64,000 bases of DNA, taken from Bernardetiaceae bacterium (GTDB lineage Bacteria > Bacteroidota > Bacteroidia > Cytophagales > Thermoflexibacteraceae). Shown piece after piece: positions 1-64,000 of the stretch. The stretch lies in assembly GCA_025056255.1 (NCBI GenBank), contig JANWVT010000001.1:248001-312000 (forward strand), written 5' to 3'. The notes beneath the pieces were generated by a model, which saw only the letters and a list, made by a program, of their open reading frames with translations, ran no database searches and was not told the origin of the DNA. Position numbers and translations under genes: made by a program. The number at the start of each line of letters is the position of its first letter. The stretch's first letter is position 1.

Positions 1-30
1 CAACCGGTAGGAAACTGTTTGAAAAAAGCA

Positions 31-38
31 TAGATTTG
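31..38 (+). promoter_or_regulatory. Candidate -7 promoter box for the PurF-like gene
   Basis: TAGATTTG matches the Bacteroidota -7 consensus TANNTTTG and ends 26 nt before the start codon at 65. No TTTG lies at the expected -33 distance, and the region upstream is cut by the window edge, so this is only suggestive. Confidence 0.35.
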
Positions 39-64
39 CGCGCCTGATTACTTTTAGCCTTCCC

Positions 65-1960
65 ATGAGCGACTTTATCCGCCATGAATGTGGCATTGCA
101 CTAATCCGACTTCGCAAGCCTCTTTCCTACTACATTGAGCGCTATGGCACCCCTGCTTATGCTATCAATCGCTTGTATTTGCTGATGGAAAAGCAACACA
201 ATCGCGGACAAGATGGCGCTGGCGTTGCCAATATTGTCATCAATCCCCGACCGGGAAATGCCTACATGCACCGTTTGCGCTCTGTAAAATCACAGCCTAT
301 TGCTCATATTTTCAAAAAAATAAGCAAAACGCTGCGCAAAGCTCAAAAGAAACACCCAGATAAATACTTGAACGCCAACTGGTTAAAAAGCAACGTACCC
401 TACACAGGCGAGCTGTGGCTGGGGCATTTGCGCTATGGTACATTTGGCAACAACGGCATCGAAAGCGTTCATCCGTTTATCCGCCGCAGCAACTGGCGCA
501 GCCGCAATTTAATTGTGGCTGGAAACTTTAACATGACTAACGTAGATGACCAATTTGAAAAACTCATTAGTTTAGGACAACACCCAGAAGCTAAGGCTGA
601 TACGGTTACAGTACTGGAAAAAATCGGACACTTTCTCGATTCGGAAAACCAACGGCTCTTCGACCTATACAACCAACAAGGCTTTGATAATCAAGAAATT
701 ACTGAACTTCTTGAAAAACACATAGACCTGCAACGCGTTTTACAACGCTCTTGCAAAGACTTCGACGGCGGCTATGCCATGGCAGGACTAACAGGCTATG
801 GAGCAGCCTTTGTGGCTCGTGACCCAGCTGGCATACGTCCAGCGTACTATTATGCCGACGAGGAGGTAGTAGTAGTAGCCTCAGAAAAACCAGCTATCAA
901 AACTGCCTTTGGCTGTCAGTACAATCAAATTCAGGAAATAACCCCTGGGCATGCCCTCATCATAGACAAAGAAGGCGACTACCGCATGCTGCCATTTACC
1001 GAATCGTTGGAAAAACGTTCCTGCAGCTTTGAACGCATCTATTTCTCACGTGGCAACGACCCAGAAATTTATCAAGAACGCAAAGCATTAGGCTATCTGC
1101 TTCGCGACCAAGTGCTCAAAGCCATTGACTACGACCTCAACAATACGGTCTTTTCTTACATCCCTAATACGGCAGAAACAGCATTCTTAGGGCTGATGCA
1201 AGGCATAGAAGACTTCCTAATTGGACAACGCAAAAAAGCCATTGCCGAAAAAAGACTGAGCTTGCAAGATTTAGATACAGTACTTTCTTTTCGCCCGCGC
1301 GTAGAAAAATTAGTCATAAAAGATGCTAAACTTCGCACTTTCATCACCGACGACGAACACCGCGAAGACTTAGTAGGGCATGTGTATGACACTACGTATG
1401 AGGTAATCAAAAAGCGAAAAGATACTATTGTAGTAATAGACGACTCGATTGTGCGCGGTACTACGCTGGAGCGTAGCATCATTAACATGTTGGAAAAATT
1501 GGAGCCCAAGCGCATTGTCATTGTATCTTCTGCCCCTCAAATCCGCTTTCCAGACTGTTATGGCATAGACATGTCGCGCATGCAAGAGTTTGTTGCCTTT
1601 CGCGCTGCTTTGGAGCTACTCAAAGAACACAAACAACTTTACCTGCTTGAAGAAGTTTACCAGAAGTGTCTGGATGCGGTCAAGTTAGAAAAATACAAAA
1701 TCGTCAACCACGTGAAGGAAATTTATGCCCCCTTTACTTATGAACAAATTTCGGACAAGGTAGCGCAAATTGTTAAACAACCCCATATTCAGGCAGAAGT
1801 AAAAGTAGTGTATCAGACCGTAGAAAACTTGCACAAAGCCTGCCCCAACCATTTGGGAGACTGGTATTTTACTGGTGATTATCCTACACCGGGCGGCAAC
1901 TACATTGTTAACAAAGCATTTATCAAATTTATGCAAGGCTCACACGAGCGAGCATATTAG
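65..1960 (+). CDS. PurF-like class II glutamine amidotransferase / phosphoribosyltransferase, long form
   Basis: The N-terminus carries a class II (Ntn) glutaminase domain with the candidate nucleophile Cys9 in HECGIALI, followed by typical QHNRGQDGAG and GHLRYGTFG motifs. The C-terminal half has a type I phosphoribosyltransferase domain with the PRPP loop VVIDDSIVRGTT near residues 456-467. This is the architecture of amidophosphoribosyltransferase, the first step of purine synthesis. At 631 residues it is over 100 longer than ordinary PurF, with an insertion of about 60 residues between the domains and a C-terminal tail of about 100. Bacteroidota often carry such a long paralogue beside a normal PurF, so the exact reaction is uncertain. 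It is followed after 66 nt by a metallo-hydrolase on the same strand. Confidence 0.8.
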   Translation: MSDFIRHECGIALIRLRKPLSYYIERYGTPAYAINRLYLLMEKQHNRGQDGAGVANIVINPRPGNAYMHRLRSVKSQPIAHIFKKISKTLRKAQKKHPDKYLNANWLKSNVPYTGELWLGHLRYGTFGNNGIESVHPFIRRSNWRSRNLIVAGNFNMTNVDDQFEKLISLGQHPEAKADTVTVLEKIGHFLDSENQRLFDLYNQQGFDNQEITELLEKHIDLQRVLQRSCKDFDGGYAMAGLTGYGAAFVARDPAGIRPAYYYADEEVVVVASEKPAIKTAFGCQYNQIQEITPGHALIIDKEGDYRMLPFTESLEKRSCSFERIYFSRGNDPEIYQERKALGYLLRDQVLKAIDYDLNNTVFSYIPNTAETAFLGLMQGIEDFLIGQRKKAIAEKRLSLQDLDTVLSFRPRVEKLVIKDAKLRTFITDDEHREDLVGHVYDTTYEVIKKRKDTIVVIDDSIVRGTTLERSIINMLEKLEPKRIVIVSSAPQIRFPDCYGIDMSRMQEFVAFRAALELLKEHKQLYLLEEVYQKCLDAVKLEKYKIVNHVKEIYAPFTYEQISDKVAQIVKQPHIQAEVKVVYQTVENLHKACPNHLGDWYFTGDYPTPGGNYIVNKAFIKFMQGSHERAY

Positions 1961-2026
1961 CAATACCACCTGAAAAGTACAGGCAAAGCATAGAGTTGTA
2001 GAAAAGTGTAAAAAGATATTCGGCGC

Positions 2027-3457
2027 ATGAAGCTAACATTTTGGGGGGCTGCCCGACAGGTTACGGGTAGCATGTATTTGTTGGAATTGGAAGACGACTA
2101 CCGCATCTTAATTGACTGCGGTTTTGATATGGACAGAGAGCGTGGCAAAGAAGACGACCTACCACAAGCCTTTCCCGGCTCAGTATTCCCTTTCGATGCA
2201 AGTACTATTAATCTGGTTTTACTTACGCATGCTCACATAGACCACTCGGGCAATATTCCCAACCTATATCGGGAGGGCTACGAAGGACAAGTGCTTTGCA
2301 CCTCCCCAACCATAGACCTTACCCACCTGCTGCTAACCGATTCGGCTATGCTGCACCGACGCAAACTACACAACTTAGCAAAGAAAAAAAAGAAAAGCCA
2401 GATGCCACCCCCCAACGTAGTGAACGAGTGGTACATAGAAAAGCAGGTGGATGCAGCCATGGATAACTTTGTGGGTATTGCTTTCCAACAGCGTTTTCAG
2501 ATAAAAAAAGGCTTGTATGTTACCTTTATTCCAGCAGGGCACTTGCTGGGCGCTGCTAACATCCTGATTGAAGTAGTACAAAATGGGAAGTACCGCAGCA
2601 TCTTGTTTTCTGGCGATATCGGACGCTATAACTACCCCCTGCTACCCGACCCAGCCAACGTGCCGCAAGTGGACTACCTCATCTGTGAAAGCACCTACGG
2701 CGGGCGCTACCACACCCCTAACTTAGAAGTAGAGGCAGAACTAGAAAAAGCCATTATTGAAACGTGCATAGAAAAACCCGGAAGACTCATTATTCCTTCT
2801 TTCAGCGTAGGACGCACGCAATCGCTACTGTACACATTCAATAAGTTGGCAATTCAACAGCGTTTGCCACCTATCAAAGTATTTTCTGACAGCCCCATGG
2901 CGCTGCAAAGCACCAAAATTTATAGCCGATACAGTAAAATGCTCAACGAAGATGCACGGCAGTTCATCGAAACGCACGATACGCTGTTCGACTTCGACAA
3001 CTTGGTGATTGTAGAAGACCTGAAAAATAGCAAAGCCATCAGCAACTACCGAGAGCCGTGTATCATTATTTCCTCTTCGGGAATGTTAGAGGGAGGACGT
3101 ATCCAGCACCACATTCGCCACAACCTTTCCAATCCTTATTGCACCATTCTCATGATTGGCTACAGTGCAGAAAATACACTGGGTAGGCAGTTGTTAGACG
3201 GTATTTCTTCGCTGCGTATAGGCGACCAGCAAATTCCAGTACTCGCCAAGGTGAAATATACGGACGCTTTCAGCGGGCACGGCGACCAAAACGATCTCAT
3301 TAACTTTGTCAAACAACAAGCCCCTGAGCGCCTCAAACAATTATTTCTGGTACACGGCGAGCTAGAATCTATGGAAGCCTTTCATGCTATTCTCAAAGCC
3401 GAAGGCTATCTTAACGTAGCAATGCCCGAAAAAGGACAAACTTTTGTGTTGGACTAA
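2027..3457 (+). CDS. Metallo-beta-lactamase/beta-CASP/RMMBL family hydrolase (probable RNase)
   Basis: A 476-residue protein with the zinc-binding motif HAHIDH at residues 68-73, a later GHLLGAAN motif with a metal-binding His, the FSGDIGR strand, a central beta-CASP insertion (about 250-370, containing SFSVGRTQSLLY and SSSGMLEGG) and a C-terminal RMMBL motif ending in VHGE. The family includes YSH1/CPSF73-like RNA processing nucleases, so cytoplasmic RNA cleavage is the likely role; the substrate cannot be read from sequence. Its stop codon overlaps the next start as TAATG, which indicates translational coupling to the permease gene downstream. Confidence 0.85.
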   Translation: MKLTFWGAARQVTGSMYLLELEDDYRILIDCGFDMDRERGKEDDLPQAFPGSVFPFDASTINLVLLTHAHIDHSGNIPNLYREGYEGQVLCTSPTIDLTHLLLTDSAMLHRRKLHNLAKKKKKSQMPPPNVVNEWYIEKQVDAAMDNFVGIAFQQRFQIKKGLYVTFIPAGHLLGAANILIEVVQNGKYRSILFSGDIGRYNYPLLPDPANVPQVDYLICESTYGGRYHTPNLEVEAELEKAIIETCIEKPGRLIIPSFSVGRTQSLLYTFNKLAIQQRLPPIKVFSDSPMALQSTKIYSRYSKMLNEDARQFIETHDTLFDFDNLVIVEDLKNSKAISNYREPCIIISSSGMLEGGRIQHHIRHNLSNPYCTILMIGYSAENTLGRQLLDGISSLRIGDQQIPVLAKVKYTDAFSGHGDQNDLINFVKQQAPERLKQLFLVHGELESMEAFHAILKAEGYLNVAMPEKGQTFVLD

Positions 3458-4545
3458 TGCACATGCGCCTCAAACTCATAGATGCCTACATCCTGAAAAA
3501 ATTTCTCAGCACATTTGTGTATGTGGTCATTATGCTCAATGCTATTATTTGCGTAATCGACTACAGTGAAAAAAGTCAGGATTTTTATCGCAATAAGTTG
3601 TCTTTGGGCTTTATAGTAGAGCACTACTACATCAACTACATTCCTTACATGACCAATCTGCTCAGCCCAATCATCGTTTTTTTGGCAACTGTATTTGTAA
3701 CAGTGCGCTTAGCCAACCGAACCGAAATTATTGCTATGCTTTCGTCGGGGGTTAGCTTCATGCGCTTGCTGGTACCCTACATGATGGGAGCAACACTATT
3801 AGCTGCTATTAGCATTGTTGGAACCACGTATTTAGTTCCCATAACCAACAAGTCACGCGTAGCTTTCGAGCGTGCCTTTATCAAAGAGCGCTACTTCTAC
3901 GACCGCACCAATGTTCACTTTCGCGTAGCCCCCGATGCCTACGCTTACATGCAGAACTACAACAACTTTACCCAAACAGGCTATCAGTTCACCTTAGAGC
4001 GCATTGTAGGCAACCAATTATTAGAAAAGTTGAGTGCCGAGCGCATTCGCTGGGATAGCACCACCGGCAAATGGTCTATCGAAAATTACCGATTGCATAC
4101 TTTTAGTGGCGAGCGCGAAACACTCAAGTACGGCGAAAAAATAGATACATTGCTACGACTTTCACCTAAAGACTTTGAAAGTACACACTTGTTGCACGAA
4201 GAACTGACTATTCCAGAACTCAATGCCTACATAGAAGAACAAACTATGCGCGGCAATACGTCGTTGGGTATCTTTTTAGTACAAAAAAACATGGCATTTG
4301 CTTACCCCTTCGCTATCATTATTTTAACATTTATGGGGGTAATTGTATCTGCCCGCAAGTCGCGACAAGGCTCGGGCGTACAAATTGCTATTGGCTTTCT
4401 CATTGCCTTTTTGTTTATCATATTAGCGCGTATGTTTATGAGCCTTGGACAAGCAGGCTCGGTTTCACCTTTTGTAGCAGCTTGGGGACCGCCACTGCTG
4501 TTCGGTGCTGTGGCAATTATCATGTATAAAACTGTTCCGCGTTGA
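3457..4545 (+). CDS. LptF/LptG family permease (YjgP/YjgQ)
   Basis: A 362-residue inner-membrane protein with the family arrangement: two or three hydrophobic helices at the N-terminus (about 10-35, 60-85, 105-130), a periplasmic jellyroll-like domain (about 135-260), and three C-terminal helices. The opening, LKLIDAYILKKFLSTF, is typical. Such proteins form the LptFG part of the lipopolysaccharide export ABC transporter. Start 3457 is chosen because it overlaps the upstream stop (TAATG); an ATG at 3463 is an alternative. Which of LptF or LptG it corresponds to is not decided by sequence alone. Confidence 0.8.
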   Translation: MHMRLKLIDAYILKKFLSTFVYVVIMLNAIICVIDYSEKSQDFYRNKLSLGFIVEHYYINYIPYMTNLLSPIIVFLATVFVTVRLANRTEIIAMLSSGVSFMRLLVPYMMGATLLAAISIVGTTYLVPITNKSRVAFERAFIKERYFYDRTNVHFRVAPDAYAYMQNYNNFTQTGYQFTLERIVGNQLLEKLSAERIRWDSTTGKWSIENYRLHTFSGERETLKYGEKIDTLLRLSPKDFESTHLLHEELTIPELNAYIEEQTMRGNTSLGIFLVQKNMAFAYPFAIIILTFMGVIVSARKSRQGSGVQIAIGFLIAFLFIILARMFMSLGQAGSVSPFVAAWGPPLLFGAVAIIMYKTVPR

Positions 4546-4560
4546 AGCCATTTTTCACGT

Positions 4561-5460
4561 ATGCTAAAAGACTACTTGCAACTGCACTTTATCGTATTGC
4601 TGTGGGGCTTTACAGCTATTCTGGGCTTGCTTATTAGCATTCCAGCATTGGAGTTAGTTTTCTATCGCACTTTGCTGTCGGTGATAGGGCTAGCAATGTT
4701 ACTATTTGTCCGCCGGCAATCCATTCGCATACAGCCCACAACTATTGTACAGCTTATTCTCACTGGCTCCATTGTTGGACTGCATTGGGTGTTATTTTTT
4801 GCTTCTGCAAGAGTAGCCAATGCTTCCATCTGCTTAGCTGGCATGGCTACTTGTTCCTTATGGACATCAGTAATTGAGCCTTTTGCCAATAGAAAAGCCG
4901 TTAAGTGGTATGAGGTACTTAGTGGCTTAGCTATCATTATGGGGTTATATGTAATTTTCCGTTTTGAGCTAAATCAGATAACGGGGTTGCTACTGGCATT
5001 AGGTTCAGCCTTCTTAGCGTCGGTTTTTACAGTTATCAATAGCCGGTTTACAAAAAAATACCACCATCATACCATCACCTTCTATGAAATGATAGGTGCT
5101 TTGCTAATGGCACTGATTAGCTTGCTGGTCTATCAACAGTTTTTTAATCACAGCACACCTTTGCAACTAGTTCCACAACCCACCGATTGGCTTTGGATTG
5201 CTATTTTGGCATGGATATGTACTGTATATGCCTATGCAGAAGCCGTTGAACTAATGAAGCGTTTGACAGCATTTGCTATCAACCTAACCGTAAATTTAGA
5301 ACCAGTTTATGGCATCATATTAGCAGCCGTATTGTTCCATGAGCACCAACAGCTCACCAGTGGCTTTTATCTTGGCACAGTTATCATATTGCTTGCTGTA
5401 CTTAGCTATCCGCTGCTCAAACGACGCGATGATGCCAAAAATAGCTTTTCACATGTATAA
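4561..5460 (+). CDS. EamA/DMT-family transporter
   Basis: A 299-residue protein with about ten hydrophobic segments arranged as two EamA repeats (roughly residues 3-133 and 140-290), ending in a basic cytoplasmic tail. The second repeat contains the typical TAFAINLTVNLEPVYGIILA stretch. The family exports or imports small metabolites such as amino acids or nucleosides; the substrate is not predictable here. It starts 15 nt after the LptF/G-type gene and probably shares its transcript. Confidence 0.8.
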   Translation: MLKDYLQLHFIVLLWGFTAILGLLISIPALELVFYRTLLSVIGLAMLLFVRRQSIRIQPTTIVQLILTGSIVGLHWVLFFASARVANASICLAGMATCSLWTSVIEPFANRKAVKWYEVLSGLAIIMGLYVIFRFELNQITGLLLALGSAFLASVFTVINSRFTKKYHHHTITFYEMIGALLMALISLLVYQQFFNHSTPLQLVPQPTDWLWIAILAWICTVYAYAEAVELMKRLTAFAINLTVNLEPVYGIILAAVLFHEHQQLTSGFYLGTVIILLAVLSYPLLKRRDDAKNSFSHV

Positions 5461-5633
5461 ATTACCAAAGTTTGGAAACAACCAAAGCATTAGGTAGCAC
5501 AAGTAGTACAAAACTAAATTGTTGATAAAGTTGCGAGTGGCTGCATGCGCAGCAAAATGGTTGTTCTTGTCCCCACAAATAACAGTCAATCTAAAAGACG
5601 GGATATACAGCACATCAATATTACATTGCACAT

Positions 5634-5757
5634 GTCCACACGCGCAACATGTATCGAATCAGGCGTTCTTTATAAGAACGTGAACAACGGCAAGTTTGCC
5701 TGCATGGATATGAATCTGGCAAAATTGACCATTAAAAAAACTAAACAATTACTTATT
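5634..5757 (+). repeat. Dispersed repeat, copy A
   Basis: Matches copies at 54640-54815 and, reverse-complemented, 31100-31235. The core is GAACAACGGCAAGTTTGCC, followed by an A-rich stretch that aligns closely with copy C. In reverse complement all three copies read GKLAVV in one frame. No function is known to me. Confidence 0.55.
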
Positions 5758-5797
5758 GAATTTACTGCACTACTGGGCAATGCTGAGCAATACTACA

Positions 5798-5832
5798 AAG
5801 CCCGATAGGTTTTTGAAAAGCTCGTCGGGCTT
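5798..5832 (+). terminator. Possible terminator hairpin downstream of the EamA gene
   Basis: An 8-bp perfect stem, AAGCCCGA and TCGGGCTT, with a 19-nt loop. The following bases, CTACGC, are not a U-tract, so the terminator assignment is weak. Confidence 0.35.
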
Positions 5833-6159
5833 CTACGCAATCACATGAGTTCATATGCGCCATCAACATGCGCCAAACATTAGACCTTTTGAAGCTAAAT
5901 TACTGATAATCAATTGCTTAAAAATTGCAATTTGCAATTATACATCCCCGCGCCTAACTAAATGATTTGTTCTTTATGCTTCACGCGACTTCTTATTTGA
6001 TTGATTAAAACATGTTTGCAGCCTGCCCACGCATTTGCCACTTTTACTCTAAAACTTGATAAAAAAGGCTTGGCTATTTACAAATAGGACATGTTCTATA
6101 CCCTGAAATCCTAACCTGCTTATCTCAAACCCGCTTCTTACTATCACTGCTCGTTAATA

Positions 6160-6650
6160 CTTTTACCGTATGTCGTTTTTTTCTGAATAGCACCGCTGCT
6201 AAACTGTTTGATTTTCAGGTAGTTGAACAACTATTTCGGTGCAATCTATTATCACATCTTCAACATCTTCAAAAGCTTTATCAAAAGCTGATTGGTTTTT
6301 CAATACTTTACCTACAAAAACATTTTGTGCTTTGAAGACCGCTTTCAGACCCTTTTTGGTAATTTTCAAATAATCACAAAACCGTGCTCATATCTACATC
6401 AAAATACAAAGCCATATTTTCCCATGTAGGATAGGCTTTATAAACAATGCAACACAAAGAAAAGCGCCTCATGGAGATTAGTCAAAACAGGTGGTTTTGA
6501 CATACTGATGAACTTGATGGGGGCTTGTAGTATTGGCTGAAAATGTCTGCCAATGCATGAAATTGTTCAAGGGTGAAGCCCGTATCGGCTTTGCATTTTT
6601 GTTACTGTTTAGTGACACTTGCCGTAATTATATACATTCGATAGAAATAC
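6160..6650 (-). pseudogene. Decayed IS5-type (DDE_Tnp_4) transposase remnant
   Basis: Read on the minus strand in shifting frames, the segment gives ADTGFTLEQFHALADIFSQY, then KAYPTWENMALYFDVDMSTV (a helix-turn-helix), then VEDVIIDCTEIVVQLPENQ and YSEKKRHTVK. These correspond in order to the HTH_Tnp_4 region and the first catalytic Asp (IIDCTE) followed by the YYSGKKKRHT-like motif of IS5-family transposases. At least three in-frame stops and two or more frame changes separate them, and the C-terminal half with the other acidic residues is not detectable. It is a dead relic. I found no convincing terminal inverted repeats or target duplication. Confidence 0.7.
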
Positions 6651-6717
6651 TGTGCAAAAGTAGTAAACCTACTGATAATCAATAAACAAGGTTTAGTGAA
6701 CGAATCTTACAAACTAC

Positions 6718-7215
6718 TCAGGTAGCTATTTTGGAAAGTATTTGTTTTGTAACATCTGTTTGCAGCCACCACATGACCCAATCAAAAATCATTAGCCATG
6801 CGCCTTGCAAGATGATGGCTTTGCCGAATCCTTTCCAACGCAAGCTGTTGCGTTCGTTGCGGCGGGCGCGCTCTATGAGGTAAAAGCCGCCGATGATGTA
6901 CGCCACATCTAAGGCAGCATTGAATAAGTAGATTTTTTCAATGCTGTACTGTGCGGCAATGGATTGTTGCAGGCTCATCAAGCTGACACCTGTTTGTATG
7001 GCGTTCCAGTAGCCTCCCGCAGCAAGTGCGATATTAACAACATTCCAGTAGGCATTCATTTGCCAAAAATATCGGGAGGTGCCTTCGCTTTTGTGGGCTT
7101 TCCAAAACCCGACGATGATGTTAAAAAATGCCCACGTGCCCAACAACATCATTCCTTGCTGGTTAAGGTTTAGGCGAGCCAAATTAAGAGTTACGAGTGA
7201 GTCGAGTAGCAGCAT
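6718..7215 (-). CDS. Small conserved membrane protein (DUF6992-like)
   Basis: A 165-residue protein with about four hydrophobic helices (near 20-40, 55-75, 95-115, 130-155). The stretch MLLGTWAFFNIIVGF followed by RYFWQMNAYWNVVNIALA resembles the DUF6992 family of Bacteroidota membrane proteins, which has no known function. It begins 8 nt after the stop of the Uma2 gene and is the last gene of a minus-strand run that starts with the histidine kinase. Confidence 0.65.
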   Translation of the reverse strand: MLLLDSLVTLNLARLNLNQQGMMLLGTWAFFNIIVGFWKAHKSEGTSRYFWQMNAYWNVVNIALAAGGYWNAIQTGVSLMSLQQSIAAQYSIEKIYLFNAALDVAYIIGGFYLIERARRNERNSLRWKGFGKAIILQGAWLMIFDWVMWWLQTDVTKQILSKIAT

Positions 7216-7223
7216 AAGTTAGA

Positions 7224-7823
7224 TTATCCGAAAACCTCTTGCAAAGGAATCTGCAAATCACTGAAAATGAAGGATGAAATAATATCTTCGGCAGTATAAA
7301 TGCCGTGCAGTCGGTAGTGGTTGTTGTCATCCAAAACAAACTGTTGCAAAAACTGTTCGTAGGGAACCACAATCCAGTATTCGCGCACGCCGTTTTCTTC
7401 ATAGAGGCTGAATTTGTACTTTATCTCGTTCTTGGAATTGCCTTTGGAAAGAATTTCCACAATCAAATCCGGTGCGCCGAGGCAGCCTGCTTCGTCAATT
7501 TTTGTCGCATCGCAAATAATGGAAATGTCGGGCTGCACGACCGTGAAAATATCGCGATTGGCTGCGGCAGACTTTTTACCGTCCAACAGCCGCACATCAA
7601 AAGGCGCGGAAAAAGCCTGACAATTCGTATTTTTCAGATAGTTGAATATCATACCCGACAGTTGCCATGAAATCCGCTGATGGGTAGCCCCGGGCGCAGG
7701 CGATATCGGGAAAATTTTGCCTTTAATCAACTCAACGGTTTCCTCCAACTGCCATTGCAGATAGTCGGCGTAGGTATATACGCCATTGGGGTCTAATTGG
7801 GAAAGGCTGGTAATAGGCTGCAT
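7224..7823 (-). CDS. Uma2 family endonuclease (DUF820)
   Basis: A 199-residue protein from the chosen ATG. It has the Uma2 arrangement within the PD-(D/E)XK superfamily: VELIKGKIFPISPAPGATHQ near the N-terminus, VQPDISIICD with the metal-binding Asp, then LGAPDLIVEILSKGN with PDLxxExxS and the KIKY-like lysine region (NEIKYKFSLYEENGVREYWIV). The start at 7823 (MQPITS) is preferred over an upstream in-frame ATG at 7871, because the latter would overlap the oxoprolinase gene by 29 nt and add residues outside the domain. The physiological role of Uma2 proteins is largely unknown. A second, divergent Uma2 gene sits at 36986-37570. Confidence 0.8.
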   Translation of the reverse strand: MQPITSLSQLDPNGVYTYADYLQWQLEETVELIKGKIFPISPAPGATHQRISWQLSGMIFNYLKNTNCQAFSAPFDVRLLDGKKSAAANRDIFTVVQPDISIICDATKIDEAGCLGAPDLIVEILSKGNSKNEIKYKFSLYEENGVREYWIVVPYEQFLQQFVLDDNNHYRLHGIYTAEDIISSFIFSDLQIPLQEVFG

Positions 7824-7842
7824 GGTCAAATATACGCAAGTT

Positions 7843-10800
7843 TCAGGAATCTGACGGCGTGCCGAAGCCACCGCCGCCGGGTGTGTGCAGGCAGAGCAAA
7901 TCGCCTGTTTGCAGGTCGGCGCGGTCTATGCCTTGCAGCACCACGAGTTCGCCCGTAGCACGTACAAGCCACTGTTGCCCCGTTTTGCCTGACTCTCCGC
8001 CTGCCATGCCGTAGGGTGCTTCTTTGCGATGCTGGGTAATGAGGCTCAGGGCAACAGGTGCCAGAAAGCGGATGTGTCGCTCAATACCGTTGCCGCCGCG
8101 CCACTTGCCCTTACCGCCCGAATCGGGGCGAACGGCAAATCGCTCAACGCGCACGGGATAGCGTTTTTCCATGATTTCCGCATCGGTAATGCGCGTATTG
8201 GTCATGTGGCAATGGACGGCATCCGCACCTTGGAAACCTTCCGTTGCGCCGCTGCCTCCGCCAATGGTTTCGTAGTAGCCGAACGATTCGTTCCCGAAAA
8301 TCAGGTTGTTCATTGTGCCTTGGCTGCACGCGGCAAGTTCCAAGGCTTTGAGCAGCGTATCGGTCAGCCGCTGACTGACTTCGGTATTGCCGCCCACCAC
8401 AGCAGGACAAAGCTCGGGGTTTTCCGAAAAGTCGGGATTAAGCAGCGTGCCTTGGGGCAAGTGCAGTTCTACGGATTGCATCAGCCCCTCGTTGAGTGGC
8501 ACGTGTTCGTGTGGCAATTTGGCGGCAATCAACAAACGCAGCACGTAAATTACCACGCTGTTCACAATGGCGGGCGTGGCATTGAGGTTGCCTGCATGTG
8601 TAGTTGCCGTGCCGCTGAAATCAATCGTTATTTTTTCATTACTGATTTGGATGCGGGCGCACAACGGGCTGCCGTCGTCCAGATATTCCGTAGCGACAAA
8701 CGACTGGGCAGGCAGTTGGCGCAAGCTGCGCATCAGGCAGTCGTGCGCATAGCGTTTCAATGCCTGCATGTAGTGCTTCACTTCCAAAGTTCCGTACAGG
8801 CGGCAAAGCTGTTGCAATCCGCTGATACCCGCTTGAATGGAAGCCAACGCTGCCTGCAAATCGGCGATATTTTCGTGCAGCGCACGGGTAGGATACGGCG
8901 CATCGGTAAAGAGTTGTGCAACCGCTTCCCATTGTGGCACGCCACCGCGCATCAGGTAGGCGGGTGCAATTACGACTCCTTCCTCTGCCAGCGAGCGAGC
9001 ATCGGGTGGCATAGAACCCGGACGCGAGCCGCCGATTTCGGCATGGTGTGCCCGATTTGCCACGTAGCCGACTAACTCGCCCTCAAAAAAAACGGGCGCA
9101 ATGAGCGTAACGTCGGGCAAATGCGAGCCGCCAAATGCAGGATGATTGGTAACAACCACATCGCCTTTTTGCATAGGCAAAACCTTGCGCACTTCGCGCA
9201 CGCATACGCCCAAACTGCCCAAATGCACGGGAACGTGCGGCGCATTGACCACCAATTCGCCGTCGGCATCCAGCAGCGCACAGGAAAAATCCAGACGTTC
9301 TTTTACGTTCACCGAAAAGGCTGTCCGTTGCAGCAATGCGCCCATTTCGTTGGCAACTGCCGTAAAGCGGTTGGAAAACAGTTCCAGCGCGGCGGCTTCG
9401 GGGGCTTGCCCTTGTTGAAGCGGCTGATTACCGGTGCAATACAGTGCCACGTCGCCGTTGGCAAGTACTTCCATTTGCCAATGTGGCGGTACGAAAACCG
9501 TGTGATAATCGCTCAACAAAATGGCTTTGCCTGTTGCCGTAGCTCCTGCGGGCAACTCATCGGGGCGAAAAACGGCGGCATCGCGGTAATACTCTTGTGC
9601 AGCAACTGGTTGTTTTTGTTCATTGGGCAGCGGCGGCAATAGCGAGCGACTTTGCGGAACGGCAGCCGTCAGCCACAAAGCGACTACTTCTATCTGCTCA
9701 TCACTTGTTTGTTCGGGAAAATAGCCGTAGCGTTTTGCGTATGCGGTACGGAACTTTCGTGCTGCCGAAAGTTGCGTTTCATCTTCGCGAAAATCAACGG
9801 AAACAGTGCTTTCTTGCCCTTTGAGTCGCAACTCGGCACTCATTTGCCGGATGATGATTTGAGTCGGGTCAAATTTTTGGGCAATCAAGGGCTGCATTGC
9901 CGCATTTTTGAGGTCGGTGAAAACTGCTTGCCAACGCTCAAAGAATTGGGGCAAGGGCTGCATAATTTGCTGTGCTTGTGTATGCGCTGTATCGGTTTGC
10001 CCGATGCCATAGGCGCAAAACAGTCCGGCATAGCGTGGAACAAGGATGCGGCGAATGCCCAGCAGGTCTGCCACTTCGCAAATGTGTTGCCCGCCTGCTC
10101 CACCAAAGGCAAGCAGCGCATAGTCGGCAGGGTTTTCGCCTTTGCGCGTAGTAATTAGGCGAATTGCTTCCGCCATTTTTTCATTGGCAAGTTGCAGCAG
10201 CGTAGCCAGCAATGTTTCGCGGGGGATGCTTTGCCCGGTTGCCGTTGCAATTTGCTCTTGTAACCGCAGCAACGCCTGCTCGGCAGCGGCTTGACTGATG
10301 GGAATGGAAAAATTTTGCGGCATCAGCCTACCTGCCAGCAAATTAACATCGGTGATGGTGAGCGGACCTCCGTTGCCGTAGCAAGCCGGACCGGGAAACG
10401 CCCCTGCACTGTGAGGTCCAACGGCAAGCCTGTGCCCATCAAAAAAGCAGACTGAGCCACCGCCTGCTGCTACGGTTTCAATGGCAACGGCGCGGCTCAT
10501 GAGCGACAACCCACCTACTTGCACTTCGTTTGACCAATCGGGTGCACCGTCCACGCGGGCAACGTCGGTGCTGGTGCCGCCCATGTCAAAGGTGATATGT
10601 TTGGCAAAGGGGCTGCCCTGCGTATGCTTCCATGCACCAATTACGCCACCTGCCGGTCCGCTCAACAGGCTGTCTTTGGGTTGAAAGTCCCGATAGTCGG
10701 TCAAGTTGCCGTTGCTGCTCATCAGCCGCAAATCGGCAACTTTCTCGCCGATAGGTTGCAGGTAAGACATCAGCACAGGAGCAAGCGCGGCATTGGCAAG

Positions 10801-11619
10801 GGCGGTTTGCGTGCGCCATTCGTATTTGATTAAGGGCAACAATGCTGCGCCTGAGGAAACGTAAGCAAATCCTGCTGCAATCAGGGCATTGAGCAGTAGC
10901 TGCTCGTGCCGCGGGTTTAGGTAGCTGTGCATCAGTGAAACCGCAACCGATTGTACCCCCACGTGCCGCAATTCATCCATGATTTTTCTGATATCGCTTT
11001 CGGCAAGCGGTTGAATGATGTTTCCTTCGGCATCTATTCGTTCTTCCACTTCTACAACCACGTGCGGCGGCAGCTTGGGCTTTTGGATATGCAAAGCAAA
11101 AATATCGGGGCGTTGCTGGCTGCCTATTCGCAACACATCGGCAAAGCCTTTGGTAACAATTAAGGCGGCTTGTGGTGTTTTGGCTTCTAATAGTGCATTG
11201 GTGCCTTTGGTCGTCCCCAGTCGCATGGCAAGGGGCGGCAGTGGTTGGTTCAAGGGCGTTTGCGTTAGCAAGCGTGCAGCCAGCAAAGGCGCTTCTTCGC
11301 GGGCTGTGAGTTCAAACAGCGTTCCGGCAACAACAGCAGGGGCATCATCAGGCAAAAATAGCAGCCCTTCGGCAAGGGAACTACCCACTACCCGATACTC
11401 GTTGCCTTCGGGCAACAGGCGCAGGGTGTAGCCCTCAAAAATATCTTGGCGAAAAGGAAACTGTACGTGCCACGTATTGCCTTGCGCTTGCCGGATGGTG
11501 CCGCGCAGTACGCCACTGCTCAATACTTTGCAAGTATGCCACTCGTTTTGTGGGGAAAGAGCGATGCAGTCGGTGAAAGTGCCGCCTGTATCTGCCCAGA
11601 TTTGCCATTGGTTGTTCAT
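7843..11619 (-). CDS. 5-oxoprolinase / hydantoinase A-B fusion protein
   Basis: A 1258-residue single-chain protein combining HyuA_N (about 5-185, starting WADTGGTFTDCIAL with the actin-like phosphate motif), the HyuA core (about 205-500, containing FDMGGTSTDVARVDG and LLAFGGAGGQHICEVAD) and HyuB (about 720-1250, starting ALELFSNRFTAVANEMG and ending HTPGGGGFGTP). This is the eukaryotic-type fused architecture of ATP-dependent 5-oxoprolinase, which opens 5-oxoproline to glutamate; bacterial hydantoinases are usually two subunits. Hydantoin activity cannot be excluded. Composition appears richer in G+C than the flanking kinase gene. It lies 36 nt after the histidine kinase stop. Confidence 0.85.
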   Translation of the reverse strand: MNNQWQIWADTGGTFTDCIALSPQNEWHTCKVLSSGVLRGTIRQAQGNTWHVQFPFRQDIFEGYTLRLLPEGNEYRVVGSSLAEGLLFLPDDAPAVVAGTLFELTAREEAPLLAARLLTQTPLNQPLPPLAMRLGTTKGTNALLEAKTPQAALIVTKGFADVLRIGSQQRPDIFALHIQKPKLPPHVVVEVEERIDAEGNIIQPLAESDIRKIMDELRHVGVQSVAVSLMHSYLNPRHEQLLLNALIAAGFAYVSSGAALLPLIKYEWRTQTALANAALAPVLMSYLQPIGEKVADLRLMSSNGNLTDYRDFQPKDSLLSGPAGGVIGAWKHTQGSPFAKHITFDMGGTSTDVARVDGAPDWSNEVQVGGLSLMSRAVAIETVAAGGGSVCFFDGHRLAVGPHSAGAFPGPACYGNGGPLTITDVNLLAGRLMPQNFSIPISQAAAEQALLRLQEQIATATGQSIPRETLLATLLQLANEKMAEAIRLITTRKGENPADYALLAFGGAGGQHICEVADLLGIRRILVPRYAGLFCAYGIGQTDTAHTQAQQIMQPLPQFFERWQAVFTDLKNAAMQPLIAQKFDPTQIIIRQMSAELRLKGQESTVSVDFREDETQLSAARKFRTAYAKRYGYFPEQTSDEQIEVVALWLTAAVPQSRSLLPPLPNEQKQPVAAQEYYRDAAVFRPDELPAGATATGKAILLSDYHTVFVPPHWQMEVLANGDVALYCTGNQPLQQGQAPEAAALELFSNRFTAVANEMGALLQRTAFSVNVKERLDFSCALLDADGELVVNAPHVPVHLGSLGVCVREVRKVLPMQKGDVVVTNHPAFGGSHLPDVTLIAPVFFEGELVGYVANRAHHAEIGGSRPGSMPPDARSLAEEGVVIAPAYLMRGGVPQWEAVAQLFTDAPYPTRALHENIADLQAALASIQAGISGLQQLCRLYGTLEVKHYMQALKRYAHDCLMRSLRQLPAQSFVATEYLDDGSPLCARIQISNEKITIDFSGTATTHAGNLNATPAIVNSVVIYVLRLLIAAKLPHEHVPLNEGLMQSVELHLPQGTLLNPDFSENPELCPAVVGGNTEVSQRLTDTLLKALELAACSQGTMNNLIFGNESFGYYETIGGGSGATEGFQGADAVHCHMTNTRITDAEIMEKRYPVRVERFAVRPDSGGKGKWRGGNGIERHIRFLAPVALSLITQHRKEAPYGMAGGESGKTGQQWLVRATGELVVLQGIDRADLQTGDLLCLHTPGGGGFGTPSDS

Positions 11620-11655
11620 GCTGCCAAGTTACAAATGTGCAGCTTAGCAGCCAAC

Positions 11656-13326
11656 CTATGCCTTAGGCAACAAGAGCGTAAAAGTAGCCCCTTGGTTGGG
11701 TGGGCTTTCGCAAATCAAATCGCCAGACATGGCAAGGGCGTAGCGTTTGGCAATGTATAAACCCAAACCTGACGAAGGTTCGCCGCCGGTAGGTCTTGCG
11801 CTGAGTTGTTGAAACTGCCCGAATAGACGTGGCATTTCTTCGGGTTTGATGCCGGGTCCTTCATCTTGTACTTGTATAGCCAGCATGTTGTATTGGGTAG
11901 CAACTTTCAAATAAACGTTCTTCCCGTGAGGTGAAAATTTTAAAGCATTGGAAATCAGATTCTCTAAAATGTTCCGAGTAAAGTTTCGGTCGCCAATAGC
12001 TACATATGCACCATTATTGGGAACAAGCAAGTGAATGTTGATAAGTTTTCGCAGCGCTTCGGGGGCAAATCTCTCGGCAAGTGTATGCAGCATTTCTCCA
12101 ACGTTCAACTCACTTTTATTGACTACCAGCTCAGTTTGATGAAGTTGTTGCCAATTAAGCAATTGCGCGACTGTATCCAGCGCATCTTTTGCCACTTGTT
12201 CTATCATGCCAATCACTTCCCTATTGGAACGCTCATCATGGAGTGCAATTTGTGCTAAGGAGCTAATATTGCCGAGTGGGGTGCGCAAATCGTGCGTGAT
12301 GATTCGAATCAGGTTTGTTTTTTCATTATTAAGCGCGGCAAGTTCACGATTCCGCGCGGCTAACTCTTCGTTCTGATGGCTTATTTCTTCATTTTTTTGT
12401 GTCAATCGCAAATTGGCAGCACGTCTTTTGGCACTTTGTCTGATAAAGACAATTAAGAAAGCAAGTGTCAGCAACAACACAACGCTTGATGCCAACAAGT
12501 ACGTGTTGCGCTCCGCAAGTTGAGCGGCTTGCAGCAGGTTTTCGTTTTTAATTTGTTTATTGATATAATTAGCGTTAAGTGCTTCTAAAGTTTTAGTTTT
12601 TTCGGCACTCATGATGCTGTCTTTGAGTTGGTAATATTTTTTCAGCCATACAATTTCCGACTGAATATTGCCTATGGCAGAGTCTATGCGATAAAGCAGC
12701 CTGTAAGCAGCAAGGGTGGTTGTCTTCCGGTTAGATTGCCAGCCTTCTTCCAACAAGTTCATGGCAAAATGGCGTGATTGTTCTATTTGTCCTGTTTGAA
12801 GATAACATTCCGCTAAAACCGTTTGAATGCGCGGCAGAATAAATCGATAGTTTTCATTGCGGCTTTTAATTTCCCATGCTTGCAGCCCTTTTTCTATTGC
12901 TTGCTCGTACTGCTGCTGCCGAAAAAGCAAATTTGCCATTTCATCTAAGGGATAAATAGCGCGAGCAGAATCACCTGCTTTTTGGTAAAATTCAATGGAT
13001 TGTTGAAAAGCTTGTAATGCTTCCTTGGTTTGATTTTGTATGCCTAAAATAATCCCCAATTGGTTAGTTAAATTAGCTTCCTCAATCTTCATGTTTGCTA
13101 ACCTGCTCAATCGAAGTGCTTCTTGTAGGTATTTATGAGCCTCTGTATAGCGCTTGGCGGAGAGCAAGAAATGGTTTCTGCTGTATGCCATGCCAACCAA
13201 CTGGGCAGTATCGCGCAGGTGAGTAGCTACTCGAAAGGCGCGTGCATATAAATTGTCCACTGAACGGGCAGAGGTATCTCCCAACTGTCGGTTAAGGTTA
13301 GCAATGTTGATGAGCAAAGCAGCCAT
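11656..13326 (-). CDS. TPR-histidine kinase, C-terminal part of a frameshifted gene
   Basis: This 556-residue frame starts in the middle of a TPR array (about 1-230), then has one transmembrane helix (about 275-295), a coiled coil with repeated NEE/NRE heptads (about 300-335), a HisKA domain with phospho-acceptor His345 in IITHDLRTPLGN, and a HATPase domain with N box NILENLISNALKFSPHG, G1 DEGPGIKP and G2 GLGLYIAKRYA. It reads on directly from the frame at 13227-14000 if one C is added to the G6/C6 run at 13333-13338. The combined protein is a membrane sensor kinase with an extracytoplasmic TPR domain. No response regulator is adjacent. Confidence 0.85.
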   Translation of the reverse strand: MAALLINIANLNRQLGDTSARSVDNLYARAFRVATHLRDTAQLVGMAYSRNHFLLSAKRYTEAHKYLQEALRLSRLANMKIEEANLTNQLGIILGIQNQTKEALQAFQQSIEFYQKAGDSARAIYPLDEMANLLFRQQQYEQAIEKGLQAWEIKSRNENYRFILPRIQTVLAECYLQTGQIEQSRHFAMNLLEEGWQSNRKTTTLAAYRLLYRIDSAIGNIQSEIVWLKKYYQLKDSIMSAEKTKTLEALNANYINKQIKNENLLQAAQLAERNTYLLASSVVLLLTLAFLIVFIRQSAKRRAANLRLTQKNEEISHQNEELAARNRELAALNNEKTNLIRIITHDLRTPLGNISSLAQIALHDERSNREVIGMIEQVAKDALDTVAQLLNWQQLHQTELVVNKSELNVGEMLHTLAERFAPEALRKLINIHLLVPNNGAYVAIGDRNFTRNILENLISNALKFSPHGKNVYLKVATQYNMLAIQVQDEGPGIKPEEMPRLFGQFQQLSARPTGGEPSSGLGLYIAKRYALAMSGDLICESPPNQGATFTLLLPKA

Positions 13327-14000
13327 TGCTCTGGGGGGTCTTTAAGTTTTTCAAAGGCATCGAGTGCTTGCAAATAGCTCTTCAGTGCGTTTTCGGCATC
13401 GTCCATATTGCGGTAGCACAAGCCAATGTTGTTGAGTGTGCGCGCAAGCCCGTAGTTATCGTTGAGTTGCTCATATATTTTCTTGGCAGTATCTAAGTGA
13501 AGAAAACTTTGCTTGAGCAGTTGCCTTCTCAGATAATTTAACCCAAGCTCGCGATGTGCTTCTGCCATTTGCGCGCTGTTGGGGGAGATTTTACGCAAGG
13601 TTTGGATAGCAGACGTAAGGAGTTGGTGAGCCTCAACAAAGCTCGATTGTTGGCTGCGTACGCTCCCTGCTTCGGTAAGCGCCCATGTGGTTTCTTTCAG
13701 CAAATTCTGTCGACGGAATAACTGTTCGGCACCATTTAACAACAAGAATGCAGAATCAAAATTTCCCTTTTGCTTGTATGTAATGCCCAAAGCTAAATGT
13801 ACCCATGCTCGGTGCTCTATATTATTTTGGTGTTGCGAAAGATGCCAACTTTTTAAAGCAAGTTGATATGCTTGCAATAAATCTTTTTCATAAAGAAGAA
13901 GCGCTTTATTTGCCAGCATTTTAGGAGAGTCATTGGCACTGGCAGTAAATAGTGGTAAGAAAATAGTTAAAAAAAGACAGTAAAGTTTAGTGATACACAA
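13227..14000 (-). CDS. TPR-histidine kinase, N-terminal part of a frameshifted gene
   Basis: The protein begins with a signal peptide (LYCLFLTIFLPLFTASA) and continues as several tetratricopeptide repeats (for example YGLARTLNNIGLCYRNMDDAENALKS, shown here in part: LNNIGLCYRNMDDAENALK). After residue 225 (DPPEQW) the frame loses TPR character and stops. One extra C in the C6 run at 13333-13338 would join it to the kinase frame as KDPPRAMAALLINIANLN. The start is a TTG at 14000, because a stop codon lies just upstream in frame and the next ATG would remove the signal peptide. Confidence 0.7.
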   Translation of the reverse strand: MCITKLYCLFLTIFLPLFTASANDSPKMLANKALLLYEKDLLQAYQLALKSWHLSQHQNNIEHRAWVHLALGITYKQKGNFDSAFLLLNGAEQLFRRQNLLKETTWALTEAGSVRSQQSSFVEAHQLLTSAIQTLRKISPNSAQMAEAHRELGLNYLRRQLLKQSFLHLDTAKKIYEQLNDNYGLARTLNNIGLCYRNMDDAENALKSYLQALDAFEKLKDPPEQWLLCSSTLLTLTDSWEIPLPVQWTIYMHAPFE

Positions 14001-14066
14001 CTTTTTTAATTAGTAATTAATCAAGTAATTTATAAAAAAATTTGTGTGAACCTATGTTAGTGCTTG

Positions 14067-14759
14067 TTAAATTTTAAATGAATACTCAGCTAACATACCG
14101 TCGCGAATGATTAAACGCTTACTAATAAAAAAATGTTGCTGTACTAACGGGTCATGTGAGGCAATGATAATAGTCTTGCCGTTTTTTTGAAAGTTGGCAA
14201 ATAAATCAAGAATGGTTTTGGCATTGTGGCTATCCAAATGTGCAGTAGGCTCATCGGCAAACAGGATAGCTGGCTGTGCTACAATAGCCCTTGCAATAGC
14301 TACGCGCTGCTGTTCGCCACCTGAAAGTTTTTCTACGGGAATGTCTAACTTATGTGCAATCCCTGTTTGTTCCGCTGCTTGTTCTACGGCTGCTTTCAAA
14401 CGGCTGTGTGATAAACCTTGTGGTACAAGCGGTATGGCAATATTGGCACGCACGTTCAGTCCTCGGATGAGATGGAACTGCTGAAAAATCATCCCAATAT
14501 GTTGGCGGCGAAAGCGCGTCAGGAATTTTTCAGACCAGCGGGATACTTGCTCACCCATGCAGAAGTAAGCCCCTTCGGTAGGTTTAGCAAGGCAGGCAAG
14601 AATAGAAAGCAATGTGCTTTTACCTGAGCCCGAAGGTCCTGATAAAAGCACACATTCTCCTGCTTCAATGGTTAAGGAAATATTGGTGAGGGCAGTAAAC
14701 TCATTGCTTGCACCAATATTAAAAACTTTGCTTATACCGATGGTTTGGATAATCGGCAT
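14067..14759 (-). CDS. ABC transporter ATP-binding protein, LolD/MacB type
   Basis: A 230-residue ATPase with Walker A GPSGSGKST at 41-49, Q-loop FQQFHLIRGL, signature LSGGEQQRVAIARA, Walker B ILFADEPTAHLD and H-loop SHD. The pattern is that of the LolD/MacB/FtsE group, which drives lipoprotein release or macrolide and peptide export through a separate permease. No permease is next to it, so the partner must be encoded elsewhere. It starts 8 nt after the stop of the coiled-coil protein upstream, indicating a shared transcript. Confidence 0.85.
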   Translation of the reverse strand: MPIIQTIGISKVFNIGASNEFTALTNISLTIEAGECVLLSGPSGSGKSTLLSILACLAKPTEGAYFCMGEQVSRWSEKFLTRFRRQHIGMIFQQFHLIRGLNVRANIAIPLVPQGLSHSRLKAAVEQAAEQTGIAHKLDIPVEKLSGGEQQRVAIARAIVAQPAILFADEPTAHLDSHNAKTILDLFANFQKNGKTIIIASHDPLVQQHFFISKRLIIRDGMLAEYSFKI

Positions 14760-14767
14760 TCGTTTTT

Positions 14768-15430
14768 TTATTGCTTGTTGGCGTTTTGAATTTTTTCAAT
14801 GTCTTTGGCTTCCAGTACGTCTTTGATGTTCATGCGTTGGTTGTCTTTATAGGCTACAATCCAAGCATCTTTTACGCCCATTTTGCGAAGGTACTTTTTG
14901 AAGTTGTCGGCTTCCCAGTAGTCGCGGAAGTGTCCCAAAGTATACTTGTAGGCTCCGTCGGCATCTTGTTCTACGGAAAAGTTCTTGTTATTGTCCTTGA
15001 ACATGCTTGCATCAATTTTGCTGTAAACGCCTACCTGTACGCGAAACCACACCCCTTTGGTGTATTCAGAATAAGACCCTTCCACTTCATTCTCATCGCG
15101 ACTGACGTTACTGCTGCCGCCTTTGTTAGCAATAGCTTGTTGAAGAGTAGCTATCTCTTGGCGCAAGGATTCTATTTCGGCATCCTTGTCAGCAATAATT
15201 TTGCCCATATTAACTAACTGGCGCTTCATGCCTTCGTTTTCACCAACCAGTTCAGCCTTGCTGTTTACCAAGTCGCGGTATGCTAAGGGGTCTAATTCAT
15301 TTTTTTTCTTTTTCCACTTTTTAATTTCTTCTTTATTTTTCTTATCATCGTTTTTTTTCTGCGCTACAGCGGGAGTTGCTGCTGCGTATCCTAAAAAAGC
15401 GAACAGAAAAAAGACGTACAGTGATTTCAT
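14768..15430 (-). CDS. Periplasmic coiled-coil protein with SPOR-like C-terminal domain
   Basis: A 220-residue protein with a signal peptide (MKSLYVFFLFAFLGYAAATPAVAQ), a very lysine-rich charged segment (about 25-45), a coiled coil (about 55-100, NMGKIIADKDAEIESLRQEI), and a C-terminal domain (about 125-205) with VQVGVYSKIDASMFK and YTLGHFRDYWEADNFKKYL. The last part resembles SPOR-like peptidoglycan-binding repeats, which would place it in the periplasm near septal or stripped peptidoglycan. The exact family is not certain. It is followed closely by the ABC ATPase. Confidence 0.6.
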   Translation of the reverse strand: MKSLYVFFLFAFLGYAAATPAVAQKKNDDKKNKEEIKKWKKKKNELDPLAYRDLVNSKAELVGENEGMKRQLVNMGKIIADKDAEIESLRQEIATLQQAIANKGGSSNVSRDENEVEGSYSEYTKGVWFRVQVGVYSKIDASMFKDNNKNFSVEQDADGAYKYTLGHFRDYWEADNFKKYLRKMGVKDAWIVAYKDNQRMNIKDVLEAKDIEKIQNANKQ

Positions 15431-15506
15431 AATTTTTCGCTTTGGGTTTTGTGAATCAATACTTTAACGTTAAATGAGTAGCATATATTAAGCCAAAATC
15501 AAAATT

Positions 15507-16904
15507 TTACTTCAAGTTTCCTACCATGTTTGCTGGCACTACCCATTGGTCATACTGCTGGTTGGTAAGTAAGCCCAATGCTAAGGCAGCCTCGCGCAAA
15601 GAAATGCCCTCTTTATGTGCCTTTTTGGCAATTTTTGCTGCATTGTCATAACCGATGTGCGGATTGAGGGCAGTTACCAACATGAGCGAGTTTTCTAAAT
15701 GGCGGGCAATAACAGGGTGGTTGGGTTCGATGCCGTCGGCACATTTTTCAGCAAACGATACACATGCATCACCTAGTAAACGAGCAGACTGCAATACGTT
15801 GGCTGCTATTAATGGCTTGAAAACGTTGAGTTCAAAATGCCCCATAGAGCCGCCCACGCTAACAGCTACGTCGTTGCCCATCACTTGGGCACAAACCATG
15901 GTGAGGGCTTCGGGCTGTGTAGGATTTACTTTGCCGGGCATGATAGAAGAACCGGGTTCATTGTCGGGAATGATGATTTCACCGATGCCGCAGCGAGGAC
16001 CCGAGGCAAGCATGCGAATATCATTTGCCACTTTCATTAATGCTACTGCTGTGCGTTTCAGTGCGCCGCTTAGCTCTACCATGGCATCATGCGCTGCCAA
16101 TGCTTCAAACTTATTAGGTGCTGTTACGAATGGATAGCCAGTCAATTCAGCAATTTTTTGAGCTACTAACACATCGTAGCCTTGTGGAGCATTGAGCCCA
16201 GTTCCTACGGCAGTGCCACCAAGCGCCAGTTCGCGAACCGCTTCCAGTGCGTTCTTAATGGCACGGATACTCATGTCTATTTGTTGCACATATCCGCTGA
16301 ATTCTTGTCCTAATGTGAGCGGCGTAGCATCCATAAAATGAGTGCGCCCCGTTTTGACAATAGACATAAATGCCTGCGATTTGCTTGATAGACTGTCGCG
16401 AAGGCGTTGTAAACCGGGCAGCGTAACTTCTGCTACCAGCTTGTAGGCAGCAATGTGCATAGCCGTAGGGAAAGTATCGTTAGATGACTGCGATTTGTTC
16501 ACATCATCATTAGGATGTAGTATTTTCTTCTCATCAGTAAGTTTGCCGCCTTTAATGACATGTGCACGATAGGCAATCACTTCGTTTACATTCATGTTGC
16601 TTTGTGTACCTGAGCCTGTTTGCCAAATCACTAACGGGAATTGGTCGTCTAACTTTCCTGCCAATATCTCGTCGCAAACTTGACCTATTAGCTCGCATTT
16701 TTCTTTTGAAAGCACGCCTAATTCATAGTTGGCTAATGCAGCAGCTTTTTTCAAATAAGCAAAAGCGTAAATAATTTCTCTGGGCATGGTGCCTTCCGGT
16801 CCAATGCGGAAATTATTGCGCGAGCGCTCAGTTTGCGCACCCCAGTATTTATCGGCAGGTACTTGTACCTCGCCCATCGTGTCGCGTTCGATGCGGTAAT
16901 TCAT
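15507..16904 (-). CDS. fumC: Class II fumarate hydratase
   Basis: A 465-residue protein starting [24 protein letters not shown] when split into its parts ([28 protein letters not shown]). The signature [11 protein letters not shown], the region [13 protein letters not shown] and the catalytic [12 protein letters not shown] and [12 protein letters not shown] motifs are all present, so it should interconvert fumarate and malate in the TCA cycle. The ATG at 16904 is chosen over 17009 because a TANNTTTG -7 box lies at 16932-16939, so the longer form would begin upstream of the transcript, and because family members start here. Length is normal for FumC. Confidence 0.95.
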
Positions 16905-16931
16905 TTGCAAAACGGGTTTAATTCGTTCCGA

Positions 16932-16939
16932 CAAATTTA
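16932..16939 (-). promoter_or_regulatory. -7 promoter box for fumC
   Basis: On the minus strand the sequence is TAAATTTG, a perfect TANNTTTG box, 27 nt before the fumC ATG. A clear TTTG at -33 is lacking. Confidence 0.5.
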
Positions 16940-16993
16940 TGGAAGAATTTGAGATAAATGCAGAGCAGCACATTCTAAATAGCTTCCACAACA

Positions 16994-17024
16994 AACAACC
17001 TCCGACCAACAGCCGGAGGTTGTT
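16994..17024 (-). terminator. Terminator of the hmuR-hmuY operon
   Basis: A perfect 11-bp stem, AACAACCTCCG and CGGAGGTTGTT, with a 9-nt loop, 57 nt beyond the hmuY stop. On the minus strand it is followed by TTGTTGTGG, a weak U-tract. Confidence 0.6.
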
Positions 17025-17080
17025 TCACTTTTACACAAGACTATTACGATGTCTCAGCATTAGATATAGAAAATGAAGCC

Positions 17081-17707
17081 TTAGAACTTGCGGCTGCCGT
17101 CGGGCTGAAAGCTGAACCGAAAGGTATAATGACGCGATTCCGAAGTGGAAGTTGGCGCAGCAGGTGCACCTTTGTAATAGCTCAGGATTTCCACTTTGGC
17201 AAATTTGCCATCGCCTGTACGCAGCACAATCACACGCCCGGGAATAGGCGTAATCAAGTGGGTTTGTGAGTTGTAATTGTACCAGCCCTGACCCGAAGCG
17301 TTGGGAATGGCAAGGTCGGAAGGACTTTGGTCGGTGCGGAATGTTGCTGTTGCCGGAATTTCTTTCAACTCGTCAAAAAGTCCGGTGAAAATAAACGCGC
17401 CACCCTGTCCGCTGCGAATCGCACCACCATTGACAATCAGGGTTGTGCCTCTCAGACCAATATCCCACTTGTTAGTTGCACTGTCCGAATTGGCAACAAT
17501 GCGGTTTTCGCGCAAGCTGTACAACGTAAAGCGATTGGTGCCGCCCAAAGGTCTGCCGGTGGCAGGGTCTATGCGTACAGGGTCGGCAGGCAGGTCGCGG
17601 ACGGTTTCCGTTACAACAGGCTGAACGGGGGTTACGTTGTCTTCTTTGCAAGAAGTGAGTGCCAGCGCCAACATAGCGCTGCTTAGCAGCATAGCAAAAT
17701 TTTTCAT
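17081..17707 (-). CDS. hmuY: HmuY family haem-binding lipoprotein
   Basis: A 208-residue lipoprotein with signal peptide and lipobox LALTSC (Cys at 20). The core follows the HmuY pattern: FTLYSLRENRIVANSDSATN, KWDIGLRGTTLIVNGG, QGWYNYNSQTHLITPIPGR and VEILSYYKGAP. In Porphyromonas gingivalis HmuY captures haem at the surface and hands it to the HmuR receptor. The gene is the last of the minus-strand operon receptor-DUF6686-hmuY and is followed by a hairpin terminator. Whether the haem-ligating histidines are conserved is not clear; homologues use different ligands. Confidence 0.85.
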   Translation of the reverse strand: MKNFAMLLSSAMLALALTSCKEDNVTPVQPVVTETVRDLPADPVRIDPATGRPLGGTNRFTLYSLRENRIVANSDSATNKWDIGLRGTTLIVNGGAIRSGQGGAFIFTGLFDELKEIPATATFRTDQSPSDLAIPNASGQGWYNYNSQTHLITPIPGRVIVLRTGDGKFAKVEILSYYKGAPAAPTSTSESRHYTFRFSFQPDGSRKF

Positions 17708-17767
17708 AGTGAACTACAAGAATTTGGGTAAGAAAAATGTTAAAGTGTGTCGGTTGGTTTTGGTGTT

Positions 17768-18103
17768 TCAGTTAAGTTGTTGGCACGCTGTTTCAATCAG
17801 TTGGCAGACGTGCAACCTACTTATTGCTCTGCGCAGCGATTTTTTGAGCAGATGCAGTTCTTTCCCACTGATAATCAGGTAAGTATTTTGCTCGCCAAGT
17901 GGAATCCACACATTTTTCATCAGGCTTGCAGCGTTGTAATGCGGGTAAAAGTCAAGGATGTACTCGCAAAACAAGCTGAACTGATGCTCGGTGAAATAAA
18001 TGGCGGTGGTGCCAAAGGCAAATCGCACGCAGCGACACTGGTTGCAGTAGGCAGCAAATCCTAACGCGTGATGAAACAGCACTTTTCCGTTGCACATAAG
18101 CAA
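17768..18103 (-). CDS. DUF6686-like small cysteine-containing protein
   Basis: A 111-residue protein without signal peptide, containing YCNQCRCVRFAFGTTAIYFTE (in parts YCNQCRCV and RFAFGTTAIYF). The CxxC followed by a short beta-rich stretch resembles the DUF6686 family, of unknown function. It sits between the TonB-dependent receptor (9-nt gap) and hmuY (60-nt gap) on the same strand. This position suggests a link to iron or haem, perhaps as a cytoplasmic metal- or haem-sensing or storage protein, but that is inference only. Confidence 0.6.
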   Translation of the reverse strand: MLMCNGKVLFHHALGFAAYCNQCRCVRFAFGTTAIYFTEHQFSLFCEYILDFYPHYNAASLMKNVWIPLGEQNTYLIISGKELHLLKKSLRRAISRLHVCQLIETACQQLN

Positions 18104-18112
18104 GTTTGTTTG

Positions 18113-20206
18113 TCAGTTAGCTGAGTAGAGTTGAAAATGAAGACTCGTCCAAAGCAAGCGCCCGGGCATGTTGGGAATCGCCTGCATGTTGGTAAAATTG
18201 AACAGGTTATCTGCCCCGGCTTGCAGCCTGAGCCGCTCTCTCAGAAAAGTTTTGCTGACCGCTACATTGACCGTTACAAAGCCCTTTACATATTCGGAAG
18301 GGTCGTCTAACACTAAGTTGCCGTTGCGGTCGCCCAATCCGTAGCGCCCGCGGTAGATAGCCCGCAGGTTGGCTGTCCAGCCTTTGGCTTTGTTTTCGTA
18401 GAATATTTTGGCGTTTGCCATGTGGCGACTGCGCCCGAACAGCCCCCCGTAATCGCTGCGGCTGAGGCGACTGGTGAGGAGCGTAACAGGGTCTCGGCGG
18501 AAAATTTCCCCGTTGTCAATCCGCTCAATGACCGATTTGTCGCCTGTGAAAAGCAACTGATACCCTGCCGAAAGGCAGATGTTATCGGAAAGCTGTTGCG
18601 AACCGTCAATTTCGATGCCTTGCGTAAATACGCGGCTCAGGTTGCGATAGCTGAAAATATTCTGCCCGTTGATGCGCCTTGCAAATACCTGTGATTCAAT
18701 CAAATCGCGGATATCGTTTCGGAAGAAATTGATATTGAACAGCGTGCGCTCGGAAGCATTCCATTTCCCGCCGAAATTCCACGAAAGTGAACGCTCGGCG
18801 CGCAAGCTGCCCGCCACTTCGGGGTTAAAAAACACTTCGCCAATTTGTCCTTGCGCCTGCAATTCCCGAATCATTCGGCTGACTTCTTCTGTACCAAATA
18901 CCGAATAGCCCGCTGCCGTATTGACAAAGTTGAGGTACAACTGGCGAAAGTCCGGTGCTTTAAAACCCACTCCGGCTGATGCCCGCAGGGCAATTTTAGG
19001 GGTCAGTTGGTATTGTGCCGAAAGTTTAGGGCTGAACTGCGCGCCATATACGCTGTGGCTGTCAAAACGCCCGCCTGCAATAATGTGCCACTTCTCGGTC
19101 GGCAGCCACTCGTGCTGGGCGAAGGCATAAACCGTGTGGAACTGCTGGCGCTTTGTATAGCGCGTAGCCTCTACGCTTTCCTGCACCATGCCCGTACCAA
19201 ATGTAGTGTTATGTTTGGATGAAAATAGCCAAATCAGTTGGGTTTCAGGGCGCAGGAATGTCTGGTTGAAAAAGCTCTCTTCAAACAGGCTTCCATCGCT
19301 CAGGTAGCGACTGGAAGCATCGGTGCGGTATCGGGAATGGTACAAACTGACGCGCCCGCTCAAACTCCCCGATGTTTTGAAGTGCAATATGGGGTTAAAA
19401 TTCAGGTCTTTGATGCTGCCTTCGCCGCTGACCAAGTTCGGCATTTGCACAGAACCAACATTAAAATTATCGCTTTGTTTTTCGGTAAAGTAGCGTCCCG
19501 AAAGGCTCAGCCGCAGCGCATCGGAGAAGCGATGTTCGGCTTTGGATTGTAGCGTATAGTTGTGAAACGGTTCTACGGTTTGCCCGAAAGTCTCTGGCGT
19601 GAAGTCGTAGCCTGCCGTGCTGTAACGGTTCATAAATAGTGAGGCAGAAGTCCGCTCAGTTTTCCATTGCAAGTTAGAAGTTAAGTCCAGCGTGCGATTA
19701 GTGCCGTAGCGCGTAGAGAAAACCGCGCGGTTAGCTGTCGGGGTTTCCGTAATAATGTTTACCACGCCTGCCAGTGCCTCCGAACCGTAAAGGCTTGAAC
19801 TGGGTCCTTTTACAATTTCAATTTGCTTGATATTTGCCACTGCCACACGCGAAAGTTCCAGCGTACCTGCCGTGCGCCCAATGAGCGGTTCGCCGTCAAT
19901 CAAAATCAGTGTGTACTCAGGGTTGAAGCCCTGCACCTGCAAACCCTGCCCGTGATTGTTTACAATAGCAAGTCCGGTTTGTTCTTGCAGAACTTCATTA
20001 AGCCGCAGGCTGCCCATTTGTTGTATCTGCTTTTGCGAAACAACCGTAACAGGCATGGGCAATGCCGAAACCATTTTTTCGGTACGGGTAGCCGTAACGA
20101 CCACTTCGTCCAATTCACGCATTTTGAGGCTATCGCTTTGTGCAATGGCTTGTATATGGCTGACTGTCAGCAAACTGACTAATGGTATAGCATATAGGGG
20201 TTTCAT
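18113..20206 (-). CDS. TonB-dependent outer-membrane haem receptor (HmuR type)
   Basis: A 697-residue receptor with signal peptide (MKPLYAIPLVSLLTVSHIQAIAQ in two parts, MKPLYAIPLV and SLLTVSHIQAIAQ), a TonB box-like DEVVVTATRTEK, a plug domain (about 45-150, with VQGFNPEYTLILIDGEPLIG and VEIVKGPSSSLYGSEALAGVVNI in parts) and a 22-strand barrel ending in an aromatic-rich last strand, LLWTSLHFQLYSAN. It has no carboxypeptidase-like N-terminal repeat, in contrast to SusC proteins. With HmuY and hmuTUVS beside it, haem is the likely ligand. It is the first gene of the operon behind a promoter overlapped by a Fur-like box. Confidence 0.85.
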   Translation of the reverse strand: MKPLYAIPLVSLLTVSHIQAIAQSDSLKMRELDEVVVTATRTEKMVSALPMPVTVVSQKQIQQMGSLRLNEVLQEQTGLAIVNNHGQGLQVQGFNPEYTLILIDGEPLIGRTAGTLELSRVAVANIKQIEIVKGPSSSLYGSEALAGVVNIITETPTANRAVFSTRYGTNRTLDLTSNLQWKTERTSASLFMNRYSTAGYDFTPETFGQTVEPFHNYTLQSKAEHRFSDALRLSLSGRYFTEKQSDNFNVGSVQMPNLVSGEGSIKDLNFNPILHFKTSGSLSGRVSLYHSRYRTDASSRYLSDGSLFEESFFNQTFLRPETQLIWLFSSKHNTTFGTGMVQESVEATRYTKRQQFHTVYAFAQHEWLPTEKWHIIAGGRFDSHSVYGAQFSPKLSAQYQLTPKIALRASAGVGFKAPDFRQLYLNFVNTAAGYSVFGTEEVSRMIRELQAQGQIGEVFFNPEVAGSLRAERSLSWNFGGKWNASERTLFNINFFRNDIRDLIESQVFARRINGQNIFSYRNLSRVFTQGIEIDGSQQLSDNICLSAGYQLLFTGDKSVIERIDNGEIFRRDPVTLLTSRLSRSDYGGLFGRSRHMANAKIFYENKAKGWTANLRAIYRGRYGLGDRNGNLVLDDPSEYVKGFVTVNVAVSKTFLRERLRLQAGADNLFNFTNMQAIPNMPGRLLWTSLHFQLYSAN

Positions 20207-20228
20207 TTTTGAGCTTGATTTGACGATG

Positions 20229-20260
20229 CAAACCTATGGCTTATTTAGAATGATTCCAAA
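20229..20260 (-). promoter_or_regulatory. Promoter of the hmuR operon
   Basis: On the minus strand: TTTG (20260-20257), 20-nt spacer, TAGGTTTG (20236-20229). This is an exact match to the Bacteroidota TTTG-N20-TANNTTTG pattern, 23 nt before the receptor ATG at 20206. The spacer contains most of the Fur-like box at 20241-20263. Confidence 0.75.
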
Positions 20261-20263
20261 TAA
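20241..20263. promoter_or_regulatory. Fur-like operator, box 1
   Basis: A 23-nt near-palindrome: half-site TTATTTAGAAT, central G, half-site ATTCCAAATAA, with one mismatch between the arms. It covers the -33 element and spacer of the hmuR promoter. Iron-dependent repression by a Fur-type regulator is inferred from the adjacent haem genes and the A/T-rich dyad. Confidence 0.65.
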
Positions 20264-20272
20264 TTTCGAAAA

Positions 20273-20295
20273 TAATTTGTAATTAGTCTAAATAA
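20273..20295. promoter_or_regulatory. Fur-like operator, box 2
   Basis: A second 23-nt copy in opposite orientation. Reverse-complemented it begins TTATTTAGACTAATT and matches box 1 at 19 of 23 positions. It overlaps the -33 element and spacer of the hmuT promoter in the same geometry as box 1 on hmuR. Confidence 0.65.
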
Positions 20296-20307
20296 AATCA
20301 ATCTTTG
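20276..20307 (+). promoter_or_regulatory. Promoter of the hmuTUVS operon
   Basis: TTTG at 20276-20279, 20-nt spacer, AATCTTTG at 20300-20307 (7 of 8 to TANNTTTG), 19 nt before the ATG at 20327. The spacing equals that of the divergent hmuR promoter. Confidence 0.65.
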
Positions 20308-20326
20308 CACATCCGAAAAATCATCC

Positions 20327-21166
20327 ATGACAGAAAAGACTATGCGTCAATTAATCCTTCAACTGCTGCTGTTCACCTGCTTTACTACCCTGATGCAGGC
20401 ACAGACGAATAGCGAAAGAATCGTTTCGGCAAGCGGGACAATCAGTGAAATTTTATGCGAATTGGGGCTGGAAAAAAATCTGGTAGGCGTGGACGTAACC
20501 AGCACCTACCCTGAAAGTCTTCAAAAAGTCCCGAAGATTGGGCATAACCGCAATATTTCGGCAGAAGGTGTGCTGGCATTGCGCCCTACCATTTTTGTAG
20601 GTATCCGCCATCAACTCTCTCCCGCGCTGGAACAACAACTAAAAGTAGCCGGCATCAAAACGCTGCTCTACGAACAGGAATATTCCCTGCAAGGCACGCA
20701 AAAACTTATTCGGCAAGTAGCGACAGATTTCAACCTGAGTGCCCAAGGCAACCTGCTTGCCGAACGAGTAGGCAAAGAAGTCGCTGCATTGAAAAAGCCT
20801 ACTACGCGTAAAAAGGTGCTGTTTATCTATGCCCGTGGGGCAGGCTCGCTGATGGTGGCAGGCAAAAACACAAGCGTAGCGCAAGCCATAGAAATGGCAG
20901 GAGGTGAAAATGCCGCCAACGATTTTACGGATTTTAAACCACTGACTGCCGAGTCGCTGTTACAAGCAAATCCCGATGTAATTCTGTTGTTTACCAGCGG
21001 CTTACAAAGTCTGGGCGGTATCAACGGGCTGTTGCAGGTGCAGGGAATCGCCCAAACCAATGCAGGCAGAAACCGCAAGATTGTGGAAATGGACGGGCAA
21101 CTGCTCACCGGGTTCAGTCCCCGACTGGGCAAAGCCTTACAGGAATTAGCCGATAAAATCCGCTGA
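20327..21166 (+). CDS. hmuT: Haem ABC transporter substrate-binding protein
   Basis: A 279-residue periplasmic binding protein with signal peptide (LILQLLLFTCFTTLMQAQ) and the class III (helical backbone) TroA/FecB-like fold: ERIVSASGTISEILCELG, GVDVTSTYPESLQKVPKIG, LRPTIFVG, then RKKVLFIYARGAGSLMVAG and MAGGENAANDFTDFKPL. The GRNRN-to-haem Tyr pattern of HmuT (STYPESLQKVPKIGHNRNIS, given in part) fits. It delivers haem to HmuUV. An ATG at 20342 is an alternative start; both lie after the predicted transcription start. The next gene begins 2 nt after the stop. Confidence 0.9.
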   Translation: MTEKTMRQLILQLLLFTCFTTLMQAQTNSERIVSASGTISEILCELGLEKNLVGVDVTSTYPESLQKVPKIGHNRNISAEGVLALRPTIFVGIRHQLSPALEQQLKVAGIKTLLYEQEYSLQGTQKLIRQVATDFNLSAQGNLLAERVGKEVAALKKPTTRKKVLFIYARGAGSLMVAGKNTSVAQAIEMAGGENAANDFTDFKPLTAESLLQANPDVILLFTSGLQSLGGINGLLQVQGIAQTNAGRNRKIVEMDGQLLTGFSPRLGKALQELADKIR

Positions 21167-21168
21167 CT

Positions 21169-22206
21169 ATGAAACAACTCACAATTATTTCGTTCCTAAT
21201 CGCCTTGTTGGTAGCAGCAGTTATTTGCTCGGTGTGTATTGGGGCAGTGCCCATTAGCGGGCGCGAACTGTTGGCAATTGTTATCCATCGCTTTGGCGGT
21301 GATGCGCTTGGGTTTGAACCGCAACAAGAGGCGATATTTTGGATTATCCGACTGCCACGTGTGTTGCTGGGCGTACTGGTCGGTGCTTCGCTGGCAGTGG
21401 CAGGCGCTTCCATGCAAGGGCTGTTTCGCAACCCACTGGCAGACCCCGGGCTGATTGGCGTTTCTGCCGGAGCTTCGCTTTTCGCTGTTATCATGATTGT
21501 GTTGGAAGTAAAAGTTTTCACTGCCCTTTCAGGATTAATAGGCTTTTATGCGCTCTCAGTTTTCGCCTTTGCAGGGGCAGTGATAACTACGCTTATTGTG
21601 TACAGACTTTCCAAAACAGGCGGCAAGGCGGTTATAGCTACTATGTTGTTGGCAGGTATTGCCATTAACGCCTTGGCAGGGGCACTTACGGGGCTGCTCA
21701 CTTATGCTGCCACCGATGCACAACTGCGCAGCATTGTTTTCTGGGGATTGGGCAGCCTTGGCGGAGCAAGTTGGGAAAGCGTAGCGGCTGTTGCTCCGTT
21801 CGTACTGCTGCCGATGATTGCACTGCCGCGCCTTTCCAAAGCACTCAACGCCTTAGCGTTAGGCGAAAGTGAGGCGACTTATCTGGGCGTAAATGTAAAA
21901 GCCTTGAAACGTCAGGTGGTTGTGTGGGCAACAATGGCGGTGGGCGCGTCGGTTGCTGTTGCCGGAACCATCGGCTTCATCGGGTTGGTTATTCCGCACT
22001 TGTTGCGCCTGTTTGCAGGTGCTGACCACAAACTGATTTTGCCAGCCTCAGCACTCTTGGGAGCTGCCGTGCTCACAGCTTCTGACCTGCTTTCCCGCAC
22101 GGTGGTTGCCCCTTCCGAACTGCCCATCGGCATTATTACCGCCATGCTGGGCACGCCCTTTTTCCTCTGGATTTTGATAAAAGAAAAACGTCGGATGAGC
22201 GTATGA
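21169..22206 (+). CDS. hmuU: Haem ABC transporter permease, FecCD family
   Basis: A 345-residue inner-membrane permease with about ten hydrophobic helices and hallmark FecCD motifs: RLPRVLLGVLVGASLAVAGA, MQGLFRNPLADPGLIGVSAGA, FWGLGSLGGASW, and GTIGFIGLVIPHLLRLFAGAD in overlapping parts (TIGFIGLVIPHLLRL). It forms the BtuC-like channel for haem together with HmuV. The stop overlaps the hmuV start by 4 nt (ATGA-type), so the two are translationally coupled. Confidence 0.92.
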   Translation: MKQLTIISFLIALLVAAVICSVCIGAVPISGRELLAIVIHRFGGDALGFEPQQEAIFWIIRLPRVLLGVLVGASLAVAGASMQGLFRNPLADPGLIGVSAGASLFAVIMIVLEVKVFTALSGLIGFYALSVFAFAGAVITTLIVYRLSKTGGKAVIATMLLAGIAINALAGALTGLLTYAATDAQLRSIVFWGLGSLGGASWESVAAVAPFVLLPMIALPRLSKALNALALGESEATYLGVNVKALKRQVVVWATMAVGASVAVAGTIGFIGLVIPHLLRLFAGADHKLILPASALLGAAVLTASDLLSRTVVAPSELPIGIITAMLGTPFFLWILIKEKRRMSV

Positions 22207-23033
22207 TTCAGGTTTCGCATCTCAGCTATTGTATCGGGCAAAAGCAACTGCTTGCCGATGTTTCCTTTGAGGCACAAGCAGGTGCGTTCACTGCCATTGT
22301 GGGCGCAAACGGTGCGGGCAAATCTACCTTGCTCAAAATATTGTGCCGCGACTACCCCTTGCAGCAAGGCAACGTCTATTTTCACGGCAAGCCGCTACAC
22401 AGCTTTTCCAATATGGAAATGGCAAAAATAAGAGCGGTACTCTCGCAACAGCAGCAAGTTTCCCTGCCCTTTGTATGTGAAGAGTTGGTTATGATGGGGC
22501 GCTATCCGCATTTCAATGGGCATCCGACCAAAACAGACCATGAAATTGTCGCTTTTGCTATGCGGCAGGCAGATGTAGCTCACTTGCAAGGCAGGGTTTA
22601 CCAAACGCTCTCCGGTGGCGAACAGCAGCGCGTGCAACTGGCTCGTGTGCTGGCGCAAATCACCGACCGCCGCGAAATTATTGTGCCGCAAATGCCTATT
22701 GGAACACCCAAATATTTGTTTTTGGATGAACCCATTACAGGGTTAGACCTGCTGCACCAATACCACACCTTAGACCTTGTGCGACAATTGGCACAAAAAG
22801 GCTATTGCGTGGTGGCAGTACTGCACGATTTGAACCTTGCCGCACAATACGCCGACCATCTCATCATGCTTAAAAAAGGCAGAGTGATAGCGGCAGGCAG
22901 CCCACAACAAGTGATGACCTGTGAAAATATTCACCGCGTATTTGGCGTAGAAGTCAACCTAATGCAGCACCCAGAACTGGGTTGCCCGTTCATTGTGAAT
23001 GTGCGCAGCCGGCAGGCGGTTTGTCATTCGTAG
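22203..23033 (+). CDS. hmuV: Haem ABC transporter ATP-binding protein
   Basis: A 276-residue ATPase with Walker A GANGAGKST, signature TLSGGEQQRVQLARVLAQI, Walker B YLFLDEPITGLD and H-loop LHDLN. The insertion between signature and Walker B (TDRREIIVPQMPIGTPK) is typical of HmuV, and distinguishes it from FecE/BtuD. It powers HmuU. An apparent longer frame of the following gene overlaps its 3' end but is not the real start of hmuS. Confidence 0.93.
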   Translation: MIQVSHLSYCIGQKQLLADVSFEAQAGAFTAIVGANGAGKSTLLKILCRDYPLQQGNVYFHGKPLHSFSNMEMAKIRAVLSQQQQVSLPFVCEELVMMGRYPHFNGHPTKTDHEIVAFAMRQADVAHLQGRVYQTLSGGEQQRVQLARVLAQITDRREIIVPQMPIGTPKYLFLDEPITGLDLLHQYHTLDLVRQLAQKGYCVVAVLHDLNLAAQYADHLIMLKKGRVIAAGSPQQVMTCENIHRVFGVEVNLMQHPELGCPFIVNVRSRQAVCHS

Positions 23034-23107
23034 CCGCAAAGAGTATTCACCCTCAAAAAATTACATCGTCATTTATCACCTTTCATTCAATTATAACACA
23101 AAGAACA

Positions 23108-24145
23108 ATGCAAAACACGCTCAAAACCCTCAAAGAACGCTACGAAGCCTTCAAGGCTGAACACCCGAAAGTTCGCATCCGCGAAGCAGCAAAACAGTTA
23201 GGCGTAAGCGAAGCCGAATTAGTCGCCTGTGGCATTGGCGAAACTGCCATTCGCTTGGAAGGCGATTTCCGCGATATGCTGAAAGACGTGCCCTCATTGG
23301 GCTACGTGATGGCACTTACCCGTAACGACCACGTTGTACATGAACGCAAGGGCGTATATGAGCAAGTATCTTTTAACAACCACGTCGGGTTGGTACTGGG
23401 CGACGATATTGACTTGCGCCTGTTTATGATGCACTGGGCTTTCGGCTTTGCTGTGAATGAAAACGAACGGCTCAGCCTGCAATTTTTTGACAAAAGCGGC
23501 GAAGCTGTGCACAAAATTTACCTGAATGAAAAAAGTAATCGCGAAGCATTTGAGACTTTGGTAGAGAAATACCGTGCAGCAGCCCCCTTTGCACCGATGG
23601 AAATCAGCCCATATCCTGCCCCTGAGGTACCTCAACCCGATGCAAACATTGACATCGCCGGATTTCGCCAAGCATGGCTGAACATGAAAGACACGCATGA
23701 ATTTTTCGGCATATTGAAAAAATACAAAGTCAGCCGCACGCAAGGGCTGCGGTTAGCCCCCGAAGGCTACGCATGGGAAATTTCCTCAGAGCAGGTCAAG
23801 CAAGTATTTCACAGCGTATCTAAGCACCAATGCCCAATTATGATTTTTGCAGGCAATCGCGGTTGTATCCAAATTCACACAGGTTTGGCGCGCAACATCG
23901 TACCGATGCATGGCTGGTTCAACGTGCTTGACCCCGAATTCAACCTGCACCTGAAAGACGAAGCCATTGCTTCGGCGTGGGTAGTGCGCAAACCTACCGA
24001 AGACGGCATCGTTACAGGCATTGAACTGTACGATGCGGCAGGTCAAAACATCATCCTCATGTTCGGCAAGCGCAAGCCCGGCATCCCCGAACAGCAACTC
24101 TGGCGCGATATTGTGGCGCAGGAAGCACAACCCCTGTACGTATGA
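23108..24145 (+). CDS. hmuS: Haem-degrading/haem-carrier protein, HemS/HmuS family
   Basis: A 345-residue cytoplasmic protein with two HemS-like repeats (about 20-165 and 190-335), visible as ALTRNDHVVHERKGVYEQVS in the first and MIFAGNRGCIQIHTGLARNI in the second, followed by VPMHGWFNVLDPEFNLHL. The family binds imported haem and releases iron or passes it to a haem oxygenase. The ATG at 23108 (MQNTLKTLKERYEAFKAEHP) is the family start; an in-frame ATG at 22982 would add residues lying inside hmuV. It is the last gene of the hmuTUVS operon. Confidence 0.92.
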   Translation: MQNTLKTLKERYEAFKAEHPKVRIREAAKQLGVSEAELVACGIGETAIRLEGDFRDMLKDVPSLGYVMALTRNDHVVHERKGVYEQVSFNNHVGLVLGDDIDLRLFMMHWAFGFAVNENERLSLQFFDKSGEAVHKIYLNEKSNREAFETLVEKYRAAAPFAPMEISPYPAPEVPQPDANIDIAGFRQAWLNMKDTHEFFGILKKYKVSRTQGLRLAPEGYAWEISSEQVKQVFHSVSKHQCPIMIFAGNRGCIQIHTGLARNIVPMHGWFNVLDPEFNLHLKDEAIASAWVVRKPTEDGIVTGIELYDAAGQNIILMFGKRKPGIPEQQLWRDIVAQEAQPLYV

Positions 24146-24190
24146 AGTTTGTACCGAACAAGTAGCCAGTGTTTCGTTCAAAAATTACTT

Positions 24191-24256
24191 ACAACACGGA
24201 TTTTCGCCGGTCTTTATTCAAAAAAGAATTAAAAGATGAGCGATTATCCGTGTTGT
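24191..24256 (+). other. Long-loop inverted repeat between hmuS and symporter genes
   Basis: A perfect 11-bp inverted repeat, ACAACACGGAT and ATCCGTGTTGT, separated by 44 nt. The right arm is followed by CTTTG, not by a strong U-tract. It may terminate hmuTUVS transcripts or bind a regulator of the symporter gene; neither is shown by sequence. Confidence 0.4.
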
Positions 24257-24364
24257 CTTTGCGAATCTATGCGATAGACCGCACCAAAATTTGCCTGCCA
24301 ATAGAAAACTTTGTATTGTTGTGCGGTAAGGAAATGAAAAAACGCTTCAACTTCACATCAGGCT

Positions 24365-26005
24365 ATGACAGTATTGGATTACATCGTTTTTTTTGGCTAC
24401 TGCATCACCATTGTTACCATTGGTTTATGGGTTTCCCGCGAAAAGAAGGGGCACGAAAAAGATTCCAAAGACTACTTTTTGGCAAGTCAGGCGCTGCCTT
24501 GGTGGGCAATTGGCGCTTCGCTAATAGCTTCTAACATCTCTGCCGAGCAATTTATCGGCATGTCGGGTTCGGGCTTTGCCATGGGGCTTGCCATTTCCAC
24601 TTATGAATGGATGGCTGCCGCTACCTTGCTGGTGGTTGGCAAATTTTTTCTGCCCGTATTCCTCAAAACAGGCATCTACACCATGCCGCAATTTTTAGAG
24701 TCGCGCTACGACAGTCGCGTGCGAACCGTGATGGCTGTTTTTTGGCTGCTGGTGTACGTGTTTGTGAACCTGACTTCAGTACTTTACTTGGGTGCACTCA
24801 CCCTGCATACTGTTTTGGGCGTGCCTATGTTATATGCCATTATCGGACTTTCCGCTCTGGCTATTCTTTATTCTATTTATGGCGGGCTGATGGCAGTTGC
24901 GTGGACAGATGTTGTACAAGTAGTGTTTCTGGTAGCAGGCGGTTTGGCAACTACCTACCTTGCCCTCGACTTGGTAGGTGGCGGCGACGTATGGGCAGGC
25001 ATTGTAGCACTGCGCCAAAAAGCACCCGACCACTTCCATATGATATTGTTTGAAGGACAAATGATGATTCCCGACGGCATGGGTGGCAAAAAGGACGCGT
25101 ATTTGGATTTGCCCGGTCTGAGTGTACTGATTGGCGGCATGTGGATTGTCAATTTGAACTATTGGGGCTGCAATCAGTATATCACCCAACGGGCACTGGC
25201 TGCCAAGAGTTTAGACGAAGCACAAAAAGGCGTTATTTTTGCAGGCTTCCTTAAACTGATAATGCCGCTGATTGTAGTGGTACCGGGTATTGCTGCTTAT
25301 GTAATTGTTACGCAAGAAGGCGGAACAGGCACCTTTACTACTGCTATGACTGATGCAGCAACGGGAATCATTAAATCAGATAAAGCCTATCCGGCATTAC
25401 TGAATCTCTTACCTGTGGGCTTGAAGGGATTGGCTTTTGCTGCCCTTGCGGCTGCCATCGTTTCTTCGCTTGCTTCTATGGCAAACAGTACAGCAACCAT
25501 TTTCACCATGGATTTGTACAAAAACTTCATCAATAAAAATGCTTCGGAAGCCAACTTGGTGAAAACAGGGCGCATCGTAGCGCTAAGCGCTTTTGCTATT
25601 GCCGCTTTTGTTGCCCCTGCATTGGGAGCATTAGACCAAGCCTTTCAATTCATTCAGGAATATACAGGCTTTGTTTCGCCGGGGGTTGTGGCTATTTTCA
25701 TCTTTGGTTTCTTTTGGAAACGAACCACTGCCAATGCAGCCCTCTTTGCAGCTATTACAACTATTCCGCTGTCGGCACTGCTCAAGCAACTGCTGCCTGC
25801 ATTGCCCTTTATTGACCGCATGGGAGTGATATTCCTCGTTCTTGCCGCCGGCATTGTCATTATTAGCCTAATGGATAGCAGCAGCAAAAACAATCCGAAA
25901 GCCATTCATGTGGATGCGGCTCTTCTGCGCACCGGTGCGGCTTTCAACATTGGTGCAACGCTGATTGCCGGTATTATTGCAGCACTGTACATTATCTTTT
26001 GGTAA
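24365..26005 (+). CDS. Sodium/solute symporter (SSS family, SGLT-like)
   Basis: A 546-residue membrane protein with about 14 hydrophobic segments. Family motifs include SKDYFLASQALPWWAIGASL, SNISAEQFIGMSGSGFAMG, YGGLMAVAWTDVVQ and NYWGCNQYITQRALAAKSL, and the sodium-site helix AALAAAIVSSLASMANSTAT. It is close to the sugar-transporting (SglT) branch of the family, so a sugar or related polyol is a reasonable but unproven substrate. It stands alone, with a terminator hairpin immediately downstream. Confidence 0.88.
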   Translation: MTVLDYIVFFGYCITIVTIGLWVSREKKGHEKDSKDYFLASQALPWWAIGASLIASNISAEQFIGMSGSGFAMGLAISTYEWMAAATLLVVGKFFLPVFLKTGIYTMPQFLESRYDSRVRTVMAVFWLLVYVFVNLTSVLYLGALTLHTVLGVPMLYAIIGLSALAILYSIYGGLMAVAWTDVVQVVFLVAGGLATTYLALDLVGGGDVWAGIVALRQKAPDHFHMILFEGQMMIPDGMGGKKDAYLDLPGLSVLIGGMWIVNLNYWGCNQYITQRALAAKSLDEAQKGVIFAGFLKLIMPLIVVVPGIAAYVIVTQEGGTGTFTTAMTDAATGIIKSDKAYPALLNLLPVGLKGLAFAALAAAIVSSLASMANSTATIFTMDLYKNFINKNASEANLVKTGRIVALSAFAIAAFVAPALGALDQAFQFIQEYTGFVSPGVVAIFIFGFFWKRTTANAALFAAITTIPLSALLKQLLPALPFIDRMGVIFLVLAAGIVIISLMDSSSKNNPKAIHVDAALLRTGAAFNIGATLIAGIIAALYIIFW

Positions 26006-26033
26006 ATAGCAGCATTGATGCGCTGTTGTAGAT

Positions 26034-26080
26034 AGAAGGCGGATTTCAGGGTTGAGAACTTAGCCTTTTTTCCGCCTTCT
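26034..26080 (+). terminator. Terminator of the symporter gene
   Basis: A 10-bp perfect stem, AGAAGGCGGA and TCCGCCTTCT, with a 27-nt loop, 29 nt after the stop codon and followed by TGTTTAGGTTTTTG. Confidence 0.6.
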
Positions 26081-26315
26081 TGTTTAGGTTTTTGTAAGAT
26101 TCATTTTGCCAAATGCACATTTATGAAAGCTAATTTGCCGTTGTTGGTGCCAATACTGCCATGCTGTTCATTTTGCCGTTCTGTATAAATTTTAAAAATT
26201 CATTGGGCATAACTAGGAGCTATTGCCCGAAAACGTTGTGCGCATATCCTCTCAAAAAACTCATTCCAGTAAAAGTCGCTGATTTTTTGCCGAGAGGAAG
26301 CAACAAGGTTGTTTC

Positions 26316-27224
26316 TTATGCAGTGGCTTGCTCTATGGCTTGCAAAATGGTGTCGTAATAATGCTCATAATAATAATCAGCAATTTCACCGGCAGTAGTT
26401 ACCCATACATCGGGATGGGAGGTAATGTAGGCAAGTGCTTCTTCAAAAGGTTTGATGCGATGCGGATGCCCCACTAAATAGGCATGCAGCGGAATACACA
26501 TCACCGTTCCACTTTCTTCCCCCTCTCTGTAAAGTGTATCAAACTGCCGTTTCAACACGTCGGCGTAGTGTCGCGGACTGTGGAAGTAGCTGTTGTAGCA
26601 AATTACATCATTTACTTCCAGTGAATACGGCATGGAAATCAGTTTCCCTGAACGCACTTTGAGCGGCTGAGGCTGGTCGTCTTGAAACAGGTCGCAGGTG
26701 TAGATAATGCCTGCCTCTGCAATCAGGTCAAAAGTTCGCTCAGTGTGAGTAAGTGCAGGTGCCAGCCATCCTTTGATGGTTTGTCCAGTGGCTTCTTTTA
26801 CTGTGCGAAAGGAATCCTCAATAATGGCACGCTCTTGTTCCTCGCTCATCCCGTAAGTATATCGGGTGTTGTAGATGCCGTGTGAGAAAAACTCCCAGTT
26901 GCGCTCTACACAGGCTTGAATAATTTCAGGGTGGTGTTGGCACATGGCAACCGAAAGTGAAACTGTACCGCGCACACCGTATTTGTCCATTGCCTCCATC
27001 ATGCGATAATGCCCAACGCGGTTGCCATAGTCGCGCATAGCATAACCGCGCACATCTGGATGAGGTCTTGCCCATGGTTTGCGCATAGGGTTGCTTGGCG
27101 GGTCTAACTCATAAAACTCAATGTTGGGCGCTACCCAGAAGGCAATCTTAGCGCCATTTTTCCAGCGAATCCGGGGGCGATTCTGATATGGCCAATAACT
27201 GTACAATTCAGGGTCGCGAAGCAT
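26316..27224 (-). CDS. Polysaccharide deacetylase family protein (PuuE/allantoinase-like)
   Basis: A 302-residue protein beginning MLRDPELYSYWPYQNRPRIR, which is characteristic of the PuuE-like branch of carbohydrate esterase 4 proteins. NodB-type features include WVAPNIEFYELDP, RVGHYRMMEAMDKYGVRGTV, and WEFFSHGIYNTRY, where a His follows the canonical position. PuuE members open allantoin or related cyclic ureides rather than deacetylating sugars. The isochorismatase-fold amidase gene lies 63 nt upstream on the same strand, and such hydrolase pairs usually act in ureide, purine or pyrimidine breakdown. The substrate is inferred. Confidence 0.8.
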   Translation of the reverse strand: MLRDPELYSYWPYQNRPRIRWKNGAKIAFWVAPNIEFYELDPPSNPMRKPWARPHPDVRGYAMRDYGNRVGHYRMMEAMDKYGVRGTVSLSVAMCQHHPEIIQACVERNWEFFSHGIYNTRYTYGMSEEQERAIIEDSFRTVKEATGQTIKGWLAPALTHTERTFDLIAEAGIIYTCDLFQDDQPQPLKVRSGKLISMPYSLEVNDVICYNSYFHSPRHYADVLKRQFDTLYREGEESGTVMCIPLHAYLVGHPHRIKPFEEALAYITSHPDVWVTTAGEIADYYYEHYYDTILQAIEQATA

Positions 27225-27287
27225 AAAATCGGTAAGGTTGGCAGTAAACGAATATATAATGTAACTTGAAATTTAACAGTTTGATTA

Positions 27288-27989
27288 TCAACGATTTAAA
27301 AATTCATCGATGCGCTTTTCCAAAACGGGCAGCTTGTTCAAGTAGTCTATCACCGCCTGCACAGGTTCTACGTCGGCATATTTGAGCAGCATATCGGTCA
27401 GGTTGGCAAAGTGAAAACTTTCGTGTTTGTCTGCCACACATTCTTCTGGGATGATGGTTCTGTATCCGCGCGAGAGGCTATCCACCGCCGCGGCGCGCAC
27501 ACAGCCTGAAGTACTTCCTCCCGTAATAATAACCGTATCTACCTGATGCCATACTAAGAGTGAGCCGAGCGGTGTTTCAAAAAACGGAGACGGCATTTTT
27601 TTGCAATAAATCACGTCGCGCTTGTAATCTACTACCAAGCGTTTGTCAAACTCGGCACGTTCCGAACCGAATTTGATGTTTTGCAGCGAATCAGGCGTAT
27701 TGGTGCGCGTACCCCACACACCTGCATCTTCGCCGCTTTCCATATAAGCCACGTAAGTAAAAACTACCGGTACGTTCTTGCTGCGGGCAATGCGATTAAT
27801 TTCGTTGATGTATTCAATTTGTCGCGGGTCGGTTTCATAAGCGGTTTTGAAAGTTGCTGTGTCGGTATAAGCCCGTTGCAAATCAATATTGACTATGGCA
27901 GGGCGCTTGCCGAACCCAAATTTAGCCCGCTGCGGATTGGCTTTTATTTCGTAGTAGATTTCTCTGGCAGTCTTATTGGAGAGTTCCAT
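27288..27989 (-). CDS. Isochorismatase-fold cysteine hydrolase (amidase-like)
   Basis: A 233-residue protein with the isochorismatase-like triad Asp36 (VNIDLQRAY), a Lys at 130-131 (YCKKMPSPFF) and Cys163 in GGSTSGCVRAAAVDSLSRGY. The fold includes nicotinamidase, N-carbamoylsarcosine amidase, maleamate hydrolase and the RutB ureidoacrylate hydrolase. The stretch PSPFFETPLGSLL resembles the N-carbamoylsarcosine amidase branch. With the PuuE-like neighbour downstream (63 nt), a two-step opening and deamidation of a cyclic ureide is plausible. Confidence 0.8.
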   Translation of the reverse strand: MELSNKTAREIYYEIKANPQRAKFGFGKRPAIVNIDLQRAYTDTATFKTAYETDPRQIEYINEINRIARSKNVPVVFTYVAYMESGEDAGVWGTRTNTPDSLQNIKFGSERAEFDKRLVVDYKRDVIYCKKMPSPFFETPLGSLLVWHQVDTVIITGGSTSGCVRAAAVDSLSRGYRTIIPEECVADKHESFHFANLTDMLLKYADVEPVQAVIDYLNKLPVLEKRIDEFLNR

Positions 27990-28059
27990 ACTCTTTTGAT
28001 TTGGGTAAATATAATCAAATCTATAACTTGCCGCTTGTAACTACCGATTTTTTACTGAT

Positions 28060-28839
28060 ATGATGTTTGAAAACCTTTTGCTGGTGAACGAAAATGGCAT
28101 CCTGACCATTACCATCAATCGCCCTGAAAAGCGCAATGCACTCAATCTCCGCACCATGCAGGAAATAGAGGCTGCCTTTCAATTGGTACAAACCGACGAT
28201 TCTGTCCGTGCGGTCATCATCACCGGCTCTGGCGATAGGGCATTTGTAGCAGGTGCCGACATTTCCGAAATCACCAATTTAGATGTAGAACAGGCACGTG
28301 CCTTTGCAATAAAAGGGCAGCATATTTTCCGCATGATAGAAACCTGCGGCAAACCTGTTATTGCAGCAGTGAATGGTTTTGCTTTGGGTGGTGGTTGCGA
28401 ACTGGCAATGGCATGTCACATGCGCGTTGCCGTTGAATCAGCCAAATTTGGGCAGCCAGAGGTGAATTTGGGCATCATTCCGGGCTATGGCGGCACGCAG
28501 CGCCTCAGCCGTTTAATTGGTCGCGGCAAAGCCATAGAACTTATGCTTACCGCCGACATGATTGGTGCCACCGAAGCACTGCAATTAGGTTTGGTCAATC
28601 ACGTAGTAGCCTCGCAAGAGGCACTGATGGAAAAAAGCCGTGAAATATTGCACAAAATCATCAAAAAAGCACCGGTAGCCGTTGCACAAGCTATTCGTGC
28701 TGCTGATGCCGCTTTTCTGCCGATAGATGGTTATGCGGTTGAAGCCGAAGCCTTTGCTGCTTGCTGCCAAACCCACGATTTTAAAGAAGGAACACAGGCA
28801 TTCTTAGAGAAACGCGAGGCAAAGTTCATTGGAAAGTAA
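28060..28839 (+). CDS. Enoyl-CoA hydratase/isomerase (crotonase family)
   Basis: A 259-residue crotonase with the oxyanion-hole motifs RAFVAGADISEI and NGFALGGGCELAMACHMRVA, and the catalytic Glu region EVNLGIIPGYGGTQRLSRLIG. Both positions normally filled by glutamate in true hydratases (Glu in CELAMACH and Glu in PEVNLG) are present. It could serve fatty acid or amino acid beta-oxidation; the fadN gene lies far away at 49934. A second ATG follows directly at 28063. EngB begins 31 nt after its stop. Confidence 0.88.
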   Translation: MMFENLLLVNENGILTITINRPEKRNALNLRTMQEIEAAFQLVQTDDSVRAVIITGSGDRAFVAGADISEITNLDVEQARAFAIKGQHIFRMIETCGKPVIAAVNGFALGGGCELAMACHMRVAVESAKFGQPEVNLGIIPGYGGTQRLSRLIGRGKAIELMLTADMIGATEALQLGLVNHVVASQEALMEKSREILHKIIKKAPVAVAQAIRAADAAFLPIDGYAVEAEAFAACCQTHDFKEGTQAFLEKREAKFIGK

Positions 28840-28870
28840 CACATACGACAGAATGTCCTAACTTTGCTGC

Positions 28871-29479
28871 GTGCAAATCCGTACCGCTACATTTATCAGC
28901 AGCAACTCAGACGTAGCCAAATGCCCGTTGGGTAATTTGCCTGAATACGCATTTATCGGCAGGTCTAATGTGGGCAAGTCTTCTCTTATTAACATGCTCA
29001 CCGCCCGCAAAGGCTTAGCCAAAACATCTGCCACACCCGGCAAAACGCAAGTTATCAATCACTTTATCATCAATGACAATTGGTACTTGGTCGATTTGCC
29101 CGGTTACGGCTATGCCAAAGTAAGCCGCGAGAAACGCGCGCGGTTCTCTGCAATGATTGAGCAATACTTGCAACAACGCGCCAATTTGGTTTGTACGTTT
29201 GTACTGATTGATATCCGGCACGAACCACAAACCAACGACATGGATTTTATGAATTGGATGATAGAACAGCAATTGCCATTCGCCATGATTTTTACCAAAG
29301 CTGATAAATTGTCTAAGACTGCCGCAGCTAAATCTGTGGCACACTATACCGAAGTGGTACTTCAATATTGGACAGAAATGCCGCCAGTATTTGTTAGTTC
29401 ATCCGAAACAGGGCAGGGACGTGAAGAAATTCTATCTTATATCAATTCATTGAATCAACTCTATAAACGAAATCAATAG
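28871..29479 (+). CDS. engB: Ribosome biogenesis GTP-binding protein EngB (YihA/YsxC)
   Basis: A 202-residue GTPase with G1 GRSNVGKSSL at about 30-39, G2 T in KTSATPGKTQ, G3 DLPGYGYAKV and G4 TKADK, in the order and spacing of EngB, which assists large ribosomal subunit assembly. The start is a GTG at 28871 (QIRTATFISS follows), since no earlier ATG exists in frame and the next would delete the GTPase. A TAACTTTG -7-like box at 28859-28866 would leave almost no leader, so transcription probably also arrives from the hydratase gene. DUF5606 follows after 13 nt. Confidence 0.93.
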   Translation: MQIRTATFISSNSDVAKCPLGNLPEYAFIGRSNVGKSSLINMLTARKGLAKTSATPGKTQVINHFIINDNWYLVDLPGYGYAKVSREKRARFSAMIEQYLQQRANLVCTFVLIDIRHEPQTNDMDFMNWMIEQQLPFAMIFTKADKLSKTAAAKSVAHYTEVVLQYWTEMPPVFVSSSETGQGREEILSYINSLNQLYKRNQ

Positions 29480-29492
29480 TAGCAATCCCCAT

Positions 29493-29921
29493 ATGGACTT
29501 AACCAATATTGCAGCCGTGGCAGGAAAGCCCGGTCTTTACCGTGTAATTAAACCGACGCGCACAGGAGTAATTTTGGAAAGCATTGACGACAAGCGTACA
29601 CGCTTTGCCGTAGGCATGAACAGCCGTGTTTCTGTACTAAAAGAAGTAGCTATTTATGCTTACAATGCCGAAGGAAGCGTGCCACTGGCAGATGTTTTCC
29701 GTTCTATGTATCAATGGCAGGGAGAGGTTCCTTCTCCTAATGCCTCTGCACAAGAACTGACGACTTTTCTGGCAGAGATTCTGCCCGACTTTGACCGCGA
29801 CAAAGTATATCCTTCCGATATCAAAAAAATAATCACTTGGTTCAATATTCTTGCTAAATACGAGCCTCAACTTTTTTCGTCGGAAGACAAAAACCAACCC
29901 ACCGAATCTTTCGATAAATAG
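29493..29921 (+). CDS. DUF5606 family protein
   Basis: A 142-residue soluble protein beginning DLTNIAAVAGKPGLYRVIKP, then TRFAVGMNSRVSVLKEVAIY and a C-terminal helical region LTTFLAEILPDFDRDKVYPS. These match the DUF5606 family, found across Bacteroidota next to general housekeeping genes and without known function. The N-terminal 60 residues look like a small beta barrel; no signal peptide or membrane helix is present. A strong intrinsic terminator follows within 25 nt, so this ends the hydratase-engB transcript. Confidence 0.8.
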   Translation: MDLTNIAAVAGKPGLYRVIKPTRTGVILESIDDKRTRFAVGMNSRVSVLKEVAIYAYNAEGSVPLADVFRSMYQWQGEVPSPNASAQELTTFLAEILPDFDRDKVYPSDIKKIITWFNILAKYEPQLFSSEDKNQPTESFDK

Positions 29922-29944
29922 CGTCTTTACTTCGATAAAAACAC

Positions 29945-29968
29945 AAAGCACCTCCGTTGAGGTGCTTT
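29945..29968 (+). terminator. Intrinsic terminator after DUF5606
   Basis: A 10-bp perfect stem, AAAGCACCTC and GAGGTGCTTT, loop CGTT, followed by TTTATTG. A typical strong terminator. Confidence 0.9.
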
Positions 29969-30198
29969 TTTATTGTTTGGATTACTTAAAACGAGGTTTT
30001 AAAATGTTAAATTTTGTTAAAATTAAAGATAAAAAATGAGATTTACTTACGCACACCTTACATGAAATTTGCATTTTTATCTATTAAAATGCTGATTATC
30101 AGCATATTCATTTAACAACCTGCTTTTGCCGATATTTTAAAATGCGTCTAATTGCGAGCAGATTCATGTGGCTGCTTTGCATTTGTCTACAACTTAAC

Positions 30199-30206
30199 TA
30201 TTTTTG
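30199..30206 (+). promoter_or_regulatory. -7 promoter box for the sigma factor gene
   Basis: TATTTTTG fits TANNTTTG and lies 57 nt before the ATG at 30264. It overlaps an alternative TTG start at 30204, which therefore probably is not used. The bases TTAACTATTTTT at 30194-30205 also equal one half-site of the 29-nt operator family described elsewhere, without a matching left half. Confidence 0.5.
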
Positions 30207-30263
30207 TCTAAGAAAATCAAGCGTTCACCGAAAAACATTTTTAACACTAAATTCAAAGCGCGT

Positions 30264-30866
30264 ATGAAAACTGTAGCCCTCACTTCTGCTAATGACAGCG
30301 AGCTGATAGAAAGCTTTCGCAATGGCAACGAAAATGCATTTAGCTTGTTGTTCAATCGCTATCGCCGGCGCATTTTCGCTGTAATTTATGCTATTGTAAA
30401 AGATGCAGAAACAGCAGAAGATTTGTTGCAGGAAACAATGATTAAAGCACTGGACATTATTCGCTCCAACCGCTACAACGATGAGGGTAAGTTTTTACCA
30501 TGGGTAGTGCGCATTGCCCGCAACATGGCTATAGATTTCTTCCGCAAACAGAAGCGCTATCCAAACACACGTATCCAAGAAGGTTCTGTTTTATACAATA
30601 CACTCAAACTTTCAGAAGCTTCTACGGAAACAGTGCGCATCCAGTCAGAAACACTCCACCAATTGAAAAACTACATTTATCTACTTCCTGAAAACCAGAA
30701 AGAAGTGCTGATGATGCGCCACTATATGAAAATGAGCTTTCAAGAAATTGCAGATGTAACCAATGTGAGCATCAATACAGCTTTGGGGCGCATGCGTTAT
30801 GCTCTGTTGAATTTGCGGCGTGCCATGGAAAAAAACGGCGTAACAGCAGAGTGTTTGGCTGCCTAA
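30264..30866 (+). CDS. ECF-type RNA polymerase sigma factor
   Basis: A 200-residue protein with sigma region 2 (about 25-95: LLFNRYRRRIFAVIYAIVKD, AEDLLQETMIKALDII, PWVVRIARNMAIDFFRKQKR) and region 4.2 (about 140-190: LPENQKEVLMMRHYMKMSFQ, EIADVTNVSINTALGRMRYA). It should direct core RNA polymerase to a specific promoter set. The ATG at 30264 is favoured over a TTG at 30204 that would lie inside the likely promoter. No anti-sigma gene or FecR-like partner is adjacent, and the gene is closed by a strong terminator, so it appears monocistronic. Confidence 0.88.
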   Translation: MKTVALTSANDSELIESFRNGNENAFSLLFNRYRRRIFAVIYAIVKDAETAEDLLQETMIKALDIIRSNRYNDEGKFLPWVVRIARNMAIDFFRKQKRYPNTRIQEGSVLYNTLKLSEASTETVRIQSETLHQLKNYIYLLPENQKEVLMMRHYMKMSFQEIADVTNVSINTALGRMRYALLNLRRAMEKNGVTAECLAA

Positions 30867-30943
30867 CGATGTAGTTCGGCTCTTTAGTGTTATTTGCCCT
30901 TTAACAAGGTAACCCTCATTTTTGGTGAACTGCACCTAATTTC

Positions 30944-30974
30944 AGCATCCGCTTGCACTATACAAGCGGATGCT
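30944..30974 (+). terminator. Intrinsic terminator after the sigma factor gene
   Basis: A 12-bp perfect stem, AGCATCCGCTTG and CAAGCGGATGCT, loop of 7 nt, followed by TTGTTTTTC. Confidence 0.9.
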
Positions 30975-31099
30975 TTGTTTTTCACTACCTACTTCAATCA
31001 GTTTTTTTTGGAAAAGAAAGAATAGTGAACAAACGCGAATGGTGCGATAAAATCTTAGAAAAACTGCATTCAGTTCTGGGTTGCAACAAAATCACAGTC

Positions 31100-31235
31100 A
31101 ACATCACCACGTACACCCTGATGAAGGCAAACTCGCTGTTGTTCGCCTCCTTACGAATCATTCTGTTGCAAATAAGAACAGGGGCTACTGTATAGGGGAC
31201 TGTTTTTCGGCTATTCAATTGTTCATCCTGCCATC
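31100..31235 (-). repeat. Dispersed repeat, copy B (inverted)
   Basis: Reverse-complemented, it matches copy C: GCCGAAAAACAGT, CCTGTTCTTATTTGCAACAG and GCGAACAACAGCGAGTTTGC occur in the same order with similar spacing. On the plus strand it reads DEGKLAVVRLLTNHSVANK, close to DAGKLAVVRLLPNYPVASR from the minus strand of copy C. Confidence 0.6.
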
Positions 31236-31524
31236 TGGTCTCAGCAGTGAGGTAGGTTGTTATCTATCCCGTTTGCCCTTGTAAAACCTACACATGCCTT
31301 ATATACTATTTGAAAATGCGGTTTTTCTGCAAATCCTTGCTTTTTACTTACAAAAAGCTGATTTTCAATATGTTTACAAATAATTATATGTCAAAATCAT
31401 GAAGTAGGGCTGTCTCCTCCTCTTATATTGTTGCAACCAACATAGACTAGCTTGAAGAGGCGCCGACTCAATGCATGCTTTTAATTTATCGCTTATCTTT
31501 AAGCCGTACCATTCTAAAAAACAC

Positions 31525-33831
31525 ATGGAAAAAATACTTACTTGTCTGTTATTATGGCTAACAATAACAGCATCAGCACAAAATCAGCCGCTTACGGTTC
31601 CCTATATTATGCGACACCCCAAATGGATGGGTAGCTCACCTGAAAACATTCGCTGGGCTGACGACGGGAAAACCATTTACTTTGACTGGGGCGAAGATAA
31701 AAGCTTACATGCTGCCGACCCGCAAACGGGTACATGGCGCAAAGTTGCTCTGGAAGAACAGCGAGCACTTGCTTTTGGCGGACAATTCAACACCACACGC
31801 ACCAAACGCGTATATGCCAAAGACGGAGATATTTTTATCAAAGATGTTGTCTCTGGCTCTATCATACAACTGACTAAAACTACTGAATCAGAAGCCCAAC
31901 CCCGATTCAGCGACGACAATAACCGCGTATTCTTCCTCCAACAAAACAATCTATTTGCTATTCATCTAAAAACAGGTATGTTGGAACAACTCACTGATTT
32001 TAGAAAAGGCAACAAGCCAGCAGAATCCCCTAAAACCGAACAAGCGCTCTGGTTAGAAGCCGACCAACAAAGACTGTTTGAAGTATTGCGCGAGCGAAAG
32101 ATAACCGAAACCACTCGCAAAACTCTTGAAGAACAGTTACGCCCCCAGCGTCTTAAAGCATATTATTTTCAAGAAAAATCATTAGACAACTTTGCCATAA
32201 GCCCAGACGGCAACTTTGTACTGTTTCGTGTAGGCACGCGTCCTAGTGGTAGCAAACCCACTGCTGTGCCTAATTATTTAACTACATCGGGCTACACCGA
32301 AAATCTCAATGCACGCCCCAAAGTGGGCGACCAACTGACTACCTATGAAATTGCTCTGTACGACCGCCGCCGCGATACGCTCCTGTATATTGCTACCGCA
32401 TCACTACCAGGCATCAATCAACCTGCTGCTGCGGTTGTTCATTCACAGAAAAGCAGAAGGGAACTCACACCACTTAGTATGCAGTGGAGCGAAAATAGTC
32501 GTTATGCCCTCATTGTGCTGCGCGCACAAGATAACAAAGACCTATGGATAGCTGTTTGGGATGTGCAATCGGGAAGTTTGAAAAATATAGACCATCAACA
32601 CGACGAAGCGTGGATTGGTGGACCGGGCATTGGGAGTAATATTGGTTGGATAGACAATCAAAACATTTGGTTTCAGTCGGAAGAGACAGGCTGGTCGCAT
32701 CTTTACACTGCCAATGTAGAAAGTGGTGCCAAAAAAGCGCTTACCTCTGGCAACTATGAAGTGCGTTTTGCACAGCTCAGCCGCGACAAAAAGCATTTTT
32801 ACATTGCCACCAGTGAAGTACATCCGGGCGAGGAGCACCTATACAAAATACCTGTTGCAGGCGGGGTTGCACAAAGGCTTACTTTTTTAACAGGTGGCAA
32901 CGAATTCATTATTTCACCCAACGAGCAATTTATCGCTATTCGCCATTCGTATAGCAACCGCCCTTGGGAACTATATGTAATGGAAAATAAACCCAACGCT
33001 AAGCCACGGCAAATTACACAGTCGCAATCCGACGAGTTCCGGCAGTACAAATGGCGCGACCCCGAAGTGCTCACTTTTAAAGCTGCCGACGGCGCTACTG
33101 TATATGCACGCCTGTATCAGCCTCTAAATGAAACAAAAAACGGTGCCGCCGTAATTTTTGTACACGGAGCAGGTTATTTACAAAATGCCCACAAGCGCTG
33201 GAGCACCTACTTCCGCGAATACATGTTTCACAACCTACTGGCAGACAAAGGCTATACAGTACTAGACATCGACTATCGCGGCAGTGCTGGCTACGGTCGC
33301 GACTGGCGAACCGGTATTTATCGCCATATGGGAGGTAAAGACCTGAGCGACCACATAGATGGTGCAAAGTTTTTAGTAGAAAACTATGACATAGACCCTC
33401 AACGCATCGGTATTTATGGAGGCAGCTATGGTGGCTTTATTACTTTAATGGCAATGTTTACTGCACCAGAGGTGTTTGCAGCTGGGGCAGCCCTGCGCCC
33501 CGTTACTCACTGGGCACACTACAACCACGGCTACACAAGTAACATTTTAAATACTCCCGTAGCAGACAGTATAGCCTACGTCAAAAGTTCGCCTATCTAT
33601 CATGCTCAAGGATTGAAAGGTGCTCTGCTGATTTGTCATGGCATGGTAGATGTAAACGTACATTTTCAGGATGTTGTATTGCTTGCCCAAAGGCTAATTG
33701 AGCTTGGTAAAGACAACTGGGAAGTAGCAATTTACCCCGTAGAAGACCACGGATTCACAGAACCCAGTAGCTGGACAGACGAGTACAAACGTATCCTGAA
33801 ACTGTTTGACGAAAAGCTCATTAAACGATGA
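31525..33831 (+). CDS. Secreted S9 family prolyl oligopeptidase (DPP IV/acylaminoacyl-peptidase-like)
   Basis: A 768-residue protein with a signal peptide (MEKILTCLLLWLTITASAQ), an N-terminal beta-propeller (about 30-500, with WD40/DPP-like repeats such as FAISPDGNFVLFRVG) and a C-terminal alpha/beta hydrolase domain. The catalytic triad is visible as Ser634 in YGGSYGGF, Asp709 in GMVDVNV and His742 in EDHGF. It should cleave short peptides in the periplasm or outside. The ATG at 31525 is chosen over 31471 because it starts the signal peptide. No type IX secretion C-terminal domain is seen. Confidence 0.88.
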   Translation: MEKILTCLLLWLTITASAQNQPLTVPYIMRHPKWMGSSPENIRWADDGKTIYFDWGEDKSLHAADPQTGTWRKVALEEQRALAFGGQFNTTRTKRVYAKDGDIFIKDVVSGSIIQLTKTTESEAQPRFSDDNNRVFFLQQNNLFAIHLKTGMLEQLTDFRKGNKPAESPKTEQALWLEADQQRLFEVLRERKITETTRKTLEEQLRPQRLKAYYFQEKSLDNFAISPDGNFVLFRVGTRPSGSKPTAVPNYLTTSGYTENLNARPKVGDQLTTYEIALYDRRRDTLLYIATASLPGINQPAAAVVHSQKSRRELTPLSMQWSENSRYALIVLRAQDNKDLWIAVWDVQSGSLKNIDHQHDEAWIGGPGIGSNIGWIDNQNIWFQSEETGWSHLYTANVESGAKKALTSGNYEVRFAQLSRDKKHFYIATSEVHPGEEHLYKIPVAGGVAQRLTFLTGGNEFIISPNEQFIAIRHSYSNRPWELYVMENKPNAKPRQITQSQSDEFRQYKWRDPEVLTFKAADGATVYARLYQPLNETKNGAAVIFVHGAGYLQNAHKRWSTYFREYMFHNLLADKGYTVLDIDYRGSAGYGRDWRTGIYRHMGGKDLSDHIDGAKFLVENYDIDPQRIGIYGGSYGGFITLMAMFTAPEVFAAGAALRPVTHWAHYNHGYTSNILNTPVADSIAYVKSSPIYHAQGLKGALLICHGMVDVNVHFQDVVLLAQRLIELGKDNWEVAIYPVEDHGFTEPSSWTDEYKRILKLFDEKLIKR

Positions 33832-33936
33832 GAACCCGTGAGCTTAAAAAATTAACAATGTATATGTCCTAAAAAGCATCTGCACAACTAAGTTTTCGCT
33901 CACCCATATGCTATTGGTGTAACCAGCCACCTTTTG

Positions 33937-33980
33937 CAACATCACCCAATAGGCTCGGTCAGTCTGTTGGGCTGATGTTG
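33937..33980. terminator. Hairpin between convergent genes
   Basis: Stem CAACATCA-CCCAA with TTGGG-TGATGTTG (one internal mismatch), 17-nt loop. It sits between the S9 peptidase and the polyprenyl synthase, which converge. Neither side has a good U-tract, so its role as a terminator is moderate at best. Confidence 0.45.
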
Positions 33981-33995
33981 ATTGTGCCTTGCTTG

Positions 33996-34970
33996 TTATT
34001 TGCGCCGCTCTATGGTGTAGCTGACTAATTGCAGCATGGCAGCTTTATATTCACTGTTGGCAAAATTGGCAAGAATGGCTTTGGCTTCGTTAAAATAGTT
34101 TTCCATTACTTGGCGGGCATATTCTATTCCACCCGACTGTTTCACGAAATTGATAATCTCAGCTATGTATCGGGGTTTGTCCGACTTGTTTTTGATTAAG
34201 TTAATTACGTGATTTTTTTCTGAGCGCGAAGCTTTGTTTAAAGCAAAAATTAATGGCAGGGTCATCTTCTTTTCCTTGATGTCAATGCCCACAGGCTTGC
34301 CAATTTCCTCATTTCCATAATCAAACAAATCGTCTTTAATTTGGAAAGCAATCCCAATTTTTTCACCAAACTTTTCCATTTGTTCTACTACTGCTGCACC
34401 AGCACCGCTCGATGCGGCTCCTACGGCGCAACAAGCCGCAATAAGTGTAGCTGTTTTTTGGCGAATAATTTCAAAATAAACTGCCTCATCTATGTCTAAT
34501 CGGCGGGCTTTTTCCATTTGCAATAGTTCTCCTTCGCTCATTTCGCGTACAGCCTTAGAAACAATGCGCAACAGTTCAAAGTCGCCATGTTCAATAGAAA
34601 GCAACAAACCTCGTGAAAGCAGATAGTCGCCTACCAATACTGCCACTTTGTTTTTCCAAAGCGCATTGACCGAAAAAAAACCTCGCCGATAATGAGCATC
34701 GTCCACTACGTCGTCGTGAACAAGCGTTGCTGTATGTAACAATTCTATTAATGCTGCTCCTCGGTGTGTTGAGTCGTTAATTTGTCCACACATGCCCGCT
34801 GCCAAAAATACAAACATTGGACGCATCTGTTTGCCTTTGCGTTTGACAATGTAAGTCATGATTTTGTCTAATAAAAGCACTTTGGTACGCATAGAATCCC
34901 TGAAACGGATTTCAAACATATCCATCTCTGCTGCAATAGGCGACTTGATAGTGTCTAAGCTGAGCGTCAT
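33996..34970 (-). CDS. Polyprenyl (octaprenyl-type) diphosphate synthase
   Basis: A 324-residue trans-prenyltransferase with the first Asp-rich motif LVHDDVVDDAHYRRG (DDxxD) and the second DDLFDYGN, plus GKQMRPMFVFLAAGM and GEKIGIAFQIKDDLF. It extends isopentenyl diphosphate chains, most likely to the quinone side chain (IspB-like). Chain length is not reliably predicted. The gene appears to be transcribed alone and diverges from the leu cluster. Confidence 0.88.
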   Translation of the reverse strand: MTLSLDTIKSPIAAEMDMFEIRFRDSMRTKVLLLDKIMTYIVKRKGKQMRPMFVFLAAGMCGQINDSTHRGAALIELLHTATLVHDDVVDDAHYRRGFFSVNALWKNKVAVLVGDYLLSRGLLLSIEHGDFELLRIVSKAVREMSEGELLQMEKARRLDIDEAVYFEIIRQKTATLIAACCAVGAASSGAGAAVVEQMEKFGEKIGIAFQIKDDLFDYGNEEIGKPVGIDIKEKKMTLPLIFALNKASRSEKNHVINLIKNKSDKPRYIAEIINFVKQSGGIEYARQVMENYFNEAKAILANFANSEYKAAMLQLVSYTIERRK

Positions 34971-35546
34971 GAGTGGTGCAAAAATTTTTAACGGTTTAAA
35001 GATAGGCTACAAAAACAAAACCATGAGTAAAATATTCAAGCATGACTTATTTCTTTGCTTAAACTGCTTGCTTTGCAGGTATGTTTTTGTGAAGGAGCGC
35101 GAGACTTATGTAAAACAGCTCAAAAACACATACACTATTAGTGGAGCCATCCAGAATGATAGTGATGCTAACTAGCAGCATAAGCCTTACGGTACGCATT
35201 GGTTATTGGCTCTGCCTTTATTATTGAAAACCAATCCATGTTCTCTGTTAAATAACTACTTACACGCCACACAAAGGCTTCCATCTCTCCAAATTAGGTT
35301 TTGAAAACCTATGGGGTGTGTTCGTAGTTACATCATATGACGACATTGAGCTAACGAAGGAGTCGAACTTGTAAGTAGAGTTAGTTGAGAGCTACTCGAC
35401 CGAGCAAAAAATTATTCCATGCCATACTATCATTTTTTTGCCTTGTTTTTAATAGATTGCGAATTGACTCGTTTGTAACAAATTATCACCCAAAAATAGT
35501 TAATCACATTAACTATTTTTCTCAACACACAACGTTTGTTAAAAAT
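34971..35546. other. Divergent intergenic region upstream of leuC
   Basis: About 575 nt. Contents: a short palindrome AGGTTTT-G-AAAACCT at 35296-35310; a 19-codon ORF at 35419-35478 that is rich in Phe and Tyr but not convincingly regulatory; TTTG at 35472-35475; and the 29-nt inverted repeat at 35492-35520. No protein-coding gene is credible. Confidence 0.6.
35492..35520 (+). promoter_or_regulatory. 29-nt operator-like inverted repeat upstream of leuC (site 1)
   Basis: Perfect 12-5-12 inverted repeat: AAAAATAGTTAA, spacer TCACA, TTAACTATTTTT, ending 26 nt before the leuC ATG. The same architecture recurs before ilvB (43705-43733), the DUF3598-like gene (61717-61745) and the methyltransferase operon (61055-61083). 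TTTG at 35472 lies 21 nt before the TAGTTAAT of the left arm, so the repeat likely covers the -7 region and would block transcription when bound. Confidence 0.65.
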
Positions 35547-36950
35547 ATGAAGCCTCGCACTTTATTCGACAAAATTTGGGATAGCCATGTTGTTACAAGT
35601 CGCCCCGGTCATCCTGATGTGTTGTATATAGACAAACATTTTATTCACGAAGTAACCAGTCCACAAGCTTTTGCAGGTTTGCGCAGGCGCGGGTTGCCCG
35701 TTTTCCGAACCAATCGCACTGTAGCCACTGCCGACCACAACGTACCTACCAAAGACCAACACCTGCCCATCAAAGATGCTCTTTCTCGCATGCAGGTAGA
35801 AACCCTGACAAAAAACTGCGCCGATTTTGGGATAGAACTCTATGGACTGGGGCATCCTTACCAAGGCATTGTACATGTCATTGGTCCTGAATTGGGCATC
35901 ACACAACCGGGCATGACTATTGTTTGCGGCGACAGCCATACTAGTACCCACGGTGCGTTCGGGACAATTGCCTTTGGTATTGGCACCAGTGAAGTAGAAC
36001 AAGTACTAGCCACACAGTGCATTTTGCAATACAAGCCCAAACGCATGAAGATAGAAGTGAATGGCACACTGGGCAAGGGCGTCACTTCCAAAGACATTAT
36101 TCTATACATCATATCCAAAATTTCGGCGGGTGGCGCTACAGGTTACTTCGTGGAGTATGCCGGCAGTGCCATCCGCTCACTCAGCATGGAAGCGCGCATG
36201 ACTATTTGCAACATGAGCATTGAAATGGGGGCGCGCGGCGGACTAATTGCCCCCGACCAAACTACCTTTGAATACCTCAAAGGCAGACCTTTTGCCCCCC
36301 AAGGCGAAGCGTGGGAGAAAGCCCTTGCCTACTGGCAAACCCTCTACACCGACGAAGAAGCTGAGTTTGACCGCGTGCTCACTTTTGATGCCGCCGATAT
36401 AGAACCCATGATTACCTATGGAACCAATCCCGGTATGGGCATCAAAATCACCGACCGCATCCCAACCGCAAATGAACTGGCTGATACTTCTGAACTTCCC
36501 TCTTTTCGCAAATCGTTGGAATACATGGGTTTGCGCGAAGGCGCCCCCATTAAAGGGCAGCCGGTAGATTATGTGTTTATTGGTTCCTGCACCAACTCTC
36601 GCATAGAAGACTTGCGGCAAGTAGCCGCCTTTGTAAAAGGAAAGAAAAAAGCACCTCATGTAGAAGTCTGGGTTATTCCCGGCTCTCAACAGGTGAGAAA
36701 ACAGGCGCAAGCCGAAGGATTGGACAGAATTTTTGCCGAAGCGGGTTTTGAAATGCGCGGTGCAGGCTGCTCTGCTTGTCTGGGCATGAACGAAGACAAA
36801 ATTCCACCCGGAAAATACTGTATTTCCACCTCTAACCGCAACTTTGAAGGCAGGCAAGGACCAGGCGCAAGAACCTTTTTGGCAAGTCCGCTCTCTGCCG
36901 CCGCCGCCGCCATTACAGGCAGCGTAACCGATGTGCGGGAAATGTTGTAA
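35547..36950 (+). CDS. leuC: 3-isopropylmalate dehydratase large subunit
   Basis: A 467-residue aconitase-family protein starting [15 protein letters not shown]. The [4Fe-4S] ligands are visible as Cys in [11 protein letters not shown] and the CSAC pair in [14 protein letters not shown]; substrate residues include [22 protein letters not shown] and [12 protein letters not shown]. With LeuD it isomerises 2- to 3-isopropylmalate in leucine synthesis. The ATG at 35547 is the family start; an in-frame ATG at 35385 would lie upstream of the promoter-like elements. It heads the leu cluster, but a Uma2 gene and a small ORF separate it from leuD. Confidence 0.95.
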
Positions 36951-36985
36951 ATTGTTGTACCATCATCAGTGAAGCGCATAAACCC

Positions 36986-37570
36986 ATGACAGAGGCTATT
37001 ACCTTATCGTTCAAATCCAAAGGCGGACTTTCGCAAGATGAGTTTATGGAACTCTGTAAGGATAATCCCGACCTGAAATTTGAGCGCACATCCGAAGGAC
37101 AAATCATCATTATGCCGAATACAGGAGGACGAACGGGAAAAATCAATGCTCGCATCAATTACTTTTTGACGGGATGGAATTTAGCTACCAACTCAGGTGA
37201 AACGTTTGATTCATCCACCTCTTTTCGTCTGGCGAGTGGCGCGGTGCGTTCGCCCGATGCCGCATGGGTAGCCAAAGAGCGGTGGGAAAAATTATCAGAA
37301 CGCGAACAGCGACAGTTTCCCCCTCTTTGCCCTGATTTTATCATCGAGTTGCGCTCTGAATCGGATGCATTGAAAGAATTACAGCAAAAAATCACGGAAG
37401 ACTGGATAGGCAACGGCTGCCGTCTGGCATGGCTGATTGATACCGATGCGCAAACGGTTTACGTTTATCGTCCCAATGCTGCACCGGAAACGGTGCAGGG
37501 TTTCAATCAACGCCTTAGCGGCGGAGAGGTGCTGCCCGGCTTTGAGTTAGACCTTTCGCAGTTGCAATGA
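36986..37570 (+). CDS. Uma2 family endonuclease inserted in the leu cluster
   Basis: A 194-residue Uma2 (DUF820) protein with LKFERTSEGQIIIMPNTGG, FDSSTSFRLASGAVRSPDAAWV (SPDAAW with the metal-binding Asp), CPDFIIELRSESDALKELQQK with PDFxxELRSxSD, and GCRLAWLIDTDAQTVYVYRP. All active-site positions of the PD-(D/E)XK-like fold appear present. It lies 35 nt after leuC on the same strand and overlaps the next ORF by 4 nt. A role in leucine synthesis is unlikely; its position suggests insertion of a mobile or scattered gene family. It differs strongly from the Uma2 protein at 7224-7823. Confidence 0.82.
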   Translation: MTEAITLSFKSKGGLSQDEFMELCKDNPDLKFERTSEGQIIIMPNTGGRTGKINARINYFLTGWNLATNSGETFDSSTSFRLASGAVRSPDAAWVAKERWEKLSEREQRQFPPLCPDFIIELRSESDALKELQQKITEDWIGNGCRLAWLIDTDAQTVYVYRPNAAPETVQGFNQRLSGGEVLPGFELDLSQLQ

Positions 37571-37812
37571 AGCAAGTGTTTCAAATATACCAATTCGTAC
37601 GCATCTACTTGCTCATGCTTGCCCTAATAGCTGCGAGTTTTGCGCTGCCAAAGCAAAGCGCTGCTCAGACTGTTGCAGCCCAAATGATAGAACAAGAACC
37701 GGTTGGTATCAACGGGGCACTTGCCACAGTTTCACGTCAATATTGCCTTAATGAGCTTAGCAGTTTTACCTCAATTCAACTGGCTTACTACAAAAAATGT
37801 AAATTTTGGTAA
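37567..37812 (+). CDS. Small secreted hypothetical protein
   Basis: An 81-residue ORF with an apparent signal peptide (YLLMLALIAASFALPKQSAAQ) followed by about 45 residues with no recognisable domain, ending YYKKCKFW. Its ATG overlaps the stop of the Uma2 gene (ATGA), which supports translation by coupling. It lies 28 nt before leuD. I do not recognise it; it may also be a truncated remnant of a longer secreted protein. Confidence 0.4.
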   Translation: MKQVFQIYQFVRIYLLMLALIAASFALPKQSAAQTVAAQMIEQEPVGINGALATVSRQYCLNELSSFTSIQLAYYKKCKFW

Positions 37813-37840
37813 TGCATTGCTATCATTAAACTTGTAAACC

Positions 37841-38440
37841 ATGCAAAAATTCACCACACTGATAAGTACCGCCGTGCCTTTGGCAGTGGAAAACATAGAC
37901 ACCGACCAAATTATTCCGGCGCGATTTCTGAAAGCCACTACTCGCGAAGGCTTTGGTGAAAACCTGTTCCGCGATTGGCGATATAATCCCGACGGCAGCC
38001 CCAAACCCGACTTTGTGCTGAACAACCCGCAATACAAAGGCGAAATATTGGTAACAGGCAAAAACTTTGGCTGCGGCAGCAGTCGCGAGCATGCTGCATG
38101 GGCAATTGCCGACTACGGCTTCCGCGTGGTAGTATCCAGCTTTTTTGCCGATATTTTTAAAAACAACGCACTGAACAATGGTATTCTGCCGGTAGTTGTT
38201 TCGGATGCCTTCCTGAAAAAACTGTTTGCAGCCATTGAATCCCATCCGCAAACGCAAATTGAAGTCAATTTGGAGCAGCAAACCATTACCCTTTTAGAAG
38301 ACGGTTCGCAAGAGTCATTCGACATCAACCCCTATAAAAAAACATGCCTGATAAATGGCTATGACGATATAGACTACTTGCTTTCACTCAAAGCAGAAAT
38401 TGAAGCATTTGAAAATGGAAGACTAACAGGGCAGGTATAG
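37841..38440 (+). CDS. leuD: 3-isopropylmalate dehydratase small subunit
   Basis: A 199-residue swivel-domain protein with the diagnostic [14 protein letters not shown] near the N-terminus and [20 protein letters not shown], and the C-terminal NIPY-like [20 protein letters not shown]. It forms the isopropylmalate isomerase with LeuC. Length is normal for the family. leuB begins 99 nt downstream. Confidence 0.94.
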
Positions 38441-38539
38441 CAAATTGACAGCGAAACACACATCAATATACATCCAATAAACACACATAACTCACCTTTA
38501 CTTTTTCCGATGTATCCAAAATGAGGTATACCTGATTTC

Positions 38540-39640
38540 ATGTCTCAACAAATTTTGATTATCCCCGGCGACGGCATTGGGGCAGAAGTAACCGAATGGG
38601 GCAAGCAAACACTGCAAACCATTGGCGAAATTTTCGGTCATCGTTTCACCTTCGACTATGCCCTGCTGGGTCATGCAGCCATAGAAGCGACAGGCTCGCC
38701 ACTGCCAGAGGAAACCCTTGCCAAAGCCCGACAGTCGGCAGCTATTTTGTTCGGTGCCATTGGGCATCCTAAGTACGACAACGATCCCTCTGCCAAAGTG
38801 CGCCCCGAACAGGGTTTGCTTGGCTTGCGAAAAGCACTGGGGCTATACTGCAACATTCGCCCGATTCAGTTGTTTGACGAACTCATCGGCGCTTCCAGCT
38901 TGAAACCCGAAGTGCTGCGTGGTGCGGACATCCTCTTTTTCCGCGAACTGACGGGCGATGTGTATTTTGGGCAGCCTCGTGGGCGTACCGAAGACGGATT
39001 AACTGCCTACGACACCATGATTTACAGCAAGTACGAGGTAGAACGCATCGCCCGCAAAGCATTTGAAGCCGCCCGATTGCGTCGCAAAAAAGTTCATTCG
39101 GTAGACAAAGCCAATGTGTTAGATAGCAGCCGCCTTTGGCGAGAAACCGTCAACGAAGTAGCCCAAGATTACCCCGATGTAGCCTTGCACCACATGTTCA
39201 TTGACACTGCCGCCATGGCACTCATCAAAGACCCGCGCCAGTTTGACGTAGTGCTGACGGGCAACTTGTTCGGCGACATCCTCACCGATGAGGCTTCTCA
39301 AATTGCAGGCTCTATGGGCATGTTGGCTTCGGCTTCCATTGGCGACAGCACAGGCTTTTACGAACCTATTCACGGTTCGGCGCCCGACATTGCAGGCAAA
39401 GGCATTGCCAACCCTATGGCAAGTATCCTTTCAGCAGGCATGTTGCTTTCCTATGCCTTTGGGCTACACACCGAAGCAGCAATAGTGCAAAAAGCAGTTG
39501 CGCTTACACTTAAACAAGGCTGGCGCACAGGTGACATAGCAGACAGCCGCACACCGAGCAATTACATATTGGGCACTGCCGAAATCGGTAGCAAAATCAT
39601 TGAAAACATCATTGAGATAACACAGGCAGTAGCCGCATAA
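38540..39640 (+). CDS. leuB: 3-isopropylmalate dehydrogenase
   Basis: A 366-residue beta-decarboxylating dehydrogenase with IPGDGIGAEVTEWG, the substrate loop LFFRELTGDVYFG, KVHSVDKANVLDSSRLWRE (Lys catalytic), LTGNLFGDILTDEASQIAGS and the NAD-binding EPIHGSAPDIAGKGIANP. It oxidises and decarboxylates 3-isopropylmalate to 4-methyl-2-oxopentanoate. leuA follows after 49 nt on the same strand. Confidence 0.95.
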   Translation: MSQQILIIPGDGIGAEVTEWGKQTLQTIGEIFGHRFTFDYALLGHAAIEATGSPLPEETLAKARQSAAILFGAIGHPKYDNDPSAKVRPEQGLLGLRKALGLYCNIRPIQLFDELIGASSLKPEVLRGADILFFRELTGDVYFGQPRGRTEDGLTAYDTMIYSKYEVERIARKAFEAARLRRKKVHSVDKANVLDSSRLWRETVNEVAQDYPDVALHHMFIDTAAMALIKDPRQFDVVLTGNLFGDILTDEASQIAGSMGMLASASIGDSTGFYEPIHGSAPDIAGKGIANPMASILSAGMLLSYAFGLHTEAAIVQKAVALTLKQGWRTGDIADSRTPSNYILGTAEIGSKIIENIIEITQAVAA

Positions 39641-39689
39641 TACTTCGCTAATCCAAACTCTGGTCATCTATTATTAAAAAAATAAGCAA

Positions 39690-40853
39690 ATGAATAATCG
39701 AGTCTATGTGTTTGACACCACGCTGCGCGATGGAGAGCAGGTACCGGGCTGCCAGTTGAACACGCAGGAAAAAATTATGGTTGCCCGTGAATTGGAAGCA
39801 CTGGGCGTAGATATTATTGAAGCAGGTTTCCCGATTTCCAGCCCTGAGGATTTCCGTTCAGTGCAGGAAATTTCCAAAGCGGTGACTGAGCCCATTATTT
39901 GCGGGCTGAGTCGTGCCGTAGAAAAGGACATCAAAACTGCAGCCGAAGCCCTGCAATATGCCAAACGCAAGCGCATTCATACAGGGCTGGGAGCTTCAGA
40001 TTTCCACATTGAGCACAAGTTTCGCTCTACCCGCGAAGAAATGCTAGAACGTGCCGTTCGTGCTGTGAAATATGCCAAATCTTTTGTAGAAGATGTAGAG
40101 TTCTTTGCCGAAGATGCTGGACGTGCCGACCCTATTTATTTGGCGCAAATGATTGAGCTAGTCATTGCAGCAGGAGCTACAGTAGTGAATATTCCCGACA
40201 CAACGGGCTACTGTTTGCCACATGAATATGGCGCTAAAATTAAGTATTTGGTGGAAAACGTAAAGTCTATTGATAAAGTTACCATTTCGGTACATTGTCA
40301 TAATGACTTGGGACTGGCTACTGCCAACTCGTTATATGGACTCATCAATGGGGCACGCCAAGTAGAATGCACCATTAACGGTATTGGCGAGCGAGCAGGG
40401 AATACTTCTCTGGAAGAAATTGTCATGATTTTGAAAACACACAAATACCTTGGGCTTGAAACCAACATCAAAACACCACAGCTCGGTCCGCTGAGCAAGC
40501 TCGTGTCCCGATTGATGCGAATGCCCGTACAACCTAACAAAGCTATTGTGGGAGCAAATGCTTTTGCGCATTCTTCTGGTATTCATCAAGACGGCGTGCT
40601 TAAACACCGCGAAAACTACGAAATTATAGACCCTGCCGATGTGGGTGCTGGTAGCAGTAGCATTGTACTTACCGCCCGCAGTGGACGCGCTGCACTAAAT
40701 TATCGCTTAGAAAATCTCGGATTCAAGCTAGACCGCGCCGAGTTAGATTTAGCTTACGAAAAGTTTCTCATTATGGCAGACGAGTACAAAAACATCAACG
40801 ACGAACACTTGCTGCAACTAATGGAAAAAATGCGCTTGAAAGCTGAGGTTTAA
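39690..40853 (+). CDS. leuA: 2-isopropylmalate synthase, short form
   Basis: A 387-residue HMGL-like TIM-barrel enzyme with the metal/substrate motifs [13 protein letters not shown] at the N-terminus, [15 protein letters not shown] (HxH) and [14 protein letters not shown], and a linker region containing [20 protein letters not shown]. It condenses acetyl-CoA with 3-methyl-2-oxobutanoate. The C-terminal allosteric LeuA domain of about 120 residues present in E. coli-type enzymes (about 520 residues) is absent: the chain ends after the linker. Leucine feedback inhibition at the protein would then be weak or lacking. Citramalate or homocitrate synthase activity is a possible alternative, but the gene context favours LeuA. 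Confidence 0.9.
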
Positions 40854-40868
40854 ATCTTAACAAAAAAC

Positions 40869-40891
40869 AATCCCAAAACTTTTGGATTTTT
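40869..40891 (+). terminator. Weak terminator-like hairpin after leuA
   Basis: ATCC-CAAAA and TTTT-GGAT form a small stem with one bulged base, followed by TTTTTC, 16 nt after the leuA stop. It overlaps the -33 element of the next promoter. Confidence 0.35.
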
Positions 40892-40913
40892 CAATAGAAA
40901 ATGCCTAAATTTG
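40881..40913 (+). promoter_or_regulatory. Promoter of the ilvE-ilvD(-BN) operon
   Basis: TTTG at 40881-40884, 21-nt spacer, TAAATTTG at 40906-40913: an exact match to both Bacteroidota promoter elements. Transcription should begin near 40919, about 12 nt before the leader-peptide ATG at 40932. Confidence 0.75.
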
Positions 40914-40931
40914 AGCAAATTGATAACGCAA

Positions 40932-40991
40932 ATGCTTCTTTACGCATTTATTATCGTGCTAGTCATTATTCTTACGCCGCTTGTCGGATGA
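40932..40991 (+). CDS. Branched-chain amino acid leader peptide (attenuator ORF)
   Basis: A 19-codon ORF translating to MLLYAFIIVLVIILTPLVG, stop TGA at 40989-40991. Twelve of 19 residues are Leu (5), Ile (4) or Val (3), including the runs IIVLVIIL. It starts about 12 nt after the predicted transcription start and its last codons lie inside the antiterminator arm (40983-40995). Ribosomes slowed by a shortage of charged Leu, Ile or Val tRNA would leave that arm free; ribosomes reaching the stop would cover it. This is the arrangement of ilvL/leuL leaders in enteric bacteria, though the peptide itself is not similar. A 5' hairpin (GATAA..AAATGC with GCATTT..TTATC, 40922-40955) covers the start codon and may serve as pause signal. 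Confidence 0.75.
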   Translation: MLLYAFIIVLVIILTPLVG

Positions 40992-41050
40992 GAAGCAGCA
41001 CGGTATGCGTTTAAATAGCAAGCCTTTTCATCCGACCGATGGAAAGGCTT
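40983..41050 (+). promoter_or_regulatory. Transcription attenuator: alternative antiterminator and terminator
   Basis: Antiterminator: GTCGGATGAGAAG (40983-40995) pairs over 13 positions, with one G-U pair, with CTTTTCATCCGAC (41024-41036). Terminator: AAGCCTTTTCATC (41020-41032) pairs over 13 positions, with one G-U pair, with GATGGAAAGGCTT (41038-41050), loop CGACC, followed by GTTTGTTTGG. The two structures share 41024-41032 and cannot coexist. The first arm overlaps the leader stop codon, so the position of the ribosome decides between them. The U-tract is interrupted by G, so termination may be partial. Confidence 0.75.
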
Positions 41051-41083
41051 GTTTGTTTGGTCACTTATCAAAATCATACAACC

Positions 41084-41974
41084 ATGTACTATAACGACAA
41101 AACGGTATCGTTTTTTGATGGCAAATTTGTAAAAAGTAAAGAGATAGCGATTAGCCCTTTTGCGCAAACGCTGCACTATGGACTAGGAGTATTCGAAGGA
41201 CTAAAAGCCTACCAAACACAGCACGGTGTCCGCATTTTCAAGCCAACAGAGCATTTTACACGCATGAAAAAAACAGCAGAAGCGCTGCATCTGCCATTTG
41301 ATTACGACATTGCTGAATTGGAAGAAATTGCATACGAACTTTTAGAGCGTAACAAGTTCAAAAATGCGTACATCCGCCCAATACTCATTGCAGCCGACAA
41401 TATGGGTTTGCTAACGGGAGGAGATACAAAACTGTTCATGGCAACTTGGAAGTGGCCTCGTTACCTCGGCGACCGACTGCTTAACACTTGCATTAGTTCA
41501 TACAGGCGCATTCATGCCCAGTCGTTACCTGTTGTAGGCAAAATTACAGGATGCTATGTTCCCAACATCATGGCAAGTACCGATGCCAAACAGCGCGGCT
41601 TCGACGAGGCTATCATGCTAGATGAAAACGGCTACGTAGCACAAGCGCCCGGCTCTAACATCTTTATTGAAAAAGAAGGCGTGCTAATTACGCCTCCTTT
41701 GGGCAATATTATGCCCGGCATTACACGTGCCACAGTCATAGAAATAGCCAAAAGCCTGAAAATAGAAGTGTTTGAGCGCGTTATTACCATAGAAGAATTG
41801 TTAGAAGCCGATGCTGCTATCTTTACTGGAACGGCAACCGAAATAGTAGGCATTGCTTCTGTAGAAGGCACTGCTCTTAAATTGCTCTTCGACAAATCAC
41901 AATGCGCGCGCATTGCGGAGGCATATAACGAATTGGTACATTCTGTTCACGAACCAGCCTATACAATTATCTGA
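41084..41974 (+). CDS. ilvE: Branched-chain amino acid aminotransferase
   Basis: A 296-residue fold-type IV PLP enzyme starting [15 protein letters not shown], with [15 protein letters not shown], the PLP-binding Lys in [33 protein letters not shown], and the phosphate-binding [10 protein letters not shown] and [11 protein letters not shown]. It makes Leu, Ile and Val from their 2-oxo acids. The stretch [12 protein letters not shown] has Gln where most family members have the Glu that contacts the PLP ring nitrogen. ATG 41084 is used because the in-frame ATG at 41039 lies within the terminator hairpin. The stop overlaps the ilvD start (TGATG). Confidence 0.92.
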
Positions 41975-43665
41975 TGGAACTCAATAAATTTAGCCGCACT
42001 TTTACACAAGACGAAAGCCTGCCTGCTGCCAAAGCTATGCTCTACGGCATAGGGCTTACCGATGAAGACATGAACAAAGCCCAAATTGGCATTGCCAGCA
42101 CCGGCTATGAGGGCAACACTTGCAATATGCACCTCAATGCACTTGCCATGCGAGTGAAGGCAAGTATCAACGCCACTAACCAACTCATCGGACTTACTTT
42201 TAATACCATTGGCGTATCGGATGGCATGACTAATGGCACTGATTGGATGCGCTACTCGCTGCCCAGCCGCGACGTAATTGCCGACTCCATCGAAACCATC
42301 GTAGGTGGGCAATGCTACGACGGCGTAGTAGCACTTGTCGGCTGCGACAAGAATATGCCCGGTGCCATGATTGCCATCGGCAGACTGAACCGTCCCGCCA
42401 TTGTTGTGTACGGTGGCACTATCAACTCCGGTCGCTACGACTACGGGCAGTACAAAGGCAAAAAATTGGATATTATCTCGGTTTTTGAAGCTTATGGAAA
42501 AAAAGTTGCCGGAACCATTACCGATGAAGAATACAAAGGCGTAATTAAAAATGCCATTCCGGGTGCAGGTGCTTGTGGCGGCATGTACACCGCCAACACT
42601 ATGGCAACAGCTATTGAAGCCTTGGGCATGAGCCTTCCTAACAGCAGCTCCTTCCCTGCTGTTAGCCCTATGAAGCACGCCGAGTGCGACCAAATCGGGC
42701 AAACAATGCTCCGCGCCTTAGAGTTAGACCTCAAACCCCGCGACATCATGACCTTTGAAGCCTTCGAAAATGCTATCACCATGGTCATGGCATTGGGCGG
42801 CTCTACCAATGCAGTGCTACACTTAATAGCAATGGCAAAAGCAGTAGGCGTAAAGCTCACTCTTGCCGATTTTCAACGCATCAGCGACCGCACACCCTAC
42901 CTTGCCGATTTGAAACCAAGCGGCAAATACATGATGGAAGACCTCTGTAATGTGGGCGGCGTACAAGCAGTAATGAAAATGCTCCACGCCGAAGGACTCA
43001 TCCACGGCAACTGTATGACCATCACAGGCAAAACGATTGCAGAAAATCTCGCTAATTCATCGGGTTTACAAGAAGGACAAGATATTATTCGCCCACTTAA
43101 CAACCCTATCAAAGCCTCAGGGCACATCCAAATTTTATATGGCAACCTTGCTCCTCAAGGCGCTGTAGCCAAAATTACAGGCAAAGAGGGCGAACGCTTT
43201 CAAGGAAAAGCACGTGTGTACGACTCAGAACAAGCCTTGAACGAAGGCATTGCCAAACAAGAAATACAACCCGGCGATGTAGTGGTTATTCGCTACTGCG
43301 GACCCAAAGGCGCACCCGGCATGCCCGAAATGCTCAAACCCACTTCTGCCATCATGGGAGCCGGATTGGGTGACAAGGTAGCCCTTATTACCGACGGACG
43401 TTTCTCGGGCGGTACGCATGGCTTTGTAGTAGGACACATTACACCAGAGGCACAAGTAGGCGGACCTATTGCCCTTGTCCGCAATGGCGATACCATTTTA
43501 ATAGATGCCGTCAATCGACGCTTAGAGGTGTTGGTAAGCGATGAAGAACTTGCCCAACGCCGCCAAGACTGGCAAATGCCACCCTACAAAGTCCAAAACG
43601 GAGCACTCTGGAAATACATTAAAAATGTAAGCTCTGCTTCCGAGGGCTGCGTTACCGACGCCTAA
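41974..43665 (+). CDS. ilvD: Dihydroxy-acid dehydratase
   Basis: A 563-residue IlvD/Edd protein with [36 protein letters not shown] and NTCNMHLN; the three Cys (in [15 protein letters not shown] and GACGGMYTA) are the iron-sulphur ligands. It dehydrates 2,3-dihydroxy-3-methylbutanoate and its homologue in Val and Ile synthesis. Its ATG overlaps the ilvE stop. ilvB follows after 79 nt that contain an operator-like repeat. Confidence 0.95.
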
Positions 43666-43704
43666 TAACCAACAAGCGTGTATGCTTAGAGAAAGTCATA
43701 GCAA

Positions 43705-43733
43705 AAAAATAGTTAATTATATTAATTAATTTT
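43705..43733 (+). promoter_or_regulatory. 29-nt operator-like inverted repeat upstream of ilvB (site 2)
   Basis: AAAAATAGTTAA, spacer TTATA, TTAATTAATTTT: the left arm is identical to the leuC site, the right arm matches at 10 of 12 positions. It ends 11 nt before the first possible ilvB ATG at 43745. Confidence 0.6.
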
Positions 43734-43744
43734 CACAATAACAT

Positions 43745-45514
43745 ATGGGAATGCTTTTGCAGCAAGAGGCTGAAACATCAACAGCCTTCCATACACAAAC
43801 CCTCATGGGCGAATGTGTAATAGCAAAAAAGGGCATCAGTGGTGCCGAAGCGGTAGTGCTGTCTCTACTAGCTGAGGGAGTAGAGTGTGTATTTGGCTAT
43901 CCGGGTGGGGCTATTATGCCTGTTTACGATGCGCTGTATGACTACCGCGACCGCTTGCAGCATTTCTTGGTACGCCACGAACAAGGAGCGGCACATGCGG
44001 CACAAGGTTACGCAAGAGTGCAGCGGCGTGCGGGTGTCTGCATGGCAACCTCCGGACCGGGTGCCACCAACCTCATCACAGGCATTGCCGATGCCATGAT
44101 TGACTCTACCCCAATTGTTTGCATCACAGGGCAAGTAGGAAAACACCTGCTCGGAACAGATGCCTTTCAAGAAACTGACGTGATTGGTATTTCGATGCCC
44201 ATTACAAAGTGGAATTATCAGGTTACGCGTGCCGAAGAAATCCCTGAGGCTATTGCAAAAGCATTTTACATTGCCCAAAGCGGGCGCCCCGGTCCGGTGT
44301 TGATAGACATCACTAAAAATGCACAAACCGAAATATTCGACTTCCAATACCGCAAGTGCCTGAAAATTCGCAGCTACTTCCCTAAGCGCAAGGTAGATAT
44401 AGATGCCATCCAACGAGCTGCCGAGTTGATTAATCGTGCCGAGCGCCCCTTTATGCTCATTGGGCAAGGCGTGATTCTATCTGGCGCGCAAGACGACGTG
44501 AAAGAGATGGCTGAAAAAGCTGGCATTCCTGTAGCCAGCACCTTACTAGGACTTTCTGCTATGAGCGTGCACCACCCCCAATACGTAGGATACTTGGGCA
44601 TGCACGGCAACTACGGACCTAACGTGCTCACGAACCAATGCGACGTACTTATTGCCATAGGTATGCGATTTGACGACCGCGTTACAGGGCGATTAGACAG
44701 CTATGCCAAACAAGCCAAAGTCATTCACATTGAAATTGACCCTGCTGAAATCGATAAAAACGTCAAAACAGAAGTAGCTATTGTTGCCGATGCAAAAGAA
44801 GCCTTGCAAGCCTTGCTACCCCTGTTAGAAATTAAACGCTACCCTGAATGGATGGCAAAATTCAAAGAATGCGATGCCATAGAGCGCGAAAAAGTAATAC
44901 TGAAAGATTTTGCCCCCACTACGCCACTTCCCAAAATGGCAGAGGTGATCCACATGCTTTCTCAAAAAACGAAAGGGAAAGCCATTATTGCTACCGACGT
45001 AGGGCAACACCAAATGATGGCAACACGCTACTATCAATTTGATGAGCCATACAGCAATATTACTTCTGGTGGACTGGGTACAATGGGCTTTTGCCTGCCA
45101 GCAGCCATTGGTGCCAAAATAGGCAAACCCAACCGCGAAGTGATTGCCATTATTGGCGACGGCGGCTTTCAGATGACTATACAAGAGTTGGGCGTCATTA
45201 TGCAGTATAACATACCCGTGAAAATAATGGTATTGAACAACAACTTTTTGGGTATGGTGCGCCAATGGCAGCAACTGTTTTTTGACCGTCGCTATTCAAG
45301 TGTAGATATGCAAAATCCCGACTTCGTTAAGTTAGCAGAAGCATATCGCATACCGGCACGTCGCGTGGAAACGCGTGAACAACTGAGCGATGCCTTAGAT
45401 GAGATGCTCCATAGCCAATCAGCTTTCTTTTTAGAAGTGATGGTCGAAAAAGAAGACAACGTATTCCCAATGGTGCCTGCAGGTGCTGCTGTTGCCGAAA
45501 TCCGATTAGAATAG
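43745..45514 (+). CDS. ilvB: Acetolactate synthase large (catalytic) subunit
   Basis: A ThDP-dependent enzyme of 589 residues from the first ATG. It shows GISGAEAVVLSLLAEGVECV, the catalytic Glu in VRHEQGAAHAAQGYAR, CMATSGPGATNLITGIADAM, and the ThDP motif GDGGFQMTIQELGVIMQYNI ending in LNNNFLGMVRQWQ. It condenses pyruvate with pyruvate or 2-oxobutanoate. The start is uncertain: the first ATG lies only 11 nt after the operator-like repeat, and a methionine at 43805 (MGECVIAKKG) fits family length better. ilvN follows after 52 nt. Confidence 0.94.
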   Translation: MGMLLQQEAETSTAFHTQTLMGECVIAKKGISGAEAVVLSLLAEGVECVFGYPGGAIMPVYDALYDYRDRLQHFLVRHEQGAAHAAQGYARVQRRAGVCMATSGPGATNLITGIADAMIDSTPIVCITGQVGKHLLGTDAFQETDVIGISMPITKWNYQVTRAEEIPEAIAKAFYIAQSGRPGPVLIDITKNAQTEIFDFQYRKCLKIRSYFPKRKVDIDAIQRAAELINRAERPFMLIGQGVILSGAQDDVKEMAEKAGIPVASTLLGLSAMSVHHPQYVGYLGMHGNYGPNVLTNQCDVLIAIGMRFDDRVTGRLDSYAKQAKVIHIEIDPAEIDKNVKTEVAIVADAKEALQALLPLLEIKRYPEWMAKFKECDAIEREKVILKDFAPTTPLPKMAEVIHMLSQKTKGKAIIATDVGQHQMMATRYYQFDEPYSNITSGGLGTMGFCLPAAIGAKIGKPNREVIAIIGDGGFQMTIQELGVIMQYNIPVKIMVLNNNFLGMVRQWQQLFFDRRYSSVDMQNPDFVKLAEAYRIPARRVETREQLSDALDEMLHSQSAFFLEVMVEKEDNVFPMVPAGAAVAEIRLE

Positions 45515-45566
45515 GAATTTAATGTACGATGGCAAAAACATTTAGTCAACAAATCAACACGCTGCT

Positions 45567-46118
45567 ATGCAAGCCTTAGAAGGAAACCAACAACGATATA
45601 CTATCTCTATTTTCACTGAAGACAAGGTAGGGCTTTTGAGTCGAATTACAGGTATCTTCACGCGCCGCAAAATTAACGTGGACAGCCTAACGGTTTCAGA
45701 AACTGAAAACAAAGGCATCAGTCGTTTTACGGTTGTTATCCGTACGCTTCCAGAGCGCATTGGCGTAATTGTGCGGCAAATAGAAAAACAAGTAGAAGTG
45801 CTCAAAGCTTTTTATTATACCGACGAGCAGATTGTTTATCAAGAATTAGCCCTTTATAAAATGCCGACAGAAGCTTTTGCTGGCAGTCAGGCAGTAGAAA
45901 AAATTATCCGCGACAATTATGCACGCGTTATTACCATTGAACCCGAATTTATTGTAATTGAAAAAACAGGACACGAAGAGGAAACTACCAAGCTATTCAA
46001 TGAATTGAAACCCTACGGGGTGCTGAGTTTTGTTCGCTCTGGTAGAATTGCTATTGCTAAACCCATGAAGTTGCTGAAAGTGCATTTGGAAGAGTTGGAA
46101 AATATTTCAGAATTTTAA
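45567..46118 (+). CDS. ilvN: Acetolactate synthase small (regulatory) subunit
   Basis: A 183-residue protein with an N-terminal ACT domain (about 8-80: YTISIFTEDKVGLLSRITGI, FTRRKINVDSLTVSETENKG) and a C-terminal ALS_ss_C domain (about 95-175). ACT domains of this subunit usually bind valine and impose feedback inhibition on IlvB. It ends the ilv cluster and is followed by a clear terminator. ilvC is not in this window. Confidence 0.93.
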   Translation: MQALEGNQQRYTISIFTEDKVGLLSRITGIFTRRKINVDSLTVSETENKGISRFTVVIRTLPERIGVIVRQIEKQVEVLKAFYYTDEQIVYQELALYKMPTEAFAGSQAVEKIIRDNYARVITIEPEFIVIEKTGHEEETTKLFNELKPYGVLSFVRSGRIAIAKPMKLLKVHLEELENISEF

Positions 46119-46215
46119 TTGGCATTTGTTGCAGCTATTGGTTGCTCAGCAAGTTGTCCTACCTTGTTGAGAAAGCAAGCAAATTCTATTGTGTTTGAAA
46201 ACCCTCGTACTGCCC

Positions 46216-46246
46216 AACCTGACAGATTTCACCAACCTGTCAGGTT
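46216..46246 (+). terminator. Terminator of the ilv cluster
   Basis: Perfect 10-bp stem, AACCTGACAG and CTGTCAGGTT, 11-nt loop, followed by TATTTTATG. The stem belongs to a CCTGACAGGTT-like palindrome family seen several times in the window. Confidence 0.75.
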
Positions 46247-46364
46247 TATTTTATGAGCACCTAATTTAACAACCAAGTTGATTGCTATGCTAATAAGTTG
46301 CTTGTGAATGCATCCAACAATGGTAAGGTAAATATTTGCCAAACCACTTGAGTGTATGTCCGTA

Positions 46365-46430
46365 GCCTATGTCTTTGCAAGCAACAGATAGCTGCTTGCT
46401 GAACAACGGCGGAGGTTGAGGCACCCAACC
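46365..46430 (+). repeat. Possible diverged repeat, copy D
   Basis: TAGCCTATGTCTTTGCAAGC and CTGAACAACGGCGGAGGTT align in order with the core of copy C (CCTGTCCTACTTGCAAC, ACGAACAACGGCGAGTTT). The match is shorter and weaker than for copies A to C. Confidence 0.3.
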
Positions 46431-46477
46431 ACGGTGAGCACGCTTTCAATTACATGCTTTTGCATTTAGAATAAAAA

Positions 46478-48871
46478 ATGTATTTTCATAATACCAAGCT
46501 CATCACGCCTATGTTCCGAGTAGCTGGCTTCGGCAGCCTGATTTGGCTGTGGAGCTTTTGTTTATGGGCACAAACTACACAAATCCATTTTCTCTCAGGT
46601 ACGGACAAAGACAACCTCGTACAATGGGATTTTTGGATAGACAAGGGCAGAAAATCGGGTAACTGGCAGAAAATAAACGTTCCTTCGTGTTGGGAAACTG
46701 AAGGATTCGGCACAATAGCAGCGGTGGCTACTGCTAGTGAGCAAGGCATTTACAAGCATCAATTTATTGCACTGCCTCAATGGCAAGGAAAGCACGTTAG
46801 GATAGTATTTGAGGGCGTCCTTTCAGAAGCCACTGTTAAACTCAACGGCAAACTACTAGGCTCGCACAGAGGCGCTTATGAACCTTTTGCTTTCAATGTA
46901 TCTGACAAGTTGTTGTGGGGGGCAAGTAATGAATTGGAAATTGCCGTGCGCAAGCAGCAAGGAGCATCCGATTCGTGGAGCCTTGGCGGCATCTACAAGC
47001 CCGTCTATTTAGAAATACTACCACCTGTTCATATTACACAGCTCCTTGTTGATGCTCGCCAAAACGGAGAGTTGCAAGCACGCATATTGGTAAATCAACC
47101 AGCCAACACACAAGTAGTTGCCTACTTGAAAGACCAACACGGGCGCACCATTGGCGAACCACTGCAGAGCAGCGCTGCCCGTTTCTTCTCTGACCAACAC
47201 ATCGGGTTTGAACTAAACGCAACCTTTTCGGGTATTCAACCATGGTCTGCGGAGTTGCCACAGCGCTACCGGCTAACAGTAGAATTACAAAACGAACACG
47301 GCGCACTGTTGCACCAACTTTCCACTACTGTTGGGTTTCGCAGTGTAGTTGTACAGCGCAACAGGCTTTATCTTAACAACCAACCTGTACAATTACAAAC
47401 AGTGCAATACCGGGGCTTTTGGGTAGAAAGCGGCATTAGCGTCAGCAGGCAAATCAGCGAGTTAGACGGGCTGCTGCTTAAAGAAATGAATGCCAACTCT
47501 GTTTACCAACCACTCTATACGCCCGACTCACACTTTCTCGATGTATGCGACTCCTTAGGGCTGTATCTTATTTGCCAAGTGCCTAAAGCCCTAACAGAAC
47601 TAACCTTGCCTGTAACCAACCACCCTTGCCTGATTCTGCTCACTGACAATACCAATCAACCAGACTGGGTGCCGCAAGCTGTACTACCCCCAAATGCCCT
47701 ACATGTTGTTAGTGAAGTGTCCAAATTAAGTGATGCGTTCATCAAAGCAACATGGGAGGCTACTTTGAAAGGCAACAAATGGGGGATGCTATTGCCCTAT
47801 TTTGCCGAAGAATCGCTGAAAGACGAGAACGGCAAGCTGCTTAGGCAAGCAAGTACTGAACAGGTAGGTTTCGTAGATGCTTATCACAAACCCCAAGCCC
47901 TATACCACGCTGTAAGAGATTGGTGGTCGCCGGTGCAACTTCGCAGCGAGCACTCCCACGGACGTTTTCAAGGCACACTAATAGCAGAGAATCGTTTCAG
48001 TTTTACCAATTTAAATCAATGTAGAATTACTTGGCAACTTGCCAAAGTGATATTTCCCTCCGACAGAACCTCTACCGGAGATTTACAAATTCTTGCAAGT
48101 GGTATTGCATCTTCGCCCAACATTGCGCCCGGTACAGCTGATAAACTACTGCTCAATTTGCCTAATGATTGGCAAAATAACGACCTGCTAATAGTTAGCA
48201 TCGCCACTTCGCTAGGCAATGAGATTTGTACAAAACACTTCCCCATTACCAGCCCTGAAAACTACTTACCACAATGGTGGCTGGGCGAATTTACCAACAG
48301 CTCGCTGGTGCACAAAACGGAAACCGGATGGGAACTTTCCAACGAGGAACTAAAAATTATTGTGCATCCTCACGGGCATCTTCTGCAAATCAACTCACCT
48401 ACTCAAAATCATCAGATAATCGGCGGAGTGCCAATTGGCGAGCAGCCCGTTGAAGTTCGCAAAGAAGCAGAAGGCACATTACTATTTCGCTTTGCGGCGT
48501 CTTCGCCCGTCCAATGGATTAGTTATGCCTTGTCAGATGCAGGCGTGCTGCGCATACAGTATGCAGGCAAGCAAGTAGGCTTTTTGTTCAATGGCAACCT
48601 ACAAGTATTTAGCGCGTACGCTGTCGGTCTGCCGTCGGCAGGTATCACAGCAGGTGCATCACTCAACTTGATTCGGCAGAAAAATGCCCGTTGGCAAGGT
48701 AACTACCAACAGTTGTACTGGGCAAAATGGCAAACAGACAACTATTCGTTGACCATTATGGCTGGCAGTAGCGATGTACTGATGCAAATGCTAGCAGAGA
48801 GCCACTTGCTAATTGCTCCTTCGGCTCAGTTGCCCGCACCTGTTACCTTGTATTTGAAAACAGAAAACTAA
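46478..48871 (+). CDS. GH2-like (beta-galactosidase fold) protein, probably catalytically inactive
   Basis: A 797-residue secreted protein. After a signal peptide (an ATG at 46511 is an alternative start) it has the GH2 jellyroll (VPSCWETEGFG, GIYKHQFIALPQWQGKHVRI, SHRGAYEPFAFNVSDKL, SWSLGGIYKPVYLEI), an Ig-like domain, a strongly shortened TIM barrel (about 310-490) and a beta-galactosidase small-chain-like C-terminus (about 615-795). In the barrel, PLYTPDSHFLDVCDSLGLYL matches the GH2 strand before the active site, but the following NHPCLILLTDNTNQPDW replaces the usual NHPSIIxWSLGNE, so the acid/base Glu is gone, and no second catalytic Glu region is recognisable. Sugar binding without hydrolysis is possible. 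Confidence 0.7.
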   Translation: MYFHNTKLITPMFRVAGFGSLIWLWSFCLWAQTTQIHFLSGTDKDNLVQWDFWIDKGRKSGNWQKINVPSCWETEGFGTIAAVATASEQGIYKHQFIALPQWQGKHVRIVFEGVLSEATVKLNGKLLGSHRGAYEPFAFNVSDKLLWGASNELEIAVRKQQGASDSWSLGGIYKPVYLEILPPVHITQLLVDARQNGELQARILVNQPANTQVVAYLKDQHGRTIGEPLQSSAARFFSDQHIGFELNATFSGIQPWSAELPQRYRLTVELQNEHGALLHQLSTTVGFRSVVVQRNRLYLNNQPVQLQTVQYRGFWVESGISVSRQISELDGLLLKEMNANSVYQPLYTPDSHFLDVCDSLGLYLICQVPKALTELTLPVTNHPCLILLTDNTNQPDWVPQAVLPPNALHVVSEVSKLSDAFIKATWEATLKGNKWGMLLPYFAEESLKDENGKLLRQASTEQVGFVDAYHKPQALYHAVRDWWSPVQLRSEHSHGRFQGTLIAENRFSFTNLNQCRITWQLAKVIFPSDRTSTGDLQILASGIASSPNIAPGTADKLLLNLPNDWQNNDLLIVSIATSLGNEICTKHFPITSPENYLPQWWLGEFTNSSLVHKTETGWELSNEELKIIVHPHGHLLQINSPTQNHQIIGGVPIGEQPVEVRKEAEGTLLFRFAASSPVQWISYALSDAGVLRIQYAGKQVGFLFNGNLQVFSAYAVGLPSAGITAGASLNLIRQKNARWQGNYQQLYWAKWQTDNYSLTIMAGSSDVLMQMLAESHLLIAPSAQLPAPVTLYLKTEN

Positions 48872-48910
48872 CCTCTCCACAAATAGCGCGAAAAAAATCC
48901 GAGCAAATAG

Positions 48911-48922
48911 TATGCAAGCATA
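48911..48922 (+). promoter_or_regulatory. Palindrome in the marR promoter region
   Basis: TATGCAAGCATA is a perfect 12-nt palindrome, 11 nt upstream of the -7 box at 48934-48941. A MarR autoregulatory operator is plausible from position. Confidence 0.4.
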
Positions 48923-48933
48923 ATACTTTTATT

Positions 48934-48941
48934 TACTTTTG
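48934..48941 (+). promoter_or_regulatory. -7 promoter box for the marR gene
   Basis: TACTTTTG matches TANNTTTG exactly and ends 17 nt before the ATG at 48959. Confidence 0.5.
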
Positions 48942-48958
48942 GCAGAAATACGTGGTGT

Positions 48959-49450
48959 ATGGCTACAGACAGTCAGGATAAGAAAAAACAGTCCGTAGAT
49001 TTTAGAGTAAAAGCTACTTGGTTGGCAATAGCAAAAATGTACAACGCCTTAGGTGCAGCTCACGGCATTACTCACTCTAATGGCTTTGTACTGCTTAACA
49101 TAGACAAAGAACATGGCACACCAGCAACCAAAATAGCGCCACTAATGGGTATGGAAGCACGTAGCCTAAGCCGGATGCTTAAAACCATGGAAGAAGAAGG
49201 CATGATTTACCGCCGACACGACGAAAAAGACCGGCGAAAAGTGCTTATTTGCCTCACAGAAGCAGGCAAAGTCAAGCGCGAAGCCTCGCGGCAAGTAGTC
49301 AAAGAGTTTAACAGGCGCGTGCGCCAAGCTGTTGGCGAAGAAAAAATGCAATTGTTTTTCGAGATACTCGACCAAATTAACGAGGTAGTAGAATCATACA
49401 AGCTGCCAGCCTTGTCATTAGACCTTAACGAAGAATCTTTAGCCGTTTAG
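48959..49450 (+). CDS. MarR family transcriptional regulator
   Basis: A 163-residue winged-helix protein: ITHSNGFVLLNIDKEHGTPA, then the recognition helix region MGMEARSLSRMLKTMEEEGM and the wing IYRRHDEKDRRKVLICLTEA, which carry the conserved D-x-R of MarR wings. N- and C-terminal helices form the dimer interface. It precedes a broken DUF2147 gene (4 nt) and fadN on the same strand; in other Bacteroidota MarR proteins beside beta-oxidation genes likely respond to fatty acyl compounds. That ligand is inferred. Confidence 0.88.
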   Translation: MATDSQDKKKQSVDFRVKATWLAIAKMYNALGAAHGITHSNGFVLLNIDKEHGTPATKIAPLMGMEARSLSRMLKTMEEEGMIYRRHDEKDRRKVLICLTEAGKVKREASRQVVKEFNRRVRQAVGEEKMQLFFEILDQINEVVESYKLPALSLDLNEESLAV

Positions 49451-49454
49451 TAAT

Positions 49455-49882
49455 ATGCGAACCATTTACAGGGGGCTAATATTGCTTTTGCTGCTATTTG
49501 CCTACCCCTGCTTAGCACAAGACATCGTAGGCAAGTGGAAAACAATTGACGATGAGGATGGAAAACCTCGTTCAATAGTAGAAATCTACAAACAAGGCGA
49601 GAAATATTTTGGTAAAATTGTAGAAATATTTTATCGCCCGGGCGAACCTACCGACCCTGTTTGCAACCTGTGCACCGATGAACGAAAAGGAAAAAAATCA
49701 TTGGCATGGTCATTATTCGCAACTTGGAAAAGAAAGGCAATGAGTTCAAAGGGGGCGATATTTTAGACCCTAAAAACGGAAAAATATACGACTGCAAACT
49801 GTGGGTAGAAAATGGTGTGCTCAAAGTACGCGGCTATGTAGCCTTCCTCTATCGCACACAGAGTTGGTATAAACATCTGTAA
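49455..49882 (+). pseudogene. DUF2147 family secreted protein, broken by a frameshift
   Basis: The first frame (49455-49766) has a signal peptide (TIYRGLILLLLLFAYPCLAQ), then DIVGKWKTIDDEDGKPRSIV, EIYKQGEKYFGKIVEIFYRP and VCNLCTDERKGKK, which is the DUF2147 fold start. After the A7 run at 49691-49697 the frame fails, while the neighbouring frame continues IIGMVIIRNLEKKGNEFKGG and KVRGYVAFLYRTQSWYKHL to a stop at 49880-49882. One added A would restore a 142-residue protein. DUF2147 proteins are small lipocalin-like proteins of unknown role. It may be an assembly error rather than a dead gene. Confidence 0.8.
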
Positions 49883-49933
49883 AAGTATAAGGCATCTGAA
49901 TCGGAAACGACCAATCCAACAACCGGAAAAAAC

Positions 49934-52339
49934 ATGAAAAATCGCAGCATTAAAAAAGTAGCCGTATTAGGCTCCGGCGTGATGGGCTCACGCATTGCTT
50001 GTCATTTTGCTAACATCGGCGTTGAGGTACTGTTGTTAGACATTGTGCCTGCCGAAGCTAACGAAGCAGAGAAAGCCAAGGGGCTCACCATAGAGCATCC
50101 GGCAGTGCGCAACCGCATCGTCAACGATTCACTGGCGGCTGCTGTGAAGTCAACCCCTTCCCCAGTATACCACTCCAAGGTAGTCTCGCTGATTCAAACT
50201 GGCAATTTCCAAGACGATATGAAAAAAATTGCCGACTGCGACTGGGTACTCGAAGCGGTAGTAGAGCGTTTAGATATCAAAAAACAAGTTTTTGAACAAG
50301 TAGAAAAATTCCGCAAAAAAGGCACGCTCATTACTTCCAACACCTCTGGCATTCCAATGGCACTTATGTGCGAAGGGCGCAGTGAAGATTTCCAAGCGCA
50401 CTTCTGTGGTACGCACTTTTTCAACCCCCCTCGCTACCTGCGATTGCTCGAAATTATTCCCGGACCCAAAACTAAACCCGAAATAGTAGAGTTTCTGATG
50501 CACTACGGCATGCTTTTCTTAGGCAAAGAAACCGTATTGTGCAAAGATACTCCCGCATTTATTGCCAACCGAATTGGCGTGTACAGCATGATGTCTGCCA
50601 TGCACAAGCTAGAAAGTTTCGACCTTACCGTAGATGAAATTGATGCACTCACCGGCACTGTGATTGGGCGCGCCAAGTCGGCTACCTTCCGTACCAGCGA
50701 CGTAGTGGGACTCGATACTACCGTTAATGTAGCCAATAACTTATATGCAGCGCTCACCCACGACGAGAGCCGCGAAGCTTTCCGACTGCCCCGCATCGTA
50801 AAAGAACTCTACGAACGCAAATGGTTAGGCGACAAAACAGGACAAGGATTCTTCAAAAAAATAAAAGGAGCAGACGGTACAAGCCAAATTCTAACGCTCA
50901 ACTTAAAAACCTTTGAATATGAACCGCAAACCAAGCCAAAGTTTGATGCCATAGCGGCTGTGAAAGATATCGAGAACGTGAAGCAACGCATTCCCAAGCT
51001 GGTAAACAGTAACGACAAAGTGGGAGCGTTCTATCGCGCTACGTTCTATGACCTGTTCAGATATTGCTCTTATCGCATCCCTGAAATTGCTGACGAGCTG
51101 TATCGGATAGACCAAGCCGTTGCTGCTGGCTTTGCATGGGAACTAGGACCGTTTGAAACATGGGATTTGCTTGGCGTGCGAGAAACAGTTGCCAAAATGG
51201 AAGCTGCCAATGAAAAACCTGCTCAATGGGTATATGACATGCTGGCAGCCGGACATGAGTCGTTCTATAAGGTAGAAAAAGGCATTCGCCACTATTACGA
51301 CATCCCTTCGCAGTCCTACAAGGTCATACCCGGCAGCGAAGGTTTTATTATTTTAGACAACCTCCGCCCTACCAACAAGGTGTGGGGCAATGCAGGCACT
51401 ACTTTGTTCGACCTTGGCGACGGCATTTTAGGATTGGAATTCCACACTAAAATGAACAGCATTGGCGCCGAGGTGTTAGAAGGCATCAACACAGCTATCA
51501 CCAAAGCAGAAGAAAACTTCCGCGGCTTGGTAATTGGCAACGACGGAGCCAACTTTTCGGCAGGTGCTAATTTAGCCATGTTATTCATGGCTGCTAGCAA
51601 CGGTGAGTTTGATGAAATCAACTTTTCCATCGCGGCTTTCCAAAATACCATGATGCGGGCTCGCTATTCTTCAGTGCCAGTAGTAACAGCCCCCTCCGGA
51701 CTTGCACTAGGTGGCGGTTGTGAGCTCCAGCTCCATGCCGACCATATCCAAGCACACGCCGAAACCTATATGGGGCTAGTAGAAGTGGGCGTTGGACTCA
51801 TCCCAGCAGGAGGAGGTACCAAAGAAATGACCCTGCGCGCCTCTGATAGTTTTGTTAAAGGCGACGTAGAACTGAACCGCTTACAAGAATACTTCATGAA
51901 TATTGCTATGGCAAAAGTTTCTACTTCTGCTCATGAGGCAAAAGAATTGGGCTACATTCGCCCTACCGATGGCATTACCTTGCATCGTTCCCTTGTGATA
52001 GCAGATGCCAAACGCGCTGCCATAGCACTAGCCGAAGCCGGCTACACCAAACCTGTACCACGAAAAGACATTAAAGTATTGGGTAAAACGGCGCTTGCTT
52101 TATTTGAAACAGGCATTGCCAGCATGCGCTACGGCAATTACATCAGCGAACACGATGCAAAAATTGCCCGTAAAATTGCCTATGTAATGAGTGGCGGCGA
52201 CCTCAGCTATCCACAAATGGTCAGCGAACAATATTTGTTAGACTTAGAACGAGAAGCCTTCTTGTCGCTCTCTGGTGAACCTAAAACCTTAGAACGCATT
52301 CATGCCTTGTTGTTCAAAGGAAAAACGGTGCGAAACTAA
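49934..52339 (+). CDS. fadN: 3-hydroxyacyl-CoA dehydrogenase / enoyl-CoA hydratase (FadN type)
   Basis: An 801-residue bifunctional protein. The N-terminal half is an NAD-dependent dehydrogenase (VAVLGSGVMGSRIACHFANI, then SNTSGIPMALMCEGRSEDFQ, THFFNPPRYLRLLEIIPGPK, with catalytic His in GTHFFNP), and the C-terminal part (about 480-700) a crotonase domain (GANFSAGANLAMLF, LALGGGCELQLHADHIQ, VEVGVGLIPAGGGTKEM). The order dehydrogenase-then-hydratase distinguishes FadN from E. coli FadB. It catalyses two steps of fatty acid beta-oxidation. The thiolase and acyl-CoA dehydrogenase genes that often follow fadN are absent here; terminators follow instead. Confidence 0.92.
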   Translation: MKNRSIKKVAVLGSGVMGSRIACHFANIGVEVLLLDIVPAEANEAEKAKGLTIEHPAVRNRIVNDSLAAAVKSTPSPVYHSKVVSLIQTGNFQDDMKKIADCDWVLEAVVERLDIKKQVFEQVEKFRKKGTLITSNTSGIPMALMCEGRSEDFQAHFCGTHFFNPPRYLRLLEIIPGPKTKPEIVEFLMHYGMLFLGKETVLCKDTPAFIANRIGVYSMMSAMHKLESFDLTVDEIDALTGTVIGRAKSATFRTSDVVGLDTTVNVANNLYAALTHDESREAFRLPRIVKELYERKWLGDKTGQGFFKKIKGADGTSQILTLNLKTFEYEPQTKPKFDAIAAVKDIENVKQRIPKLVNSNDKVGAFYRATFYDLFRYCSYRIPEIADELYRIDQAVAAGFAWELGPFETWDLLGVRETVAKMEAANEKPAQWVYDMLAAGHESFYKVEKGIRHYYDIPSQSYKVIPGSEGFIILDNLRPTNKVWGNAGTTLFDLGDGILGLEFHTKMNSIGAEVLEGINTAITKAEENFRGLVIGNDGANFSAGANLAMLFMAASNGEFDEINFSIAAFQNTMMRARYSSVPVVTAPSGLALGGGCELQLHADHIQAHAETYMGLVEVGVGLIPAGGGTKEMTLRASDSFVKGDVELNRLQEYFMNIAMAKVSTSAHEAKELGYIRPTDGITLHRSLVIADAKRAAIALAEAGYTKPVPRKDIKVLGKTALALFETGIASMRYGNYISEHDAKIARKIAYVMSGGDLSYPQMVSEQYLLDLEREAFLSLSGEPKTLERIHALLFKGKTVRN

Positions 52340-52368
52340 GTAATTGAACTGTTTGGAAAATCTGCCGC

Positions 52369-52390
52369 CGTGCCACGACGCCGTGGCACG
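52369..52390 (+). terminator. Hairpin after fadN
   Basis: Perfect 9-bp stem CGTGCCACG and CGTGGCACG, loop ACGC, 29 nt after the fadN stop. Not followed by a U-tract; it may protect the 3' end. Confidence 0.4.
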
Positions 52391-52480
52391 TCGCTGTTTC
52401 ATAGCTTCACAGTGCCGTTTTCGTTTCCTGCAAACAACTAACTATTGCACGTAGAAGATACACGCAACGGCATACACCAA

Positions 52481-52512
52481 AAACCCGACAGGTTTAAAAA
52501 CCTGCCGGGTTT
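52481..52512 (+). terminator. Intrinsic terminator after fadN
   Basis: Stem AAACCCGACAGGT and ACCTGCCGGGTTT with one A-C mismatch, 6-nt loop, then TTTTACC. The stem is a variant of the CCTGACAGG palindrome family. Confidence 0.8.
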
Positions 52513-52847
52513 TTTACCATGATATAATAAGCTACGCAAGTAATGCAATGAAACATGCGAAAATTTCCACGTGCCTTTGCAAGCTGCTGTTGTTGGCTCG
52601 CCATGTAGTATTGCCTGCAGCTGCACTTAGCAGAATAACAAAAATTGTTTGCCCCGAAAAGCGGAAAATAAAGCTATACTTTTTCAGCTCATCCCTGATT
52701 TTTGTGCTTTTCACTTGTAAGCTACTGACTATCAGGTGTAATTCGCGTTCAACTAACAGCTACACGGAAAAATGGTAAGACAATTACAACCATGCGGTAG
52801 AAATAACCGCATCTTTGTCAACTGATTTTCAACTTCTGACCCGTCAT

Positions 52848-53489
52848 ATGAAACAAGCATCTGTCATACTCATCGTCAGCCTTTGGATTGTCGGAACAAT
52901 GGCTTTGGCACAATCCCGCAGCGAAGAACAATACCTGACAAACCTTTCCCGCACCAAATGGCGCTGGATGGCAAACAAGCAAACCGATTCCTTAGAGCAG
53001 CTTTTTCATGAAAAATCCGTGTTTGTACACATGGGTGGCAACATGGACAAGACGCAGGAACTCAACGTTATCAAGGAAGGCAGCATTTGGTACAAACAAG
53101 CAGAAGTACATTCCGTTTCAGTCAGGATGGCAGGCAATACAGCCATTGTATTGAGCGATATAGACCTGTTGGCAGTCGTAGGCGGAAATGAGGTGGTCAA
53201 TCCTTTTACGGTTACGGAAGTATTTGTCAAAGGAAAAGGGCAGTGGAAATTGGCTTCGTTGACCTTTTCGCGCTTGTCGCGCCCCGTCCGAATGAGTCAT
53301 CAGGCGCTTGACGTAAACAACTTCCTAAGCATCAGAGAGCAGGGCAGTTTTGCCATAGGGGGCAGCATCCTGAAAAATTCCGGCACGTTTGACCCCTACA
53401 AACCAACACCCGAAGGGCAGACCTATCGCGGCGACCATGCCTACGTTTTTACCAGATACCTGCCAATGCACGGCGCTATCCTTTGGTGA
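52848..53489 (+). CDS. NTF2-like/alpha-beta hydrolase fusion, N-terminal part (frameshifted)
   Basis: From the ATG at 52848 the frame begins with a signal peptide (ASVILIVSLWIVGTMALAQ), then an NTF2/DUF4440-like domain (about 25-145: TKWRWMANKQTDSLEQLFHE, AEVHSVSVRMAGNTAIVLSD, WKLASLTFSRL), then NSGTFDPYKPTPEGQTYRG, the start of a hydrolase domain. After the T5 run at 53446-53450 the frame drifts and stops at 53489. With one added T it continues YQIPANARRYPLVMWHGFGQ in the frame at 53483-53716. The whole gene would span 52848-54311 (about 487 residues). Confidence 0.65.
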   Translation: MKQASVILIVSLWIVGTMALAQSRSEEQYLTNLSRTKWRWMANKQTDSLEQLFHEKSVFVHMGGNMDKTQELNVIKEGSIWYKQAEVHSVSVRMAGNTAIVLSDIDLLAVVGGNEVVNPFTVTEVFVKGKGQWKLASLTFSRLSRPVRMSHQALDVNNFLSIREQGSFAIGGSILKNSGTFDPYKPTPEGQTYRGDHAYVFTRYLPMHGAILW

Positions 53490-53660
53490 TGTGGCACGGC
53501 TTCGGGCAGTTTTCCAAGACATGGGAAACCACACCCGACGGCAGAGAAGGCTATCAGAACATTTTCCTGCGTCGGCGCTTCCCTGTGTACGTGCTCGACC
53601 AACCCCGCAGAGGCAATGCCGGGCGGAGCATAGTAGGCGGTACGGTCAGCCCCGTGCCCG

Positions 53661-54311
53661 ATGAACAACAGTGGTTCGGCACGTTCCGTTTGGGTATTTG
53701 GCCTCATTTTTTTTGAAGGCGTACAGTTTGCCCGCGATTCGGCTACACTCAATCAGTATTTCAGGCAAATGACACCCAACATTGGACCCATCGACATACA
53801 AGTCAATGTGCAGGCGGTTACAGCACTGCTCAACAAAACGGGTGATGCTGTTTTGGTTACACATTCCCATTCGGGCGGCATGGGATGGCTAACTGCCATT
53901 CAAAGCCCACATGTAAAAGGGATTGTCGCTTACGAACCGGGCAGTGGCTTTGTCTTTCCCGAAGGAGAAGTGCCCGCACCAATACCAAGTGCAGGCGGAA
54001 CACTGGAAGCCGTAGGTATCCCTCTGGCAGACTTCATGAAACTCACCCAAATCCCCATTGTGATTTACTACGGCGACTACATCCCCCAAGAGCCGCACCC
54101 CAACCCCGGACAAGACGGCTGGCGTGCAAGGCTGGAAATGACAAAAAAATGGCGCGACTGCGTCAATCGCCACGGTGGTGATGTTACCGTAGTGCATCTG
54201 CCTGAAATCGGCATTAAAGGCAACACGCACTTCCCTTTTTCCGACCTGAACAACGTGCAAATTGCCGATTTGATGTCGCAATGGCTCAGTGAGAAGGGAT
54301 TAGACAAGTGA
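53661..54311 (+). CDS. NTF2-like/alpha-beta hydrolase fusion, C-terminal part (frameshifted)
   Basis: From about 53715 this frame carries the rest of the hydrolase: FEGVQFARDSATLNQYFRQM, the nucleophile elbow VTHSHSGGMGW (GHSxGG-like, Ser in HSHSGG), IPIVIYYGDYIPQEPHPNPG with a candidate acidic residue, and a final IKGNTHFPFSDLNNVQIADL with a candidate His. The middle piece with the WHGFGQ oxyanion strand lies in another frame (53483-53716); removing one T from the T8 run at 53707-53714 joins them. Residues before about 53715 in this frame are not part of the protein. Probably an envelope esterase or hydrolase. Confidence 0.65.
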   Translation: MNNSGSARSVWVFGLIFFEGVQFARDSATLNQYFRQMTPNIGPIDIQVNVQAVTALLNKTGDAVLVTHSHSGGMGWLTAIQSPHVKGIVAYEPGSGFVFPEGEVPAPIPSAGGTLEAVGIPLADFMKLTQIPIVIYYGDYIPQEPHPNPGQDGWRARLEMTKKWRDCVNRHGGDVTVVHLPEIGIKGNTHFPFSDLNNVQIADLMSQWLSEKGLDK

Positions 54312-54345
54312 GATAAAAATTTGTAATCTTTCAAATTGCTTTTTT

Positions 54346-54467
54346 GGGCGTTCCTTTTGCCTTTTCGCTTTGCTCAAAAGGCAAAAAGTCGGGCTTTTCA
54401 GGGCTTCGCTTGCGCTTCGGTGCTTTGCACCAAACCCTTCGGGTTTGCCCTTCCAATCCCTAACGCA
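54346..54467 (+). repeat. Highly structured 122-nt element (GGGCGTTCC...CCCTAACGC)
   Basis: The element starts GGGCGTTCC and ends ATCCCTAACGCA and contains three hairpins in series: TTTTGCCTTTT with AAAAGGCAAAA (54355-54386), GGTGC-TTT-GCACC (about 54419-54431), and AAACCC-TTC-GGGTTT (54432-54446). From memory, elements with these ends and a central TCGGGCTT are common between genes in many Bacteroidota; I cannot verify that here. It is not coding. Confidence 0.55.
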
Positions 54468-54639
54468 TGGATGATTGAAGTGAGCACATTTCGACATACA
54501 GCATTTGCAATGTCTCTGCCTTTTGTATTTCACTTTGCGCCCTTTGTTGTTGATTGTGCAAGTAACAAACATAAGTGCAGCAATGGAATTTATTGCCAAA
54601 ATGGCACAAATAGTTTAGAGCATTACACAGGATGCCAAC

Positions 54640-54815
54640 ATGAACAGGATTGCAATCATTTTGTAGCTGAAAAAAACAGCCTTGCCACATAATAGCACCT
54701 GTCCTACTTGCAACAGGGTAGTTGGGGAGCAGACGAACAACGGCGAGTTTACCTGCATCAATCAATATACACTTGGCAAAACAAACCGTACAAAAAATCT
54801 AAAAAACTACTTATA
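54640..54815 (+). repeat. Dispersed repeat, copy C
   Basis: The longest copy. Elements in order: TGAACAGGATTGCAATC, TAGCTGAAAAAAACAG, CACCTGTCCTACTTGCAAC, CGAACAACGGCGAGTTTACC and AAACTACTTATAAGCAGC. Copy A shares the right half, copy B the left and centre. Confidence 0.6.
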
Positions 54816-55019
54816 AGCAGCTAATTACAAGCAAATACCCAAAGAACATTGGTTGCCAAGTATGCCATTTTACACTTTCGAAAAGGTAGCTTTTCGCTGT
54901 GTTGCTGTATAGCAGTGTGTATTTTGCTCGGCAAGTACATAATTACGGCTCACCTTCCCCTCTTTTGCCTGTAAAACGGCTAATTGTTGGCATTAATGCT
55001 GCATAAGAATGCAAAACCT

Positions 55020-56012
55020 CTACAAATCATAATGGCGCTGTTTCCATTCAGTATACCGAAACGCTAAGTAATGCAGAAAAACCAAAGGGTTTAAAAAAGT
55101 TATCAAAAGTTCGTATAGTGGCAATAGCAGCAGTTTTTTTCCTTGCTTCATTCGCAGAAGATACACCGTTCCAATGAGTGCATGAACAGCAAAGCGGCAG
55201 CCCCAGATTTGTAGCGCCGCCATAGCGTTAACAGTCGCAATAGGTATCAATCCAAACAGCAACAAGCCATCAGTTAGCATAAGCCCTTTTTGCAGCCATG
55301 GCATCGATAGCGCCCCTGCCAACCAGCGTTTGCGCTGTAGTATCCACTCTTTCCACGATGTTGCCGGAGCTGTACTTGCTAAAATTGCTCGATTAGCCAG
55401 ATGTACGGTCTGCCAACCTTTTTGTCTGACGGCTTTTAACAAAGCTAAGTCTTCGGTAATGTAGAGCGGTAGTTTTTCGTATCCGCCAGTTTGCAAATAA
55501 GCACTTTTGCGATATGCCATGTTGTTGCCCAAAGAAGTGAGCGGAAGCCCCAACGATGCTAATAAGTGCGAGCTACCCAAAGCAATAGCCCAATCTACTG
55601 CCTGCAGTTGGGCATGTAGCTTGCTGCCCCCTACCAAGGTAAAACCTGTTACCAGTGCTATGGAGGGGGTAAATGCTGCTGCCATAGCTGCTACCCACGT
55701 TTTAGGGACGCGGGTGTCTGCATCGGTAATAAGCAGTATTTCAGCTGAGGCATGTGGGATAATTTGTCCTACGGCATTGGCTTTTCCACGTGCCAAACCA
55801 ATACTGCCCACTACTTCCACTATTTTACAAGGAAAATCAACGGTTTGAGCAAAGCATTCAGCTATGGCACGGGTTTGGTCAGTAGAGCCATCATCTCCAA
55901 TCAGCAGCTCGCATTGCAACCCACTGGCCGCAATACTGACAGCAAGCGCTTCAAGACAGCCAGACAAATGATGCTCCTCATTGCGTACAGCAAGGATAAC
56001 GCTGACCTGCAT
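55020..56012 (-). CDS. Family 2 glycosyltransferase, membrane-associated
   Basis: A 330-residue GT-A glycosyltransferase with VSVILAVRNEEHHLSGCLEA, GDDGSTDQTRAIAE, the DxD-type motif LLITDADTRVPKTW, a later ED (YITEDLALLKAV) and QRKRW (LQRKRWLAGAL), the processive D-D-D-QxxRW signature. Two or three C-terminal hydrophobic helices anchor it in the inner membrane. It likely builds a polysaccharide or glycolipid; donor and acceptor are unknown. The ATG at 56012 is preferred over a TTG three codons upstream. It appears isolated from other sugar genes. Confidence 0.85.
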   Translation of the reverse strand: MQVSVILAVRNEEHHLSGCLEALAVSIAASGLQCELLIGDDGSTDQTRAIAECFAQTVDFPCKIVEVVGSIGLARGKANAVGQIIPHASAEILLITDADTRVPKTWVAAMAAAFTPSIALVTGFTLVGGSKLHAQLQAVDWAIALGSSHLLASLGLPLTSLGNNMAYRKSAYLQTGGYEKLPLYITEDLALLKAVRQKGWQTVHLANRAILASTAPATSWKEWILQRKRWLAGALSMPWLQKGLMLTDGLLLFGLIPIATVNAMAALQIWGCRFAVHALIGTVYLLRMKQGKKLLLLPLYELLITFLNPLVFLHYLAFRYTEWKQRHYDL

Positions 56013-56079
56013 AGCAAACAAACTCTTCCAGCAATGTGTATACTGTAAATATTTTCAGCAGAGCATCGTTCCGTAAAAA

Positions 56080-56982
56080 CTAATGCTGCTGAGTATAGCG
56101 TTTTTCACCGGCTTTAATGGCAATGGCAAGCCTATTTTGCGGCGGTGGCAAAGGACACGTGGCAAATCCGGTAAATGCACAAGGAGGATTAATAGCCTTG
56201 TTGAAATCTAAAATAGTGTAGCCAGTACTATCGGGCAAATCGGCATACAGAAATCGTCCAGCACCATAAGTTTGATTTTTATTAGTTTCATCTCCAAACA
56301 AAATGAACAATTGTTTGTCGCTTTCTAAGGCATCGAGTCGGTAGGTTTTACCCTGCCAATTGAACACTAATGTACCGGGAGAAGTTTGCCAACTGACTTG
56401 CCCTAACACGTCGGTAATAGCAATTTTGTGAGTATCGGCTGCTCGTTCTATGCGTGCTCGGATTCGCCAGCGGGGGTCAATGTCAAACATAGGGATACCA
56501 GTAAAACTTTTTACTGCCGGATGCTCCAAGTCGCGCAGGCGAACACCATACCGATTGCCGCGCTTGATGATGAACCAACGCAACGACCCATGAGCTAATA
56601 CTACCGGCTTTTTTTGTTCTTCACTAAAAATGAGCGTATCAGTAATGCGATGCCCAGCAATAGTTACTTCTGCCTTAGGTTCGGCTACAAACCGCACTTT
56701 GCCCTTTTGCAGTATAAATTCACCCAGTTTAGCAGGCGCTTTATCAGAGGGAAACACAATTTCGTTGTGCTCATCTGCCCCAACCGTGTTGATTCCTTCG
56801 CGCAACCAAAACAACCCTATTAGGTTGAGCCATCCATCTTCTTTTTTCAGTTTTTCTTCTCGCTCCCGATGCCACTTATTAATCTCATTAACATAATCTA
56901 AAACCGTAGTTTCCTTTGAAGAGGAGCATGCTGCAAAGCCAAATAAGATAATCGTCAGAAAAACAGGTAGATATGTTTTCAT
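56080..56982 (-). CDS. DUF1684 lipoprotein
   Basis: A 300-residue lipoprotein (lipobox GFAACSSS, Cys at 19) with DUF1684 motifs: KKEDGWLNLIGLFWLREGIN, NRYGVRLRDLEHPAVKSFTG, YGAGRFLYADLP and the C-terminal FNKAINPPCAFTGFATCPLP with PPPQNRL. The two Cys in this last stretch are conserved in the family, whose function is not established. A shorter paralogue is at 57995-58621. The gene has a perfect 21-nt palindrome touching its start codon. It follows the flavin reductase gene on the same strand after 57 nt. Confidence 0.85.
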   Translation of the reverse strand: MKTYLPVFLTIILFGFAACSSSKETTVLDYVNEINKWHREREEKLKKEDGWLNLIGLFWLREGINTVGADEHNEIVFPSDKAPAKLGEFILQKGKVRFVAEPKAEVTIAGHRITDTLIFSEEQKKPVVLAHGSLRWFIIKRGNRYGVRLRDLEHPAVKSFTGIPMFDIDPRWRIRARIERAADTHKIAITDVLGQVSWQTSPGTLVFNWQGKTYRLDALESDKQLFILFGDETNKNQTYGAGRFLYADLPDSTGYTILDFNKAINPPCAFTGFATCPLPPPQNRLAIAIKAGEKRYTQQH

Positions 56983-57002
56983 AGGGTAAAATTTTTACCC
57001 TA
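56982..57002 (-). promoter_or_regulatory. Perfect palindrome at the DUF1684 start codon
   Basis: TAGGGTAAAA, one T, then TTTTACCCTA on the plus strand. Its last base overlaps the ATG of the gene (56982). It could be an operator, or a hairpin that hides the ribosome-binding region. Confidence 0.5.
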
Positions 57003-57039
57003 AAAATTACACAAATTAAGTAGCTTTTTAAAGCCTGTT

Positions 57040-57891
57040 TTAACTTTCCAGTAACACTTTCCATGCGGCAGCTATCAAGTTAGCATCTAATAGAGCAGCT
57101 GCCAGATGATGCCCTTGAAGGTGTTGGAATTGGGTGGGAATTTCTACAGAAGCCAACGAGGCTGCATCGGGCAATTGTTCTGTGTTACCCAACTTGCCCA
57201 AATGGTTGCCGGTAAGTATTGGGCTAAGGCGAATAGATTCTGGCAGCGCATCTACCCCTATTCCTTTCCGAGCTACTGGCTTGGCAACTTCAAAAATGGC
57301 ATCCCCATTAGCACGGCAGTACCAGTCGCCACCCATGCGCGCCACCAAGTCTAATTTGAAGGGGTCTATCATTCCCTTTTCATTGAAAATATCTTCACGG
57401 AAATGAGCTAATAGAATTTCGCAAACAATCAGGTTGCCGGCTCCTCCCTGACTTCCTAATGGAATAATGCGCCGCACTTTGCACTCATACTGCACCGGGG
57501 ATTCTTTTACTCTCGGAGGGCGCACTAGCTCCGATGGCTCCTCAGTAAGACCTGCTTTAATAAACTCGTTTACGCCGCGCTCATATTCAGTGCTTGCCAA
57601 CGACATTTGTTCTACCAATGCATAATTAACCACATTGATGACTACCTCAGGAACTTCATACACATTTTCAAGAGTGTGCTTAATGGTATTCTCCCGTACG
57701 CGCCGCGCTGGGGAGAATATCAGGGTAGGCGGGTTAGAACTAAAACAATTGAAAAAACTGAAAGGACTCAGGTTTACTTGTCCACTGCGATTAATGGTGC
57801 TGGCAAATGCTATAGGGCGCGGTCCAATACTGCCTAACATTAAAGCGTGCATCTGTGCAGTTGGAATATCAGCAGGACGAATGGTTTTCAT
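57040..57891 (-). CDS. Flavin reductase family protein (FMN-binding split barrel)
   Basis: A 283-residue protein with MLGSIGPRPIAFASTINRSG, VNLSPFSFFNCFSSNPPTLI and VINVVNYALVEQMSLASTEY, the FMN-binding pattern of the flavin reductase-like domain (about 10-200), and a C-terminal extension of about 70 residues. Such proteins reduce flavins or act as small oxidoreductases. A TAAATTTG box lies at 57934-57927 on the minus strand. It is divergent from the 57995 gene and upstream of the DUF1684 lipoprotein. Confidence 0.82.
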   Translation of the reverse strand: MKTIRPADIPTAQMHALMLGSIGPRPIAFASTINRSGQVNLSPFSFFNCFSSNPPTLIFSPARRVRENTIKHTLENVYEVPEVVINVVNYALVEQMSLASTEYERGVNEFIKAGLTEEPSELVRPPRVKESPVQYECKVRRIIPLGSQGGAGNLIVCEILLAHFREDIFNEKGMIDPFKLDLVARMGGDWYCRANGDAIFEVAKPVARKGIGVDALPESIRLSPILTGNHLGKLGNTEQLPDAASLASVEIPTQFQHLQGHHLAAALLDANLIAAAWKVLLES

Positions 57892-57926
57892 ACATGTTGA
57901 TGCTTACAAAGCAACGGAAAGATAGG

Positions 57927-57934
57927 CAAATTTA
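57927..57934 (-). promoter_or_regulatory. -7 promoter box for the flavin reductase gene
   Basis: TAAATTTG on the minus strand, an exact TANNTTTG, 35 nt before the ATG at 57891. Confidence 0.45.
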
Positions 57935-57958
57935 ACCCAAGCTCTCCGATATTGTGCT

Positions 57959-57966
57959 TACATTTG
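57959..57966 (+). promoter_or_regulatory. -7 promoter box for the short DUF1684 gene
   Basis: TACATTTG, an exact TANNTTTG, 28 nt before the ATG at 57995. Confidence 0.45.
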
Positions 57967-57994
57967 TTTCAACACTTCATTTCAGTTTAAGATT

Positions 57995-58621
57995 ATGAAG
58001 ACAAATTATCTGCTTTTTTCAGCCATTGCGGTAGTGCTGCTGTTCGTTATCTTTTATTCTTTCAGCGACCTGCAAATGAATAATAGTTATGTAGAGGGTA
58101 TTGTAGCAGAGCGCAAAGAAAAAGATGCATTTTTTAAGCACGATGAAGACTCGCCCATAGCGCCTTCGCTGCGCAAGAAATTTCAGGGATTGCGCTACTT
58201 TCCCGTTGATGCTTCCTTCCGCTTAACAGCCGACTTAACACTTGTGCCCATGAGCGATACGGCTACTTTGCGCTTGCAAACTACTACCGGCGAGGAACGC
58301 CTCATGCGCCGCTATGGCATTGCTCGCTTCCGGTTAGGTGGGGAGGAACATCAACTTACACTTTTTGTCAGTAGCGAGTCGCCGCATATCTTGTTTGTGC
58401 CATTTAACGACCCCACCAACGGCAAAGAAACCTATCAAACAGGCAGATACATGGATATCCCCCTACCCAAAAATCGGCGCGACCAAATTGTAATTGACTT
58501 CAACACTGCTTACAATCCTTACTGTGCTTACAACGACCAGTACAGTTGCCCTATTCCCCCCCCTGAGAATCGCCTAAAAATACCCATTCGAGCAGGCGAA
58601 ATGTCCTACCAGGACAAATAG
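57995..58621 (+). CDS. DUF1684 family protein, short form
   Basis: A 208-residue protein with one N-terminal hydrophobic helix (YLLFSAIAVVLLFVIFYSF), a linker of charged residues, and a DUF1684 core containing KKFQGLRYFPVDASFRLTAD, LFVPFNDPTNGKETYQTGRY and the C-terminal FNTAYNPYCAYNDQYSCPIP with PPPENRL, the same Cys-x-n-Cys-PIPPPxNRL ending as in the 300-residue paralogue at 56080. The N-terminal third of the long form is missing. It is probably membrane-anchored and faces the periplasm. The following gene starts 42 nt downstream. Confidence 0.85.
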   Translation: MKTNYLLFSAIAVVLLFVIFYSFSDLQMNNSYVEGIVAERKEKDAFFKHDEDSPIAPSLRKKFQGLRYFPVDASFRLTADLTLVPMSDTATLRLQTTTGEERLMRRYGIARFRLGGEEHQLTLFVSSESPHILFVPFNDPTNGKETYQTGRYMDIPLPKNRRDQIVIDFNTAYNPYCAYNDQYSCPIPPPENRLKIPIRAGEMSYQDK

Positions 58622-58663
58622 GCTTTATTTTTGTTCCTAATATTTTATCAATTTGCCAACAAT

Positions 58664-59200
58664 ATGAAAGCCATTTCTTTAATAGTCATCTGTTCTTTTC
58701 TAACCAATGTTGCTTGGGCACAAGAATCAAAGATAATGGAAGATGGCGAAACGATGGAATACAATGGGCTGCGCGTTGGTTATCGGATAACCAACGTCTC
58801 CACGCGCGAAGTGGGCAAAGAAATTTTCGACCGTTATACTATCAGCGCTTTTGTGACTAATTTCAGTCCTTGCGAAGTGGGCATCCGGCTAACAGGCAAC
58901 GAACGAGTTGGATTTATTAACGACCAAATGCTGCGCTTAGCTACCTTCGACTGCCTCAACGCTACTGGTGCACGACTTACTTCCCGCACCCTCGACATTA
59001 CCTTGCGCAACGACCCTGTCTATTTTACGCATCGCTACGAAGTAAAACTACCCGATGGCAGAACAGAAACTCGTGCAGACAATATTATTGTCGGCTACAT
59101 GTTGCCGCGAAATCGCACGCGCGAAAACAGCTTCATTGTATTAGTGCCACGTGGTGAAAAACCACAAATCAGGGTAACGGTTTTTCCACAAATGAACTGA
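58664..59200 (+). CDS. Secreted hypothetical protein
   Basis: A 178-residue protein with a signal peptide (KAISLIVICSFLTNVAWAQ) and an all-beta-looking body: MEYNGLRVGYRITNVSTREV, YTISAFVTNFSPCEVGIRLT, YMLPRNRTRENSFIVLVPRG. I do not recognise the family. The ATG at 58664 is used rather than the in-frame ATG at 58631, as it starts the signal peptide. It probably shares a transcript with the short DUF1684 gene and is followed by a hairpin terminator. Confidence 0.65.
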   Translation: MKAISLIVICSFLTNVAWAQESKIMEDGETMEYNGLRVGYRITNVSTREVGKEIFDRYTISAFVTNFSPCEVGIRLTGNERVGFINDQMLRLATFDCLNATGARLTSRTLDITLRNDPVYFTHRYEVKLPDGRTETRADNIIVGYMLPRNRTRENSFIVLVPRGEKPQIRVTVFPQMN

Positions 59201-59282
59201 TTACCTGTAACTTGTTTGCTGAACGCTATCAACTGGAATAGGACTAACGACGTTTGGAGTTGCACAACAGCAGTTAATCGGT

Positions 59283-59310
59283 CCTAGTAGGTTTGTAAAA
59301 ACCTATTAGG
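59283..59310 (+). terminator. Terminator after the secreted hypothetical gene
   Basis: 12-bp stem CCTAGTAGGTTT and AAACCTATTAGG with one G-U pair, loop GTAA, then AACTTGCCTTTTTGC. A further member of the AGGTTT..AAACCT palindrome family. Confidence 0.6.
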
Positions 59311-59404
59311 AACTTGCCTTTTTGCAAAAGCAACCGTAGTAATTTTACTTACAAATAAGATAAACAGGCTATTGTTGTCCAGAACAGATAGTCTAAAAAA
59401 AATA

Positions 59405-59436
59405 AATCCGACAAGTTGTACCAAACTCATCGGATT
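59405..59436 (-). terminator. Intrinsic terminator of the methyltransferase operon
   Basis: Read on the minus strand: AATCCGA, internal loop, AGTT, 6-nt loop, AACT, internal loop, TCGGATT, followed by TATTTTTTTTAG. A strong U-tract 20 nt after the last gene. Confidence 0.85.
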
Positions 59437-59455
59437 CTGCTACAATAAACGAGCA

Positions 59456-59821
59456 TCAGATATTTTCCAGTTCGTCGGCTACTTCATCCATAGTGCGGTT
59501 GTTCTCAGGATTTTCGTCGCGAATAGCCTCCATTTCTTGCTGCACAATGCGCAAGATGCGGGCAATGTAAGCAGCATGCCAGCGCTGACGTTCTTCCTCA
59601 CTTGTAGGGTCAGGGCGGTAGGCTTCTATATCGGCACGTGAGAGAATCCCTTTAGCATCTAAAAGGCGCTCAATTGTATCTAAACGTTCGTGTAAAACAG
59701 CTAATTCGCCGGCTACTGCCATGGTAATATTTAAGACGCGCTCTACGGCAGGGTCTTCAAAAAAGTAAGGACGCTTGCCCTTTGCCTTGCTATTAGCAAG
59801 TAAAATATCATTAATTTCCAT
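59456..59821 (-). CDS. Hypothetical helical protein downstream of the methyltransferase
   Basis: A 121-residue soluble, charged and mostly helical protein without signal peptide: DPAVERVLNITMAVAGELAV, LHERLDTIERLLDAKGILSR, ERQRWHAAYIARILRIVQQE. The central part could form a coiled coil. I do not recognise the family. It begins 9 nt after the methyltransferase stop, so the two are co-transcribed; it may be an accessory subunit or share the same metabolic context. Confidence 0.7.
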   Translation of the reverse strand: MEINDILLANSKAKGKRPYFFEDPAVERVLNITMAVAGELAVLHERLDTIERLLDAKGILSRADIEAYRPDPTSEEERQRWHAAYIARILRIVQQEMEAIRDENPENNRTMDEVADELENI

Positions 59822-59830
59822 ATATATAAA

Positions 59831-61030
59831 TTATTTTTTCCAAGCTCCGAACACATTCCAAACAGCCGCTCTTCCGTGGTCTTCGGGTTCTGGGGTGCGC
59901 GGCTTAGTGTGGTCTTCGTTATCGTTTACAGCACGTACTCCTGTTTGGAAAACGTGCTCTGCTTTAAACCCTGCCTGCATCATCAGTTCCACTACATCAA
60001 TGTCATGCATTTTAGACCAAAAAGGCTCGTTATTGTAAAAAGCATCCCAGTCGCGTATGAATTGCTCATACAAATCCATTTCTGGTGTATATTGAGGCTG
60101 TTCAATATGCATAGTTACCCCCCCGGGCTTCAACATGCGATAAATCTCCTTCATGATGGCATAAATAGATTTACCGGAGGTTTCGTGAAGGAACATAGTG
60201 GTCTGAATCCAATCAAAACTTTCATCAGGGAACCCAGTAAACTGTCCGTCCATCTGAATAAACTTCACGTTTGTAACCCCCATTGCTTGCGCGCGAGCAT
60301 GTCCATAACGCAACATGGGTGCGCCTACATCTATGGCTATTACCTCTGCATCTGGATAAGCCTGTGCAATAGGCAATACATTATGTCCAAGTCCGCAACC
60401 GATATCTAAAATGCGCTTAGGTTTAAACTCTGGGTGATGAGAAAGCAGCCATTGTGAAATAGCTTTTCCTCCGCCATCGTTGAATCGTCCGAGTGCGCCT
60501 CCTGTGGTTACAAAAAGACCCATGTCATAATTAGCAGCCGCCGATACGTCTCCTTCGAAAAGTTCAGTATGATAGCTACCTGGCATCAGGTGGTTATCAA
60601 CTTTGGCAATATAGGGAGGAATCACTAAGTTAGGATTGAGTTGCAAGGTATCCTTGCCCTCATTGAGGCGAGCGGCTTTTTGAGCAAGTTCCTTCGCTTG
60701 TCGCAAAACCAACGAGCGCCCCGCCTGTTGGCGCATCTCCATTGCTGAACGACGCAATGCGCTCCACGTTTGAAAATGAGGGTCTTTCAGCATTGCCTCC
60801 CGTACTTCTCGACGATTTTGGAAATCTCTGCCTTTCTCACGTATGAAACGCGGGCGTACGCGCTTGTCATACGCTACACGATTACCCGGAGAGATAACAG
60901 TAGCCAAATGTTTGTTCAAGTTGGACAGGAAATTAAAACGAGCAATCTCATCGTGGCTTGCTTCTGGTGCCATCTCATGCTTGCCAATCCGATGCCACGC
61001 AGGAGGTACATTAATCGGCGCCTGGTTCAT
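59831..61030 (-). CDS. Class I SAM-dependent methyltransferase
   Basis: A 399-residue protein with an N-terminal helical extension of about 190 residues and a Rossmann-type methyltransferase domain (about 190-330): motif I ILDIGCGLGHNVLPIAQAYP, motif II AEVIAIDVGAPMLRYGHARA, KFIQMDGQFTGFPDESFDWI, FLHETSGKSIYAIMKEIYRM and LKPGGVTMHIEQPQYTP. The substrate is unknown; the N-terminal part (RAYDKRVRPRF-type charged helices) could form a docking domain. The start lies 24 nt after the operator-like repeat at 61055-61083. Operon with the 59456 gene. Confidence 0.82.
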   Translation of the reverse strand: MNQAPINVPPAWHRIGKHEMAPEASHDEIARFNFLSNLNKHLATVISPGNRVAYDKRVRPRFIREKGRDFQNRREVREAMLKDPHFQTWSALRRSAMEMRQQAGRSLVLRQAKELAQKAARLNEGKDTLQLNPNLVIPPYIAKVDNHLMPGSYHTELFEGDVSAAANYDMGLFVTTGGALGRFNDGGGKAISQWLLSHHPEFKPKRILDIGCGLGHNVLPIAQAYPDAEVIAIDVGAPMLRYGHARAQAMGVTNVKFIQMDGQFTGFPDESFDWIQTTMFLHETSGKSIYAIMKEIYRMLKPGGVTMHIEQPQYTPEMDLYEQFIRDWDAFYNNEPFWSKMHDIDVVELMMQAGFKAEHVFQTGVRAVNDNEDHTKPRTPEPEDHGRAAVWNVFGAWKK

Positions 61031-61054
61031 ACTAATGCAAAAGTTTATTGTTGA

Positions 61055-61083
61055 ACAAATGATTAACTTGGTTAACTATATAT
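61055..61083 (-). promoter_or_regulatory. 29-nt operator-like inverted repeat upstream of the methyltransferase (site 4)
   Basis: On the minus strand: ATATATAGTTAA, spacer CCAAG, TTAATCATTTGT. Left arm 10 of 12 and right arm 9 of 12 to the leuC site, with the same 5-nt spacer. It ends 24 nt before the ATG. Confidence 0.5.
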
Positions 61084-61119
61084 ATAAGCGTAAGTTAAAC
61101 AAAAATGTTTTTAAAAGAT

Positions 61120-61152
61120 AAAGAAGAAAACCTTAAAGAAGGCTTCTTCTTT
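61120..61152 (-). terminator. Terminator after the DUF3598-like gene
   Basis: AAAGAAGAA-CCTT and AAGG-TTCTTCTTT pair with a small internal bulge and 4-nt loop. On the minus strand it is followed by TATCTTTTAA. It separates this gene from the methyltransferase operon. Confidence 0.6.
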
Positions 61153-61213
61153 CAACTACGTTCATCTTAACACATCTTGTAAAACCCTTTTCAGGGATTA
61201 TTGGTTTATAATA

Positions 61214-61657
61214 CTATTCTGCTATTGCTTCTTGTGGGGCTACTCGTCGTTCTTCAATCATTGTCAATCCTTCAAATTTACCATTTCGGCTATGCTGCCA
61301 AGTACGCATGCGGTGCCCATCTGATAGTAGCGTAATTATTTCATACAAATGAGTACCCGGCTGCTCATTATACTGCCATTCTAGACAAATTACATCTCCT
61401 GCTTCCCAAGCCTTTCCAACAATGCGCTTGTTGTTGTAATGCAACACACCTTGCTCATCGAAGAACGATTTTCCAAAATCGTGTACTTCTTTTTTACCGT
61501 TTTCCCAAGTGTACTCGTTTTTTTGAATCCAGCAATTGTCTTTCATTTTGAGAAACAAACGGCTTTTGTGGCGGTCAATTACCTCTCCTTTCTCATTAAG
61601 GCGTGTGTAGGTGCCTTCCCAAATACCTGTGTGGGCTTCAAAAAGTGGTAGCTTCAT
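61214..61657 (-). CDS. DUF3598-like small protein
   Basis: A 147-residue soluble protein with FEAHTGIWEGTYTRLNEKGE, VIDRHKSRLFLKMKDNCWIQ, EVHDFGKSFFDEQGVLHYNN and YEIITLLSDGHRMRTWQHSR. The pattern HxGxWEGTY..L..DRHxSR resembles the DUF3598 (lipocalin-like) family, of unknown function. It has an operator-like repeat 59 nt upstream and is enclosed by terminators on both sides, so it seems monocistronic and separately regulated. Confidence 0.65.
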   Translation of the reverse strand: MKLPLFEAHTGIWEGTYTRLNEKGEVIDRHKSRLFLKMKDNCWIQKNEYTWENGKKEVHDFGKSFFDEQGVLHYNNKRIVGKAWEAGDVICLEWQYNEQPGTHLYEIITLLSDGHRMRTWQHSRNGKFEGLTMIEERRVAPQEAIAE

Positions 61658-61716
61658 GGCTAAAAATAGTTTAAGGTGAAAAAGTGCAATAGTGATATAA
61701 AGATAAAAAAGTTTTA

Positions 61717-61745
61717 GAAAACAATTAACCTAATTAACTATTTTT
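61717..61745 (-). promoter_or_regulatory. 29-nt operator-like inverted repeat upstream of the DUF3598-like gene (site 3)
   Basis: On the minus strand: AAAAATAGTTAA, spacer TTAGG, TTAATTGTTTTC. The left arm is identical to leuC, the right arm 9 of 12, spacer again 5 nt. Confidence 0.55.
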
Positions 61746-61761
61746 TTATTACTCACAAAAA

Positions 61762-61783
61762 AGCCACCTCTAAAGAGGTGGCT
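61762..61783 (-). terminator. Intrinsic terminator of the gld operon
   Basis: 9-bp perfect stem AGCCACCTC and GAGGTGGCT, loop TAAA; on the minus strand followed by TTTTTTGTG. It lies 25 nt beyond the gldN stop. Confidence 0.88.
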
Positions 61784-61807
61784 GTGAATATACTGTTAAA
61801 AGTGAGT

Positions 61808-62662
61808 TTAATATTCCCATAACTGAGTTTCAAAATCTAATAGCGCATATTCTATTTGCAAAGCTGCATACATCGCTTCTCTCTGTCCACCGTAAATTTC
61901 TTCTATGGAAGCATCTTCACTGTTAGAATACTTAACCAGGTGCCCAGCGAATAGGCGTAAGTCGAAGGCTTCGGCAAAATTGCGATGCTCTTTGGGATTG
62001 GCATTGTTAAACCAAATTGCATCAGGATGATCTTTAAAAGCATTCTCAACAAGTTCTTTATACATAAAAGAAGCAATAGGAATATCTACGCCTTTTGTAT
62101 TTTTGTCAGCTGGCAATATAATAGTAATAGCTTGGATATCATGATACATGCGCGACCTTTTCTTATCGAAAATTAAATCTTCTTTCAGTTCTATCAGGTA
62201 AAAATCTCTGGGAAGATATCTATCAGGGAGGTTAGATGCGCTTGAGTTATCGGAGCTAAACTCGTCGCCCCAGCCACCTGCATCATCTTCTACCCCAAAG
62301 CCCAAAGCCTTTTCTTCTTCTGTTAGCCCGTCGTTAGCTGCTTCACGCGTAATTTTTTTCATAAAATCGTCGTAGCTCAAGCGAGTTTTCAGTGAGTCAT
62401 TGACAAAAGGACGTAGAATACCTTGTGTAACCGCTTCAATAATCACTTTCGTAATCTCCGTGTTCTTAGCAAGAAAAGGTTTGTTTTGTTTTTCTCTTAG
62501 GTCTATCAACCACCAAAGTGTTTTCTTAAATAATTGGTCAGAATTGCGAATAGGTCGTAAAGAATTGGAGTTATAACCATACTCTTCTCTCTCCTGAGCA
62601 TGCGCAGATGTAATTGTTACAACTATCAAAAGTGTAACAAATCCGATTAAACTCTTTTTCAT
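61808..62662 (-). CDS. gldN: Gliding motility / type IX secretion protein GldN
   Basis: A 284-residue secreted protein (signal peptide KKSLIGFVTLLIVVTITSAHA) with GldN features: REEYGYNSNSLRPIRNSDQL, FKKTLWWLIDLREKQNKPFL, ITKVIIEAVTQGILRPFVND and IEEIYGGQREAMYAALQIEY. GldN associates with the GldK ring in the periplasm/outer membrane and is needed for gliding and type IX secretion in Flavobacterium (PorN in Porphyromonas). The ATG at 62662 is chosen for the signal peptide. It follows gldM by 117 nt with an intercistronic hairpin and is the last gene of the operon. Confidence 0.9.
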   Translation of the reverse strand: MKKSLIGFVTLLIVVTITSAHAQEREEYGYNSNSLRPIRNSDQLFKKTLWWLIDLREKQNKPFLAKNTEITKVIIEAVTQGILRPFVNDSLKTRLSYDDFMKKITREAANDGLTEEEKALGFGVEDDAGGWGDEFSSDNSSASNLPDRYLPRDFYLIELKEDLIFDKKRSRMYHDIQAITIILPADKNTKGVDIPIASFMYKELVENAFKDHPDAIWFNNANPKEHRNFAEAFDLRLFAGHLVKYSNSEDASIEEIYGGQREAMYAALQIEYALLDFETQLWEY

Positions 62663-62719
62663 ATGCAATATTAAGAATGCTTTATTCAAATTTACAAGAA
62701 ATATGCCGCTTATCAATGA

Positions 62720-62756
62720 AGTAAGTCCTTTTCTGTAAAATTGAAAAGGACTTACT
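62720..62756 (-). other. Perfect hairpin between gldM and gldN
   Basis: 14-bp perfect stem AGTAAGTCCTTTTC and GAAAAGGACTTACT, loop of 9 nt, 23 nt after the gldM stop. No U-tract follows on the minus strand. It may be a processing or stability element setting the GldM:GldN ratio rather than a full terminator. Confidence 0.6.
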
Positions 62757-62779
62757 CAACAATTAAAAATGCATTTTGT

Positions 62780-64000
62780 TTACTGAGTAATGCTAAAACT
62801 AATAGGGTCAACACTTACCTTAGCATCTAAGATGTCCCCTTTATAATTGCGACGTTTTACCTGCTTTATTTCAATAATCAAGCGGTCGCCTTCTTTTGCC
62901 TGTGCACGGAAGTCACTCAAGTTTGCCTCGTCGCTAGTAAATTTACGCTCGGGGATCACTACACGACGACCACGTGCTAACATAACAGTCCATTCGGTAA
63001 CCCTGTAACTAGCATCTTTTGGAATTACATCTCTGATGCTCGGGTCGGCTACTGCTCTTGCTTTCAGAGAAGAAGGACATGGACCGCCCATTTTTGTATC
63101 CAGAGGTTTGCCACCGTTTAAGATTTCTATCTTAGGCTCTGGCAAAAGTTTTACTTTAAACTCTTTGGGTTCGATCAAGTTGCCATCACTGAATACTTTG
63201 AGCACTACTTTACTAGCATTAGGCACCACTATAATCTCACTTTTGGAAGGACCTTTAATCACCTCAGCACCTTCTGCTTGGAAAGATGGATTGTAAGCTG
63301 CACCTAAGGCGGGCACATTAACTTTCAACTCGTTACCGCATTGGTAGTAAAGAGCTGATACGTTAGCAGCTTGGATGTCTACCACTGGCTTGGCTACAAT
63401 GTATTCTTCTTTTACCTTGAATATAGTGTCTTCACCGTCTGCCTTTTTAATCTTGATAGTACCTTCCCAAGACTTTTTCAAATTGCCGTCTTTGTCATAA
63501 GCTCCTCCTTGTGCCGTAAATTCTACCGTACCAATGCCATTTTCTACTTTCACAGGACCAACGGTAGATGACATTTGTGGAGCGATATTAGAAGCAGAAG
63601 CTGCCAAAAACATTTTTGCCCGATACTTAGTGCCAGCGGCTACAATCTTAGACTCGGCACTAACCATGGCATTGATTCGGTCAAACTTGATTTCAACACC
63701 ACCCACTTTAGAGCTCAACTTTTTAATCACGTCGCTCTCTGCACGCACTACTTCCGACTGAAACTGGCTCAAAATAGCCAAACAAGCCACCAAAGGGGTG
63801 CGTTCAAAGTTGATTAGTGCAAAGTCTTTATGATTTTGGTTGCCATCGTTTTTAAAACGCGGCATTTCTTTTGCATCAAGTGCAATTTTGGGTATTTGTA
63901 CTTCTTTGTCGTAAGTGCTCATCTGAGCAGCGAAGGCATTAAGTTTTTCTTTCAAAGCATACGCCTTACCGCTTTTGGAGCCTTCCGGACCGATGAGGTA
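62780..64000 (-). CDS. gldM: Gliding motility / type IX secretion protein GldM, C-terminal part
   Basis: About 406 residues are visible; the frame is open to the window edge, so the N-terminus with its single transmembrane helix is missing. Visible parts include IGPEGSKSGKAYALKEKLNA, FERTPLVACLAILSQFQSEV (typical GldM/PorM D1 region), VGPVKVENGIGTVEFTAQGG and GKPLDTKMGGPCPSSLKARA, ending in the C-terminal domain. GldM spans the periplasm and with GldL forms the rotary motor that powers type IX secretion and gliding. gldL and gldK are expected just beyond the right edge. Confidence 0.92.
   Translation of the reverse strand, partial: YLIGPEGSKSGKAYALKEKLNAFAAQMSTYDKEVQIPKIALDAKEMPRFKNDGNQNHKDFALINFERTPLVACLAILSQFQSEVVRAESDVIKKLSSKVGGVEIKFDRINAMVSAESKIVAAGTKYRAKMFLAASASNIAPQMSSTVGPVKVENGIGTVEFTAQGGAYDKDGNLKKSWEGTIKIKKADGEDTIFKVKEEYIVAKPVVDIQAANVSALYYQCGNELKVNVPALGAAYNPSFQAEGAEVIKGPSKSEIIVVPNASKVVLKVFSDGNLIEPKEFKVKLLPEPKIEILNGGKPLDTKMGGPCPSSLKARAVADPSIRDVIPKDASYRVTEWTVMLARGRRVVIPERKFTSDEANLSDFRAQAKEGDRLIIEIKQVKRRNYKGDILDAKVSVDPISFSITQ

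Follow-up and report, generated by a model that had tools for sequence, protein, structure and literature searches.

In the attenuators that act on branched-chain amino acid (BCAA) operons in enteric bacteria, the leader peptide is rich in BCAA, the RNA is divided into segments 1–4, the antiterminator and the terminator are mutually exclusive, BCAA genes lie downstream and the codons of the leader are biased. Bacteroidetes/Chlorobi are reportedly among the groups for which candidate attenuators were given by Vitreschak et al. in 2004. The enteric attenuators of ilvGMEDA, ilvBN and the leu operon are named in the accessible part of PMC1183508, and the ilvBNC leader of Corynebacterium and a leucine-rich attenuator peptide of Staphylococcus aureus appear in excerpts of PMC11857589, PMC10272879 and PMC5794164. 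Within Bacteroidota, an excerpt of the 2021 transcriptome study of Flavobacterium psychrophilum mentions 'strong clues' that amino-acid operons are attenuated through leader peptides (PMC9723704), and an excerpt on Bacteroides thetaiotaomicron describes long 5' UTRs with sORFs that are 'reminiscent of leader peptides' (PMC7366714). Our literature search, which had most subscription journals outside it, gave nothing closer in the phylum than these two and no attenuator report for Cytophagales. The author of a preliminary description of the present DNA was not aware of an established attenuator of this type in Cytophagales; for the order this agrees with our search, but the phylum has its precedent in F. 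psychrophilum, as far as the excerpt goes.

Here, we analyse the region between leuA and ilvE in one member of the Cytophagales and propose that a ribosome-mediated transcription attenuator controls ilvEDBN, to which reading, as judged from the sequence, we assign a probability of about 0.9. The proposal rests on the sequence, the helices, their conservation, their covariation and the placement of the codons, which are presented in turn.

The leuA–ilvE gap and its elements

The window (the whole stretch of 64,000 nucleotides, or 64 kb, that was analysed) is part of a genome of 3.39 Mb in 107 contigs. The nearest named relative found, with records of the genome itself possibly absent, is the Bernardetiaceae MAG SKYG34 (IlvE identity 76%), followed by Thermoflexibacter ruber (IlvE 53%) and then by other Cytophagales. 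Upstream of the gap lie leuC, a Uma2-family gene, leuD, leuB and leuA, ending at 40853, and the attenuator region is the 230-base gap from this end to the start of ilvE at 41084; the genes 3' of it, ilvEDBN, are those of BCAA synthesis. The features are as follows.

40881..40913, + strand: Bacteroidota-type promoter TTTG-N21-TAAATTTG (-33/-7); motif match, near-copies in congeners
40932..40991, + strand: leader peptide ORF MLLYAFIIVLVIILTPLVG, ATG at 40932, stop TGA at 40989-40991; corresponding leaders in relatives
40942..41010, + strand: candidate segment 1:2 (protector/pause) hairpin; MFE fold, leader codons pairing with the region of the stop codon ahead of the synthesis of arm 3
40950..40973, + strand: control run, eight BCAA codons in a row (I I V L V I I L); masking test, position profile over 62 elements
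40983..40995, + strand: antiterminator 5' arm (segment 2), across the leader stop codon; repeat search, duplex test, covariation
41024..41036, + strand: antiterminator 3' arm (segment 3), within the terminator 5' arm and loop; repeat search, duplex test, covariation
41020..41050, + strand: intrinsic terminator hairpin (segments 3:4), arms 41020-41032/41038-41050, tail TTGTTTGTTTGG; fold, repeat search, covariation
41084..41974, + strand: ilvE, branched-chain amino acid transaminase; NCBIfam TIGR01122 above cut-off, start by homology
41974..43665, + strand: ilvD, dihydroxy-acid dehydratase; profile match
43745..45514, + strand: ilvB, acetolactate synthase large subunit; profile match
45567..46118, + strand: ilvN, acetolactate synthase small subunit; profile match

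Three observations on the leu genes are noted beside these. The Uma2-family gene (PF05685, putative endonuclease) at 36986-37570 lies between leuC and leuD; inspection by eye of the DNA 5' of leuC in the window gave no leader; and LeuA (39690-40853) has 387 residues, covering positions 4-384 of the 516 of the best 2-isopropylmalate synthase model, with no C-terminal regulatory domain in Pfam, a form that would fit a loss of leucine feedback.

The exact TTTG-N21 promoter motif that had been claimed is present at its place, with TTTG at 40881-40884, 21 bases and TAAATTTG at 40906-40913, and near-copies stand at the same position in the congeners L002 and L003 (TAnnTTTG) and L004 (one mismatch). 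By itself the motif was rejected as a signal, there being 5 matches versus 3.61 expected in the 64 kb, which is not significant, and the strict form TAnnTTTG being present no more than 90 nt from the leader ATG at only 34 of the 138 leader loci described below. Because the spacing between the -7 element and the transcription start is 4-5 nt according to the accessible part of PMC6847099, transcription would start at about 40917-40919, which would put the 5' end of the RNA about 13-15 nt before the leader AUG. The leader itself is exactly as had been claimed, with 19 codons of which 12 are for L, I or V, and it is strongly hydrophobic. On reading the window sequence, no Shine-Dalgarno-like sequence is seen 5' of its ATG. 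An A at -3, the preference described for F. johnsoniae in an excerpt of PMC6847099, is present in 81 of the 138 leaders, while the window's own leader has C.

Chance would rarely give such an arrangement. An ORF in which L/I/V number at least 9 and make up at least 60% arises in 2 of 4000 dinucleotide shuffles of 40854-41083, and in 0 of 4000 when a terminator has to follow; on both strands of the 64-kb window there are three short ORFs with at least 7 and 50% L/I/V, and only the leader ORF has a terminator 3' of it. The repeat search recovered, where they had been placed, the two competing helices of 13 positions, the first arm of which lies over the leader stop codon: the antiterminator 40983-40995/41024-41036 (13 nt, 92% complementary) and the terminator, found here as 41019-41032/41038-41051 (14 nt, 93% complementary). 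In the 13-position form (terminator arms 41020-41032/41038-41050), each of the two helices has one G-U pair. In the MFE fold the terminator reaches to about 41012-41059. Its tail is imperfect, the U-tract of TTGTTTGTTTGG being broken by a G. It is the longest (16 pairs) of the 11 terminator-like stems in 35000-47000, a region in which such stems overall are in no excess (11 found versus 15.2 expected). The folding of the gap region has a z of -4.19, with 0 of 200 shuffles equally good.

A structured 5' leader with competing helices could also be expected of a leader that senses a metabolite or a protein (a riboswitch, a T-box or the target of an RNA-binding protein), with the ORF being accidental. 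The amino-acid leader families of Rfam include those of Leu, His, Thr, Trp and others. The search with Rfam 15 gave 0 matches at the gathering score over the 64 kb, amino-acid leaders, T-box and riboswitches included, and at E <= 10 within 40850-41090 it gave only three microRNA families, which were taken as chance, their scores being far under gathering. With no family at the gathering score and nothing credible below it, and with the relatives sharing a run of BCAA codons whose place ahead of the arm is fixed, we regard such a sensing leader as extremely improbable.

Conservation and covariation at ilvE loci

IlvE of this type (E <= 1e-55) is present in 79 of the 390 genomes of the order, and in each of these the DNA 5' of ilvE was read; together with 80 named Bacteroidota loci this gives 159 ilvE loci, with ten loci of more distant transaminases (L021-L030) standing outside the counts. 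BCAA content alone was rejected as too weak a signal, a score of at least 3 being reached at 39 of the 159 loci on the forward versus 14 on the reverse strand, and the terminator and its position were therefore added to the filter, which takes an ATG start, 9-42 codons, at least 6 and 33% L/I/V, and a terminator of <= -8 kcal/mol starting no more than 110 nt after the stop. A leader with a terminator is found by this filter in 138 of the 159 ilvE upstream regions. As controls, the reverse strand gives 14, three rounds of shuffles give 4, 4 and 2, and the hisG/trpE regions give 4 of 59. When the filter is tightened, 84 of 159 pass, versus 1 (reverse), 0, 0 and 0 (shuffles) and 2 of 59 (hisG/trpE). 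Conservation in relatives of the short BCAA-rich ORF and of the pairing, the check proposed in the preliminary description, is thus borne out, both by the 138 of 159 loci and by the compensatory changes given below. Examples of the leaders are MLFNIVVLVIILLPIVG and MFFRNVIMVLVILLTPLG in congeners, MNLISTALIIVIINVILLLIIQRDKAL in Pedobacter, MASLFLLLLIVVIVVKPAGAMVI in Chryseolinea, MNNIINIIIVIIIVIISSPPS in Tenacibaculum and MNKCTVIITVVIITCLSG in Roseivirga. Across these loci the terminator stem mostly lies 20-45 nt downstream of the first base of the leader stop codon.

The 21 loci of the 159 that fail the filter include L005, L007 and L012 (the window's family has this IlvE in 9 genomes, of which these are 3), and L051, L088 and L100, which look divergent or GTG-started. 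In a survey of the wider phylum anchored on ilvD, a leader is present at 17 of the 70 loci examined out of 211 genomes with a match, and some ilvD loci without a leader have ilvE 5' of ilvD as in the window (L170). For L011 and L060, two BCAA leaders together with two tandem terminators are noted before ilvE, as if the switch had been duplicated.

Since leuA ends at 40853, just 5' of the element, where a terminator would be ordinary, it is conceivable that the hairpin is simply the 3' terminator of the leu operon, that the ORF is there by chance and that ilvE is read from its own promoter. The 33 nt between the terminator and the start of ilvE, however, contain no match to the promoter pattern, and therefore the ilvE transcripts must cross the terminator. 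Moreover, leuA lies 5' of the leader at only 5 of the 138 leader loci (all in the window's genus, where one genome enters twice), any tested leu or ilv gene lies upstream at 21 of the 138, and at 136 of the 138 ilvD lies 3' of ilvE in the stretch examined; the element thus belongs to ilv, not to leu. We consider a mere leu terminator very unlikely.

It could also be thought that the ORF, with its 19 strongly hydrophobic residues, encodes a small membrane protein with its own function. The composition of the leaders, in which the filter itself selects for I, L and V, gives shares of 0.209, 0.154 and 0.128 for I, L and V but of only 0.026, 0.027, 0.010 and 0.008 for F, A, M and W. With I, L and V alone enriched and the other four scarce, this is not mere hydrophobicity. 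Furthermore, the length and sequence of the leaders differ widely among genera, whereas the position of the codons relative to the arm is kept. The chance of a functional membrane protein is, in our estimate, negligible.

For the pairing, the loci were reduced by shared 8-mers to 79 non-redundant elements, because named loci duplicate others (L004/L090, L006/L091). Over these 79, the stretch around the stop codon forms with the 5' arm and loop of the terminator a duplex of -16.5 kcal/mol on average, compared with -10.7 kcal/mol for foreign partners and -5.8 kcal/mol for the stretch before the ATG. Against shuffles, the antiterminator has z <= -2 in 62 of the 79 and z <= -3 in 40; an element's own partner is better than 95% of the foreign ones in only 32 of the 79. 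In segment 1:2, the MFE fold pairs at least 60% of the arm with the upstream leader in 57 of the 62 elements with z <= -2, but the z of this fold is <= -2 in only 16 of the 62.

The covariation was counted on six rows, the window element and five relatives (alignment A5), with the structure of the first row being the one tested; rows L034, L039, L151 and L079 of the wider alignment A3 were left out of the count because the pairing registers of A3 lie one column apart in some rows. In the antiterminator 92.3% of the cells are paired, with 4 pairs changed on both sides, and sliding it by 1-3 columns lowers this to 39.7-61.5%; the pair of columns 19/56 is broken in 3 of the 6 rows. In the terminator 93.5% of the cells are paired, with 3 double-changed pairs and slid controls of 34.8-57.7%. 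In alignment A4 (14 rows) the terminator varies little, with double changes in 2 of 15 predicted pairs, both outside the terminator. With the conserved ORF, the terminator, the competing antiterminator and the compensatory changes, the attenuator reading of the preliminary description is supported.

Ribosome position, codon choice and a proposed mechanism

We consider a ribosome whose masking extends 11 or 14 nt beyond the point where the A-site codon starts, both footprints being assumed. The full antiterminator is then left for codons up to 40971 (11 nt) or 40968 (14 nt), and it is wholly removed from 40980 (11 nt) or 40977 (14 nt) on. All 8 codons of the run 40950-40973 are permissive with the 11-nt footprint and the first 7 with 14 nt, and with these footprints a ribosome at the leader stop codon masks the antiterminator arm while a stall in the BCAA run frees it. 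Once arm 4 is present, 13 of 13 terminator pairs are formed at every ribosome position (about -24.5 versus -22.0 kcal/mol); the terminator being the better equilibrium fold at every position, the antitermination must therefore be kinetic.

The same ruler is seen in the relatives. The fraction of BCAA codons in the 62 elements with z <= -2 is 0.72-0.95 over the positions 4-11 codons ahead of the arm, and it is 0.45 at 3 codons, 0.10 at 2, 0.21 at 1 and 0.09 at 0. This profile is partly tied to the stop codon, since the search for the arm began 14 nt ahead of the stop. When the codons of the 79 elements are counted from the stop instead, the profile is less sharp than the arm-based one: the fraction is 0.77-0.82 at 7-9 and at 11-13 codons, with 0.72 at 10, and the last three codons have 0.11-0.20.

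The codons themselves are also biased. Of the 235 Val codons in the 79 leaders, 110 (0.47) are GTC, versus 0.10 in ilvE of the same loci; this share exceeds that of the locus's own ilvE at 62 loci and falls below it at 6. CTA and ATT are raised too. The octamer GTCATTAT occurs in 35 of the 79 leaders, 41 times and always in frame, the window's copy being at 40962-40969. When the codons before the arm are recoded synonymously at random, the mean of the segment 1:2 fold goes from -20.8 (native) to -17.1 (Wilcoxon p 1.4e-7), with the native z <= -1 in 37 of the 62 elements and > 0 in 11; since the fold is weakened by the recoding, the pairing may explain part of the codon bias. By analogy with E. 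coli, for the leader codons of which sensitivity to starvation for isoacceptors is argued in the accessible part of PMC1183508, the rest of the bias could be explained in the same way. GUC in the leaders may be the most starvation-sensitive codon or a builder of segment 1:2. It is also noted that the 64-kb window as a whole has 7 copies of GTCATTAT versus 1.51 expected, with 0 of 100 shuffles as high, and that the 37 matches to tRNA genes in the genome (G000, L299-L333) give tRNA-Val with anticodon TAC only and no GAC, from a list that is incomplete because tRNA-Ile(GAT) is also missing.

We propose the following pathway, in which translation of the leader, stalling of the ribosome, the response to amino acids and antitermination by timing are all inferred from the arrangement described above. 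When charged tRNA-Leu, tRNA-Ile and tRNA-Val are plentiful, the ribosome would run to the stop codon at 40989 and cover the arm 40983-40995; with this arm covered, the terminator 41020-41050 would form and halt the RNA polymerase before ilvE. Should any of the three tRNAs run short in its charged form, the ribosome would stall in the run 40950-40973, leaving segment 2 free, and the free arm 40983-40995 would pair with 41024-41036 as soon as the latter is made and before segment 4 is, with the polymerase then reading into ilvEDBN. Without any translation of the leader, segment 1:2 and the terminator would both fold, and because they can form together in this way the operon would be off by default.

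It may be argued, on the other hand, that the leader acts on ilvE by translational coupling or reinitiation and not by termination. An excerpt of PMC4833913 gives a peak of 11-14 bp for the distance from leader gene to structural gene in Bacteroidetes and argues that leader genes very close to the structural gene act in this manner. In the window, by contrast, the leader stop ends 92 nt before ilvE and the terminator lies between (in the 138 relatives, the terminator follows the leader by construction of the filter). We give coupling very little weight, and attenuation by termination is the reading kept in what follows.

Breadth and comparison with known systems

Candidate leaders of other kinds are observed in the relatives. 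Upstream of hisG, His-rich short ORFs (for example MTSLFTTLHHHHHTCPRGRLLAYVL) stand before a terminator-like hairpin at 6 of 29 loci (L202, L213, L215, L216, L225 and L226), of which L215 has scattered His and no HHH, and L216 and L226 are without an ATG start; the antiterminator test centred on the stop gives z <= -2 in only 1 of the 5 his rows tested. Upstream of trpE, short ORFs with WW or WWW (for example MIKLNTTAWWWHGFRLNRWTIML) stand before a terminator-like hairpin at 14 of 30 loci (L231, L235, L236, L238, L239, L241, L243, L246, L247, L249, L250, L252, L254 and L255), with z <= -2 in 3 of the 14 trp rows in the same test, which failed in the other 11. No His or Trp leader is seen before hisG or trpE in the window's genus.

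It seems fairly probable to us that ribosome-mediated attenuators are widespread in Bacteroidota, on ilv genes and, with leaders carrying His or Trp runs, before hisG and trpE of other genomes in the order, and that they are worked by ribosomes without Shine-Dalgarno pairing. If this is true, translation of the leader would be expected to begin promptly at a 5' end that is short and rich in A, with ribosome and RNA polymerase moving in step in Bacteroidota. With dozens of diverse elements that share one layout, Bacteroidota offer a natural probe of the coupling of transcription to translation without Shine-Dalgarno initiation, and the 79 non-redundant elements suffice to seed an RNA family.

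The mechanism itself is that of the textbook, and the element is less new than the preliminary description supposed; what is new is the case in Cytophagales, the breadth, and a ribosome ruler in bacteria without Shine-Dalgarno initiation. With regard to the precedents, the ilv leader peptides of Corynebacterium and S. aureus, as the excerpts on them go, are likewise BCAA leader peptides on ilv genes outside Proteobacteria, but belong to other phyla. The sORFs of B. thetaiotaomicron are of the same phylum and lie in 5' UTRs, whereas the example given in the excerpt, BT_4401, is a hypothetical gene and not a BCAA operon. F. psychrophilum comes closer, being a member of Bacteroidota with amino-acid operons, a leader peptide and a structured 5' region as here, and with transcripts mapped there; it differs in belonging to Flavobacteriaceae and not to Cytophagales, and the passage of PMC9723704 names no operon. 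Finally, the window element is like the enteric attenuators of ilvGMEDA, ilvBN and leu in its BCAA-rich leader, its segments 1–4, its mutually exclusive helices, the BCAA genes 3' of it and its codon bias. Unlike them, it has a Bacteroidota-type promoter, no Shine-Dalgarno-like sequence and no match to an Rfam leader family, its antiterminator arm straddles the stop codon, and the terminator stem mostly lies 20-45 nt beyond the stop codon's first base.
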